Assembly (NCBI GenBank): GCA_023663825.1
Contig: JAMPGQ010000008.1
Span: 1-47,169, forward strand
DNA: 47,169 nucleotides
DNA from: Anaeroplasma bactoclasticum
Lineage (GTDB): Bacteria > Bacillota_I > Bacilli_A > Acholeplasmatales > Anaeroplasmataceae
Reading direction: 5' to 3'
Positions 1 to 47,169 of this stretch are shown one piece after another. The notes beneath the pieces were generated by a model, which saw nothing but the letters and a program-made list of their open reading frames with translations, was not told the origin of the DNA and did no database searches. A program made the translations under genes and the position numbers. The stretch's first letter is position 1; every line of letters starts with the position of its first letter.

Positions 1-72
1 AAATTCATTGATATATCAATAAATAGTACCACCCTTTTGCAAATTAGGATTTTTTTTGAAATAAAAATGAGC

Positions 73-78
73 TATAAT
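73..78 (+). promoter_or_regulatory. Possible -10 box of the sigma/anti-sigma operon
   Basis: A TATAAT hexamer lies about 57 bases before the sigma factor start. No convincing -35 hexamer is seen at 16 to 18 bases upstream, only a T tract, so this is a weak call. ECF genes are often also read from their own promoter, which cannot be recognised here. Confidence 0.3.
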
Positions 79-134
79 TTGTTATATATAGTGAAAGATA
101 TATTTTTCAAACAAAAGAGAGCTTGGTGAGTGAT

Positions 135-656
135 ATGAAGGATAAAAGACTTATATCAAAAATACAGTTTGGCAATGAAGAACAAATCCATAAGGTATTT
201 AATGAGATTTACGTTACCTATGGTAAGATAGTATTTTTTGTTATATCCAAATATGTACACCAACTTCAAGATGTAGAAGATTTAACCAATGATGTGTTTT
301 TAAGTTTTTTTAATCAAATTCAACAAATAGATTTAAAAAATAACATTAAATCCTATTTAACAGCTTCTGCCAAAAATAAAGTTTTAAATTTTATAAGTAA
401 GCGACACAATCAAATAGAAGCTTCAGAAAGTATCTTCCTGATTCCTGATAAAAATAACAAAAATTCTTATTATCTTCTTTTAAAGGAAATGGAAGAATGC
501 CTATCAAAAGAAGAAATAGAGATTATACTGAATCACTCTGTTGAAGGAATGAGGTTTAAATCTATTGCCACTGAATTAAAGAAACCAACAAACAGTATTA
601 TAACAACATATCATCGAGCAATCAAAAAATTCAAAAAATATAAGGATGGAAGATAA
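135..656 (+). CDS. ECF-type RNA polymerase sigma factor
   Basis: A 173-residue protein with the two-domain layout of sigma-70 family ECF factors. Residues about 25 to 90 match region 2, including the acidic YVHQLQDVEDLTNDVF core-binding stretch, and residues about 118 to 170 match region 4, the -35 binding helix-turn-helix (FKSIATELKKPTNSIITTYH). It should direct polymerase to a small regulon. The ATG at 135 is preferred because GGTGA sits five bases before it; TTG 123 and GTG 126 are open in frame but have poorer ribosome sites. The next gene starts one base after this stop and encodes a membrane protein, the usual sigma/anti-sigma arrangement. The signal sensed is unknown. Confidence 0.85.
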   Translation: MKDKRLISKIQFGNEEQIHKVFNEIYVTYGKIVFFVISKYVHQLQDVEDLTNDVFLSFFNQIQQIDLKNNIKSYLTASAKNKVLNFISKRHNQIEASESIFLIPDKNNKNSYYLLLKEMEECLSKEEIEIILNHSVEGMRFKSIATELKKPTNSIITTYHRAIKKFKKYKDGR

Positions 657-657
657 A

Positions 658-1986
658 ATGTCTAAGAACTATATAGAAAAGATTATTGATGAAAAAGTTT
701 CATTTGAACCTGACTATTCAAAAATAAAAGAACTAGTGAATATCAAGCCTAGACAGGCAAACAAGAAAAGATGGGCATGGCCTAGCTTAAGTATAGGTCT
801 TATATCCATTGCAGTTATTGTAGCAATTTTTGTTTCTTTAAACTTAAGAAGTAATCCTAACCCAATTCCAACTCCTACTTATGATGGTGTACACTTTAAT
901 AATTATAGCAACAATGGAAATGGAGGTGGTGATGGAGAACCATTGCCTCCACCACCGATGGTTTCCTATTCCATTGATGTTGAAAAGGATAACTATGATT
1001 ATAATGAGGAATTCATTATAAAATATACTATAGAAGATATTGGTGGAGATGCTGTAGCTGACAGAAATGATTTAAATGTTAAAATTCTTTCTGATAAGTT
1101 TGAGTTCCTATCTCCAACAGAATATCATTTTGATTTAGAAACAGATAGTAGTACCTATGGAAATATACTTTCCTTTGGAAATGAAGGAAAGACTGCAATT
1201 TATCCTATTGAAATGGAATTAAAGGTTAAAGCAAAAGAACAAACTGATAATGTAGAAAATATTTCATTTTTATTAGAATTTCCTTTAAAGGATTCTTATA
1301 AAAAAATGTTACTTCGAGATGATGATTATGATAAAGGAGAAACTTATCAATGTATGTTAGATGAATTCACAAAGGATTTTGAGTGGGTTCATAGATTTTA
1401 TTTCTTAAATGATGATCTTGGAACATTATTGGTAGATATGAATAAAAGAATTAATTATTACGATACTCTATACAAAAGGGATGATTATATAAATGCATAT
1501 ACTGCGGTTCGATATAAAAGCTTAAATCGGTTATATGAAAAAGAACTTGTAACAAAGAATGAGTATATGAAGCGATTGATCAACCATTTCACGAATAAAA
1601 GGACTTCTATTTATTTACGTGTAGAAAGACAAATTCAAGATGGAAAAACCATTTCTATTGTTTCCTATGAATATTATTCTAGAAATTTAAGAGTTGGTTT
1701 AAAAGATGAGCAGGATTCTCTTTATGAACTATATCAAAAAGATCTAGAAGGTAAAATTCAAGTCATAAGAATTCTTCTTCAAATGCTTTACGTTGAAGGA
1801 AAAATCACATTAGAAGAATATAATGATGAAATTGTAATTCTAGATGAAGAGGGAATATTGACTTCAACTGACTGGCAAGAACTTATTTATCGAGATTGGA
1901 TGCATTTGTTTGAACAATATAATGCTGTATTAGTTCCATTTAAAGATTACAAAGATTATTATCTAGATATGTATATAGAAATATAA
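658..1986 (+). CDS. Membrane protein, probable anti-sigma factor with large outer domain
   Basis: A short cytoplasmic N-terminus (about 40 residues) is followed by one membrane helix near residues 43 to 63 and an outer part of almost 380 residues that starts with a Pro/Gly/Asn-rich linker. The start at 658 lies one base after the sigma stop with GGA-rich sequence seven bases ahead; ATG 646 is possible but overlaps the sigma gene. No zinc anti-sigma HxxxCxxC motif is present. The role as anti-sigma is inferred from topology and coupling to the sigma gene. The outer domain starts with a beta-rich stretch (residues about 100 to 200) and ends in a charged, helical part that I do not recognise. 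Confidence 0.6.
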   Translation: MSKNYIEKIIDEKVSFEPDYSKIKELVNIKPRQANKKRWAWPSLSIGLISIAVIVAIFVSLNLRSNPNPIPTPTYDGVHFNNYSNNGNGGGDGEPLPPPPMVSYSIDVEKDNYDYNEEFIIKYTIEDIGGDAVADRNDLNVKILSDKFEFLSPTEYHFDLETDSSTYGNILSFGNEGKTAIYPIEMELKVKAKEQTDNVENISFLLEFPLKDSYKKMLLRDDDYDKGETYQCMLDEFTKDFEWVHRFYFLNDDLGTLLVDMNKRINYYDTLYKRDDYINAYTAVRYKSLNRLYEKELVTKNEYMKRLINHFTNKRTSIYLRVERQIQDGKTISIVSYEYYSRNLRVGLKDEQDSLYELYQKDLEGKIQVIRILLQMLYVEGKITLEEYNDEIVILDEEGILTSTDWQELIYRDWMHLFEQYNAVLVPFKDYKDYYLDMYIEI

Positions 1987-2076
1987 GAGCAGTTGGGAGT
2001 GTGCAATATGATGATTCATTAGATTTATATGACTTGTAGAATATAATGTTTTTTATAATTAGGAGGAGCGTAAAAT

Positions 2077-3483
2077 ATGAAAAAAATAACAAGTCTAATT
2101 ATTTTATTATTTATTACTATTATTGGAATGAGTATTACTAGTGAAGCTTCAATTTCACATCCAACTGAGGAAGATTTTTCTCAAGAAACACAAGAGTTCA
2201 ATGTTAATGAGGCACAATTATACTTTGAATCTGAAATCTATGATGTGAATTCTATTATTGACCTATCTATAATCCTTAATTTGAGTAATGAAATTTTGGA
2301 TTATGATTTAGAATATAATGGATTTGAGGTAGTAAATGATGTTATAGTAAAAAAAGATATAATCATTTTTTCAGTTAAATATGATGGAAAAGAAGAAAAA
2401 CCATACCTTAACTTTACACTAAATTTAACTGGAAATGTTAATTTAAGTAAATCATTATATGGATTTCTAAAACAGGATAAAATATTTATAAGTCGATCTT
2501 CTTTTAAGGCCGCAGAAGAGACTTATTTAGATTATTTACAAGAAAACGATAAAGATGAATATGAACGTATAAGAAGTGAAGAAATGGTTTGTAATGACCC
2601 TATAAAGCCTTCAAATTTTATGAAACTTCCTTCAGCCTCTCTTTTAACAAGTAATCCAAATACTTATGTTCAGGGTATTTTTAAATGGTATGATGATAAT
2701 AAAAAATTTCATCCATTGCAATTTAATCGCGTTGAACTATGGGATAAGGAACCTGTTGGTGAAACGCTTCTAGCAACAACATATACTAATGAAAATGGTT
2801 TTTATCGCTTTGAATTTGTTAATGCAGATAAGTCCACCGATTTTGAAAATGGTGGCTATGATGTATTTGTAAGGGTGCTACCTATGGGCGAAAATACTAG
2901 AGTATATAAAGGTAATGGGAAAAGCTATCAAATGGATTTAGGTTATTATAAAGATATTCCTACAGGAACTTTACATTATGTCTATCATAATTTTTATATG
3001 AGAGAAAGTGCAGAGATAGATAAAAATATTGATTGGGATAATTATGACTTTACCTTTGACCAAGCATTACAAGTTTCACAAGCAGTAATTTTTGCTTCAA
3101 AATATGCGAAAGAAATGAATGGAGAAAATATTGCGTCTGTTTCAGTACGATATCCTCATGGTATAAAGGATACAGGTTGTTATTATTCAAGTGGTAATAA
3201 GACAATATACATTAAAGATCCCGCAGAAGAGCAAAAGGTAAAAAGCTATGCTACTTGGGATCCAATAATGCATGAGTATGGGCATCATGTGCAGTCTCAG
3301 TTTAATATGGATAAAAATCCATGTGGAACTCATTGGACTAGTTTACAAATGGGAGACCATTATATGTATCATTTGCATGGTTTTCCTTCCTCTTCACAAG
3401 ATTGGGAAAAAAATGTACAGATTGTGCCGCAGTTAAAAGTAAAATCAAAGAATCTGAATGCAAATTACAAGGAAATAGAATAG
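2077..3483 (+). CDS. Secreted zinc metalloprotease, N-terminal part (frameshifted)
   Basis: Starts with a clear signal peptide (MKK, hydrophobic core, cut near residues 22 to 26) behind an AGGAGG site. After about 250 residues that include a beta-sandwich-like segment comes HEYGHH at residues 399 to 404, the HExxH zinc and catalytic motif of gluzincin proteases. The frame then ends with 26 unrelated residues after an A7 run at 3407 to 3413. The natural continuation lies in the -1 frame and is listed separately. The product should be exported and may act on extracellular protein or glycoprotein. It follows the sigma/anti-sigma pair by 90 bases and may belong to that regulon. On its own this half lacks the third zinc ligand. 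Confidence 0.75.
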   Translation: MKKITSLIILLFITIIGMSITSEASISHPTEEDFSQETQEFNVNEAQLYFESEIYDVNSIIDLSIILNLSNEILDYDLEYNGFEVVNDVIVKKDIIIFSVKYDGKEEKPYLNFTLNLTGNVNLSKSLYGFLKQDKIFISRSSFKAAEETYLDYLQENDKDEYERIRSEEMVCNDPIKPSNFMKLPSASLLTSNPNTYVQGIFKWYDDNKKFHPLQFNRVELWDKEPVGETLLATTYTNENGFYRFEFVNADKSTDFENGGYDVFVRVLPMGENTRVYKGNGKSYQMDLGYYKDIPTGTLHYVYHNFYMRESAEIDKNIDWDNYDFTFDQALQVSQAVIFASKYAKEMNGENIASVSVRYPHGIKDTGCYYSSGNKTIYIKDPAEEQKVKSYATWDPIMHEYGHHVQSQFNMDKNPCGTHWTSLQMGDHYMYHLHGFPSSSQDWEKNVQIVPQLKVKSKNLNANYKEIE

Positions 3484-4724
3484 CTTGGGCAGAAGGATGG
3501 CCGACTTATTTTGGTATTGTTGCTCAACAATATTTTTCTGAAAATTTAAGCAACATTGACACTGTTGGTGATTTTAACTATACTTATACTAATGGTAGAA
3601 ATGATAGTTTGACAAATCAATATAGACTTAGAGATGATTGTGAAGGAACAGTTCAATCTATATTATATGAAATGTATGATAATAGTAGTGATGATGCAGA
3701 AAGAGATTCTCTAGCTTTAGGACATAAGGTAATGTGGGATATGACAACAGGAAGCAAAGCCAAAACTTTCCAAGAATTTGACACATACTTTAGAGCAAAT
3801 TATTCTAGCAAATATAACTTGAAATATTACGAAAGAATATTAACTTACTATAATTTAGCACCATCTATGCCTATTGCTTCCTCAACTATATCTACAGTTA
3901 GTCCAACTTTTACTTGGTCATGGAATCCATCAAATCCATCTAGTTATTTTAATAATATATTCTATGAATTAAATTTTTATGACTATAATTATAATCTGAT
4001 TGGAACTAGTAGAACTTCTAATACCAGTCATTCACCTAGCGATGGTTTGTGGACAGAAGTCATTAATTCAGGATATATGTTCTATGTTTCCGTTACAAGA
4101 TATGAGGATAACTCTCCTGTATCTAGTTATGAAGGGGAATGGCACTCATATTCAAGACCATCAGCAATTCAAATGTCTTTATCTGGAAAATACACACGAG
4201 AACTAAGAACTGGAGATTGCTATTGGTTTGTTTTTACAGCACCTCAGAATGCTACCTTTATTTTTGAAACAACTGGAAGTACAGATACCTATGGAGAACT
4301 TTTTTCTCAAATAGTAGCAGGAAGAACAAGTGACAATCAAATCACTTATAATGATGATGGTGGAGAAGGTAATAACTTTAAAATCTCTTATTCGCTGAAT
4401 AAAGGTGATGTTATATATCTACGTGTTAGAGGATATAATTGGGATAGGGTTGGAGAATTTACTTTATCAATGCCATCTCCAGACCATGTACATGAATACA
4501 CTTACTCATATACAAGTATAAATGATAGATACCATACTGCAAGATGTAGTTGTGGAGAAAGCATTCAAGAAAGTCATTATTATATAACTGAAAAGTTAGG
4601 TAATAGGTGTAAGTATTGTAGGCATTATACTGAAGGACCTATAGTGATTCCTTTTCCAATCACAGGTATTACAGACCAACAAAATCTTGTTCTAATAAAT
4701 AAAAGAGAAAATGATATTTTTTGA
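3402..4724 (+). CDS. Secreted metalloprotease, C-terminal part in the -1 frame
   Basis: This frame continues the upstream protease. AWAEGWPTYFG follows the junction by about 30 residues; its Glu (codon at 3492) stands about 75 residues after HExxH and fits the third zinc ligand of gluzincins. The remainder holds an Ig-like segment, a pre-peptidase C-terminal-like beta domain (about 4170 to 4480) and a His/Cys tail with CSCG and CKYC pairs seen in other secreted Bacillota proteins. No real start is likely: TTG 3402 has no ribosome site. Expression needs slippage on A7 or one more A in the true sequence. A homopolymer error, a real disabling mutation, or programmed slippage all remain possible. 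Confidence 0.65.
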   Translation: MGKKCTDCAAVKSKIKESECKLQGNRIAWAEGWPTYFGIVAQQYFSENLSNIDTVGDFNYTYTNGRNDSLTNQYRLRDDCEGTVQSILYEMYDNSSDDAERDSLALGHKVMWDMTTGSKAKTFQEFDTYFRANYSSKYNLKYYERILTYYNLAPSMPIASSTISTVSPTFTWSWNPSNPSSYFNNIFYELNFYDYNYNLIGTSRTSNTSHSPSDGLWTEVINSGYMFYVSVTRYEDNSPVSSYEGEWHSYSRPSAIQMSLSGKYTRELRTGDCYWFVFTAPQNATFIFETTGSTDTYGELFSQIVAGRTSDNQITYNDDGGEGNNFKISYSLNKGDVIYLRVRGYNWDRVGEFTLSMPSPDHVHEYTYSYTSINDRYHTARCSCGESIQESHYYITEKLGNRCKYCRHYTEGPIVIPFPITGITDQQNLVLINKRENDIF

Positions 4725-4735
4725 TATTAATTTTT

Positions 4736-4789
4736 AAAAGGTGCTGTAAAAAAATTCGAGCTATGGAAAACAGCCCTTTTTCTTTTTTT
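4736..4789 (+). terminator. Rho-independent terminator after the protease
   Basis: AAAAGGTGCTGT pairs with ACAGCCCTTTT with one bulged base, and a T-rich run follows. It separates the protease gene from the envelope cluster. Confidence 0.6.
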
Positions 4790-4837
4790 CATATTTTTAT
4801 ATCCCTTACCATATATTTACTATAGGTTGGTGATATT

Positions 4838-5560
4838 ATTTTTATTGAAATTCAGAACTTAAAAATTCATTATGAGGTAACTGGTACTGGTAAGGATTTA
4901 ATCCTATTACATGGCTGGGGAGCATCTCTCTTAACCTTTAATAAACTAGCTAAAACCTTAAGCAACAATTTTAAAGTTTATAGGATTGATTTACCAGGAT
5001 TTGGTGAATCTGCAGTCGGTGTACCCCTTGGTGTAGAAGAGATTGCTGAAATTATACATGATTTTGTGGTGGAACTAGGATTAGAGGCACCAATTCTTTG
5101 TGGACATTCTTATGGGGGAAGAGTTGCCATTGTCTATGCTTCTAAATACTCGGTTGAAAAGCTTGTGCTAATTTCCTCAGCCGGACTTAAACAAAAATTG
5201 AAATTTTCCAAATGGTTTAAGATAAGAGTATATAAGATTTTAAAGAAGTGCCATCTACCAGTAAAAATGGGGTCAACAGATTATCAAAATGCCGATAATG
5301 TAAAAAGAATAATGCTAGTTAAAGCTGTAAATACGGATTTAAAGAAAGAATTGAAACGAATAGCTGCCCCTACATTATTACTATATGGAACTAAGGATAC
5401 TGTTACACCACTAAGTCTTGGTTATAAAATGAAAGAACATATTTATAATTCTGAGCTTATAGAACTTGAGGAATGTGGACATTTTCCGTATTTAGAAAGA
5501 CCGAGTATATTTTCATTAATCTTAATGAGCTTTTTAGTGGGTGAAGCACATGATTATTAG
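4838..5560 (+). CDS. Alpha/beta hydrolase, apparent ATT start
   Basis: A 240-residue alpha/beta hydrolase with a complete catalytic set: oxyanion loop HGWG (residues 25 to 28), nucleophile elbow GHSYGG (Ser91), Asp187 in GTKDTV and His215 in ECGHFPY. The frame has no ATG, GTG or TTG between the in-frame TAG at 4823 and GTG 5066, and starting at 5066 would remove the oxyanion loop. GGTGATATT stands directly before ATT 4838, the same spacing as GGTGATATTATG before the gene at 30594, so ATT 4838 is the likely start or a mutated ATG. The gene overlaps the Mur ligase by 11 bases, which suggests coupled translation. Substrate unknown. Confidence 0.75.
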   Translation: MFIEIQNLKIHYEVTGTGKDLILLHGWGASLLTFNKLAKTLSNNFKVYRIDLPGFGESAVGVPLGVEEIAEIIHDFVVELGLEAPILCGHSYGGRVAIVYASKYSVEKLVLISSAGLKQKLKFSKWFKIRVYKILKKCHLPVKMGSTDYQNADNVKRIMLVKAVNTDLKKELKRIAAPTLLLYGTKDTVTPLSLGYKMKEHIYNSELIELEECGHFPYLERPSIFSLILMSFLVGEAHDY

Positions 5561-7022
5561 TGTCTTGTTGTATGCTTTATGTAAGCTTTACTTAGTCTTA
5601 AATATCTACCAACAATCTCATTATCAGTTTAAACTTTATTTGAAGCATTTTGTCTACAATCTTATTTTTTATGATTTATTTCCGTGTATTGTTTTAGTTT
5701 TAGGGATGCTTCAAAATGAATTTATTATCATCTTAATTTGTAGTATTTATTTATGCTTGTTTAGTATATTTTATTTGATTGCCAGAGTGAAATTAAAGTT
5801 TACTAAGCGAATGCTACGTATGCTTATTTTAAGTATTCTTTATTTAGGAATAGGGTTTATTCCTTATATAGGAGTATATTTATTGTTATTTTTAGAATTT
5901 ACAATATTACCAGTTTTATGCTTAGAAAGAGGAATTGCTTATCTGCTGAATAGACCGTACATATGTAAGGCTAAAGAAAAACTAAGGGTGTATAGAGGGA
6001 AGAAAATTGCAATTACAGGATCCTTTGGCAAAACATCTACTAAGGTTCTATTAAATCAGGCATTGAATCTGTTTTATTCCTCAGCAGCTACACCTAAAAG
6101 CTACAATACAGAGCTTGGAATATCTAGATTTATAAATGATATTCCTGATTTAAATATCTTCGAAGACATTGTATTAGAGTTTGGTGCATCTCATAAAAAA
6201 GATATAAAAAAATTAAAAGAAATTACAGAACCTGATGTGTGCTTTGTTACAGGGATAGGGTATATGCATGTTGAAACCTTCGGAAGCATTGAAGAAATCA
6301 TCAAAGAAAAAATGAGTTTGTTAGAAGGTTGTCGAATAGCTGTATTAAATTATGATTGTAGCTTTATAAGGGAATATCCAATTTCTTTTAATATTGATAT
6401 TATCAGCTATGGGTTAAATAATGGAACATATCAGGCAAGAAATATTATAAATCAGGAGTTTGATTTTTATAAGAATGAAAAATTTTTGGCGCATTTTAAA
6501 ACAAACCTAGTAGGAAGACATCAGATTTTAAATTTAACAGGTGTTTTAGCATATTTATATGAGCAAGACTGTGATTTGTCTGTTCTAGAAAGAGGAACCT
6601 TATCCTTTACAGCTGAAAAGAATCGTTTAGAGGTTAAAAAAATGAACACATATACTTTACTGGATGATTCCTTTAACAGCAATTATCAAGGCTTTATAGA
6701 GGCATTGAACATTTTGAAGAATCACCCAAATAAACGTGTTTTATTAACTCCGGGAATGGTGGAGCTTGGAAAATATAAGAAAGAATTATTTTCCAGCTTA
6801 ATTGAATATATAGTAAGTAGTACAGATATAGTTATACTCATTGGCTTTTATCAAACAAATGGTTTGTACCGAAAGCTGAAAAGTTATAATAAAGAGGTTT
6901 ATTTAGTGAGAAATTTTATGGAGGGATATCACTTGTTTTTAACATTTGAAAAAAGCTATATGGATAGTATGTTATTGATTGAAAATGATGTGCCAGATTT
7001 ATACAGAGTGGGGTTGATTTAA
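5550..7022 (+). CDS. Membrane-anchored MurF-like Mur ligase
   Basis: About 490 residues. The first 130 hold four to five membrane helices, absent from classical MurF. A Mur ligase body follows with the ATP loop GSFGKTST (residues 157 to 164), a SYNTELG segment, and the Mur C-terminal domain (DDSFNSNYQG and onward). Mur ligases join an amino acid or dipeptide to a UDP-MurNAc peptide; the GS[FY]GKTST form is typical of MurF-like proteins using D-Ala-D-Ala. The adjacent Ddl homologue, overlapping by one base (TAATG), supports that role. ATG 5550 is chosen over GTG 5541 because GGGTGA stands six bases before it. It may be a second, membrane-tethered MurF rather than the housekeeping enzyme. Confidence 0.8.
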   Translation: MIISVLLYALCKLYLVLNIYQQSHYQFKLYLKHFVYNLIFYDLFPCIVLVLGMLQNEFIIILICSIYLCLFSIFYLIARVKLKFTKRMLRMLILSILYLGIGFIPYIGVYLLLFLEFTILPVLCLERGIAYLLNRPYICKAKEKLRVYRGKKIAITGSFGKTSTKVLLNQALNLFYSSAATPKSYNTELGISRFINDIPDLNIFEDIVLEFGASHKKDIKKLKEITEPDVCFVTGIGYMHVETFGSIEEIIKEKMSLLEGCRIAVLNYDCSFIREYPISFNIDIISYGLNNGTYQARNIINQEFDFYKNEKFLAHFKTNLVGRHQILNLTGVLAYLYEQDCDLSVLERGTLSFTAEKNRLEVKKMNTYTLLDDSFNSNYQGFIEALNILKNHPNKRVLLTPGMVELGKYKKELFSSLIEYIVSSTDIVILIGFYQTNGLYRKLKSYNKEVYLVRNFMEGYHLFLTFEKSYMDSMLLIENDVPDLYRVGLI

Positions 7023-8008
7023 TGAGATTAGGGATATTATTTGGCGGAGCTAGCTATGAGCATGAAATTTCTATAATCACAGCTTATCAGCTAAAGAAGA
7101 AGATTGAAAAGGAATATGAAATTCATTTAGTATATGTAAGTCTTTCTGGAAAATTTTATAATGCTGATAAGATGTGTTTAAATGACTTTAAATTAAGTCA
7201 GTATAAAAAGTTGAAGAAGCTAAAGCTGGATAAATTAAAGCTCGATGTACTTGTGGGGGCAATGCATGGGGAAAACGGTGAGGATGGTTTAGCCTGTGCC
7301 TTTGCAAAAATCCATGGTATTAAGTATTTAGGCTGTGATATGTTTGCAGGCTCCTTATCTTTGGATAAATACAGAAGCTATCTTTATTTGGCAAAGAATG
7401 GAGTCAAAATGGTTAAGACGATGAGATATACCTATGAGGATTATTTGAAAAACAAAAAAATTTTTTATATGCCTTGTATTATCAAACCTGTTTATGGAGG
7501 TTCCTCTATAGGAATAGCTATAGCTAAAACAAAAGAAGAGCTACCAGATAAGTTAAATGAAGCATTTGGTTATTCTAAGGAAGTAATTATTGAACCTTTT
7601 TATGAAGCTATAGAGGAATATAATCTTGCGTTAAATGAAACGACATTCTCAGAACTTGAACAAATTCATAAAAAGGATGATATCTTTTCCTTTGAAAATA
7701 AATATAGTGATTCCTTCAAGGTTGTACATCAAAGTATTGTTGAACATCCTAAGTATAAAGATTTCTGTAAAGTCGCAAGAAAGGTGTATGACTTAATTTC
7801 TGCAAGAGGAATTATCCGAATTGATTTCTTTTTAATTGATAATGAGATTTACGTTAATGAAATCAACACAACTCCAGGAGCTTTAGCAATGTATTTATTT
7901 TCTGATTTTTCTGAAGTGTTCCATAATTCTTTAAAAATTTGTTTGCAGAAAAAAGAAAAAACATATCCGAATTCACACTTCCTATTAAAAAATAATATTA
8001 ACAAATAA
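7022..8008 (+). CDS. D-alanine--D-alanine ligase family protein
   Basis: An ATP-grasp ligase of 328 residues. Visible family marks: FGGASYEHEISI near the N-terminus, MHGENGEDG, the KPVYGGSSIGIA ATP-binding loop and the C-terminal RIDFFLIDNEIYVNEINTTPG with metal ligands. It should condense two D-amino acids for use by the Mur ligase just upstream. The omega-loop segment reads SFENKY where D-Ala-D-Ala ligases usually have a Tyr before the Glu, so second-substrate specificity may differ; this is inference from one position. It may be a second ddl rather than the essential one. Confidence 0.82.
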   Translation: MRLGILFGGASYEHEISIITAYQLKKKIEKEYEIHLVYVSLSGKFYNADKMCLNDFKLSQYKKLKKLKLDKLKLDVLVGAMHGENGEDGLACAFAKIHGIKYLGCDMFAGSLSLDKYRSYLYLAKNGVKMVKTMRYTYEDYLKNKKIFYMPCIIKPVYGGSSIGIAIAKTKEELPDKLNEAFGYSKEVIIEPFYEAIEEYNLALNETTFSELEQIHKKDDIFSFENKYSDSFKVVHQSIVEHPKYKDFCKVARKVYDLISARGIIRIDFFLIDNEIYVNEINTTPGALAMYLFSDFSEVFHNSLKICLQKKEKTYPNSHFLLKNNINK

Positions 8009-8015
8009 AAAAATA

Positions 8016-8024
8016 TGGTATAAT
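8016..8024 (+). promoter_or_regulatory. Extended -10 promoter of the RDD gene
   Basis: TGGTATAAT, a TG-extended -10, lies 26 bases before the RDD start and ahead of AAAGGAGG. The -35 region is AT-rich without a good hexamer, as expected for an extended -10 promoter. Confidence 0.6.
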
Positions 8025-8049
8025 AGTTTTTAAAGGAGGTTCTTTAAAG

Positions 8050-8694
8050 ATGAAATATTTAAATGCAAGAAGCTCGCAAAGATTTATAGCCTTTCTTATA
8101 GATTCTCTTTTAATCAGTATTGTTGTGGGTTTTATTTTGGGTTTTATTCCTGCATATAATGAGAGTACCAAGGTTATAATAGATTTTTATAAGCTTTATA
8201 TGGAAGGCGAATTTAATGATGCAATGTACCAAGCAAGCAATGTATTAAAGCATGCTGGAATCATTCTAGGATTACAGCTATTAATGGATATACCCATCTA
8301 TATTTTATACTTAGTAGTTTTACCTTATTTTTGGAACAAACAGACCTTAGGAAGATGGGCAATGCATCTAAAGGTTGTTTCTAAGAATGAAAATAAAGCA
8401 ACTCCTCTAAATCTAATTTTAAGAGAATTAGTAGGTGGAATGTTACTTTTGAGGCTATTATCTTCAAGTATAATCATTCCAATTTTGTACTGGTATTTTA
8501 GTGCAACTACTGGACGTTCCTTAGCAGATATGATTGGAGGAACTCGCTTAGTTGATACACTTTATATTAACGAGGAGTATGCGGATGAGAATCAATCAAA
8601 AGAAAGAGAATATGTAGATGCATCATTTACTGAGGTTCCAAATGAACCAAAGGAAGATCCTGCAGAGGAAGACTCAGAATACAAGGTTTTCTAA
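8050..8694 (+). CDS. RDD family membrane protein
   Basis: A 214-residue membrane protein. The N-terminal SSQRFIAFLIDSLLI carries the Arg and Asp of the RDD signature, and three to four hydrophobic helices follow, with the family-like TLGRWAMHLKVV loop and the GRSLADMIGGTRLVD end. The last 40 residues form an acidic cytoplasmic tail. RDD proteins are poorly characterised; some are linked to ion or solute transport, but nothing here shows the substrate. It is followed after three bases by a PucR-like HTH gene, and the two probably form one transcript ended by the terminator at 9234. Confidence 0.8.
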   Translation: MKYLNARSSQRFIAFLIDSLLISIVVGFILGFIPAYNESTKVIIDFYKLYMEGEFNDAMYQASNVLKHAGIILGLQLLMDIPIYILYLVVLPYFWNKQTLGRWAMHLKVVSKNENKATPLNLILRELVGGMLLLRLLSSSIIIPILYWYFSATTGRSLADMIGGTRLVDTLYINEEYADENQSKEREYVDASFTEVPNEPKEDPAEEDSEYKVF

Positions 8695-8697
8695 ATT

Positions 8698-9246
8698 ATG
8701 AAGAAGTATGTGTTATTAAAAACAAATAAAGAGAACTATCCTTATATTATAGATGTTTTTCGAATGCTCCTTGGAAATGCCCTCCAAATAGAAGAGTCAG
8801 ATACCTTTTTAAAAGTAGAATATCAAGATGCTAAGGATACTGAAATATCTGCAACTATAGAATCTTTAGAAAGTGATTTGAATGCTCTAATCACCTCTTA
8901 TCAAACGACGACTTTAAAGCCAAATAAAGAAATAGAGATTGTAAAGGATCTATTTTTAAGAATAAATTATGGGCATTATCAATTCAAGACTCTTATATTA
9001 AACATAAGAGATAAATTGACTGCTTTAGAGGTGTTCCAGTTTATAATTGAGGGAAGTGGAGTTACAGAAGATATTATCTTAGCTATGGCTGATTGTGATT
9101 TAAATGTATCAAAGGCTTCTGTTCTTTTGTTTATGCATAGAAATACATTACTATATAAAATAGAACGTTTGATTTCTTTAAGTGATTTTGATTTGAAAAA
9201 CTTTAATGATTTATATATATTAGTGCAATTATTAAGAGCCAAATAG
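8698..9246 (+). CDS. PucR C-terminal HTH protein (possible regulator)
   Basis: A 182-residue protein. The last 60 residues (DLNVSKASVLLFMHRNTLLYKIERL and on to the end) match the helix-turn-helix of PucR/CdaR regulators (HTH_30), where a second helix pair reads a palindromic operator. The first 110 residues are not a recognisable sensory domain and the protein is much shorter than usual PucR regulators. It lies just upstream of the MsmK-like ATPase gene, and a perfect 15-base inverted repeat sits between them, so it may control that gene. That link is inference. Its stop codon lies in the loop of the terminator hairpin. Confidence 0.72.
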   Translation: MKKYVLLKTNKENYPYIIDVFRMLLGNALQIEESDTFLKVEYQDAKDTEISATIESLESDLNALITSYQTTTLKPNKEIEIVKDLFLRINYGHYQFKTLILNIRDKLTALEVFQFIIEGSGVTEDIILAMADCDLNVSKASVLLFMHRNTLLYKIERLISLSDFDLKNFNDLYILVQLLRAK

Positions 9247-9256
9247 GCTCTTTTTT
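9234..9256 (+). terminator. Terminator overlapping the end of the PucR-like gene
   Basis: AAGAGCC pairs with GGCTCTT around an AAATA loop and runs into six T. The TAG stop of the upstream gene begins in the loop. Confidence 0.85.
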
Positions 9257-9270
9257 GTACAATTTGTACA
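9256..9270. repeat. 15-base perfect inverted repeat, candidate operator
   Basis: TGTACAA-T-TTGTACA lies between the terminator and the -10 box (TATAAT, 9294 to 9299) of the ABC ATPase gene, that is near -30 to -50. No clear -35 hexamer is present, so an activator could bind here. The protein that binds is unknown; the upstream PucR-HTH product is a candidate. Confidence 0.5.
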
Positions 9271-9323
9271 TAGTAATCTATGACATATTGAAGTATAATA
9301 AAGACAAATAAGGAGGAAATTTT

Positions 9324-10430
9324 ATGGCAACTTTAAATTTAAACAACGTTAACAAAATTTATCCTAATGGTGTACAAGCTGTTTTTGATTTTAACCTTGA
9401 CATTGCGGATAAAGAATTCATTGTATTTGTTGGACCATCTGGTTGTGGAAAATCTACAACTCTACGTATGATTGCAGGTTTGGAGGATATCACAAGTGGT
9501 GAATTATACATTGATGGCGAATTAATGAATAATGTTAACCCTAAGGATCGTGGTATCGCAATGGTATTCCAGTCTTATGCATTATATCCTCATATGACAG
9601 TATATAATAATATGGCATTTGGATTACAATTACGTCGTGTACCAAGAGAAGAAATTGAAAGAAGAGTGGCAGAGGCTGCAAGAATTTTAGGTCTTGAAAA
9701 ATTCTTAGACCGTTATCCACGTCAATTATCAGGTGGTCAAAATCAACGTGTAGCTTTAGGTAGAGCAATCGTTCGTAATGCTAAGGTATTCTTAATGGAC
9801 GAACCACTATCTAACCTAGATGCTAAACTTCGTGTAACTATGCGTGGTGAGCTTACTAAGCTTCATCGTAATTTAGGATCTACAACAATCTATGTAACTC
9901 ATGACCAGATTGAGGCTATGACTATGGCATCAAGAATCGTTGTTATGCGTGATGGACGTATTCAGCAGGTTGGTACTCCAAAAGAAATTTATGAACATCC
10001 AACCAATGTATTCGTAGGAGGTTTCATCGGAACTCCACCAATGAATTTTATTCATGGATCTATTGATGCAAAGGGTATTTTCACCTCAGCAAAGGGAGAC
10101 TGTAAGGTATTCGTTCCTGAAGGAAAACTTAAGACTATAGTAGATGCAGGATATATTGGAAAAGATGTTATCCTAGGAATTCGTCCTGAGGATATTCATG
10201 ATGATCCTGTGGTATTAGAAACATATCCTAATTCAATAGTCAATGTAACAGTAGATGTTGCAGAGCTTTTAGGTGCTGAAACAAATATCTACTCTACAAT
10301 TGGCGATGATGCAATTATCGCATCTGTTCCAGCTCGTGATGATTTAGCTAAGGGAAGCACAGTTAAGCTAGCTTTCGATATGAATCATTGTCATGTGTTT
10401 GATTTAGAAACAGAAAAAGCTATTCTTTAG
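9324..10430 (+). CDS. ABC transporter ATP-binding protein, UgpC/MsmK type
   Basis: A 368-residue ATPase of the sugar-importer CUT1 class. It has Walker [10 protein letters not shown] (residues 37 to 45), Q-loop in [12 protein letters not shown], signature LSGGQNQR near residue 135 (usually LSGGQRQR), Walker B with Asp159-Glu160, THDQ H-loop, and a C-terminal regulatory TOBE/MalK-like half (GIRPEDIH). Proteins of this group energise several sugar permeases. No permease or binding protein is beside it, which fits a shared orphan ATPase serving importers elsewhere. AGGAGG stands eight bases before the ATG, and it has its own promoter and terminator. Confidence 0.9.
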
Positions 10431-10436
10431 TTTATT

Positions 10437-10468
10437 TAAAATCACTACCAAATTGGGTGGTGATTTTT
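10437..10468 (+). terminator. Terminator after the ABC ATPase gene
   Basis: AAAATCACTACC pairs with GGTGGTGATTTT (one G-T pair), followed by T residues. Confidence 0.8.
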
Positions 10469-10472
10469 CATA

Positions 10473-10501
10473 TTTACTTTTTTAAATTATAATGATATAA
10501 T
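10473..10501 (+). promoter_or_regulatory. acpP promoter
   Basis: TTTACT, 17 bases, then TATAAT with TGA directly before it (extended -10). It lies about 30 bases before the acpP ATG, with TTAGGAGG between. Confidence 0.65.
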
Positions 10502-10529
10502 TATAACCAATTAGGAGGATGTATTTAAA

Positions 10530-10763
10530 ATGGCTATTTTTGATAAAGTTCAAGAAATTATTGTTAAAGAATTAAAGGTTGATGCCGCTAAGGTTACACT
10601 AGAAGCATCTTTAAAGGATGATTTAGGTGCTGACAGCTTAGATGCAGTAGAAATTGTTATGGATATTGAAGATGAGTTCGGTGTAGAAATTGATGACACT
10701 AAGGCTGAGGCAATTTCTACAGTAGGTGATCTTGTTGCCTATATTGAAGAATTAACAAAGTAA
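10530..10763 (+). CDS. acpP: Acyl carrier protein
   Basis: A 77-residue acidic protein of standard length. [15 protein letters not shown] carries the phosphopantetheine Ser36 in the DSL motif, followed by the usual [12 protein letters not shown] helix. After loading with 4'-phosphopantetheine it carries acyl chains in fatty-acid synthesis. It is a single-gene transcript with its own promoter and terminator, not beside fab genes. Instead it precedes an odd LeuRS paralogue by 54 bases with a terminator in between. Confidence 0.95.
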
Positions 10764-10768
10764 GAATC

Positions 10769-10789
10769 AGCTGCGAAATGCAGCTTTTT
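10769..10789 (+). terminator. acpP terminator
   Basis: AGCTGC, loop GAAAT, GCAGCT, then TTTTT. Confidence 0.85.
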
Positions 10790-10817
10790 CTTTTCTATAA
10801 AAAGGAGGGGATATCCT

Positions 10818-12827
10818 ATGATTAAAGAGAATTCTTATTGGATAAAAGAATGGAAGATAAGTAAAAATTTCAGAGTAGAAAAAGATAGAATCAAACCAAA
10901 ATCCTATCTTTTTTCAACATTTCCGAAGACTAATTTATACGGCTTTCAGGATTTAAATATTCGTGCTCTTTTGGTTGGTGATTTCTTTTCTAGATACCAA
11001 CGTATGGCGGGCTTTAATGTGCTTTTTCCAACAGGATATGATTCTTTAGGTTTAAGCTCTTATATGGAAAATAAGCGTCATAGTAATACGAATAACGATG
11101 ATATCTCCTCTATTTTTGAAGAACAAATGCTATCTTTAGGGATTGGTATGGATGAACAAAAAACAATTGATTTAAAGCATGAAAATTTTTTGTCTTCTTT
11201 ACAATTAGCTTTTATTGAGTTGTATGAATTAGGGTATATAAAGTATGGATTGATTGATGTATGCCAAGATAAATCTGGCAAAAAGATATTAGATACATAC
11301 TTCAATAAAAAAACACTTTACCCAAATAAAGTGAAGGCTTTTTATTTAGATATCTCCTCAATCAGGGAAAGTGTGATTGAAAAGATTGATGGACTTCCAA
11401 TAGAAGCCTCTTTAAATCAACAGCTTAAAGCTATTTTTTCTCCGAAAAATAGTTTAAATATTCTTTTTTCAGTTACAAATGGTGCAAAGCTTACCTATAA
11501 CTTTAAAGCCCCAGAATATATAGGTGGAATCTCCTTTATTTTACTTCATCCAGATTATATCGATTTTATAGAGTATACACTTTATGAAGAGTATCCTGCC
11601 ATAGAGATGTATTTATCAGAGGATAATACCAATGACTTTGGTGTATTCACAGGAAACTATGCAATTAATCCTCTGACTGGTAAGAAGATTCCTATATTCA
11701 TCAGTGTAAAATATGATTGCCCTATTTATGTGGCAAATCCTTATTTGAATAGTGAGGATAGAATAACAGCACAGGAAGAAGGTCTTCCTATTATAGATGT
11801 TGTGCAAAATGGGGTTTTCATAGAAAGTGATTTTTTAAATGGGGTTCCCTTAGAAGAAGGTAGAAAGCTTATTATGGAACAGTTTTTATTAGCAGATATA
11901 GGGACCTATGAATCCTATTACAGCAAAGATAAGATTTTGTTGTCTTCTTTAGATGCATTTGGTGCACTTTTGCCTTTTTTTATTGATAATGATGAGGAGC
12001 TTCATTCTTTAAAAAAATACCTTCCGTTTGTCTTATCCTCTAAGTTTAGACCTGTTTTATCTGATAATATAGAGGTTCCTGGAGATATGCTTTCAGGGAG
12101 CATAAATCATCTTTTTTCAGCTGGAATGCTGCCAATACTTTCTATCCTATATGATAATGTAGGAGCAAGTTCATCTATATTTTCTTCAGATGCCATTCAA
12201 AGCTATCAGTTATGGCAAGGAATCGAACTATTGACAATTCCTGAGGATGAAATTTATGAAAATGTATTTATTCCTCTTTGCTTCATTTCTATTATAGAAA
12301 AAGAAAAAAGGGTGAAGCTCCCTCCATTATTTAAAAAGCTTGAGCTTGTTCATAATACGTTTGATGATGAGTATCATAAAATTACACGCTCTAATAATAA
12401 TCTATTTGATTTTACGATGTTATTAAAAAAGTATTCAGGCGATGCCTGCAGAATGTATTTTTTAAGTAAGCCTCTTTATCAAGATTTTATATTCAATGAA
12501 GCAGAACTGGCGAGTATGAAGAATTTGAAGAAAAGCATTGAAGAGTTTTATACAAAACCATTTTCTCAAAAGGATATGTTAGGAAGTAGCTTTAAAGATT
12601 TTATTGATCGCTGCTTGTCTTTCTTGGCTGATAAAAATGTTTGTGGCTATGTAGAAGGAATAACCAGCTTTTTCAAAGAACAATTATGGAATGCCACGAT
12701 TACAAGTAAGCAGGGGTTAATCCTATTAAAAATATTATATCCTGTATGTCCATTTTTGGCAGAAGATATCTATCGTGAAAAATATCACGGAAAATACTTA
12801 ATTAGTGATGATGGATGGATTATTTAA
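10818..12827 (+). CDS. Leucyl-tRNA synthetase paralogue lacking the HIGH motif
   Basis: A 669-residue protein that aligns over its length with bacterial LeuRS (normally just over 800 residues). LFSTFPKTNLYGFQDLN replaces the usual MFPYPSG...HVGH stretch, so both HIGH histidines are gone (residues about 39 to 47). RYQRMAGFNVLFPTGYDSLGL (split here: RYQRMAGFNV, then LFPTGYDSLGL) keeps the following helix. FTGNYAINPLTGKKIPI (about 277 to 293) is the LeuRS editing-domain signature. KITRS near 521 stands where KMSKS belongs. The C-terminal anticodon-domain end is present (LYPVCPFLAEDIY) but the extra LeuRS C-terminal domain is not. Aminoacylation is unlikely. Strong AGGAGGGG site and an intact long frame argue for function. 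A true leuS is presumably elsewhere. Confidence 0.8.
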   Translation: MIKENSYWIKEWKISKNFRVEKDRIKPKSYLFSTFPKTNLYGFQDLNIRALLVGDFFSRYQRMAGFNVLFPTGYDSLGLSSYMENKRHSNTNNDDISSIFEEQMLSLGIGMDEQKTIDLKHENFLSSLQLAFIELYELGYIKYGLIDVCQDKSGKKILDTYFNKKTLYPNKVKAFYLDISSIRESVIEKIDGLPIEASLNQQLKAIFSPKNSLNILFSVTNGAKLTYNFKAPEYIGGISFILLHPDYIDFIEYTLYEEYPAIEMYLSEDNTNDFGVFTGNYAINPLTGKKIPIFISVKYDCPIYVANPYLNSEDRITAQEEGLPIIDVVQNGVFIESDFLNGVPLEEGRKLIMEQFLLADIGTYESYYSKDKILLSSLDAFGALLPFFIDNDEELHSLKKYLPFVLSSKFRPVLSDNIEVPGDMLSGSINHLFSAGMLPILSILYDNVGASSSIFSSDAIQSYQLWQGIELLTIPEDEIYENVFIPLCFISIIEKEKRVKLPPLFKKLELVHNTFDDEYHKITRSNNNLFDFTMLLKKYSGDACRMYFLSKPLYQDFIFNEAELASMKNLKKSIEEFYTKPFSQKDMLGSSFKDFIDRCLSFLADKNVCGYVEGITSFFKEQLWNATITSKQGLILLKILYPVCPFLAEDIYREKYHGKYLISDDGWII

Positions 12828-13752
12828 AATCATCACCTTGATATATGTTTAATTTACGCATAAGCTTGTCAATTTCATTCATAACGACAAGCTTTTTTAA
12901 TGGCCATTTTGGGAGTATAATATCCTCTTTTATTCCATCTGCTGCAAGTCTGTGAATGATAATAGAAGGCTTCAATCTGGCAATTTGTTTAACAGTAATA
13001 GAAACATATTCTTCTAAGGCTAAAATAGGAAAAGGATCTTTTTGATATTGTTCATAAAGAAGAGTATCCTTTAAAAGAAGAAGACTATGAATCTTGATTC
13101 CATCAATATCTAAAGCATTGATGAAGTCTATGGTATTTAACATATCATTTTCTGTCTCATTAGGAAGTCCGTTTATGATATGGACAACCACCTGCATATT
13201 CCTTTTTTTCAGTTCTGTAACGCATTCTATGAATTCTTTATTTGTACAAAGGCGATTGATTTTTTGAGCCGTAGCTTCATTAGAGGTTTGTAAGCCTAAT
13301 TCAATGGATAAAGGAATTCTTTGATTTAACTTTTCTAAGTAGTCGTACAGCTCTTTAGTAAAACAATCAGCTCTTGTAGCAATAGCTAGCTCAACAATAT
13401 TTTCTTGATCTAATTCTAAGATTCCTTCATAGAGATCCTTTAATTTATCTAGGGGAGCATATGTATTGGAATAGGCTTGTAAATAAGGAACAAATAAGGC
13501 ATTAGGCCATTTCTTAAGTATAATGCTTTTCATTTCAAAGTATTGTTCCTTTATGGAGTGAAGAGGGTTACCTGCAGTATCTCCACTTCCCAGTTTTGAA
13601 CAATAGGAACAGCCACCATATCCTTTTGTTCCATCCCGGTTTGGACAAGTGAAATTGGCATTGAGTGCTATTTTAGCCACCTTACGATTTATTTTGTTTT
13701 GATAGTATTCTGTAAGTGTGTTGTAATGTTTTTCTTGATTCATAGTGTTCAC
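12820..13752 (-). CDS. Radical SAM protein, TIGR01212/YtqA family
   Basis: A 310-residue radical SAM enzyme. CPNRDGTKGYGGCSYC gives Cys36, Cys48 and Cys51 as iron-sulfur ligands in the spacing of the YtqA/YhcC group, followed by the family's YLQAYSNTYAP and IELGLQTSNEAT segments. The enzyme should cleave S-adenosylmethionine reductively; its substrate is not established from the sequence, and relatives resemble the Elp3-type fold. It is transcribed toward the LeuRS paralogue, and the two coding ends overlap by eight bases. Confidence 0.88.
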   Translation of the reverse strand: MNTMNQEKHYNTLTEYYQNKINRKVAKIALNANFTCPNRDGTKGYGGCSYCSKLGSGDTAGNPLHSIKEQYFEMKSIILKKWPNALFVPYLQAYSNTYAPLDKLKDLYEGILELDQENIVELAIATRADCFTKELYDYLEKLNQRIPLSIELGLQTSNEATAQKINRLCTNKEFIECVTELKKRNMQVVVHIINGLPNETENDMLNTIDFINALDIDGIKIHSLLLLKDTLLYEQYQKDPFPILALEEYVSITVKQIARLKPSIIIHRLAADGIKEDIILPKWPLKKLVVMNEIDKLMRKLNIYQGDDFK

Positions 13753-13805
13753 CTGTAAATATTATAACAAATTTTTAATCTTATGTGGTAATAATTGTTG
13801 TTTTT

Positions 13806-13814
13806 TGGTATAAT
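13806..13814 (+). promoter_or_regulatory. Extended -10 promoter ahead of the membrane protein/polC unit
   Basis: TGGTATAAT lies 25 bases before ATG 13839. No good -35 hexamer at 17 bases. It falls inside the longest open frame (which begins at 13785) and so argues against that earlier start. Confidence 0.6.
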
Positions 13815-13838
13815 AAAAATAATGTGAGGTTTGAAAAT

Positions 13839-14633
13839 ATGTTTGAAAGATTCAAGGATTGTGTGTGTCATCCTAGGTACATTGGAAAATATAATAAAGA
13901 TAAGGGCGGTATAGTATTTTTAACTATATTGATTTTCTTTTTCTTAAGCATTTTAATGCAGGGAATTAGAAGCTATACAGCTAATCCTATCTCTGAAACT
14001 TTTTCATATGCTATGACCTCAACAGTTATTCAGCATGGAAAAACCAATGTTGTTTATAATGCAGCAGAAGGAAAGATTATAGGAGATTATTTTGAATCAA
14101 AGCATAATGGCTTTCATTTGATTGTGTTACCAGAAGAACATACTTCTGTAGCTTTAGAATTAGATGCTGTAACAGTTATTTTAGAAGAAGAGTCTGCAAC
14201 TCTTTATTATGGTAATTTAAGAGCCTCTACCTTTTTATATAAGAATCTTGATATAGTAAATTTTAGTTTTGAAAATGTGGCAACAAATCAAGCAACAGAT
14301 ACTTATTATTTCCGTATCTTTATAGACCATATATTAGATTCCGCCAAAGTATTTTTCCAAACCTATGCATTTATACAAGGAATTATTACAACAGTGGTAT
14401 ATTACCTTATTTGTGTTGCTTTTAGTTATGTTTTGTCTATTGCCATTAATCCTACAATCAACAGAGGAGTTCGCATAAAGCTTTGTATGTATGATGGGTG
14501 TGTGTTCTTTGTAGGAACATTCTTTGCATATTTATTTAATTCAGACATCATTACTTATTTTTCACTGGCTTTACCACTAGTATATACACTGGTAACGTTT
14601 AGGCATATTATAAAGGTTGTTATAAGAAGGTAG
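13839..14633 (+). CDS. Membrane protein, DUF1189-like
   Basis: A 264-residue protein. One membrane helix near residues 25 to 45 leads to an outer domain of about 110 residues (with KTNVVYNAAEGKIIGDYF), then three to four helices to the C-terminus. That layout resembles DUF1189 proteins, whose role is unknown; the match is by topology and a few residues, so it is tentative. The start is ATG 13839, with GTGAGGT eight bases before it and an extended -10 further up; the upstream in-frame GTG overlaps the promoter. polC begins 14 bases after the stop, so the two are probably co-transcribed. Confidence 0.6.
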   Translation: MFERFKDCVCHPRYIGKYNKDKGGIVFLTILIFFFLSILMQGIRSYTANPISETFSYAMTSTVIQHGKTNVVYNAAEGKIIGDYFESKHNGFHLIVLPEEHTSVALELDAVTVILEEESATLYYGNLRASTFLYKNLDIVNFSFENVATNQATDTYYFRIFIDHILDSAKVFFQTYAFIQGIITTVVYYLICVAFSYVLSIAINPTINRGVRIKLCMYDGCVFFVGTFFAYLFNSDIITYFSLALPLVYTLVTFRHIIKVVIRR

Positions 14634-14647
14634 TTTTTGGAGGGTGT

Positions 14648-17600
14648 ATGAAATTAGAAGAGTTATTAAAACAAGAGGAAATCATCACCTCTGAGTTTTC
14701 TATAGAAAAAGCAAAATATCAAAAAAAATCTAAAAAGGTTACTTTTTACATTGGAATAGAGGATTCTTTAAATTATGAAAAATATCAGTCTTTAGTAAAA
14801 TGTATAGAGACTGCTTGTATGGAGATTGGTTTAAAAGCTTCCTTACAGGTAGAATATACAAACGAAAAATTAACTGGTGAAGAATATCAAACCTATTTAA
14901 AGGTGATTTTGGAATGCTTAGGAGAAGAGTCTCCAAGATTTCATGTTTTTGATGCAGAGGAATGTAAGATTGAAGGAAATAGACTTCAGTTTTTGATCCC
15001 TTATGATGCAGCAGGAGTTGAGGATTTATTACTTCCTATTAAGAAAAAATTTAATGAATATGGTCTTCATGTAGAAATTGCCTTGGTCCGTGATGAGAAG
15101 GCAAGTGTACAGGCTGAGATAGATGCAATGCAAAAGGAAATGGAAGAAACATTAGCTAAACAAAAAGCTGAAGCCGTGGCAGTTCAAAAAATTAATGAAC
15201 AGATTCAAAAGGAAAAGAAATATACTCGTATGCAGGCTCCAACAGAGATTAGTTTAATTGAGGATATTCCAAACACCTTAAATGAGCTTACGATTTATCA
15301 AAATACTAATGGTCCTTGTATTTTTACGATTGATGCCTATATTTTTGGGATTGAAATTAAAACATTTGCTAAAACCAAGTCTTCTCTAGCTACAATTAAG
15401 GTTACAGATGAATCTGATTCTATTTTAGTTAAGAAATGGCTTCGAACAGATACAGAAAAAGATCTTTATGAACGTGATATGCAGGAAGGCTCCAGATTAA
15501 AGATTACAGGTAAGGCGGAGTATGATTCCTTTGCAAAGCAGGTTGTCATCAACGCCACCTCTATTGAATACATTGGTAAAAAAGAAAATGTAAGTGTAAC
15601 TGATTCTGCAGAGGTAAAAAGAGTTGAGCTTCATTGTCATACCAAGATGAGTAATTTAGATGGCTTGACGGAGGCTACAGACTATGTAAAAACCGCTATT
15701 GAGTGGGGCTGGAAGTCTATGGCATTTACAGACCACAATGGCATTTATAGTGTTCCTGACATTGCCCATGCGATTGAAAAGTACCCAGACTTTAAACCAA
15801 TTTATGGCGTGGAACTAAATTATATTAATGATGAAAAATATTTCATTACTTTAGATGAAAGAGATATCGAGCTTAAGGATGCAACCTACGTAGTATTTGA
15901 TATTGAAACTACAGGTTTATCACAGACCTATGATGAGATTATTGAAATTGCTGCTCATAAGGTTTATCAGGGTGGAATTATAGATACCTTTGAGGTATTT
16001 GTAAATCCAGGTATTCCTATTCCAGAAAAAATTGTAGGAATTACACATATTACAGATGATATGGTCAAGGATGCTTTATCTATAGAGGAAATTTTACCAA
16101 AGTTTATGGATTTCTGCAAAGGTGCTATTTTAGTTGCCCACAATGCAACCTTTGATGTGGGGATGATTTATAGAGATGTGAAAAAATATCATATGGGCTA
16201 TGAGATGCTACCTGTGATAGATACCCTAAATTTATTCCGTGCTGGTTATGGGAAGGAAGTAAAGACATTTAACTTAAAGTCCTTATGTAAGTATTTTAAA
16301 GTAAAACAAGAACAGCACCACAGAGCTACAGACGATACAAGAGTTACAGCGCTATGCTTTATCCAGATGTTAAGTGATTTATTTAAACGTAATATTTATA
16401 ATTATAAGGATATCAATTCTATCATTGATAAGAATGAACACTGGAAGCATTTAATTCCTTCGCATATTACAATTCTTGCGAAGAATCCTGTAGGCTATAA
16501 GAATATGTATAAGATTATCAGTGATGCATTAACGTATCATTTTTATGGAAGTGCTAAGGCATTAAAGTCTGTTATTGATACCCATAGAGAAGGTATCTTA
16601 ATTGGTTCTGCCTGTGTGAATGGTGAAGTCTTTGAACTTGCCTTAAATAGAAGTGTAGAAGAACTAGAAGAAGAAATCGAATACTATGATTATATTGAGG
16701 TTCAGCCTCCTACAGCATATCGCCAGTTATTTGAGGATATGCCACACGGACAGGAAAGAGTAGAGGAATTGATTTTAAAAATCATTGAGGCAGCAAAACG
16801 TAAGGGGAAACTTGTTGTTGCAACCTCTGATTGTCATTATTTACGTCCAAACTTAAAGAAATACAGAGATATCCTAATTGCATCTCCACAGGTTGGTGGA
16901 GGGCAGCATCCTCTTGCCAACTACAAGGAAGCTCCAGATATGCATCTTCGTACTACAGAAGAAATGCTAAAGGAATTTGAATTTTTACATACAGATTTAG
17001 CATATGAGATTGTTGTAGAAAATACAAATAAGGTTGCAGATATGGTTGAGAAGTTTTCTGCCTTCAAGAAGGATATGTTTGCTCCTAGAGATGATGAATT
17101 TAAGGATAAACTGAATGTTCCTTCTATTACAGAAGAGGTTAAGCGTATTGTAAAAGAAAATCTTACTAAGCTTTATGGAGAAAAGCCTCATCTTATTGTT
17201 CAAAGACGTATTGATAGAGAGTTAAATTCTATTATTTCTAATGGTTATGCATCTGTATATTATATTTCTCATTTAATGGTAGAAAAGTCTTTAAGTGATG
17301 GATACTTGGTAGGATCCCGTGGTTCTGTTGGTTCTTCTTTGGTTGCAACAATGATGCAGATTACAGAAATTAATCCACTATCTCCACATTATCGTTGTAA
17401 GAAATGTAAATTTCATACATTTAGAATGCGTGATGATGAAATAGATGAATTTGGATTAACTGATGTGGAAAAACCATTCCAGGCAACACTTAGAAGTGTG
17501 GATTCTGGATATGATTTACCAGATGCAGTTTGTCCAGTATGTGGTGAGCCTTTGGCAAAGGATGGACATGATATTCCATTTGAAACCTTTCTAGGCTTTA

Positions 17601-19102
17601 ACGGAGATAAGGTTCCTGATATCGATTTAAATTTCTCGGGTGAATATCAGGCTAAAGCCCACGAATATATTCGTGAGGTGTTTGGCAAGGAAAATGCCTT
17701 CCGTGCAGGTACGGTTGGTACGATTGCAGAAAAGAATGCCTATGGTTATGTTAAAGGATATTGTGAGCGTAAGGGGTTAAATCTTCGTTCTTGTGAAATG
17801 GATCGTCTTGCAACCTATCTAGTAGGTATCAAGCGTTCAACAGGACAACATCCAGGTGGTATAGTAGTTGTTCCTCATTATGTGGATATCTATGATGTTA
17901 CACCAGTTCAGTATCCTGCAGATAATATTGATAGTAGTTGGCGTACTACTCACTATGATTACCACTCCTTTGAGAATAATTTACTTAAGCTAGATGTGCT
18001 AGGACACGATGATCCAACCTTGATTAAATACTTTATGGACTATGTCCATCTTCATCAGGAGGATTTCCCATTCTCTGATCCACAGGATATTCCAATTGAT
18101 GATAAGAATATCTATAGATTGTTCTCTGGAACAGATGTTATTGGTGTAAGAGAAGATGAGATTGGAAGTAAGGTGGCTTCCTATGCTGTCCCTGAATTTG
18201 GAACAAACTTTGTTCGTCAGATGCTTGTAGAAACCTTACCTAAGACATTTGCTCAATTGGTTAAAATTTCTGGTCTTTCTCATGGTACAGATGTGTGGAA
18301 TACAAATGCTCAGGACTTAGTTGCAGGTTCTACTGAATATGGTAAAATTGAATTTAAGGATATTATCGGTTGTCGTGATGATATCATGGTTGACTTACTT
18401 CATTTTGGATTAGAGCCTTTGGCTGCTTTCCAGATTATGGAGTTGGTGCGTAAGGGCAAGGTATCTAAGGAACCCGAGAAGTGGGCAAAGTATAAAGAGA
18501 TGATGATTGAAAAGCATGTTCCTGCCTGGTATATCTGGTCCTGTGAGCGTATTAAATATATGTTCCCTAAGGCACACGCGACAGCTTATGTATTAATGGC
18601 ATTACGTATTGCCTGGTTTAAGGTGAATGCCCCAACATTGTTCTATAGTGCCTGGTTTTCTAAGCGTGCAAAAGGACATGTAGTATCTGCTTATCTAGGT
18701 GGTAAGATGGCAATCAAGGCTGCAATGGAAGAAATAGCGAATAAGCTAGATAAAACTGCAACAGATGATGATAAGTATACTGCTTTACAGGTTGCCCTAG
18801 AAATGGCATCCCGTGGAATTAAATTCTTACCTGTAGATATTATGAAATCCTCTGCCACAGTATTTGAGGTAGAAAATGGTGCATTAAGAATTCCATTTGC
18901 AGCAGTAGATTCCTTAGGAGAAAGTATTGCTGAAGACATTGTTACAAAAAGAAAAGAGAAACTATTTACTTCTAAAAAGGATGTTCAGAATAGAACCCGT
19001 TTAAGCTTGAGCTTATATGAATTATTTGATACAATGCATTCCTTTGGAAATCTGCCAGAAGAGGATCCAGAAGAGGCAGTAGGATTATTTGCTTTTGCTT
19101 AA
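14648..19102 (+). CDS. polC: DNA polymerase III alpha subunit, PolC type
   Basis: A 1484-residue replicative polymerase of Gram-positive type. Order: N-terminal domain (1 to about 220), OB-fold (about 225 to 320), PHP domain beginning with HCHTKMSNLDG near 329, an inserted DEDD proofreading exonuclease (FDIETTG, Asp418) up to about 590, the rest of PHP, a zinc module (CKKC near 917 with CPVC near 965), and the polymerase palm with PDIDLNFSG (about 989 to 997). GQHPGG and KAHATAYVLMALR are further PolC marks. It copies the chromosome with DnaE, the clamp and the clamp loader. GGAGG stands close to the ATG. Nothing looks damaged. Confidence 0.97.
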   Translation: MKLEELLKQEEIITSEFSIEKAKYQKKSKKVTFYIGIEDSLNYEKYQSLVKCIETACMEIGLKASLQVEYTNEKLTGEEYQTYLKVILECLGEESPRFHVFDAEECKIEGNRLQFLIPYDAAGVEDLLLPIKKKFNEYGLHVEIALVRDEKASVQAEIDAMQKEMEETLAKQKAEAVAVQKINEQIQKEKKYTRMQAPTEISLIEDIPNTLNELTIYQNTNGPCIFTIDAYIFGIEIKTFAKTKSSLATIKVTDESDSILVKKWLRTDTEKDLYERDMQEGSRLKITGKAEYDSFAKQVVINATSIEYIGKKENVSVTDSAEVKRVELHCHTKMSNLDGLTEATDYVKTAIEWGWKSMAFTDHNGIYSVPDIAHAIEKYPDFKPIYGVELNYINDEKYFITLDERDIELKDATYVVFDIETTGLSQTYDEIIEIAAHKVYQGGIIDTFEVFVNPGIPIPEKIVGITHITDDMVKDALSIEEILPKFMDFCKGAILVAHNATFDVGMIYRDVKKYHMGYEMLPVIDTLNLFRAGYGKEVKTFNLKSLCKYFKVKQEQHHRATDDTRVTALCFIQMLSDLFKRNIYNYKDINSIIDKNEHWKHLIPSHITILAKNPVGYKNMYKIISDALTYHFYGSAKALKSVIDTHREGILIGSACVNGEVFELALNRSVEELEEEIEYYDYIEVQPPTAYRQLFEDMPHGQERVEELILKIIEAAKRKGKLVVATSDCHYLRPNLKKYRDILIASPQVGGGQHPLANYKEAPDMHLRTTEEMLKEFEFLHTDLAYEIVVENTNKVADMVEKFSAFKKDMFAPRDDEFKDKLNVPSITEEVKRIVKENLTKLYGEKPHLIVQRRIDRELNSIISNGYASVYYISHLMVEKSLSDGYLVGSRGSVGSSLVATMMQITEINPLSPHYRCKKCKFHTFRMRDDEIDEFGLTDVEKPFQATLRSVDSGYDLPDAVCPVCGEPLAKDGHDIPFETFLGFNGDKVPDIDLNFSGEYQAKAHEYIREVFGKENAFRAGTVGTIAEKNAYGYVKGYCERKGLNLRSCEMDRLATYLVGIKRSTGQHPGGIVVVPHYVDIYDVTPVQYPADNIDSSWRTTHYDYHSFENNLLKLDVLGHDDPTLIKYFMDYVHLHQEDFPFSDPQDIPIDDKNIYRLFSGTDVIGVREDEIGSKVASYAVPEFGTNFVRQMLVETLPKTFAQLVKISGLSHGTDVWNTNAQDLVAGSTEYGKIEFKDIIGCRDDIMVDLLHFGLEPLAAFQIMELVRKGKVSKEPEKWAKYKEMMIEKHVPAWYIWSCERIKYMFPKAHATAYVLMALRIAWFKVNAPTLFYSAWFSKRAKGHVVSAYLGGKMAIKAAMEEIANKLDKTATDDDKYTALQVALEMASRGIKFLPVDIMKSSATVFEVENGALRIPFAAVDSLGESIAEDIVTKRKEKLFTSKKDVQNRTRLSLSLYELFDTMHSFGNLPEEDPEEAVGLFAFA

Positions 19103-19122
19103 AAGTTATGTGATATTATGTG

Positions 19123-19153
19123 AAAAGCTTGAAGTATCTTGTGAAAGCTTTTT
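19123..19153 (+). terminator. Weak terminator after polC
   Basis: AAAAGCTT pairs with AAGCTTTT around a 14-base loop, followed by T. The loop contains the -35 element of the next gene. Confidence 0.45.
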
Positions 19154-19167
19154 GGATATGATATAAT
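19139..19167 (+). promoter_or_regulatory. Promoter of the Bax-inhibitor-like gene
   Basis: TTGTGA, 17 bases, TATAAT, with TGA before the -10 (extended). It is 30 bases ahead of the GTG start and TAAGGAGG. Confidence 0.75.
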
Positions 19168-19196
19168 GAAAAACGTAATTTAAGGAGGATAAATTT

Positions 19197-19934
19197 GTGA
19201 AACAAAGTCCATTATTTTCAAACATTCAAACAGGAGAGGCTGTTTATGATGATGTAGATCGTGCAACCTATAAGGGAATCACGATTAAGACAGTAATTTT
19301 ACTTTTAATCTCTGTTTTAATTGCAGCAGTAATTGCATTCGCATTACCTACAATTTTAACAAATAATTCAACAACATTTTATGTTACCTTAGTGGTTTCA
19401 AGTATTGTAGGATTTATTTCAGTAATTGTTGGAAGATCTTCTGAACGTAAGGCAAAATATGCTGCAGTGATTTATGCGATATGTGAAGGTTTATTTTTAG
19501 GAAGCTTATCTGCAATTGTAGAGGCTTATGTTCCAGGTGTAGTTAAAACTGCAGTATTCTCAACGATTGTATTATTTGCAGTTATGTTAACTCTATTTGC
19601 AACAGGTGTAATTAGAGTTGGAAGTAAGTTTCGTTCTATTTGCTTTGGATTAACCTTAGGTGCTCTAGCAATTATTTTATTGGTAAGTCTATTTTCTTTA
19701 TTCGTTGATTATCAGACTTATTTTGGAATTATGATAGGCGTAGAAGTATTCTTAGTATTCTATGGTGTCATTACTCTATCTTTAAATTTTGCAGAAGCGA
19801 ATGCAGTAGTTTCTATGGGCGCCAGCAAGGATGCTGAATGGAGCGTAGCTTTAGGATTATTAGTAAGTATTATTTATATCTATATAGAAATAGTAAGATT
19901 GTTAGCATTATTAGCAGCAAGAAGCGATAATTAA
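19197..19934 (+). CDS. Bax inhibitor-1/YccA family membrane protein
   Basis: A 245-residue integral membrane protein with about seven helices and the family's SERKAKYAAVIYAICEG and EANAVVSMGASKDAEW segments. The first 30 residues are a soluble tail (SPLFSNIQTGEAVYDD) usual in this subgroup. Related proteins are pH-gated calcium-leak channels or modulators of membrane proteases such as FtsH; which applies here is not visible. It starts at GTG 19197 with AAGGAGG eight bases ahead. It is a single-gene unit. Confidence 0.85.
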   Translation: MKQSPLFSNIQTGEAVYDDVDRATYKGITIKTVILLLISVLIAAVIAFALPTILTNNSTTFYVTLVVSSIVGFISVIVGRSSERKAKYAAVIYAICEGLFLGSLSAIVEAYVPGVVKTAVFSTIVLFAVMLTLFATGVIRVGSKFRSICFGLTLGALAIILLVSLFSLFVDYQTYFGIMIGVEVFLVFYGVITLSLNFAEANAVVSMGASKDAEWSVALGLLVSIIYIYIEIVRLLALLAARSDN

Positions 19935-19941
19935 AAATGAT

Positions 19942-19970
19942 AAAAAAGGATTTTGAGTAATCCTTTTTTT
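19942..19970 (+). terminator. Terminator after the Bax-inhibitor-like gene
   Basis: AAAAAAGGATT pairs with AATCCTTTTTTT. The flanking A and T tracts could make it work in both directions. Confidence 0.8.
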
Positions 19971-19983
19971 ATGGGGTGAGACT

Positions 19984-20841
19984 ATGAAAGAAATTAAAAA
20001 TGAACGCTTTGGTGAAGAGCGTGCATTATACGGGATAACAAATACAGCTGTAATTGACTGCAGATTTGAGGGAATAGAAGATGGTGAGTCTGCATTAAAG
20101 GAAGCAAACCATATTGAATTAAGAAACTGCTTTATGGATTTAAGATATCCATTATGGCATGACGACAAGGTTCTATTAGATAATGTCACTATGACAGAAA
20201 ACTGTAGAGCTGCATTATGGTATACAACAAATACAGAAATTATGAATTCTCATTTGCTCGGAATTAAAGCATTAAGAGAATGCAGTGATATAAGTATTAA
20301 GAACACTGAAATTGTTTCTCCTGAATTTGGTTGGAGATCTAGAAATATAGAAGCTAATCATATTCAGGTTCAAAGTGAATATTTATTCTTTGAAGCAAAG
20401 AATTTAAATTTAAAGAATATGCAGTTTAAAGGAAAATATTCCTTCCAGTATGTAGAAGATATGGTGATAGAGGATAGTAACCTAGATACTAAAGATGCTT
20501 TCTGGCATTCTAAAAATGTTACAGTGAAGAATTCTATTCTTAAGGGAGAATATTTAGCTTGGTATTCTGAAAACCTAACCTTAATCAACTGTAAGATTAT
20601 AGGCACTCAGCCTCTTTGTTACTGTAATAATTTAAAGCTCATTGATTGTGAGATGGAGGCTACAGATTTATCCTTTGAATATTCTGATGTAGAAGCGACT
20701 ATTAAAGGTTCTATTGATTCTGTTAAGAATCCAAGATCAGGCTTTATAGAAGCAGATGAAATAAAAGAAGTACTTTTAACAGAGGATGCAAAGTATAAGC
20801 CTCTAGCTAAGATTAAACTTCGTGTAAAAGTAAGCTCATAA
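19984..20841 (+). CDS. DUF3737 family protein, predicted beta-helix
   Basis: A 285-residue soluble protein that begins MKEIKNERFGEERALYGI, typical of DUF3737. The body is a run of roughly 20-residue strands with regular Asn/Asp positions (IMNSHLLGIKAL, VKNSILKGEYLAWYSENLTL, LINCKIIGTQPLCYCNNLKL), which predicts a right-handed parallel beta-helix. Biochemical function is not known and there is no signal peptide. GGGGTGA stands five bases before the ATG. The terminator stem begins within the last codons. Confidence 0.82.
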   Translation: MKEIKNERFGEERALYGITNTAVIDCRFEGIEDGESALKEANHIELRNCFMDLRYPLWHDDKVLLDNVTMTENCRAALWYTTNTEIMNSHLLGIKALRECSDISIKNTEIVSPEFGWRSRNIEANHIQVQSEYLFFEAKNLNLKNMQFKGKYSFQYVEDMVIEDSNLDTKDAFWHSKNVTVKNSILKGEYLAWYSENLTLINCKIIGTQPLCYCNNLKLIDCEMEATDLSFEYSDVEATIKGSIDSVKNPRSGFIEADEIKEVLLTEDAKYKPLAKIKLRVKVSS

Positions 20842-20857
20842 GTTTTTGAGCTTTTTC
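20832..20857 (+). terminator. Terminator after the DUF3737 gene
   Basis: AAGCTCA pairs with TGAGCTT around an 8-base loop, followed by T-rich sequence. Confidence 0.8.
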
Positions 20858-20887
20858 TTTTTTGCCTATTCACTTATATTTCATAAA

Positions 20888-20896
20888 CATATATTA
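20888..20896 (+). promoter_or_regulatory. Possible mother-cell sporulation -10 element
   Basis: CATATATTA fits the CATAnnnTA form of sigma-E/sigma-K -10 elements and lies 20 bases before the CotD-like start. A TTCACT/TATTAT pair with 17-base spacing at 20869 to 20897 could equally be a sigma-A promoter, so the assignment is tentative. Confidence 0.35.
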
Positions 20897-20915
20897 TAGG
20901 TGAGGAGGTAAAAAT

Positions 20916-21089
20916 ATGAATTTCACAGGCACAAATTATAATTCTTGTGGATGTGGATGTAATGATGGCTGTCCTACAACAACTCCAACCTATCAGCAAT
21001 GTAATCAGGTTGTTCAAACTTGTAATGTAGAAGATATTCCACACTATACTAATTATCATACACATGTAGTACTCAACTTAACTGGGTAA
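20916..21089 (+). CDS. CotD-like spore coat peptide, probably cut short
   Basis: A 57-residue peptide behind a strong GAGGAGGT site. It holds a Cys/Gly cluster (SCGCGCNDGC), two more Cys, then VEDIPHYTNYHTHVV, which resembles the His/Asn/Thr-rich segment of CotD-type inner coat proteins (PHIHPTHTTNVNH in Bacillus). The last residues (LNLTG) and sudden stop do not look like a coat-protein end, where His/Asn-rich sequence normally goes on. I infer that the gene was cut at about 21070 by the left end of the accessory island. If so, the missing 3' part should lie beyond the island's other end, outside this window. Confidence 0.5.
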   Translation: MNFTGTNYNSCGCGCNDGCPTTTPTYQQCNQVVQTCNVEDIPHYTNYHTHVVLNLTG

Positions 21090-21468
21090 AAAGGAATATA
21101 AAATGACAAGTGATAGAGAAGATCAAAATACCTTAATATTTTTGAACTTCTTTCAATTTGCTATATTTGTTTTACAAAGGGTAAGATAAAAAATCTCAAT
21201 TTCTTATTTATGTCTACAAATAATTCAAATTTTATGGTATAATCAAAATGTATTGATGTTGTAAATGAATCAAAAAGAATTGCTAAAAATCAAAAAGATA
21301 TGTTGGATAAATCAGTTTCTATGAAATATTTTATAAAATTTTGTTGATGCTTATTAAGTATTTAGAATAAAAAAATAAAGCGAATGTCTATGCTGATAAA
21401 TCTAATATAAAAGACTTTATGAGAAAAGCAGTAAACTTTAAAATGATAATTATTTAATCGAGGGTTTT
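21090..21468 (+). other. Junction region with decayed coding traces
   Basis: No intact gene is seen. A 28-codon frame (21103 to 21189, MTSDREDQNTLIFLNFFQFA start) has no good ribosome site. Two further short open stretches (about 21254 to 21347 and 21375 to 21457, the second containing SNIKDFMRKAVNF) read like parts of one decayed gene. A TG-extended TATAAT at 21238 to 21243 may drive the helicase gene downstream. Confidence 0.35.
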
Positions 21469-24400
21469 ATGGGAATTTTTTCAAAACTATTTAAGAAAAA
21501 AGTAAATTCTCAAATTGAATATAATAAAGAATGCAAAGATCACAACGACATTTGTGACTTTTTAGTTTTGTATTCCAATATGGGAACCTTCTTAAATCAA
21601 GATGAATACATTTCAACAAAAGCACTTAATCAATTCAAAGAAACATATAGTGACAAACTTGACTATATAAAAAAACTTGATGCTTCAAACCTTCTCGAAT
21701 CTATGTGTCAAAAGACTAATTACATAGATGTTTTATCTTATATAAATGAACTTGATTCTATTGAAGAGTTGGTCAAAAAGCATAACAGCACTTATATTGC
21801 TACTAAGAAGATTCAATATAAGGATTACTTGGATCATATTTTAAATGAATGTGATCCAAATATCTTATTAGATGATGATCAAAGAACTGCTATATTATCT
21901 GATGAAGATTATTCATTAGTTATCGCAGGTGCAGGTGCTGGAAAGACAACTACAGTTGCTGCTAAGATTAAGTATCTAGTAGATATTAAGAAAGTTAATG
22001 CTAAGGATATACTTGTTGTTTCATTTACAAATAAAGCGGTAGGTGAATTAAGAGAAAGAGTCAATCAGCAACTACACATTGATTGTCCTATAACAACTTT
22101 CCACTCTACAGGTATAGCAATTATTAAAAAGGATTCACCAGAAGAAAAGATTACCCCAGTAAGCGAAGGCTTCTTATATACTGCAATAAGAGATTATCTT
22201 CAAGGAGCTATTTTAGATAATCAATCCTTATTAGATAAAATGATTCTATTATTCGCATCATACTTCGAGGCTCCATTTGAAGAAGGAGATTTAAAAGGTT
22301 TTTTTACTTATGTAACACAAAGTGATTTTTCAACACTAAAAAGTAATGTTGGAGATTATAATCAGCAAATTATAGATGCAAGAAGTCAAAGATATTTTAC
22401 CATTCGAGATGAACGTGTAAATTCAAAACAAGAAGTACAAATAGCTAACTTCTTATATATGAATAATATAGATTATGTATATGAACCCACATATCCGTTT
22501 TATGTTGAAGGTAGTGATAAGTACTATACACCTGATTTTTTAATTACGCAAGGAGACAGAACTTATTATATAGAGCATTTTGCATTGTCTCAAGATGGAA
22601 CGAACTCTAGATTCTCTAAATTAGATATTGAAAAATATAAAAAAGCAATTAATGATAAGATAAAACTGCATAAAAAATGTAAAACGAATCTTATTTATAC
22701 ATGGAGTAAATATAATGATGGCATAAGCTTATTATCTCATTTAGAGAAAGAATTAGTGAACGCAGGCTTTAATTTAAAGAAAAAAACATCTGAAGAAGTA
22801 TTTTCTAAAATTAAAGCTACAGAAGAAAATAAATATATTGGTCCAATGATAAAACTTATTCAGACATTCATTTCAAATTATAAGGTCAATGGGTATAGTG
22901 AAAAGCATTTTGCTATTATGAAAGATAATACAAAGAATATAAGGACCAAACTGTTTTTAGAAATAACAGAAGGAGCATATTTATTTTATGAACAAAGATT
23001 AAAAGATGCTCATAAAGTTGATTTTTCAGATATGATTAATGAATCTGCTAGACTATTAAATAAAAATGCTGAAATGAAAGAAAAATTAGGATTTAAGTAT
23101 ATAATTGTTGATGAGTATCAAGATATTTCTAAGCAACGCTTTGATTTAACTGAAGCCCTATCTAAAGTATGTGATGCTAAGATTATTGCTGTTGGAGATG
23201 ACTGGCAATCCATTTATGCTTTCAGTGGTTCTGATATTACTTTATTTACTCAATTTCAACAAAAGATGGGGTATGCAAAAGAACTTAAAATAGTTAAAAC
23301 ATATCGTAACCCACAGGAAGTAATTGATATAGCCGGTAAATTTGTTCAAGAAAATGAAACACAAATAAAAAAAGAATTAATATCCTCTAAGCATATTGAT
23401 AAGCCGGTAGTAATATTGACCTATAGTGATGAATATCAAGTGCTAAAGGAGCAAGGATTTAAGAATGATGGTGAGGCTAAAGCTAAAATGATAGAAGATG
23501 CTATCACTAGGGTTATTGAATATAACGCAAGAGATAAAAAAGCTAAAGATTCATCAATTTTATTAATAGGTAGGTATAATTTTGATGGGTTTAAATTAGG
23601 TAATACTCCATATTTTGTTTTTAATGAAAATACAGGGGAAATCAAATCGAAAAAATATCCTAATATAAAACTCTCATTTATGACCGCTCACAGTTCAAAA
23701 GGATTAGGATTTGATAATGTGATTATAATAAATGCAATAGATACAATGTATGGTTTTCCTGCACAATTACAAATGGACCCTGTATTACAATTAGTAATCC
23801 ATGATGATAAAACGATTGAATATGCAGAAGAAAGAAGATTATTCTACGTAGCTATGACTAGAACAAAGAATAGAGTGTTCATCGTTGCACCTGAAACTAG
23901 ACCTTCTAAATTTGTTTTAGAATTACAAGAAAAATATAAAAATGTATCTATAGAAGGAAACCTTAATCCAAAATCCAAATTTTTAATTCAAAAGATGTGC
24001 CCAATATGTGGTTATCCACTTCAATTAAGATTTAATAAAAATTATGGATTAAAACTATATATGTGTACAAACGAACCAGAGATATGTGAGTATATGACTA
24101 ATGATATTCATGGTGGTAAGGTTTCAATTTGTAAATGTGATAAGTGCAAAGATGGTTTTTTAATTGTTAAACAATCTAAAACAAATAATTATTTTTTGGG
24201 ATGTACAAATTATAAGACTATTAATTGTACAAGGCAAATGTCCTTCCAAGAATACTTTCAATCTCATAATCTACCTATTGAATCAGCAGCAATTAATTAT
24301 AATGCAAAGGTTGAAGGCGATAAATTTGAAGAATTTCAAAATATCAATATAAATATTTATGAAGCAAAACCAAAATTTGAAAAGAAACCATTTGATGTAA

Positions 24401-24822
24401 CATTATATCAAAAACTATATGATGAATTGTTGAATTATCGTAATAGTAAGGCATCAAGCATTAATTCCAGATTTTATATTTTTCCTGAACAAACCATTTA
24501 TGATATTTGTTTATCTATTCCTTTAACTTTAGATGATTTATCTAAAATAAGAGGAATTGGGGACATAAAATTAGAAAAGTATGGAAATGACATTATTTCC
24601 ATTATTAATAAACATTTGGGACTTCAACCTACTAATAAAGTAGTTATTCAAAGGAAGAAGGATCAAAATGAATCGATTGGGAAAAAGTGGAATGCGGAGG
24701 AAGAAAAACAATTACTTGAAGAATATTCTCAAGGTATGAAGTTTTCTGAAATTGCAAAACTTCATTCACGGAATTCAGGCGGGATAAGAGCCAGATTAAA
24801 AAAACTAGGTGTTATTGAATAG
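21469..24822 (+). CDS. UvrD-type helicase with inserted nuclease, zinc ribbons, HRDC and HTH
   Basis: A 1117-residue superfamily 1 helicase. Walker A AGAGAGKTTT is at about 153 to 162 and motif II VDEYQD at about 547. Between them, near 318 to 370, an insertion with KQEVQIANFL, TPDF and YYIEHFA has the spacing of a PD-(D/E)xK-type nuclease. After the helicase end come paired Cys ribbons (CPICGYP near 843; CKCDKCKDG near 888; CTNYKTINC near 911) as in topoisomerase I tails, an HRDC-like fold (about 974 to 1057, with LSKIRGIGDIKLEKYG) and a final Myb/HTH-like segment (WNAEEEKQLLEEYSQG). It should unwind and cut or bind damaged or foreign DNA. First intact gene of the island. Confidence 0.8.
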   Translation: MGIFSKLFKKKVNSQIEYNKECKDHNDICDFLVLYSNMGTFLNQDEYISTKALNQFKETYSDKLDYIKKLDASNLLESMCQKTNYIDVLSYINELDSIEELVKKHNSTYIATKKIQYKDYLDHILNECDPNILLDDDQRTAILSDEDYSLVIAGAGAGKTTTVAAKIKYLVDIKKVNAKDILVVSFTNKAVGELRERVNQQLHIDCPITTFHSTGIAIIKKDSPEEKITPVSEGFLYTAIRDYLQGAILDNQSLLDKMILLFASYFEAPFEEGDLKGFFTYVTQSDFSTLKSNVGDYNQQIIDARSQRYFTIRDERVNSKQEVQIANFLYMNNIDYVYEPTYPFYVEGSDKYYTPDFLITQGDRTYYIEHFALSQDGTNSRFSKLDIEKYKKAINDKIKLHKKCKTNLIYTWSKYNDGISLLSHLEKELVNAGFNLKKKTSEEVFSKIKATEENKYIGPMIKLIQTFISNYKVNGYSEKHFAIMKDNTKNIRTKLFLEITEGAYLFYEQRLKDAHKVDFSDMINESARLLNKNAEMKEKLGFKYIIVDEYQDISKQRFDLTEALSKVCDAKIIAVGDDWQSIYAFSGSDITLFTQFQQKMGYAKELKIVKTYRNPQEVIDIAGKFVQENETQIKKELISSKHIDKPVVILTYSDEYQVLKEQGFKNDGEAKAKMIEDAITRVIEYNARDKKAKDSSILLIGRYNFDGFKLGNTPYFVFNENTGEIKSKKYPNIKLSFMTAHSSKGLGFDNVIIINAIDTMYGFPAQLQMDPVLQLVIHDDKTIEYAEERRLFYVAMTRTKNRVFIVAPETRPSKFVLELQEKYKNVSIEGNLNPKSKFLIQKMCPICGYPLQLRFNKNYGLKLYMCTNEPEICEYMTNDIHGGKVSICKCDKCKDGFLIVKQSKTNNYFLGCTNYKTINCTRQMSFQEYFQSHNLPIESAAINYNAKVEGDKFEEFQNININIYEAKPKFEKKPFDVTLYQKLYDELLNYRNSKASSINSRFYIFPEQTIYDICLSIPLTLDDLSKIRGIGDIKLEKYGNDIISIINKHLGLQPTNKVVIQRKKDQNESIGKKWNAEEEKQLLEEYSQGMKFSEIAKLHSRNSGGIRARLKKLGVIE

Positions 24823-25005
24823 CAGAAATAAATTAATAAGCGCTTTCTGTTGATATTTATCTTGTGGCATTTCAGTTTCATCAAAAAAAGTAGTTAAAAA
24901 TCAAGAAATTGATAAACTCATAAAATTTCTATTATATAGAAGAAATAACAATATACTATGTAAAGAGAATGTTATTTTAATAAACTTTTAATTACAATGA
25001 AAAAA

Positions 25006-25014
25006 TGATATAAT
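25006..25014 (+). promoter_or_regulatory. Extended -10 promoter of the DUF3427 helicase
   Basis: TGATATAAT lies 41 bases before ATG 25056. The -35 region is weak. The upstream 24823 to 25005 stretch has no gene I can support. Confidence 0.5.
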
Positions 25015-25055
25015 TTTTTCAAATAATGTCAATTTCTGAATTAGGGAGGCTTTTT

Positions 25056-27836
25056 ATGGAAGATTTATTTTTGACAAATTATTCTAAAATTACATTTTTA
25101 GAAAAAATAAAAAACTCTTTAGAAACTTGTACTTCTTTTTCTTTTAGTGTTAGTTTTATAAAGAAAGCAGGTTTAATACTACTAGAACCATATATTATCG
25201 ATGCATTAAATAGAGGTGCACAAGGAAAAATTATCACTTCCACATATCAAAATTTCACAGATATTTCTTCTTTAAAAACATTCCAAAAATGGATGCAAGA
25301 TTATTCGAATTTTCAATGTCATTTGGATTATTTATCTTTTGGCGATAATGGATTTCATTCTAAAGGCTATTTGTTTGTATATCAGGATTCTTTTGAATTT
25401 ATTGTTGGTTCTACAAATATAACTCGCTTTGCTTTATTAAAAAATATAGAATGGAATGTATCTTTAAAATCTCCTATGACTTTACAATCTTATGAAAGTG
25501 CTCAAAAGGAATTTAATATTTTATGGTCAGAAACAAGTTTGCTCACTCAAAAATTAATTGAGAATTATGGATTGCAATTAGAATATGCTATAGAAAAATG
25601 GGATATGGATTATTTTGATCCATTAAATGAGCAAATAAAGCCTAACCATATGCAAAAAAAAGCATTGAAAGAATTAAGAAGATATAGAGATATGGGTGTT
25701 TCAAAATCATTAGTTATTTCTGCTACTGGATCAGGGAAAACGTATTTAGCTGCTTTCGATGCAAAAAATTATGATGCAAGGCGTTTACTTTATGTTGTAC
25801 ATAGAGACGCTATTTTGCTTTCTGCTAGAGATACTTTTGAAAAGGTATTTTCCAGCGAAAGGACTTATGGTTTATATACAGGAAAGCAAAAAGAAGATTT
25901 TTCGGATTTTATTTTTGCTTCAAACATTATGCTAAGGAATCATTTGTTAGATTTTTCGCCAGATGAGTTTGACTATATAGTAATGGATGAATGTCACCAT
26001 ATAGCTGCAGATTCTTATCGCGAAATCATAAATTATTTTAAACCTGGGTTTTTATTGGGTATAACTGCGACTCCAGAGCGCATGGATAATCAAGATATAT
26101 TTGAAATGTTTGATAAAAACGTCCCATATGAACTTCGTCTTAGAGATGCTATAATTAATGATCTTGTAGTTCCATTTCATTATTATGGTATTAGGAATTA
26201 TCTTGTTGATTATGGATTTAAGGATAACACAAGAATTTCTAGAGAAATTTCTAAAAAGCAAAATATAGTTTTTATTACAAATGAAATTGAAAAACATCGT
26301 CCTAGTGGCAAATTGAAAGCTTTGGCTTTTTGTACAACAATCAATCATGCCCAACTTATGGCAAATGAATTTTTGGAGATGGGATACAATGCTATTGCTT
26401 TGACCGGGAAAAATGATTTAAGCCAAAGAACAAAAGCTTTTCATGATTTGCAAAATGAATCAAACGATTTGGAGATAATTTGCGCTATTGATATTTTAAA
26501 TGAAGGTGTCGATATCCCTGCAGTGAATATGGTTTTATTTTTGCGCCCGACAGAATCTTCAACAATCTTTTTGCAACAATTAGGGCGTGGTTTGCGTAAA
26601 TATGAGAATAAACCTTATGTAACTGTTTTAGATTTTATAGGAAATAATTATGATCGTTCAATTCAAATGGCAATGGCTCTTGGGACATTAGGAAAAAGTA
26701 CGATTATAGAAAAGCCATATTTAATGGATTTAGTTAGAACAGAGTTTAAATCTTTAAATATACCTGGAGTGGAGATTCATATTGATGAGCTTTCAAAAGA
26801 AGAGATTATTGATTATATAAAGAATGAAAACTTCAATAGAAAGGATTTTTTGAAAAAAGATTATGAAAACTTCAAATCCTATTTAAGAATTTCAACCTAT
26901 CCGACACATATGGATTTTTTGAATAGTGATTGTGCACCCGATTTGATGAGAATAATGAAATCGAAAATAGATGGAAAGAAAAATGTGAGCTATTATGATT
27001 TTTTGAGAAAAATTGGAGAAACCTCATTACCTGTTTTTACAGATTCTCAAATTGATTTAATTAATAGCGTATCTAATTTATTACCATTAGTGCGACCAGA
27101 TGAATTTATAATCATTCAAAATTTGCTACAATCAGAAAATCCATTCAAATTCACTATAGAAAATACAAAATCTAACGATAAAACTATGAATCATGCTTAT
27201 ACTCTGTTATACAAAGAAAGAATTTTGAATGAAAATTATACACTGAATACTGATTTAATTACACAAGAATTTAAGGACTTTGTTCAAGACATTCTAAGTT
27301 ACGGTCTGGCTAGATATGAAATTGAATTTGGTGAATATGATGGTATATTTAAATTATATGGAAATTATTATAAAGAACAAATTATGCGTTTATTGCTTCA
27401 AGATGGATTAATGTTTATGAAAGGGACTAAATTCGATAACGATGGCACAACATATCTATTTGTTGGGTTAAAAAAAGATAAGGAAAAGCAAGAACGCACA
27501 AATTATAAAGATAAATTTTTGTCTCCATATGAGTTTCAGTGGGAATCAGAGAATAACACCACTTGGAACAATAGTGTTGGTTTAAAGTTGAAAAACACGA
27601 AAATTGTTCACCTATTTGTTAGAAAAATGGATGAGGAAGATGGCATAACATTACCATTCACTTATTTTGGTACAGGAAAATTTACGAATCCAAGAGAATC
27701 TTTTGTAGAAACAATTGATAAGCAAGGAAATCCATGCAAAGTACCGACATTACTTTTTGATGTTTTATTAGATGAAAAAGTAAGTGACGATTATTATTTT
27801 GATTTTGAGATTCCACACAATACAATAGAAAGTTAG
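25056..27836 (+). CDS. PLD-nuclease/DEAD helicase/DUF3427 protein
   Basis: About 926 residues. The N-terminal domain is phospholipase-D-like, with FHSKGYLF (His101, Lys103) and GSTNIT about 15 residues on, a single HxK motif that would need a dimer for activity. A superfamily 2 helicase follows: Walker A SATGSGKT near 222, DECHH at 311 to 315, GITATPER near 334 and QQLGRGLRK near 507. The last 300 residues match DUF3427. Such proteins occur in genomic islands and are suspected in DNA restriction or repair. ATG 25056 is chosen over 25026 because AGGGAGG stands six bases before it. A NUDIX gene follows seven bases on. Confidence 0.82.
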   Translation: MEDLFLTNYSKITFLEKIKNSLETCTSFSFSVSFIKKAGLILLEPYIIDALNRGAQGKIITSTYQNFTDISSLKTFQKWMQDYSNFQCHLDYLSFGDNGFHSKGYLFVYQDSFEFIVGSTNITRFALLKNIEWNVSLKSPMTLQSYESAQKEFNILWSETSLLTQKLIENYGLQLEYAIEKWDMDYFDPLNEQIKPNHMQKKALKELRRYRDMGVSKSLVISATGSGKTYLAAFDAKNYDARRLLYVVHRDAILLSARDTFEKVFSSERTYGLYTGKQKEDFSDFIFASNIMLRNHLLDFSPDEFDYIVMDECHHIAADSYREIINYFKPGFLLGITATPERMDNQDIFEMFDKNVPYELRLRDAIINDLVVPFHYYGIRNYLVDYGFKDNTRISREISKKQNIVFITNEIEKHRPSGKLKALAFCTTINHAQLMANEFLEMGYNAIALTGKNDLSQRTKAFHDLQNESNDLEIICAIDILNEGVDIPAVNMVLFLRPTESSTIFLQQLGRGLRKYENKPYVTVLDFIGNNYDRSIQMAMALGTLGKSTIIEKPYLMDLVRTEFKSLNIPGVEIHIDELSKEEIIDYIKNENFNRKDFLKKDYENFKSYLRISTYPTHMDFLNSDCAPDLMRIMKSKIDGKKNVSYYDFLRKIGETSLPVFTDSQIDLINSVSNLLPLVRPDEFIIIQNLLQSENPFKFTIENTKSNDKTMNHAYTLLYKERILNENYTLNTDLITQEFKDFVQDILSYGLARYEIEFGEYDGIFKLYGNYYKEQIMRLLLQDGLMFMKGTKFDNDGTTYLFVGLKKDKEKQERTNYKDKFLSPYEFQWESENNTTWNNSVGLKLKNTKIVHLFVRKMDEEDGITLPFTYFGTGKFTNPRESFVETIDKQGNPCKVPTLLFDVLLDEKVSDDYYFDFEIPHNTIES

Positions 27837-27843
27837 TGATATT

Positions 27844-28245
27844 ATGAAACACATAGAAGTTGTTTGCGCATTTATTTTCAATAATAAAAAAGAAATCTTT
27901 TGCTGTAAAAGAGGAACAGGGCGAGCATTAGAAGGCTTTTGGGAATTTCCAGGAGGAAAGATTGAACGCAATGAATTTAAGGAGAAAGCAATTGTCCGTG
28001 AAATAAAAGAAGAACTAAAGGCAACAATTCTGCCTATAAAATATGTAGGTAGTGTTTATCATGAATATAAACTTCTTCAAGTGCCTTTTAGTATAACTAT
28101 GTATGGTTATCTTTGTGAATTGATTGATGGCGAATTAACTTTAACAGAACATACGAATTATATGTGGTTAAAAGCAGAAGAGTTATCAAATGTGGCATTT
28201 GCTGCTGCGGACAAGCCTTTTATTGATATGCTTAAAGATCTTTAA
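27844..28245 (+). CDS. NUDIX hydrolase, MutT-like
   Basis: A 133-residue NUDIX protein. The box GGKIERNEFKEKAIVREIKEEL (written in two parts: GGKIERNE, then FKEKAIVREIKEEL) keeps the G-x5-E-x7-RE-x2-EE metal site. The length and the EFPGGK and YVGSVYHEY segments fit MutT-type (deoxy)nucleotide triphosphate pyrophosphohydrolases. It would remove oxidised or unusual nucleotides. It starts seven bases after the DUF3427 helicase and should be translated from the same message; NUDIX proteins beside or fused to such helicases are known, which suggests joint action. Convergent with a resolvase gene three bases away. Confidence 0.85.
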   Translation: MKHIEVVCAFIFNNKKEIFCCKRGTGRALEGFWEFPGGKIERNEFKEKAIVREIKEELKATILPIKYVGSVYHEYKLLQVPFSITMYGYLCELIDGELTLTEHTNYMWLKAEELSNVAFAAADKPFIDMLKDL

Positions 28246-28248
28246 AAA

Positions 28249-28848
28249 TTAATATTTTATTTGATAGTTCTTTAAATGTTTGTAAAAAGTTCCCCTTGAT
28301 ATTTTTAAAAAGGTATAGGCTTCAAAAGCTGTCAACTTTTTATTAATATATAAATTAAATATTTCATCTGAATTTTTAGGTAGACACTTTGTGGGTCTAC
28401 CTAATTTTTTTCCTTTTAGTTTTGCAACAAAAAGACCTTCCTTGGTTCTTTGACTTATATTAACTCTTTCAGTTTCGGCAACGAAGGATAATACCTGTAA
28501 TACAATATCAGTTATAAATTTTCCTATTAATCCGTTTTCTTTACCTCTAGTATCAAGAATGGGCATATCTAATACCAATATATTTATTCCTTTTGTTATA
28601 GTTAGTTTTTTCCATTCTTCTATAATCATATCATAATTTCTTCCTAATCTATCAAGTGACTTAATAACTAATAAATCTTCTTTTTTCAGTTTTTTTACTA
28701 ATTTTTTATAGTTTTCACGCTCAAATGTTTTTCCGCTTACTTGATCAATATAAATATCCTTTTCTTGAATTCCATATCTTATTAGCTCATCAACTTGTCT
28801 ATCAATTTTTTGAAGAAGAGTAGAAACTCTAGCATATCCATATATCAT
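28249..28848 (-). CDS. Small serine recombinase (resolvase/invertase)
   Basis: A 199-residue recombinase. MIYGYARVST places the catalytic Ser at residue 9, SLDRLGRNYDMIIEEW gives the Arg active-site helix, ETERVNISQRTKEG the dimer helix E, and LGRPTKCLP leads into a C-terminal Hin-type helix-turn-helix. Such enzymes invert or resolve short DNA segments. It is divergent from the Mpi-type invertase at 29293, with a restriction-modification fragment between them. AGGATTT stands ahead of the start, a modest ribosome site. Confidence 0.9.
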   Translation of the reverse strand: MIYGYARVSTLLQKIDRQVDELIRYGIQEKDIYIDQVSGKTFERENYKKLVKKLKKEDLLVIKSLDRLGRNYDMIIEEWKKLTITKGINILVLDMPILDTRGKENGLIGKFITDIVLQVLSFVAETERVNISQRTKEGLFVAKLKGKKLGRPTKCLPKNSDEIFNLYINKKLTAFEAYTFLKISRGTFYKHLKNYQIKY

Positions 28849-28880
28849 AATATTAAATCCTCCATGTAAAGTATTATATA

Positions 28881-28915
28881 AAAAAAGTCGATCCTATGAA
28901 AGTTTAGAAATCGAC
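28881..28915 (-). terminator. Terminator reading leftward, below the R-M fragment
   Basis: On the minus strand GTCGAT pairs with ATCGAC and runs into TTTTTT. It lies just after the stop of the restriction-modification fragment and seems to be a retained terminator. Confidence 0.55.
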
Positions 28916-28952
28916 CATTTTATATACAATATAAATACCATTAATTTTATGG

Positions 28953-29273
28953 CTATATTTTAACATTTTTCTCAAAAAAAGTCCATACTATATCAAAATC
29001 GGGCCGTTCAATAAACGGTCGTATAATTTCAGCAGATAAGGGATTTTGATTGACTATTTTCATATAGGTATTTTTATCTATTATAAATGCTTCGTTGTAA
29101 CCTGTTAGCACTCCTCGATAAATATTTAAATTCCAATTCTTCAGTTTGATCCCATTGAGTTCCATCTTCCTTTTTATTGAATGCTCAATTTGATTAAGAA
29201 GAATCCAGTTTTCTTCAGATTCAAATGCTAAAATATTTGCTTCTTGCTCAACAAAAACGCTCGTATAATATAT
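28953..29273 (-). pseudogene. Fragment of a TaqI-type DNA methyltransferase/type IIG R-M enzyme
   Basis: The open frame has no start of its own and runs from a TGA at 29274 to 28953, about 106 codons. WNLNIYRGVLTGYNEAFIID and SAEIIRPFI match the TaqI-like C-terminal specificity region of class I methyltransferases and type IIG restriction enzymes, where the text normally goes on as GRDIKRY. Here it departs to ERPDFDIVWTFFEKNVKI and stops. Both ends are missing, so no catalytic domain remains. ATG 29165 lies inside the match and is not a true start. It is flanked by two divergent invertase genes. Confidence 0.7.
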
Positions 29274-29292
29274 TCAAACAATAGGAGGAAAT

Positions 29293-29922
29293 ATGATATT
29301 TGGTTATATTAGAGTTAGTACTGATAAACAAACAGTAGAGAATCAACGTTTTGAGATTATTAATTATTGCGATTATAATGGATTTAGTGTTGATGATTGG
29401 ATTGAAGAAACGATTTCAGGCACTAAAAGTTATTCAAAAAGAGCATTGGGAATGCTTTTGAAAAAAGTTCAAAAGGGCGATTATATTATTTGTGCAGAAT
29501 TATCAAGACTTGGACGCAATTTATTTATGATAATGGAAATTTTAAACATTTGCATGCAAAAAGAATGTATTGTTTTGACAATTAAAGATGGTTATAAATT
29601 AGGTGATGATATTCAGAGTAAAGTATTAGCTTTTGCTTTTGGTCTTTCTGCTGAAATTGAAAGAAATTTAATATCGCAAAGAACAAAGGAAGCATTAGCT
29701 AAAAAAAGAGCAGATGGTATCATTTTAGGGAGACCTATAGGGCGTAAATCCTCTATAACCAAGTTAACTGGTAAAGAAGAAATAATTGAAAAGCTTTTAT
29801 GCAAGGGCATTAAAAAAGTAAAAATAGCAAAAAAATTAAAAGTTCATAGAAATACTCTATCTAAATTCATTATTGATCACAAATTGAATGTCAGAAAAGA
29901 TATAGCAAGTAATGAAAATTAA
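29293..29922 (+). CDS. Mpi-type DNA invertase (serine recombinase)
   Basis: A 209-residue recombinase whose start, MIFGYIRVSTDKQTVENQRF, is typical of the master invertase Mpi group first described in Bacteroides. Ser9 is the nucleophile; AELSRLGRNLFMIMEI and SAEIERNLISQRTKEALAKK supply the Arg cluster and helix E, and the last 45 residues are a helix-turn-helix. Mpi-type enzymes flip promoters or specificity genes. AATAGGAGG stands six bases before the ATG; a TATAAT at 29264 lies inside the R-M fragment. No convincing pair of inversion sites was found by eye nearby. Confidence 0.88.
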   Translation: MIFGYIRVSTDKQTVENQRFEIINYCDYNGFSVDDWIEETISGTKSYSKRALGMLLKKVQKGDYIICAELSRLGRNLFMIMEILNICMQKECIVLTIKDGYKLGDDIQSKVLAFAFGLSAEIERNLISQRTKEALAKKRADGIILGRPIGRKSSITKLTGKEEIIEKLLCKGIKKVKIAKKLKVHRNTLSKFIIDHKLNVRKDIASNEN

Positions 29923-30003
29923 TTTGCATTATAAAATAACAATAGTTATGTGAAAAATTATCTAAAAACTTTGCAAAAGAAATAGTTTAAAATTTAATAA
30001 ATC

Positions 30004-30031
30004 AAAAAAGTCATAAAGAATGACTTTTTTT
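30004..30031 (+). terminator. Terminator after the Mpi-type invertase
   Basis: AAAAAAGTCAT, loop AAAGA, ATGACTTTTTTT. Strong in both directions. From here to 30172 no gene is seen. Confidence 0.8.
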
Positions 30032-30172
30032 CTTTTTATATACTTGCGTTTACATTAAAAACTGTCCAGTAAGGTGAAAAAAATAACATAAAAGAGGCTC
30101 TAAATAAAGTGGTGTGTTCAACTAAAATGGACATACCATTTTTAAGTGCCTAAAAACCATATCATCCTTTTG

Positions 30173-30460
30173 TTAAATTTTATTATTTTTTAATGTTATG
30201 TTTGCCTCTAACTTTACATTGTTTTTATTGTGATTAGTTTTTCTCCAAGCTAAAATAGGAGAATCTTGGTTCATAGAGAATATGATTCTATATCTAATTC
30301 TATCAAAGTTAATAGAACCAAAGGAAATAACAAAAATAGTCTTGACATATCTGTTGACTCTTTCCATAGGACCATTATTTTTTTGATAATTGATTCCGTT
30401 ATAACAACAATTTTTAATATCTTTAAAAGAATTGAATTTTTGTAAATTAAAATCGTTCTT
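30173..30460 (-). pseudogene. C-terminal fragment of an ISL3-like transposase
   Basis: The frame is open from a TGA at 30461 down to the stop at 30173. It reads NNGPMERVNRYVKTIF followed by SFGSINFDRIRYRI, which matches the C-terminal NGPIE-x2-N-x2-IK...S[FY]G-x2-NF-x3-R-x-R pattern of ISL3-family transposases. The larger N-terminal part with the catalytic DDE residues is absent. ATG 30367 lies within the motif, so this is a remnant and not a small gene. No terminal inverted repeats were recognised. Confidence 0.65.
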
Positions 30461-30540
30461 TCACTATAGTAAGAACTGATACAAAATAATAAAATATATT
30501 AAAAAATATCATTTAAATGAGGAAAATTCTCAATTAAATA

Positions 30541-30568
30541 TTGATTTTTTGTTTTTCTGGCATATAAT
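30541..30568 (+). promoter_or_regulatory. Promoter of the RloA/AbiLi-type ATPase
   Basis: TTGATT, 16 bases, TATAAT, ending 25 bases before the start; GGTGAT is the ribosome site. Confidence 0.6.
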
Positions 30569-30593
30569 ATAAAAGAAAGGTGCTGGTGATATT

Positions 30594-31859
30594 ATGTTGT
30601 TACAATTTAATTTTAAAAATTATAAATCATTTAAAGATGATACAACTCTAGATTTAACTGCCACTAAAATAAGCGAATATGATAAACACATCATTAAAGC
30701 AGGTGGAGAGCAAGTATTACCTATCGCTGCTATATTTGGCGCAAATGCCTCCGGTAAATCTAATGTAATAGAAGCATTTAGATATATGCATGAGTATGTG
30801 AGAGATTCTTTGAATTATGGGGGAGATACATCAAAAAAAGATAAAGATGGCTTTGTAAGACCCACCCCATTTCTTTTTGATAATAATACTAAAGATGCTG
30901 AATCTGTTTTTGAAGTATACTTTATAGACTCTTCTGATTTAAAAGAAAAAACATATAATTATGGTTTTTCTATTGATACAGTTGGGGTTGTAGAAGAATG
31001 GTTGAATGTGAAATCAAAAACTTCTAAGGAAGCATCTAGAATATTTTATAGAAATAGAAATATAGAAGAACTAGATTTAACAGGATTCACTAATAAAGTA
31101 AAAGATAACTTAATGATAGCTTTAGAAAAGGAAACACTTTTAGTTTCTTTGGGCGCAAAACTTAAAGTTGAAAAACTAAAATTTGTTAGAGACTGGTATA
31201 TGAAGAATGAGTTTGCTAATTTTGGTCAACCTGTCGAAAACTTCTTTTTATCAAGCTTAGTTCCTGAAGGCTTTGCGGAAGATGAAGATGTTCAAAGAAA
31301 AGTTTTAAAATATTTATCTTCTTTTGATGAATCTATTATCGATTTCAAAGTTGATACAATAAAAGGAGAAAAAGAAGAAGATAATCAATTTAAAATATTT
31401 GCGATTCATAAAATGGTAGATGGTAATGGATTTGCTTCTATTCCTTTTCAATATGAATCAGCCGGTACTTTAAAAATGTTTGCATTATATCCTTGGGTTG
31501 AAGCAGTATTGTCAGCAGGTGGAATATTAGTAATAGATGAATTAAATGCAAAACTTCACCCACTATTAGTGAGAGTATTTACTCAAACCTTTTTGAATAA
31601 AGAATTGAATCCTAATAATGCTCAGTTAATATTCACTACACATGATTCATGGCAACTAAACGCAAATCTTTTAAGAAGAGATGAAATTTGGTTTACTGAA
31701 AAACAGTCTAATGGAATCTCTCAACTATATTCTTTGGCTGACTTTGTGGATGAAGATGGTGTGAAGATTAGAAAAGACGAAAATTACGAAAAGAACTATT
31801 TATTGGGAAAATATGGAGCTATTCCAACTTTAAAATATTTTGATTTATTTAAGGAGTAG
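30594..31859 (+). CDS. AAA_21 ATPase, RloA/AbiLi-type defence protein
   Basis: A 421-residue SMC-like ATPase. FKNYKSFKDDTTLDLTA is the usual start, Walker A is GANASGKSN (residues 49 to 57), and Walker B is VIDELNAKLHPLL with Asp315-Glu316, followed by FTTHD. The family (AAA_21) includes RloA and AbiLi, which act with RloB/AbiLii in abortive infection; related ATPases pair with OLD-type TOPRIM nucleases. The next frame starts four bases after this stop and is only 23 codons of basic sequence, where a full RloB is expected. The ATPase may therefore be an orphan. Confidence 0.8.
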   Translation: MLLQFNFKNYKSFKDDTTLDLTATKISEYDKHIIKAGGEQVLPIAAIFGANASGKSNVIEAFRYMHEYVRDSLNYGGDTSKKDKDGFVRPTPFLFDNNTKDAESVFEVYFIDSSDLKEKTYNYGFSIDTVGVVEEWLNVKSKTSKEASRIFYRNRNIEELDLTGFTNKVKDNLMIALEKETLLVSLGAKLKVEKLKFVRDWYMKNEFANFGQPVENFFLSSLVPEGFAEDEDVQRKVLKYLSSFDESIIDFKVDTIKGEKEEDNQFKIFAIHKMVDGNGFASIPFQYESAGTLKMFALYPWVEAVLSAGGILVIDELNAKLHPLLVRVFTQTFLNKELNPNNAQLIFTTHDSWQLNANLLRRDEIWFTEKQSNGISQLYSLADFVDEDGVKIRKDENYEKNYLLGKYGAIPTLKYFDLFKE

Positions 31860-31862
31860 TGT

Positions 31863-31934
31863 ATGAGTAATGGGAGTAGAAATGGTCAAAGACAATCAAG
31901 AAGTGAAAGAACAAATGTAAAAAACGTCTCTTGA
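31863..31934 (+). pseudogene. Stub of an RloB/AbiLii-like partner gene
   Basis: Twenty-three codons of Ser/Arg/Asn-rich sequence (MSNGSRNGQRQSRSERTNV start) end in TGA just after an A6 run. RloB-type proteins open with a similar basic tail before a TOPRIM-like domain, and the gene position after the ATPase fits. Removing one A from the run would extend the frame only to about 32005, so the main domain has been lost either way. Assignment rests on position and composition. Confidence 0.4.
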
Positions 31935-32018
31935 CGCTCCTATAGATATTCATATTAGTAGTGTAAAAATAATCACTTCTATTTTTTTGTTCTGCTAAAA
32001 ATCTCAATTTACTTATTG

Positions 32019-32053
32019 AAAAAGCTTATTTTGATTTTCTTTGTAAGCTTTTT
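32019..32053 (+). terminator. Terminator after the ATPase unit
   Basis: AAAAAGCTTA pairs with TAAGCTTTTT, with further T residues following. Confidence 0.7.
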
Positions 32054-32170
32054 TTATTTCCTTTTTTCTTTAGTTAATGACATTGTATACTAATAGCCCC
32101 TCTAATAGTTCCTCTAACGCATACTAACACGCTCATTTATGCAAATTGAATTTGCGGTTTTATACCAAAT

Positions 32171-32194
32171 AAAAATGAGGGAGAACCCTCATTT
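32171..32194 (-). terminator. Terminator of the YafQ/DinJ-type operon
   Basis: On the minus strand AAATGAGGG, loop TTCT, CCCTCATTT, then TTATTT. The toxin's last codons form part of the stem. Confidence 0.8.
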
Positions 32195-32467
32195 GAAAAG
32201 ATCAGAATGACTACCAACTCTATTTAATACTAAAATAAGAACATCATCCTTGATGGAATAAATTAAAAGCCGATCAGGTTCATTATGGTACTCTCTAACA
32301 CCACTATAAGTACCACTTAAGTTATGGTCCTTATATTTAGGAGGAAGAGTTTCACCATTAGATAGCATTTCAATAATAGAAAACAGCTTATCTAAATCCT
32401 TTCCCTGTTTCTTAGCCTTCTTTATATCCTTTTGAAATTGAGTGGTAAATTGAATCTTATATTTCAT
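32189..32467 (-). CDS. YafQ-type mRNA interferase toxin
   Basis: A 92-residue RelE-superfamily toxin, the same length as E. coli YafQ. FTTQFQKDIKKAKKQGKDL, DHNLSGTYSGVREYHNEPDRLL and VGSHSDLF match the family end to end. His48, His61, Asp65 and His87 stand at the positions of YafQ catalytic residues, but the Trp that follows the Asp in YafQ is Arg here. The toxin should cut mRNA on the ribosome. It overlaps the antitoxin by four bases (ATGA), the usual order of antitoxin first. Confidence 0.9.
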   Translation of the reverse strand: MKYKIQFTTQFQKDIKKAKKQGKDLDKLFSIIEMLSNGETLPPKYKDHNLSGTYSGVREYHNEPDRLLIYSIKDDVLILVLNRVGSHSDLFK

Positions 32468-32727
32468 ACACCTAGAGCCTTCTTTAAGTCAGATATATTG
32501 CTATAGGATGCAGAAGTTAAAGATTCACCTTCCTCAATTGCTTTTAGCGTAGTTTCATTTGGAATATTTAGTTTTACATCAAAAGGGATTCCTTGTTCTT
32601 GAATAGATTTTCTTAAAAATATATTGATTGCAGTTGTCATATTTAAACCAAGTTCATTAAAAATCTTTTCTGCAGCAATTTTAACATCCTTATCCATACG
32701 GATATTTATATTTGTACTTTCTTGCAT
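32464..32727 (-). CDS. RelB/DinJ-family antitoxin
   Basis: An 87-residue antitoxin. INIRMDKDVKIAAEKIFNELGLNM is the ribbon-helix-helix DNA-binding and dimer segment of RelB/DinJ proteins; the rest, rich in acidic residues, should wrap the toxin. It is expected to neutralise the YafQ-like partner and repress its own promoter. GAGGAGGT stands six bases before the ATG. The promoter has TTGACG and TAAAAT on the minus strand. Confidence 0.9.
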   Translation of the reverse strand: MQESTNINIRMDKDVKIAAEKIFNELGLNMTTAINIFLRKSIQEQGIPFDVKLNIPNETTLKAIEEGESLTSASYSNISDLKKALGV

Positions 32728-32757
32728 AATTTAACCTCCTCGTATTATTTTATGTTT

Positions 32758-32786
32758 ATTTTAGCATATTATATACACAACGTCAA
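32758..32786 (-). promoter_or_regulatory. Promoter of the YafQ/DinJ-type operon
   Basis: Minus strand: TTGACG (32786 to 32781), 17 bases, TAAAAT (32763 to 32758). The spacer is an AT palindrome-like stretch (GTATATAATATGC) that could be the autoregulation site. Confidence 0.65.
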
Positions 32787-32866
32787 CACAATGCACAAAT
32801 TAATAATTGAAAAAGAAGATGTGGTTTGTAAATACGCAAAACTAGGTGAGGTTTAAAACATAGGAC

Positions 32867-32911
32867 AAACTTTCTCCTGCATAAAATTATGTACAAGAAT
32901 GGAGAAAGTTT
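32867..32911 (+). promoter_or_regulatory. RNA hairpin covering the ribosome site of the next small gene
   Basis: AAACTTTCTCC (32867 to 32877) pairs perfectly with GGAGAAAGTTT (32901 to 32911), and TGCATAA/TTATGTA pairs inside it, leaving a 7-base bulge. The right arm contains the GGAG ribosome site and ends at the base before ATG 32912. Translation would need the hairpin to be opened. It could also be a recombinase site at DNA level. Confidence 0.6.
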
Positions 32912-33067
32912 ATGCCTAAAAAATTTGAATATAAAGTAGAAAGGACCTTTTCAAGCAATGGGCCTACCTTACTAGAAAAAATAATGGAGTATCTTTTTGA
33001 ACAGGAGGATATAAATATAGATGAATCTAGAACTGAACCACCACCAGAATTTAATAGAAACGCATAA
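32912..33067 (+). CDS. Small hypothetical protein ahead of a recombinase stub
   Basis: Fifty-one residues starting MPKKFEYKVERTFSSNGPT. It is charged, with an amphipathic LLEKIMEYLFEQEDI helix and a Pro-rich tail, and I do not recognise a named family. Its stop overlaps the ATG of a serine recombinase stub (TAATG), and small genes of this kind often precede large serine recombinases in Bacillota elements, so it may be a recombination accessory factor; that is inference. The ribosome site lies in a long hairpin. Confidence 0.55.
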   Translation: MPKKFEYKVERTFSSNGPTLLEKIMEYLFEQEDINIDESRTEPPPEFNRNA

Positions 33068-33111
33068 TGTTGTGTATCTATTGTCGTCTTTCTAAAACTG
33101 CTTCATTGTGA
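33067..33111 (+). pseudogene. N-terminal stub of a third large serine recombinase
   Basis: MLCIYCRLSKTASL and stop. IYCRLSK is the catalytic-serine motif seen in the intact recombinase at 35235 (GIYCRLSKDD), and the frame is coupled to the upstream gene by TAATG. Nothing recognisable follows, so only the first 14 codons of the old gene remain. Confidence 0.55.
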
Positions 33112-33440
33112 GATGAAATTTTTTATTATGTTTATAAAATATTAAACATTACAAAAGATAATTTTTTAATAGAAAAATTCAACCACGTTGTAAACACATA
33201 AAACTTTGCAATTTAATTGCAATCTAAGTAACATAGATATAGTAAAATAGTTAAATATATTATTTCAAACTTTAAAGATAATATTTTAGAGACTATTGCT
33301 ACTCCTTAATACAAAGTACAGCATATAAAGGTATTGATTTGATATTGTTTTCAAAGCCAAAATTTTTTGGAGACACTCTAATACTATACTTGGAATTATA
33401 TTTTGAAATATAAGTCTTTAGTTTTATGATAAGATTAATC
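33112..33440. other. Non-coding AT-rich stretch
   Basis: Follows the recombinase stub. No gene, RNA or clear repeat is seen; it is probably eroded sequence of the lost recombinase. Confidence 0.4.
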
Positions 33441-33469
33441 AAAAAGCACCCAAGAATAACCTTGAGTGC
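33441..33469 (-). terminator. Terminator of the AlbA_2-type gene
   Basis: Minus strand: GCACTCAAG pairs with CTTGGGTGC (one mismatch) and runs into TTTTT. Confidence 0.65.
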
Positions 33470-33476
33470 GAAAAAA

Positions 33477-33502
33477 GCGACCGATAGCGACCGATAGCGA
33501 CC
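33477..33502. repeat. Short tandem repeat GCGACCGATA
   Basis: Two full 10-base units and six bases of a third lie between the stop of the AlbA_2-type gene and its terminator. Much richer in GC than the surroundings. Confidence 0.7.
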
Positions 33503-33513
33503 AATAAAGTATG

Positions 33514-34917
33514 TTATTTTAAAACATATTTAATAGAAGGACCAGAACCAATTGACTTTATTATTTGCTTGTTGAGTAATGAATTTATAATTTCTTTTGC
33601 TCTTGTGTTTTTAATCTCTAATATATCCTCAACAACAATTCTTCTAATTGAACCATATTGCTTAATATAATCAACAATAATTTGTTCTTGTTCAGTTAAC
33701 TCCATTATATTCTTGTTATGATGAATAGAATTATTAGTTTCTTCTTGATCGAATAGATAATAATTTACATTAGGGAGCTTAACTAAAAAGAAGTGATCAA
33801 AAGGAATATATTCAGGTTTTTGTTCATAAGGCGCATACGCAAGATTTGTTTTTTCAAAGCCTGTGGCATAGTTTTCTATATAACCCAATTGACTAAACAA
33901 ATAAACTAAATTAGGATTTCTAAGAGATTGTCTTCCACTTAAAACAGCTTCTAATGTGGTTCTATACAAAGAACCTGGTGAACCAATATCTACTCTGTCA
34001 GGGAAGAATTCAATTTTAATATTAGATGGAGCATCTATATCTAAATGCATAAAAGCATTAATAATCATTTCACGAAGAGATGGCTCTGGATAGGATAGAA
34101 CCTCTGTTCTTTGAACCTGTCCGGGTAAAAGTCTGGCACTTACATCATTATACAAGTTTACTTGATCCAAAACATCATCTAGAATTTTTAACCAAGAACC
34201 ACTAAATTCTTTCTTTACTCTAAAATCTAATTTAGAATTCTTGTAATATGCAAATTTTACAATATAAGGGTTTTCATCACTAACTAATAAGGCCAAATTA
34301 TTAAATTTATCCTCATTCGTTAGTAGTCTTAATTTATTTAAAGAATTTTGGTTAAATTCTTTATGAACACTTGCAAGTTTATTCTTTAAATAAGAGAAAT
34401 TAAGAGTTTGAATTTTAGAAGTTAAGTTTTCAAAGTGAAAATCATTAAATGTTTTCCATAAATCACGTTCACGTTCCGGATATCCCTTTATATTCTTAGT
34501 AGAACTACCAATTCTAATATAATTTTCTCCAGAAAAACGAGTAGGCATCTTATAAGCAGCAGGTATCTCAATTAATAATACTTTCTTAAAATCAGAATAA
34601 TCAAATTCATAGAATTTAAAGTTGATATCAGGCTCAATAACTCTATTTAGCCATGGTTCCAACTCCTCATTTCCTTTTTTCTCTTTACGATAGTTGTATG
34701 AAGTACCAATAACATTATGAGTGCTATCTTCAATTCCAAAAATTAAATAAGCAAAAGGACGACCAAATAAAGCTGCACTATTTGATAAGGCAGAAATGTC
34801 CTTAGCCATATTTTCAGCAGATAAATAGTTGGATTTAAATTCTAGCCATTCATTTTCTGTTAAATTGTTTAATCTTAACTTATCTACTAGGTTTATTAAA
34901 TCTAAAGTCTGATACAT
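33514..34917 (-). CDS. AlbA_2/Schlafen-type ATP-binding transcriptional regulator
   Basis: A 467-residue protein. Residues about 10 to 120 match the AlbA_2 (Schlafen-like) domain (NEWLEFKSNYLSAENMAKDI, SNSAALFGRPFAYLIFGIED). Residues about 225 to 370 hold a GHKL/HATPase_c_4-like region (LREMIINAFMHLD, IKIEFFPDRVDIGSPGSL), and the last 65 residues form a winged helix. Function of this family is unproven; it is common in islands and may couple nucleotide binding to gene control. Start 34917 is chosen because GGTGAT stands just before it and a TGG-TAAAAT promoter lies where the longest frame would begin. Confidence 0.78.
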   Translation of the reverse strand: MYQTLDLINLVDKLRLNNLTENEWLEFKSNYLSAENMAKDISALSNSAALFGRPFAYLIFGIEDSTHNVIGTSYNYRKEKKGNEELEPWLNRVIEPDINFKFYEFDYSDFKKVLLIEIPAAYKMPTRFSGENYIRIGSSTKNIKGYPERERDLWKTFNDFHFENLTSKIQTLNFSYLKNKLASVHKEFNQNSLNKLRLLTNEDKFNNLALLVSDENPYIVKFAYYKNSKLDFRVKKEFSGSWLKILDDVLDQVNLYNDVSARLLPGQVQRTEVLSYPEPSLREMIINAFMHLDIDAPSNIKIEFFPDRVDIGSPGSLYRTTLEAVLSGRQSLRNPNLVYLFSQLGYIENYATGFEKTNLAYAPYEQKPEYIPFDHFFLVKLPNVNYYLFDQEETNNSIHHNKNIMELTEQEQIIVDYIKQYGSIRRIVVEDILEIKNTRAKEIINSLLNKQIIKSIGSGPSIKYVLK

Positions 34918-34933
34918 TTTTATCACCAGCATC

Positions 34934-34942
34934 ATTTTACCA
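34934..34942 (-). promoter_or_regulatory. Extended -10 promoter of the AlbA_2-type gene
   Basis: Minus strand TGGTAAAAT lies 17 bases before the chosen start, inside the longest open frame. Confidence 0.5.
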
Positions 34943-35042
34943 TAAAACACCCTAATTATCTATTCAAAATTAATATATAATTCAAAAAACATAATTTACA
35001 TTTTAATGAAAAAATAAATTATGTTTGGTAATACCTTATGAG

Positions 35043-35106
35043 ATAGAAAGAAAAAATTCAAGAGAAGGAGGAAACTCTTTCTATAAAGATTCAAATAAAT
35101 CTTTAT
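35043..35106 (+). promoter_or_regulatory. Two overlapping hairpins in the recombinase leader
   Basis: ATAGAAAGA (35043 to 35051) pairs with TCTTTCTAT (35076 to 35084), enclosing AAGGAGG in the loop. ATAAAGATT (35083 to 35091) pairs with AATCTTTAT (35098 to 35106). The two share two bases, and TCTTT can also pair with AAAGA at 35085, so they may exclude each other. No standard start codon follows the AAGGAGG at a proper distance. Confidence 0.5.
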
Positions 35107-35181
35107 GGCATAACTATTAATTAAAGATATAAAGAGAACTTATTTATGCATAGATTTAATTGATAAGGAGTTAATTAAAAA

Positions 35182-35235
35182 ATGTCAAAACGAAATATTG
35201 AATATAGAAAAAGAAAACGAGGCGCTAGAGGTTGA
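35182..35235 (+). CDS. Possible 17-residue leader peptide
   Basis: MSKRNIEYRKRKRGARG, highly basic, with AAGGAG eleven bases ahead. Its TGA overlaps the recombinase ATG (TGATG), so it could couple translation. The other frame over 35110 to 35284 is also open (with LCIDLIDKELIKKCQNEIL) but lacks a start and may be a decayed gene. Either reading is uncertain. Confidence 0.3.
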   Translation: MSKRNIEYRKRKRGARG

Positions 35236-36833
35236 TGATAGAAAAAAATCAGATTCAAATCGTCGGTATTTATTGTCGTCTTTCTAAGGATGATAACAAA
35301 GGAACCGAATCTAACTCGATCACCAGCCAAAAAGAAAGCTTAACCGACTATGTAAAACGACAAGGATGGTTTTTACATAAAGTTTATATTGATGATGGAT
35401 TTTCTGGAGTATCCTTTGATAGACCTGCATTTAAGGATATGATTTCTGATATTGAAAAGGGATATTTAAACTGTATCGTAGTCAAAGATTTATCTCGTTT
35501 AGGAAGAAATTATCTAGATAGTGGCTATTACATAGAAAAATATTTTCCAGAACACAACATCAGGTTTGTTGCGGTCAATGATTCCTTAGATACATTAGAG
35601 GGTGAAAATGATTTTGGTCCCTTTAAAAATATTATCAATGAATGGTATGCTAAAGATATTTCAAAGAAGATAAAATTCAGCTTTAATACAAAAGCCAAAC
35701 AAGGAAACTTAATTCAAGGCTTTGCTCCATATGGTTATGTAAAGGCTAAAGATTCCTTAGATTTTGAAATTGATGAAGAAGCAGCTAAAATTATCTCATA
35801 TATCTTTAAAAGTATATCTAATAAAATCCCTGCTAAAGAAGTTATTGATACCTTGAAAAAGAATAAGGTCTATATACCAGGCTATTATAACTACATTAAA
35901 AAGAATGTAAATAAAGAAAAATATGAAACCATATCTGAGACAAAGAAATACGCTTGGGATTACTGGAAGCTAGATAGTATTCTTACAAACGAAATCTATG
36001 TTGGTACACTCATTAATTTTAAAAAACGAAAAGTAACCTTTAGAAGTAAGAAATTGGTTCCTAATGATCCATCCAAAATTTTAAAAATAGAGAATCGTTT
36101 TCCAGCAATTATATCCAAGGAAATGTTTGATGCAGTTCAAGAAATAAGAAGCTTTAAATTTAGAGCCTCAAGAGGAGAACATAAGGAATTTTCTAATTTA
36201 ATTTATTGTGGAGATTGTGGAAGAAAAATAATTCTTAGACAACAATCCAGAAGTAAACAGCATTATTTTTATTGTGCTAAAGAAACAAAGGGGTGTGGAG
36301 GACACTATATTCCCTTAACAGTTTTACAAGATTTAATTTCAAATGATTTTAAGGATTTGCAAAGCTTTATTTCAATAGTTCCTAAAGAAATACTCATTAC
36401 TAAATTAAATCAGATAAATCAACAAAAAAATAACAATCAAATCGCTATTTACCAAAAAAAAAATACAAAACATGAACAGCGTCTAAAATACCTAACCAAT
36501 TTAATGAAAAAGCTGCTAGACACCTATGCTTTAGGAATATTACCCGATGATGCTTACCAGTCTTTGATGAAGGACTATAAAAAAGAATATGATGAAATAT
36601 CCAGTCAATCTAAAATCTTGAAAACAAAAATTGAGAATATCAAACCATATACTTATGAAATAGTAAGTAAGCAACAATTAAGCTTTCTATTAAATATAGA
36701 TGCAAATCAATTATTTGAACAACAGCTTCTTAAAAATATAGTAAAATCCATTCGTATTTATGAAAAGAATGAAGAAGGAAATAAAGAGAAAACTATATTG
36801 ATTGAATATTATGGACTTGGAGTGTTAAAGTAA
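35235..36833 (+). CDS. Large serine recombinase 1
   Basis: A 532-residue recombinase. GIYCRLSKDDNKG carries catalytic Ser17; VKDLSRLGRNYLDSGYYIEK holds the active-site Arg residues; the recombinase domain follows (GFAPYGYVKA, WKLDSILTNEIYVGTL), then a zinc ribbon (YCGDCGRKI with YCAKETKGCG) and a coiled coil near 380 to 480. Such enzymes excise and integrate elements without host factors. ATG 35235 is preferred over TTG 35232. The stop is five bases before the second recombinase, so both are expected together. Confidence 0.92.
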   Translation: MIEKNQIQIVGIYCRLSKDDNKGTESNSITSQKESLTDYVKRQGWFLHKVYIDDGFSGVSFDRPAFKDMISDIEKGYLNCIVVKDLSRLGRNYLDSGYYIEKYFPEHNIRFVAVNDSLDTLEGENDFGPFKNIINEWYAKDISKKIKFSFNTKAKQGNLIQGFAPYGYVKAKDSLDFEIDEEAAKIISYIFKSISNKIPAKEVIDTLKKNKVYIPGYYNYIKKNVNKEKYETISETKKYAWDYWKLDSILTNEIYVGTLINFKKRKVTFRSKKLVPNDPSKILKIENRFPAIISKEMFDAVQEIRSFKFRASRGEHKEFSNLIYCGDCGRKIILRQQSRSKQHYFYCAKETKGCGGHYIPLTVLQDLISNDFKDLQSFISIVPKEILITKLNQINQQKNNNQIAIYQKKNTKHEQRLKYLTNLMKKLLDTYALGILPDDAYQSLMKDYKKEYDEISSQSKILKTKIENIKPYTYEIVSKQQLSFLLNIDANQLFEQQLLKNIVKSIRIYEKNEEGNKEKTILIEYYGLGVLK

Positions 36834-36837
36834 TGTT

Positions 36838-38271
36838 ATGACAAGCAAAGTAGGAATTTATGCAAGAATTAGTAGAAGTGATAACTTAGACTTAAACATA
36901 TCTATCAAACATCAAATCGAGGGAATTACGCAATATTGTAATCTAAAGCATTTTTCTATTACAAAAATCTATAAGGATATTGAATATAGTGGTAAAAGCT
37001 TTGATCGTCCAGCATTTAAAAAACTAATGCAAGATATTGAAGATGGCATCATCAATACGATAATCGTAAAAGATTTATCTCGCTTTGGAAGAAATCATTT
37101 AGAAGTAGGCAAATACCTAGAGGAAACCTTTTTAATTAACGATATAAGGTTTATTGCTATTGATGACAATTATGATAATCAAGGTATTATGGATGAATTT
37201 GCTGTCTTTAAAAATATCTTTAATGAAATGTATTTAAAGGATATAAAAAGAAAAGTTAAAACAACCTTTGACTTTAAAGCAAGAACTACACTTCTAAATT
37301 CTAAATTAGGTGCTTTCTACGGATTAACCTTAGATGAAAACCAAAAGCTAATTATTGATGAAAAACCAGCTAAGACTGTAAAAAGAATATATGACTTATA
37401 TATTCAAGGGCTTACAACTAAGCAAATTGCTGAGCTATTAAATAAAGAGAATGTTATTTCCCCTGGAGAGTATCGCTATAAACAATATAATGATAAATCA
37501 GGTTTAAAAAATACTAAATCTGTCTGGCGAGATTGCTCCATCTATAAGATTTTAACAAATGAAAGCTATACTGGTAAAATTATCAATCGAAAATACATTT
37601 ATGTAAAAGGAAAAAGAATTTTAAATCCTAATCCTGATATTATAGAAAATGGATTACCAGTCATTATTGATGCAAGCATATTTCAAAAGGTTCAAGAAAT
37701 AAGCTCAAAGAGACCTAAGAAAAAAGAAAAAGTATATTGTAGCCCTTTCTTAGATATGATTCAATGTGGACATTGTTCTAAACAAATGAGATATATTTAT
37801 TCTCAAACGATGAATGATTATCTCTATTGTTGCCCTAAATGTAGGACAAGAATTTATTTGCAGGATTTAACGAATATTTTCAAAGAAGATATCTCAAAGC
37901 AACTCATCTCAATTCAAAATAAGGATATTAAAAAGCATAAGCATACAAAAATTTCTAAATTAAAAGAAGAAATAAAAAAAGTAGAATTAGAAATAAGAAA
38001 AGAGTTTGAACGTTATGCGAATAACAAAATTAGTGAGGCTACATTTCTAGATAATATGAAACAATTGATTTTTAAGAAAGAACAGTTTACATTAGAAATC
38101 AACAATCAAGAAAAAACTATCCTTCATTCATTAGGAGAGTGTTTAGAAGGTATTGAAATTGATAAACTAATTAACAAATTAGTAAAAGAAGTGGTTGTTA
38201 AGAGCACAGGGAAAAGAAAATATGATGTGCATCTATGGTATAAATTTAAAAATCAAATTGATTTGAATTAA
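36838..38271 (+). CDS. Large serine recombinase 2
   Basis: A 477-residue recombinase, only distantly like its neighbour. GIYARISRSDNLD has catalytic Ser12, VKDLSRFGRNHLEVGKYLEE the Arg motif, then the recombinase domain (LTTKQIAELLNKENV, YKILTNESYTGKI), a zinc ribbon (CGHCSKQM with CCPKCRTR) and a coiled coil near 370 to 430. Neither ribosome site is strong, which suggests coupling to the upstream gene. Tandem unlike recombinases that act together are known from several Bacillota elements. Confidence 0.92.
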   Translation: MTSKVGIYARISRSDNLDLNISIKHQIEGITQYCNLKHFSITKIYKDIEYSGKSFDRPAFKKLMQDIEDGIINTIIVKDLSRFGRNHLEVGKYLEETFLINDIRFIAIDDNYDNQGIMDEFAVFKNIFNEMYLKDIKRKVKTTFDFKARTTLLNSKLGAFYGLTLDENQKLIIDEKPAKTVKRIYDLYIQGLTTKQIAELLNKENVISPGEYRYKQYNDKSGLKNTKSVWRDCSIYKILTNESYTGKIINRKYIYVKGKRILNPNPDIIENGLPVIIDASIFQKVQEISSKRPKKKEKVYCSPFLDMIQCGHCSKQMRYIYSQTMNDYLYCCPKCRTRIYLQDLTNIFKEDISKQLISIQNKDIKKHKHTKISKLKEEIKKVELEIRKEFERYANNKISEATFLDNMKQLIFKKEQFTLEINNQEKTILHSLGECLEGIEIDKLINKLVKEVVVKSTGKRKYDVHLWYKFKNQIDLN

Positions 38272-38277
38272 AAAATG

Positions 38278-38313
38278 TTTCATATGTTTTCGATACAATA
38301 TAAAAATATGAAA
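38278..38313. repeat. Inverted repeat after the recombinases
   Basis: TTTCATAT and ATATGAAA are 20 bases apart, just past the second recombinase stop. Without a T run it is a poor terminator. It could be a recombinase binding site, but there is no second copy to support that. Confidence 0.35.
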
Positions 38314-38361
38314 AAAACACGAACAAAAGACGAAGAAAAAACGAAAAAATATTGATGCAGA

Positions 38362-38390
38362 TTGATATTTCAAGGTATTTGTGTTATACT
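38362..38390 (+). promoter_or_regulatory. Promoter of the XRE-AAA-nuclease operon
   Basis: TTGATA, 17 bases, TATACT with TGT before it (extended -10). A second TATAAT at 38394 may also serve. Both lie inside the longest open frame and support the start at 38416. Confidence 0.65.
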
Positions 38391-38415
38391 ATGTATAATA
38401 AGTGAGGCGATACTT

Positions 38416-40161
38416 ATGACTTTAAAAGAACTAAGGATTTTAAAAGGTTTAAATCAAATTGATTGTGCAAAATATCTTGGTATGTCGACCAGAAATTATC
38501 AAAATTATGAAAACAAAGATGAGAAAATAAAAACTGCTAAATATTATGCAATTTACAAAAAACTAGAAGAATATGGGAAAAGCAGTTCTTTTAATATGTC
38601 CACTTTAGAAAATACTATATACAAAACGAATGTTATTATTGGTGTAGGTATTCAAGCATTTTCTGAAACGGTATCTAAATATAAAAAAAGAGATTGCTTT
38701 AATTTGCTAGAAAGATTTGTTAAAGAAGAATATGCAGGTAAGATATGCATATTATATGGTCTTCGTAGGACGGGGAAAACAACTTTATTGTTTCAAATGA
38801 TTGCAGAGCTTCCAATGGAACAAACTGCATATATCAAAATCCAAGCAACTGATAATATGTCAAATTTAACTAAAGATTTAAATGTATTATTACATAACGG
38901 ATACAAATATGTGTTTATTGATGAAATCACGCTGATGCATGATTTTATTAACACTGCAGCTATTCTTTCAGATGTTTTTAGTATGATGGGGATGAAAATT
39001 ATTGTTTCAGGTACGGATTCTTTAGGTTTTGCTATGGCAAATAGAAATGAACTTTATGATAGAAGTCTTATGATTCACACATCCTATATTCCTTTCAAAG
39101 AGTTTTCAAGGCTTTTAAATATTAATTCAATTGATTGCTACATAGAATATGGCGGAACTCTCAAAATTGAAAATATGAATTTTGATGATCCGGATGCTAC
39201 ATTTGATGATGTATCCTTTCGCGATGATGAAAGCACAAGAAAATATATCGATACTGCTATTAGTCGTAATATCCAAAATACTCTTAAATATGATCAGTTT
39301 GGAGAATATTTTAATCAACTTCGTGAGTTATATGACAAAGGCGAGCTAACTAATGTTATCAATAGAATAGTTGAAAGTATGAGCCATCAATTTTTGCTTC
39401 GAGTTGTAACAGAAAATTTTAAATCGCATGACCTTGGTTCTAGTAGAGAATTATTATTACATGATTTTCCAGAATCAAGAGCTACTATTCTTTACGATAT
39501 AGATGAAGACAAGGTTATAGAGAGATTAAAGTCTATTATTGATGTGAAGGAAAAAAGTGAAACCACAATTTCAATTACTCAGGAGCATGTGGATAAGATA
39601 AAAAAATACTTGCTTCAATTAGATCTTCTTGTTAAAACTACTGAACGCTATGAAGGCCGTGGTCAAGCTGAAATTTATATTATAACTCAGCCTGGAATGC
39701 GTTATGCTATTTCTAAAGCTCTAGTTTATTCATTAATGCAAGATGAGTATTTTCAAACTATATCAGAATTTGATAAAGAATATATTATCGAAAAAATTTT
39801 AACTGATGTAAAAGGAAGAATGCTTGAAGATATTGTATTGTTAGAAAACTGTAAATCAGCTTCCCGTAATGAGGAAGTATTTAAGTTTAAATTTGATCAG
39901 GGTGGAGAATACGATATGATAATTTATAATAAAGAACAAAATACATGTCGCATTTTTGAAATAAAGCATAGTAAAGAAATTTTTGAAAACCAAACCCGTC
40001 ATTTAAAAGATAATGTGAAATGTGAGCTTGTAGAAAAACGATTTGGAAAAATTATAGGTAAATATGTGCTTTATCGTGGAGAGAATAAGCTTATTGATGA
40101 AATTCAGTATTTAAATGTTGAGCAATATTTGTGCAAGACAGCATCAAAGCATAAGGATTAA
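38416..40161 (+). CDS. XRE-HTH/AAA ATPase/PD-(D/E)xK fusion protein
   Basis: A 581-residue protein. Residues 1 to 55 form an XRE-type helix-turn-helix (LKELRILKGLNQIDCAKYLG). Next is an AAA_14-like ATPase, with Walker A GLRRTGKTT at 115 to 123 and Walker B FIDEI with Asp169-Glu170. The C-terminal domain resembles DUF4143-type nuclease folds: GGEYDM with Asp500, then FEIKHS with Glu515 and Lys517, an intact PD-(D/E)xK core. AAA_14/DUF4143 proteins are common but an N-terminal DNA-binding domain is less so. GTGAGGCG precedes ATG 38416. It heads a tight five-gene operon of unknown function. Confidence 0.78.
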   Translation: MTLKELRILKGLNQIDCAKYLGMSTRNYQNYENKDEKIKTAKYYAIYKKLEEYGKSSSFNMSTLENTIYKTNVIIGVGIQAFSETVSKYKKRDCFNLLERFVKEEYAGKICILYGLRRTGKTTLLFQMIAELPMEQTAYIKIQATDNMSNLTKDLNVLLHNGYKYVFIDEITLMHDFINTAAILSDVFSMMGMKIIVSGTDSLGFAMANRNELYDRSLMIHTSYIPFKEFSRLLNINSIDCYIEYGGTLKIENMNFDDPDATFDDVSFRDDESTRKYIDTAISRNIQNTLKYDQFGEYFNQLRELYDKGELTNVINRIVESMSHQFLLRVVTENFKSHDLGSSRELLLHDFPESRATILYDIDEDKVIERLKSIIDVKEKSETTISITQEHVDKIKKYLLQLDLLVKTTERYEGRGQAEIYIITQPGMRYAISKALVYSLMQDEYFQTISEFDKEYIIEKILTDVKGRMLEDIVLLENCKSASRNEEVFKFKFDQGGEYDMIIYNKEQNTCRIFEIKHSKEIFENQTRHLKDNVKCELVEKRFGKIIGKYVLYRGENKLIDEIQYLNVEQYLCKTASKHKD

Positions 40162-40172
40162 TGGAGGTAGTT

Positions 40173-40676
40173 ATGTTAAAGGAATCAGTAATAAAAAAAT
40201 TAAAAGCTATGGGAAAAGAAGAACTATTGACTCTTCTTTTAGAAATATGTGATGCTAATGAGGATGTCATAAAATATTTAAATAATACCTTATGCAAATC
40301 AAAAATAGACTCAGAAAAATACATTAATCAAATTGAAAAGTGCTTTAGAGGCATTAATTTTAGGGTGGATAAAGCAATAAATATTTATACAACACTTAGA
40401 AAGACAACGAAAGAATATTCAGCTTTAAGTGAAGTAGGGTTAACCCTTTTAAATGAATTATTGCTAGATTATGATATGGGGAATATGACAAGATCTCATA
40501 TAAAAAGAATTGAAGACATATCTCAAATGCTATGTGAAGATATAAGCAAAGCTTCAAATAATGAAGGCTATAGAAGACAATATGAATCTTTGTCTATAGG
40601 TGATGAGTTAGTGTATGATATATTAAGCCAGGTTTATTATGGGTATTTTGAATTTTATTTAGATGATGAGGAATAG
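40173..40676 (+). CDS. Hypothetical protein, DUF6155-like
   Basis: A 167-residue, mostly helical, charged protein. The start LKESVIKKLKAMGKEELLTLLLEICDAN (read as LKESVIKKLKAM, GKEELLTLLLEICDAN) and the general layout resemble DUF6155, but I cannot confirm this. No signal peptide or membrane helix. ATG 40173 has GGAGG five bases ahead; ATG 40161 overlaps the stop of the preceding gene and lacks such a site. Second gene of the operon. Confidence 0.65.
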   Translation: MLKESVIKKLKAMGKEELLTLLLEICDANEDVIKYLNNTLCKSKIDSEKYINQIEKCFRGINFRVDKAINIYTTLRKTTKEYSALSEVGLTLLNELLLDYDMGNMTRSHIKRIEDISQMLCEDISKASNNEGYRRQYESLSIGDELVYDILSQVYYGYFEFYLDDEE

Positions 40677-40695
40677 TATAGGAGGTATAAATAGT

Positions 40696-41028
40696 ATGAT
40701 GGATTCTAGTAGAACATGTATAGAAAGTGATTGGAAGTTATTCAGAAAGAAAATTATTCAATGGCAGGAAGACCATATGGCTAGGTTGAATAAAGAATAT
40801 ATAGCAATATTAAGTCGTCAAAATCCTGCTTCAAGAAATTTTTGGGACCTTGAAAAAAGGATAAATAAAGATAAACGTCATCCTGGAGTGCAAATTGATA
40901 TGAGACGATCTACAATGAAATATAATATTGCCATATTACTCAAGGATAATGTAATTACTCTAGAGGATCTAGATGGGTTTAGTCAGGATTTAAAAGATGC
41001 GATTCAAATACTTTTGGGGATTGATTGA
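40696..41028 (+). CDS. Hypothetical protein of the XRE-AAA operon
   Basis: A 110-residue soluble protein (CIESDWKLFRKKIIQWQEDH, FWDLEKRINKDKRHPGVQID). Aromatic and basic residues alternate in its first half, and the second half is helical. I recall the same pattern in unnamed Bacillota proteins, sometimes wrongly labelled as transporters; it has no membrane helix. ATG 40696 has GGAGG ten bases ahead. Its TGA overlaps the next ATG (TGATG), which points to coupled translation. Confidence 0.65.
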   Translation: MMDSSRTCIESDWKLFRKKIIQWQEDHMARLNKEYIAILSRQNPASRNFWDLEKRINKDKRHPGVQIDMRRSTMKYNIAILLKDNVITLEDLDGFSQDLKDAIQILLGID

Positions 41029-41966
41029 TGAAATTACAAGATGCTTTACTAAATGAAACTAAAGATAAGCTTAAGGACTTAGCAAATACCTTAAGACAAA
41101 GTGGTATTTCCAAGCTGAAAAAGCATGATTTAGTTGATAGAATAGAAGCTTTGTTAAAAGAAGAAGGCGTTTTGCATTTTGTATTAAATCTATTAGATGA
41201 AAAATGTCATAGTTTATTGAAAAGAGCTTTAAGAGAAAAAATCTTTATTACTGAGGGAAATCTAGACCAATTAATGATGCTAAGAAGATATGGGATTGTT
41301 TATCAAGATGCTGCTTATATGATTGTTCCAGAGGATTTGGCTATTTCTATTCGAAAGATAATTACGAAAGAGTTTTATGTGAACCATAAGAAATTTCAAT
41401 GGCTTTTTAGGTGTATGTTATTTGCTGGCGATTTTTATGGTATTTTTACAATTCAAGATTTAATGGACTTGTTAAAATTAAACAAAAAAGTTAGATACAC
41501 GAGTGATGTTTCTGCCTCAATTGATGAACTTATACACTTTGTTCCTTTATTTTATAAGCAAGATAATGAATATATTTCAATGTCAGCTTGTAGCTATGGA
41601 ATTGAGGAGCTTAGATTAGAGCAGGAAGGGAAAAAACGATTTATTCCAACTGTTGAACAGATAGATTTCTATTATGAGAATGGGTATTTAACAAATCAAT
41701 ATTATCAAGTTCTAATCAATGAATTGAAAAAAAGAATAGATGATGATTACATTATTGTGTTGATTACTAAGACATTTTTTTCAAAAGTTTTATTAGGAGA
41801 AACTACAGAAAATGCAATAACTTATCTTATTTCAGAATTAGAGCCTGAAGATGAAATGGAGGCTTTCTTTTTAGCATCTGTTGCAATTCAGACTTATAAT
41901 AATACAAATATGATTACCAATAAAGGTAAAACACCAATTCAAACAAGGAAGGAGCAGAACAAATGA
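41028..41966 (+). CDS. SAP/Rho-N-like domain protein of the operon
   Basis: A 312-residue protein. Residues about 10 to 45 (KDKLKDLANTLRQSGISKLKKHDLVDRI) resemble the Rho N-terminal/SAP helix-extension-helix, a nucleic-acid-binding fold. The rest is helical, with repeated Leu and Tyr, and has no known domain to my eye. It overlaps the next frame by four bases (ATGA). In this operon it may hold DNA or RNA for the nuclease-ATPase, which is inference from company only. Confidence 0.65.
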   Translation: MKLQDALLNETKDKLKDLANTLRQSGISKLKKHDLVDRIEALLKEEGVLHFVLNLLDEKCHSLLKRALREKIFITEGNLDQLMMLRRYGIVYQDAAYMIVPEDLAISIRKIITKEFYVNHKKFQWLFRCMLFAGDFYGIFTIQDLMDLLKLNKKVRYTSDVSASIDELIHFVPLFYKQDNEYISMSACSYGIEELRLEQEGKKRFIPTVEQIDFYYENGYLTNQYYQVLINELKKRIDDDYIIVLITKTFFSKVLLGETTENAITYLISELEPEDEMEAFFLASVAIQTYNNTNMITNKGKTPIQTRKEQNK

Positions 41967-42379
41967 TAGATTTTGATTTATTACTTGCAGAAGAAAAAAC
42001 GAAAGAAAACGAAAAAAACTTAGCTATTTTTCAAAGAAAATTAGAAGAGGAAGGCTTATCAAAAAAGACAATAGAGAGGCATCTAGATAATGTAGATTTA
42101 TACATTAATGTATATTAGCTTCACTCTGATATTGTTGATATGGCAGATGGAATGGACAAGATTGATTATTTCCTTTCCTATTGGGGTTTAGAAAAACTAA
42201 TGTGGGCTTCTAAGTATTCATTTACAAATATGATTTCTAGCTTAAAAAAGTTTTATAGGATAATGTTAGATCAAGGCTTAGTAGATAAAAAAGCTTATGA
42301 GAGGATGTTACTTACCATAAAAAATGAAAAAGAACAATGGTTAGATGAATCAAATTTTATTAATTCTGATGGATTTTAA
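41963..42379 (+). pseudogene. Integrase-N-like helical protein, broken by an in-frame TAG
   Basis: The frame runs from ATG 41963 for 51 codons to TAG at 42116 and then stays open to 42379. GLSKKTIERHLDNVDLYINVY before the stop joins LHSDIVDMADGMDKIDYFL after it, giving one continuous helical protein of about 138 residues. The first part resembles the SAM-like N-terminal core-binding domain of tyrosine recombinases, though no catalytic domain follows. TAG for TTG (Leu) would be a single base change. Reinitiation at ATG 42140 has no ribosome site. Confidence 0.65.
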
Positions 42380-42435
42380 TAAAGAATTAGCCTGTCATAT
42401 ATAAAATGATAAGTCTTTCTTAATTATCCATTCAT

Positions 42436-42523
42436 AATGTGAAACAAAAATCAAAAAAGTTTCACATTTTATTTTTTTTGTGGTATAATATATGTGAAAC
42501 AAAAATTAAAAAAAGTTTCACAT
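42436..42523 (+). promoter_or_regulatory. Fic-gene promoter bracketed by twin palindromes
   Basis: Operator 1: AATGTGAAAC (42436) and GTTTCACATT (ends 42468). Operator 2: ATGTGAAAC (42492) and GTTTCACAT (ends 42523). Arms are identical; the A-rich spacers are 13 and 14 bases. The -35 TTCACA (42461 to 42466) lies in the right arm of operator 1. With a 17-base spacer comes TGG-TATAAT (42484 to 42489). Operator 2 begins three bases later and ends at the AGGAGG ribosome site. A protein bound to both would block polymerase. Confidence 0.75.
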
Positions 42524-42537
42524 AGGAGGACAATTAT

Positions 42538-43467
42538 ATGCAAATGTCTATAACAGAATTATTACATGAAAAAGAAGTTTTAACATCTAGACTAAATAAA
42601 ATGATATATGGTTCTATAGAAATTAGAAGGAATAATGAGAAGAAGTATATCTATGTTCATTATAGAGATAATGGTATGAGTCAAACGAAATATGCTGGTG
42701 AATATAGTGAAGAGTTACATAATGTAATATTAGAAAATAATAATTTAGCTAAGCAATATAAAAAAAGATTAAGAGAAATCAATAAAGAACTAGGATCTTT
42801 AGAATTTGTTAATCTTGAATTGACAGATGATGTTAAATTAAATTTGGATTTAGCTAGAAGAAATCTAGTTGATTCAATATATAAGCAATCCATACTTGAA
42901 GGCGTTGCCACTACATATTCAGACACTGAGACTATTGTTAATGGTGGAATTGTAAAGGATATGACTGCAAACGATATAGCTAAAGTTATTAATTTAAAAA
43001 GAGCTTGGGAATTTATAATGAATGAAGGAGTTATTACATATCCTAGTAATTTCGCTGTGCTATGCCAAATTAACTCTATAGTTGAAGATGGTTTTTCATA
43101 TTCTGCTGGAAAGGTTAGAAGTATTCCCGTATCCATAGGAGGATCTACTTACATTCCTCCAATTCCCTTTGAGACAAGAGTTAAAGAAAGGATTCATGAG
43201 ATAATCAATTCTTCTAATGATGTGATTGATACAACGATAGAGCTTTTACTATATATTATGAAAAATCAAATCTTTTTAGATGGAAATAAGAGAACTGCAG
43301 TTTTATTTGCTAATCACTATATGATTAGTAGAGGTTATGGTCTAATTGTAATTCCTGCAGAGCTTGTTAGTGAATATAAAAAACTTCTAATTGACTATTA
43401 TGAAGAAAAGAATAATGATATTAAACAATTTTTAAAAGAAAAATGTTTAATAAAATTAAAAGATTAA
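42538..43467 (+). CDS. Fic-fold protein with Gln in place of the catalytic His
   Basis: A 309-residue Fic protein. The core reads NQIFLDGNKRTAVLFANHYM (residues 243 to 262), equal to the HxFxxGN[GK]R signature, but the catalytic His is Gln244. QSILEGV upstream resembles the inhibitory SSxIEG motif of class II Fic proteins. The N-terminal 100 residues (LHEKEVLTSRLNKMIYG, IYVHYRDNG) are a coiled segment often seen ahead of this Fic subgroup. AMPylation is doubtful without the His, so it may modify by another route or act as a regulator. AGGAGG stands seven bases before the ATG, and the promoter has twin palindromes. Confidence 0.82.
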   Translation: MQMSITELLHEKEVLTSRLNKMIYGSIEIRRNNEKKYIYVHYRDNGMSQTKYAGEYSEELHNVILENNNLAKQYKKRLREINKELGSLEFVNLELTDDVKLNLDLARRNLVDSIYKQSILEGVATTYSDTETIVNGGIVKDMTANDIAKVINLKRAWEFIMNEGVITYPSNFAVLCQINSIVEDGFSYSAGKVRSIPVSIGGSTYIPPIPFETRVKERIHEIINSSNDVIDTTIELLLYIMKNQIFLDGNKRTAVLFANHYMISRGYGLIVIPAELVSEYKKLLIDYYEEKNNDIKQFLKEKCLIKLKD

Positions 43468-43514
43468 ACAATAGTGACTTTTTAATGCGATTATTAAAAA
43501 CTGGAGGTATTAAA

Positions 43515-43616
43515 ATGGATTTATTTGAAGAATGGTTAGGTAATAAAGAATCAACCCAAATAATCCAAATTATAAAGGAAAACGATAAAAGTAGTAAGAG
43601 CCTTACTAAAAAATAG
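43515..43616 (+). CDS. 33-residue small protein after the Fic gene
   Basis: MDLFEEWLGNKESTQIIQII and a Ser/Lys tail, with CTGGAGGT nine bases before the ATG. The acidic start followed by a helix is compatible with a small antitoxin-like partner, but it may be a truncated gene. The last codons lie in the left arm of a strong hairpin and the stop is in its loop. Confidence 0.45.
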   Translation: MDLFEEWLGNKESTQIIQIIKENDKSSKSLTKK

Positions 43617-43628
43617 GTAAGGCTCTTA
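43595..43628 (+). terminator. Strong hairpin, likely terminator of the Fic unit
   Basis: TAAGAGCCTTAC and GTAAGGCTCTTA pair over 12 bases around a 10-base loop. The T run after it is broken (AATCTATTTT). Confidence 0.65.
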
Positions 43629-43666
43629 ATCTATTTTGGGTTCAAAAAATAATTGTAATGAAATAG

Positions 43667-43718
43667 TTGAACTTTTTGATATTTTAGCATATAATACAAG
43701 TGTATCGTTGCAACGATA
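43667..43718 (+). promoter_or_regulatory. DUF3990/XRE promoter with 16-base perfect palindrome
   Basis: TTGAAC (43667), 17 bases, TATAAT (43690 to 43695). TATCGTTGCAACGATA (43703 to 43718) follows the -10 by seven bases and covers the expected start of transcription. It is the obvious site for the XRE protein encoded at 44394. Confidence 0.8.
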
Positions 43719-43741
43719 TAGATGAAGAGGAGATGAGCAGT

Positions 43742-44431
43742 ATGAAATTATATCATGGGTCTAATCATATTATTCGTAATCCACAACTTTCCTTGGGAAA
43801 ACATAATAATGATTATGGACGGGGCTTTTATTGTACAGAGAATATTGAAATTGCTAAGGAATGGGCTTGTAAAGAAAATAATAATGGATTTGTGAATCAA
43901 TATGAATTGAATATTGGATCTTTGAAAATATTAGATTTAACTGATGGAAATTATTCTATATTGAACTGGCTTGCTTTATTACTAAAGAATAGAGATTTTA
44001 ATATAGAAAATGAGATTTCTATTCATGCTAAAAACTATATCTTGGAAAATTTTTTAATTGATACAAGTGAGTTTGATGTAATTATAGGCTATAGAGCAGA
44101 CGATTCATACTTTTCCTACGCACAGGCATTTATATCTAATAATTTACCTCTTAAAAGATTAAATGAAGCATTATATCTTGGAAAACTTGGTTTACAAGTT
44201 GTTTTAGTGTCTAATAAAGCTTTTTCAAACTTATCTTTTGTTGATGCCGAACCTGCTGCAAAAGAAATATATTACACAAAATTTCATACTAGAGATTTAA
44301 ATGCTCGTCAAAGTTATAGAAACGACATTAAAAACAAATATAACATTTTTGAGGATATCTTTATATTGGATATTTTAAGAGAGGAAATGAAAAATGATGA
44401 TGAAAGAATACAAAGAATTATATCTAAATGA
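43742..44431 (+). CDS. DUF3990 protein, predicted ADP-ribosyltransferase-like toxin
   Basis: A 229-residue protein. LYHGSNHIIRNPQLSLG and DYGRGFYCTENIEIAKEWA match the N-terminal half of DUF3990, a family with an ADP-ribosyltransferase-like fold: the His of LYHGS and the GRGFYCT strand are the visible marks. It is likely an intracellular toxin. ATG 43742 has AGAGGAG nine bases ahead. The gene overlaps the next, an XRE protein, by 38 bases, which fits a toxin-antitoxin pair under one palindromic operator. Confidence 0.75.
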   Translation: MKLYHGSNHIIRNPQLSLGKHNNDYGRGFYCTENIEIAKEWACKENNNGFVNQYELNIGSLKILDLTDGNYSILNWLALLLKNRDFNIENEISIHAKNYILENFLIDTSEFDVIIGYRADDSYFSYAQAFISNNLPLKRLNEALYLGKLGLQVVLVSNKAFSNLSFVDAEPAAKEIYYTKFHTRDLNARQSYRNDIKNKYNIFEDIFILDILREEMKNDDERIQRIISK

Positions 44432-45050
44432 TGCAATGGTAAATCTAGCTAATGCCTTTGATTATGCAATAAATGTTTGTAAGATGGATCCTGTTTTCTT
44501 CTCTAAGATTTTTGTACAAACTGGCATAGCAGAACAATATGAGCGCTGTAATCCAACTTATGTTGCAGGAAAATCTGGTGAAGAACTTGTCAAGTCAATT
44601 ATAGAAAGAGTATTTCCTGATGAATCCTATCCTAGTTACATTCCTCCTACTTTTAGAACTCCAGAGTATTGGGCAGGATGGGCACTGGTCCAATATCAGT
44701 TTAAGACATCCAAAAGATTTAAAGATATATTTGAAAGAGTCCCATTAATAAATATTTTATCAATGTATAAAATATATCATGAAATGGATATATCACAATT
44801 TATTGATGCGTTGAACCAAAAAATTAATAACGTACTATTAGATACGAACTTAAAAAAAATTAGAGAAGCAAGTGGTCTTTCTCAAAATGAATTATCAAAA
44901 GTATCAGATGTTTCATTACGTTCTATTCAGTTATATGAACAGAGAGTTAATGATATAGATAAAGCTCAAGTACATACATTATATAAACTATCTAGGGCTC
45001 TAGGATGTAATATAGAAGACCTATTAGAAAACCCAGAAGAATTAATGTGA
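44394..45050 (+). CDS. XRE-family partner of the DUF3990 protein, probable antitoxin
   Basis: A 218-residue protein. The last 70 residues (LKKIREASGLSQNELSKVSDVSLRSIQLYEQ in parts LKKIREASGLSQNELSKVSD and VSLRSIQLYEQ) are a classic XRE helix-turn-helix. The first 145 residues are a helical domain (PEYWAGWALVQYQF) that probably binds the toxin. It likely represses the operon at TATCGTTGCAACGATA. Three ATG codons in a row begin at 44394; GAGGA stands eight bases ahead of the first. Confidence 0.78.
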   Translation: MMMKEYKELYLNDAMVNLANAFDYAINVCKMDPVFFSKIFVQTGIAEQYERCNPTYVAGKSGEELVKSIIERVFPDESYPSYIPPTFRTPEYWAGWALVQYQFKTSKRFKDIFERVPLINILSMYKIYHEMDISQFIDALNQKINNVLLDTNLKKIREASGLSQNELSKVSDVSLRSIQLYEQRVNDIDKAQVHTLYKLSRALGCNIEDLLENPEELM

Positions 45051-45144
45051 ATTTATCATTCGGTTTCTGGTTATGACTTCAAAAAATTTAGTATTTTTGA
45101 TTCCTTAAAATAAATAACTATGGAAATGAATTTTATAAATTGCA

Positions 45145-45173
45145 TTGACATATAATATAATGTACGTTATAAT
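45145..45173 (+). promoter_or_regulatory. Consensus promoter of the YefM/YoeB-type operon
   Basis: TTGACA, 17 bases, TATAAT: a perfect sigma-A match. TATAA-T-GTAC-G-TTATA (45156 to 45171) is a near-palindrome between and over the hexamers; its TGTAC core resembles the TGTACA core of YefM operators. Confidence 0.8.
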
Positions 45174-45195
45174 GGACATAGAAGAGGTGATTTTG

Positions 45196-45438
45196 ATGCA
45201 AAATACAAATATTACATCTGCAAGATCTGAATTATTTAAATTGGCAGCTTCTTGTATTAAATATAATAATGTTATTAATATTAATACTAAAGATGGTAAT
45301 GTAATTATGCTAAGTGAAGAAGATTATAATTCACTTCTAGAAACATTATACCTATCAGGCATACCAGGAATGTATGAAAGTATCATAGAGGGGGCAAACA
45401 CACCATTAGAAGAGTGTGAGAAATTGGAATGGAAATAG
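45196..45438 (+). CDS. Phd/YefM-family antitoxin
   Basis: An 80-residue antitoxin. NITSARSELFKLAASCI and VIMLSEEDYNSLLETLYLSG fit the YefM/Phd DNA-binding half; the acidic C-terminus (PLEECEKLEWK) should cover the toxin. ATG 45196 has GAGGTGA six bases ahead; the earlier in-frame start at 45145 would lie in the promoter. It overlaps the toxin by ten bases. Expected to repress its promoter alone and more strongly with toxin. Confidence 0.85.
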   Translation: MQNTNITSARSELFKLAASCIKYNNVININTKDGNVIMLSEEDYNSLLETLYLSGIPGMYESIIEGANTPLEECEKLEWK

Positions 45439-45686
45439 TTTTTACAAAGCAAGCTATCAAAGACTTTGAAAAAATCAAATCAAATCCAGTTCTATTAAAA
45501 AAAGTTAGAGCACTTTTAACATTGATTGAAAACAATCCTTTTTCAACACCACCATCTTATGAGAAACTGATTAACGTAAATAATACATATTCAAGAAGAA
45601 TAAATGTTCAACATCGTTTGGTTTATCAAGTCTATGAAAAGGAGAATACCATTAAAGTTATTCGAATGTGGACACATTATGAATAA
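45429..45686 (+). CDS. YoeB/Txe-family mRNA interferase toxin
   Basis: An 85-residue RelE-superfamily toxin of YoeB length. FTKQAIKDFEKIKSNPVLLKK, YSRRINVQHRLVYQVYE and the final THYE match the family. Glu45, Arg63, His83 and Tyr84 stand at positions of the YoeB active site. It should cleave translated mRNA. All key residues are present, so the toxin is probably active and held by the antitoxin just upstream. Confidence 0.88.
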   Translation: MEIVFTKQAIKDFEKIKSNPVLLKKVRALLTLIENNPFSTPPSYEKLINVNNTYSRRINVQHRLVYQVYEKENTIKVIRMWTHYE

Positions 45687-45800
45687 TTAGACTTTTATAT
45701 CTAGCTTCTAAACAATAATTATAGCTTGTGGATTGAGATAGTGTGTAATTAAATTATCATTATTTCACCATAATTTTTCATTCCAATATTCTATGAGAAA

Positions 45801-45809
45801 TGGTATAAT
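45801..45809 (+). promoter_or_regulatory. Extended -10 promoter of the Fic-HTH gene
   Basis: TGGTATAAT, 26 bases before the start. TTCCAA at 45781 gives a weak -35 with 17-base spacing. Between 45687 and here nothing else is seen. Confidence 0.55.
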
Positions 45810-45835
45810 AACAAATATAAAGAAGGTGATATCAG

Positions 45836-46909
45836 ATGGAAAAGCATTGGGAAAAAGAACTAACCGAATATATTATTCAGGGTGAACCAGATCAAAAAGA
45901 AAAAAGTCTTATTTGGAAAACAGCTATTGGCTTACAGGATGTTGATAAGCTTTCTACATCTGAATATCTTCTTCAAACTGCTAAAGAACATATTGAAGGT
46001 AAAATTAGTATTGAATCTGTTCAAAATAGAATTAACGCCTATTATGAAACAAGAACAGAACGGAAAGATATTGAAAATGAAACAGAAGAAGCAGATAAGG
46101 TTTCAGTTCGTATTGCGAAAATATTAGGTGAAAAAGCATTTCAGTTTTCACCAACTGAATTATTATCTATTCATAAAAGATTATTTGAAGGTATTTTCCC
46201 TCATGCTGGTAAAATTAGAGATTATAATATTTCCAAAAAAGAATGGATATTAAATGGGGAAACGGTAATATATTCTTCTTATAACAATATTATATCTACA
46301 CTGGATTATGATTTCAAAACAGAAAAATCTTTTTCTTATGAAAATTTATCTATAGATAGCATTATTCATCATCTTGTAGAATTTGTTTCAAATATTTGGC
46401 AAATACATCCTTTCGGCGAAGGTAATACAAGAACTACAGCTATCTTCCTTATCAAGTATTTGAATACACTTGGATACAAGGTTGGTAATGATGCATTTGC
46501 TGATAATTCTTGGTATTTTAGAAATGCACTAGTTCGTGCCAATTATAATGATTTATCTAAAGGAATTCATGCTACAAAGCAATACTTAATTTTGTTTTTT
46601 GAAAATTTGATGTTGGGGAAGAAAAATGAACTAAGAAATAGATTTTTACATATTGATTATAAATCTAAACAAATCAAACAAGAGAATGTCGGTGTAAATG
46701 TCGGTGTAAATGTCGGTGTAAATTTAACGGATATGGAACAAGTGGTTCTTTCTGTAATTCAAAAAAATAATAGAATTACAGCTAAAGATCTAGCTAGTCA
46801 ATGTGAAGTTTCTACAAGAACAATTGAAAGAGCAATCAAATCTTTAAAAGAGAAAAGAAGAATAGAACGTATTGGTTCTGATAAAACAGGACATTGGGTT
46901 TTAAAATAG
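45836..46909 (+). CDS. Fic protein with N-terminal VbhA-like segment and C-terminal HTH
   Basis: A 357-residue Fic protein. Residues about 20 to 70 (TAIGLQDVDKLSTSEYLLQT, GKISIESVQNRINAYYE) resemble a VbhA-type antitoxin segment fused to the toxin. The Fic core is intact with HPFGEGNTR, catalytic His191. After a linker come three in-frame VGVN units and a winged-helix domain (ITAKDLASQCEVSTRTIERAI). Fic enzymes transfer AMP or related groups to target proteins. The HTH suggests DNA binding or self-control. AGAAGGTGAT stands just before the ATG. A strong hairpin follows the gene. Confidence 0.88.
   Translation: MEKHWEKELTEYIIQGEPDQKEKSLIWKTAIGLQDVDKLSTSEYLLQTAKEHIEGKISIESVQNRINAYYETRTERKDIENETEEADKVSVRIAKILGEKAFQFSPTELLSIHKRLFEGIFPHAGKIRDYNISKKEWILNGETVIYSSYNNIISTLDYDFKTEKSFSYENLSIDSIIHHLVEFVSNIWQIHPFGEGNTRTTAIFLIKYLNTLGYKVGNDAFADNSWYFRNALVRANYNDLSKGIHATKQYLILFFENLMLGKKNELRNRFLHIDYKSKQIKQENVGVNVGVNVGVNLTDMEQVVLSVIQKNNRITAKDLASQCEVSTRTIERAIKSLKEKRRIERIGSDKTGHWVLK
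46688..46723 (+). repeat. Three 12-base tandem units encoding VGVN
   Basis: GTCGGTGTAAAT occurs three times without a mismatch, in frame, between the Fic core and the HTH domain. Unit number could change by slippage without breaking the frame. Confidence 0.9.
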
Positions 46910-46955
46910 AAATATAAAAATATAAACAAGATGATAAAAAAATCCTGCAATAAAG

Positions 46956-47006
46956 AAAAACGGAAGAGAATTAAAACTTTTAAAAAAAGTTAAATCTTCC
47001 GTTTTT
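46956..47006 (+). terminator. Terminator after the Fic-HTH gene
   Basis: AAAAACGGAAGA pairs with TCTTCCGTTTTT around a 27-base loop. The last 160 bases of the window hold no gene I can support. Confidence 0.7.
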
Positions 47007-47169
47007 AATTTGATATATTTTATTTATTAGTAAATTTAAAAATAAAAGTATAAAAGAAATTCAACATTTTTTCTTTAAAAAATATCATTTAATTATTCCA
47101 AAAAGACCCTATTTATGATACAACCCAAGTTTGCCAGTTTAATAAAAGAAAAACCCGAGAAATAAGTTG

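Follow-up and report, generated by a model that had tools for sequence, protein, structure and literature searches.

The window analyzed here, a 47,169-nucleotide stretch from Anaeroplasma bactoclasticum (contig JAMPGQ010000008.1), encodes at positions 10818..12827 (+ strand) a 669-aa relative of leucyl-tRNA synthetase (LeuRS) without synthetic motifs, which we identify with high confidence as the displaced native leuS of the order, based above all on synteny, together with its open reading frame, profile searches and trees. Loss of both the synthetic and the editing motif sets is well supported, as is a history with a working leuS of foreign type, and the paralogue is clearly under constraint and maintained. 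As the best explanation overall, we favor a displaced synthetase that may well have been kept as a non-catalytic binding protein.

A LeuRS relative in a genome with a canonical leuS gene

In profile searches, the window protein matched the Pfam editing domain PF13603 and the bacterial LeuRS model TIGR00396 (LeuS; E=1.7e-29), the latter at 102.6 bits, far under the curated cut-off of 548.4. E. coli LeuRS structures matched the family profile with an E-value of about 1e-44, and homology was significant over the Rossmann, CP1 and anticodon regions. By this homology and by its leuS locus, the protein is a member of the LeuRS superfamily by descent. It resembles bacterial LeuRS in its domain order through the Rossmann fold, CP1 and the anticodon-binding region and in its ancestral locus, but lacks HIGH, KMSKS, the leucine pocket, the T-rich editing motif and the C-terminal domain. 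The same genome carries a separate canonical leuS (G000:C26:7660-10065), as the initial annotation's reading of the paralogue presupposed, with an 802-aa product that scores 1058 bits on TIGR00396 and has HVGH, KMSKS, TTR.DT and VPAHDERD all intact. Measured against this LeuRS, the window protein is not full-length, as had first been stated: its end aligns near residue 731, and it lacks the C-terminal domain of ~75 aa and several internal stretches.

The paralogue frame starts with ATG and is preceded by a strong Shine-Dalgarno sequence (AAAAGGAGGGG, 10801..10811, + strand) that is also found in most relatives. Directly upstream lies acpP (10530..10763, + strand), which encodes an acyl carrier protein and is the genome's only PF00550 match, in agreement with the initial description of a long intact frame with a strong ribosome site after acpP. 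The 54-base spacer between the two genes (10764-10817) contains an intrinsic-terminator-like hairpin (AGCTGC-gaaat-GCAGCT plus a T-run, 10769..10785, + strand), whose position is kept and whose sequence changes freely in nearly all loci of the window's family (f1) with a readable spacer. Because the hairpin stays in place and little space for a promoter follows it, the paralogue is likely expressed through read-through of the acpP terminator. An Rfam scan for T-boxes and other regulatory elements gave no hits near the paralogue or the working leuS. Downstream are a convergent radical-SAM gene (PF04055 and PF16199; 12820..13752, - strand), whose 3' end overlaps that of the paralogue by 8 bases, a membrane protein gene here labelled DUF1189-like (without a Pfam match; 13785..14633, + strand) and polC (14648..19102, + strand), which closes the conserved block marking the native leuS locus. 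Elsewhere in the window, positions 5541-8008 encode a Mur-ligase-like protein (PF08245) and a D-Ala-D-Ala ligase; the family is assigned to the Mollicutes, a group thought to be without a cell wall.

The paralogue occupies the native leuS locus

The gene order in f1 is acpP, paralogue, radical-SAM gene (on the opposite strand), DUF1189-like gene and polC. A BLAST survey placed acpP directly upstream of the paralogue in at least 47 of 50 loci, plus the partial copy in G039. When the sister families were compared, we found that a canonical leuS of 798-811 aa immediately follows acpP in G058, G070, G078, G068 and G063, that the radical-SAM/DUF1189-like/polC block is close to that leuS in several sister-family genomes, and that leuS in G083 lies just upstream of the DUF1189-like gene and polC. 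Because a working leuS occupies the same locus in sister families, we regard the window gene as the native leuS, still in its original position. Synteny and trees thus replace the earlier idea of a duplicate that arose beside acpP with a vertically inherited native gene, displaced by the leuS of another lineage. The acpP adjacency is ancestral and older than the loss of function, and so carries no functional information; a functional tie to the acyl carrier protein was ruled out for this reason.

Origin of the working leuS

In the leuS tree, the working leuS of f1 and of a second family (f2) is placed among other Bacilli orders, and a clade of native and working leuS was rejected (AU p=1.9e-7). 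The dead copy of f2, the least diverged, joins the native leuS with support of 99/97, and its grouping with the working leuS was rejected as well (p=0.0004). This tree is unrooted, and the f1 copies form long branches whose own placement is less certain. Four length signatures match the native and not the working leuS: the N-terminal loop has 9 residues in native leuS and in all 50 of the dead f1 copies versus 10 in working leuS, the C-terminal loop has 17 in native leuS and in 49 of 50 dead copies versus 16 in working leuS, and the remaining two match in f2 and partially in f1. Since some of these states occur in outgroups, the signatures rule out the working leuS as the parent and fall short of proving descent from the native one.

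Family f4 (G057, L196) and G054 (L197) have a third type of leuS, which forms a clade with other Bacilli families, and because these genomes bear another type, leuS has probably been replaced more than once in the order. In the rpoB tree, the families with native leuS form one clade (support 99), and the lineages with dead copies are compatible with a single origin at weak support (48). Alternatively, both leuS types could be old duplicates within the order that were differentially lost in sister families, with no horizontal transfer. The unrooted tree and the long branches of the dead copies would leave room for such hidden paralogy, but we consider it very unlikely, given that the working leuS sits deep within other Bacilli with starred support, that dead-copy lineages contain two or more leuS types, and that losses would have had to happen many times in parallel. 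Separately, the leuS frames of G210, G204, G151 and others contain 18-21 in-frame TGA codons, as expected if TGA is read as Trp.

Loss of synthetic and editing motifs

In the window protein, HIGH (canonical HVGH) has become Q-D-L-N at residues 44-47 (10947..10958, + strand), GWDAFGLPAEQ has become GYDSLGLSSY with EQ deleted, and KMSKS has become KITRS at residues 521-525 (12378..12392, + strand). These replacements, already pointed out in the initial annotation, hold across the 50 complete relatives, in which both HIGH histidines are replaced and KMSKS has its first Lys in only 8 of 50 and mostly R in place of its second K. GWDAFGLPAEQ, RQRYWGEP, SSWYF and GGSEHAVGH are likewise not conserved in f1 copies. 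Among 182 near-invariant columns defined on 78 LeuRS, 23 are kept in f1 copies, 9 have switched to another conserved residue and 150 are lost, with 0 of 7 C-terminal columns kept, and f2 copies retain 82-85. The 9 switched columns and 34 others, some of which fall just short of the LeuRS conservation threshold, give 43 positions at which the family is conserved and LeuRS is either variable or has another residue. The window protein almost certainly does not charge tRNA.

The editing domain had been described as keeping its signature, which is true of the CP1 scaffold (residues 191-362; 11388..11903, + strand), with its NPLTG..IPIF and SDFLNG parts, and of Asp314 (codon 11757..11759, + strand; E. 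coli LeuRS D345), but not of the T-rich motif or the GTGAxM..VPAHD.R loop. T247 is replaced by L/F/M, T248 by E/K/D and T252 by Y/L/E, R249 and the loop are also replaced, and the substitutes in the editing motifs are variable, hydrophobic or charged. As far as sequence tells, LeuRS-type catalysis is excluded. Asp314 is the sole editing-pocket residue invariant in the paralogues, being kept in 50 of 50 f1 and 2 of 2 f2 copies and, by eye, likewise in f4. In class Ia editing domains, the equivalent Asp hydrogen-bonds the amino group of the tRNA-borne amino acid (PMC4861432). In the paralogues, Asp314 may be structural.

Dead remnants occur in two further families (703 and 517 aa). The 517-aa remnant of f4 (L131:5313-6866 in G057), which also follows acpP, matches the f1 profile mainly in CP1 (180-360; 98 bits) and in the helical region of the C-terminal part (561-665; 45 bits), and only traces of its synthetic core remain (12 and 5 bits, where the best of 200 shuffles of the whole protein gave 12.6 bits). 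Because this remnant keeps both parts and the Asp is invariant, CP1 and the helical part suggest themselves as a working module, which we treat as a lead. Within f1, conservation of CP1 does not significantly exceed that of the remainder of the protein (circular-shift p=0.17; kept columns 7/47 in CP1 versus 15/117 in the rest, p=0.80), so that the CP1-centered idea draws on Asp314 and one f4 genome.

We considered two roles built around CP1. A trans-editing deacylase, that is, a free-standing CP1-type hydrolase with a rebuilt pocket that clears mischarged tRNA, would explain why the scaffold and the amino-group-anchoring Asp are kept and why f4 lost precisely the synthetic core. However, the replaced T247, T248, R249, T252 and loop leave most of the LeuRS-type pocket gone, and the intact editing site of the genome's own LeuRS would make an activity of that type redundant; the stand-alone editing enzyme of the initial annotation is accordingly disfavored, and we judge even a rebuilt deacylase improbable. 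Known free-standing synthetase-related hydrolases that act in trans, such as AlaX and YbaK/ProXp, keep their catalytic residues and are not class Ia CP1 domains. Conceivably, a CP1-centered LeuRS-derived family, arising through the recycling of a displaced essential enzyme, might instead sense or carry aminoacyl-tRNA, or else a free amino acid, with the Asp kept and both the hydrolytic and the synthetic machinery gone, a reading that we hold to be rather unlikely.

Distribution and maintenance in the family

The paralogue was identified in 51 of the 55 genomes of the window's family, 50 times complete and once (G039) cut by contig ends. All 50 complete copies have uninterrupted frames of 645-687 aa, with 23-85% identity to the window protein, and nearly every f1 genome also has a separate LeuRS. 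The four genomes with no paralogue match differ in their circumstances: G033 lacks any acpP match, G002 and G016 (78% and 84% complete) yielded other ACP loci alone, and in G054 the contig stops 91 bases after acpP (L130:5050-5141), at what seems to be the border of a repeat or mobile element. Because these assemblies are incomplete or broken at the locus, we do not read the absences as gene loss. Elsewhere in the class, no homologues outscoring ordinary LeuRS were present among the matches listed (296 genomes, E<=1e-50, best four candidates per genome), and the literature searched contained no account of this protein or its family.

To the dN/dS comparison of orthologues that had been proposed, estimates by the Nei-Gojobori method give a clear answer, with values of 0.04-0.15 for the paralogue where dS is unsaturated, versus 0.06 for leuS. 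The closest pair has a dN of 0.013 and a dS of 0.30 (ratio 0.04), and two pairs from other genera have 0.036/0.39 and 0.095/0.63 (0.09 and 0.15). For G000 and G044, the paralogue gives 0.105/1.74 and the working leuS of these two genomes 0.039/0.61. More diverged pairs show ratios of 0.3-0.6, which are unreliable given that dS is probably saturated. The paralogue evolves faster than leuS in most pairs, with dN about 2-3 times higher in several. Neither the broken frames nor the dN/dS near 1 of a pseudogene were observed, and the gene is retained in genomes near 1 Mb, which bears out the initial view of a maintained LeuRS relative.

The raised dN in several species pairs, together with the shortened forms across families (703, 669 and 517 aa), would also fit a slowly decaying relic without function. 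This is disfavored by the dN/dS values, and the open frames of 50 of 50 complete loci, the retention in such small genomes and the conserved Shine-Dalgarno sequence and terminator position all stand against it, leaving a relic extremely improbable.

Proposed role of the displaced synthetase

In our reconstruction, the lineage acquired a working leuS of other origin, and the native copy stayed where it was. This copy then lost its leucine-activation motifs (HIGH, KMSKS and the leucine pocket), along with the canonical motifs for editing and the tRNA-binding domain at its C terminus. It nevertheless escaped decay, probably as a non-catalytic protein, and now has its own conserved signature. CP1, with its invariant Asp, and the C-terminal helical part might contact tRNA or the aminoacyl-tRNA end, or else a protein of the translation apparatus, in which case the paralogue would be an accessory or regulatory factor and not an enzyme. 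On the sequence evidence, a binding or regulatory role seems somewhat the better bet, and that it would be exercised through the old tRNA-facing surfaces is a tentative suggestion. Because the C-terminal domain is lost, binding of tRNA-Leu in the classical manner is argued against. An AlphaFold model of four sequences (the window protein and L041-L043) reached a pLDDT of 31 and was set aside.

A further candidate is a regulatory subunit resembling HisZ or SLIMP, controlling a protein partner (an enzyme of amino acid metabolism, another synthetase or a ribosome factor) without use of the ancestral pockets. The 43 family-specific conserved positions would fit a new interface, but the gene context indicates no partner, as the conserved neighbors already stood beside leuS when it was a working gene, and we regard this possibility as doubtful.

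Comparison with known systems

The retained binding protein that we favor has partial parallels among second LeuRS copies in archaea. LeuRS-I of the Sulfolobaceae still forms leucyl-adenylate and binds tRNA-Leu, and weak charging persists in LeuRS2 of haloarchaea (PMC9437257). In both, as here, a second LeuRS exists beside a working one; aminoacylation is lost or reduced in the archaeal copies, as is predicted for the paralogue, and their role is considered tRNA-dependent (PMC9437257). The archaeal cases are milder than the present one, where neither HIGH nor KMSKS is left and the native gene, once displaced, became the dead copy. HisZ, a paralogue of HisRS without adenylation activity, and SLIMP, a paralogue of SerRS, are synthetase-derived regulatory partners (PMC9437257), and would be the nearest precedents for a non-charging regulatory role of the paralogue. 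Unlike it, they are class II proteins of other ancestry, with known partners.

Synthetase genes are often displaced by horizontal transfer, and the gene that is displaced would normally be expected to disappear. Here, a displaced leuS has outlived the loss of both active-site motif sets in virtually an entire family of wall-less-type gut bacteria, and two other families have remnants. Automatic annotation may label this conserved protein of a little-studied lineage as leucine--tRNA ligase. The graded series from active native enzyme through forms of 703, 669 and 517 aa offers natural material on the fates of an essential enzyme freed from its job.
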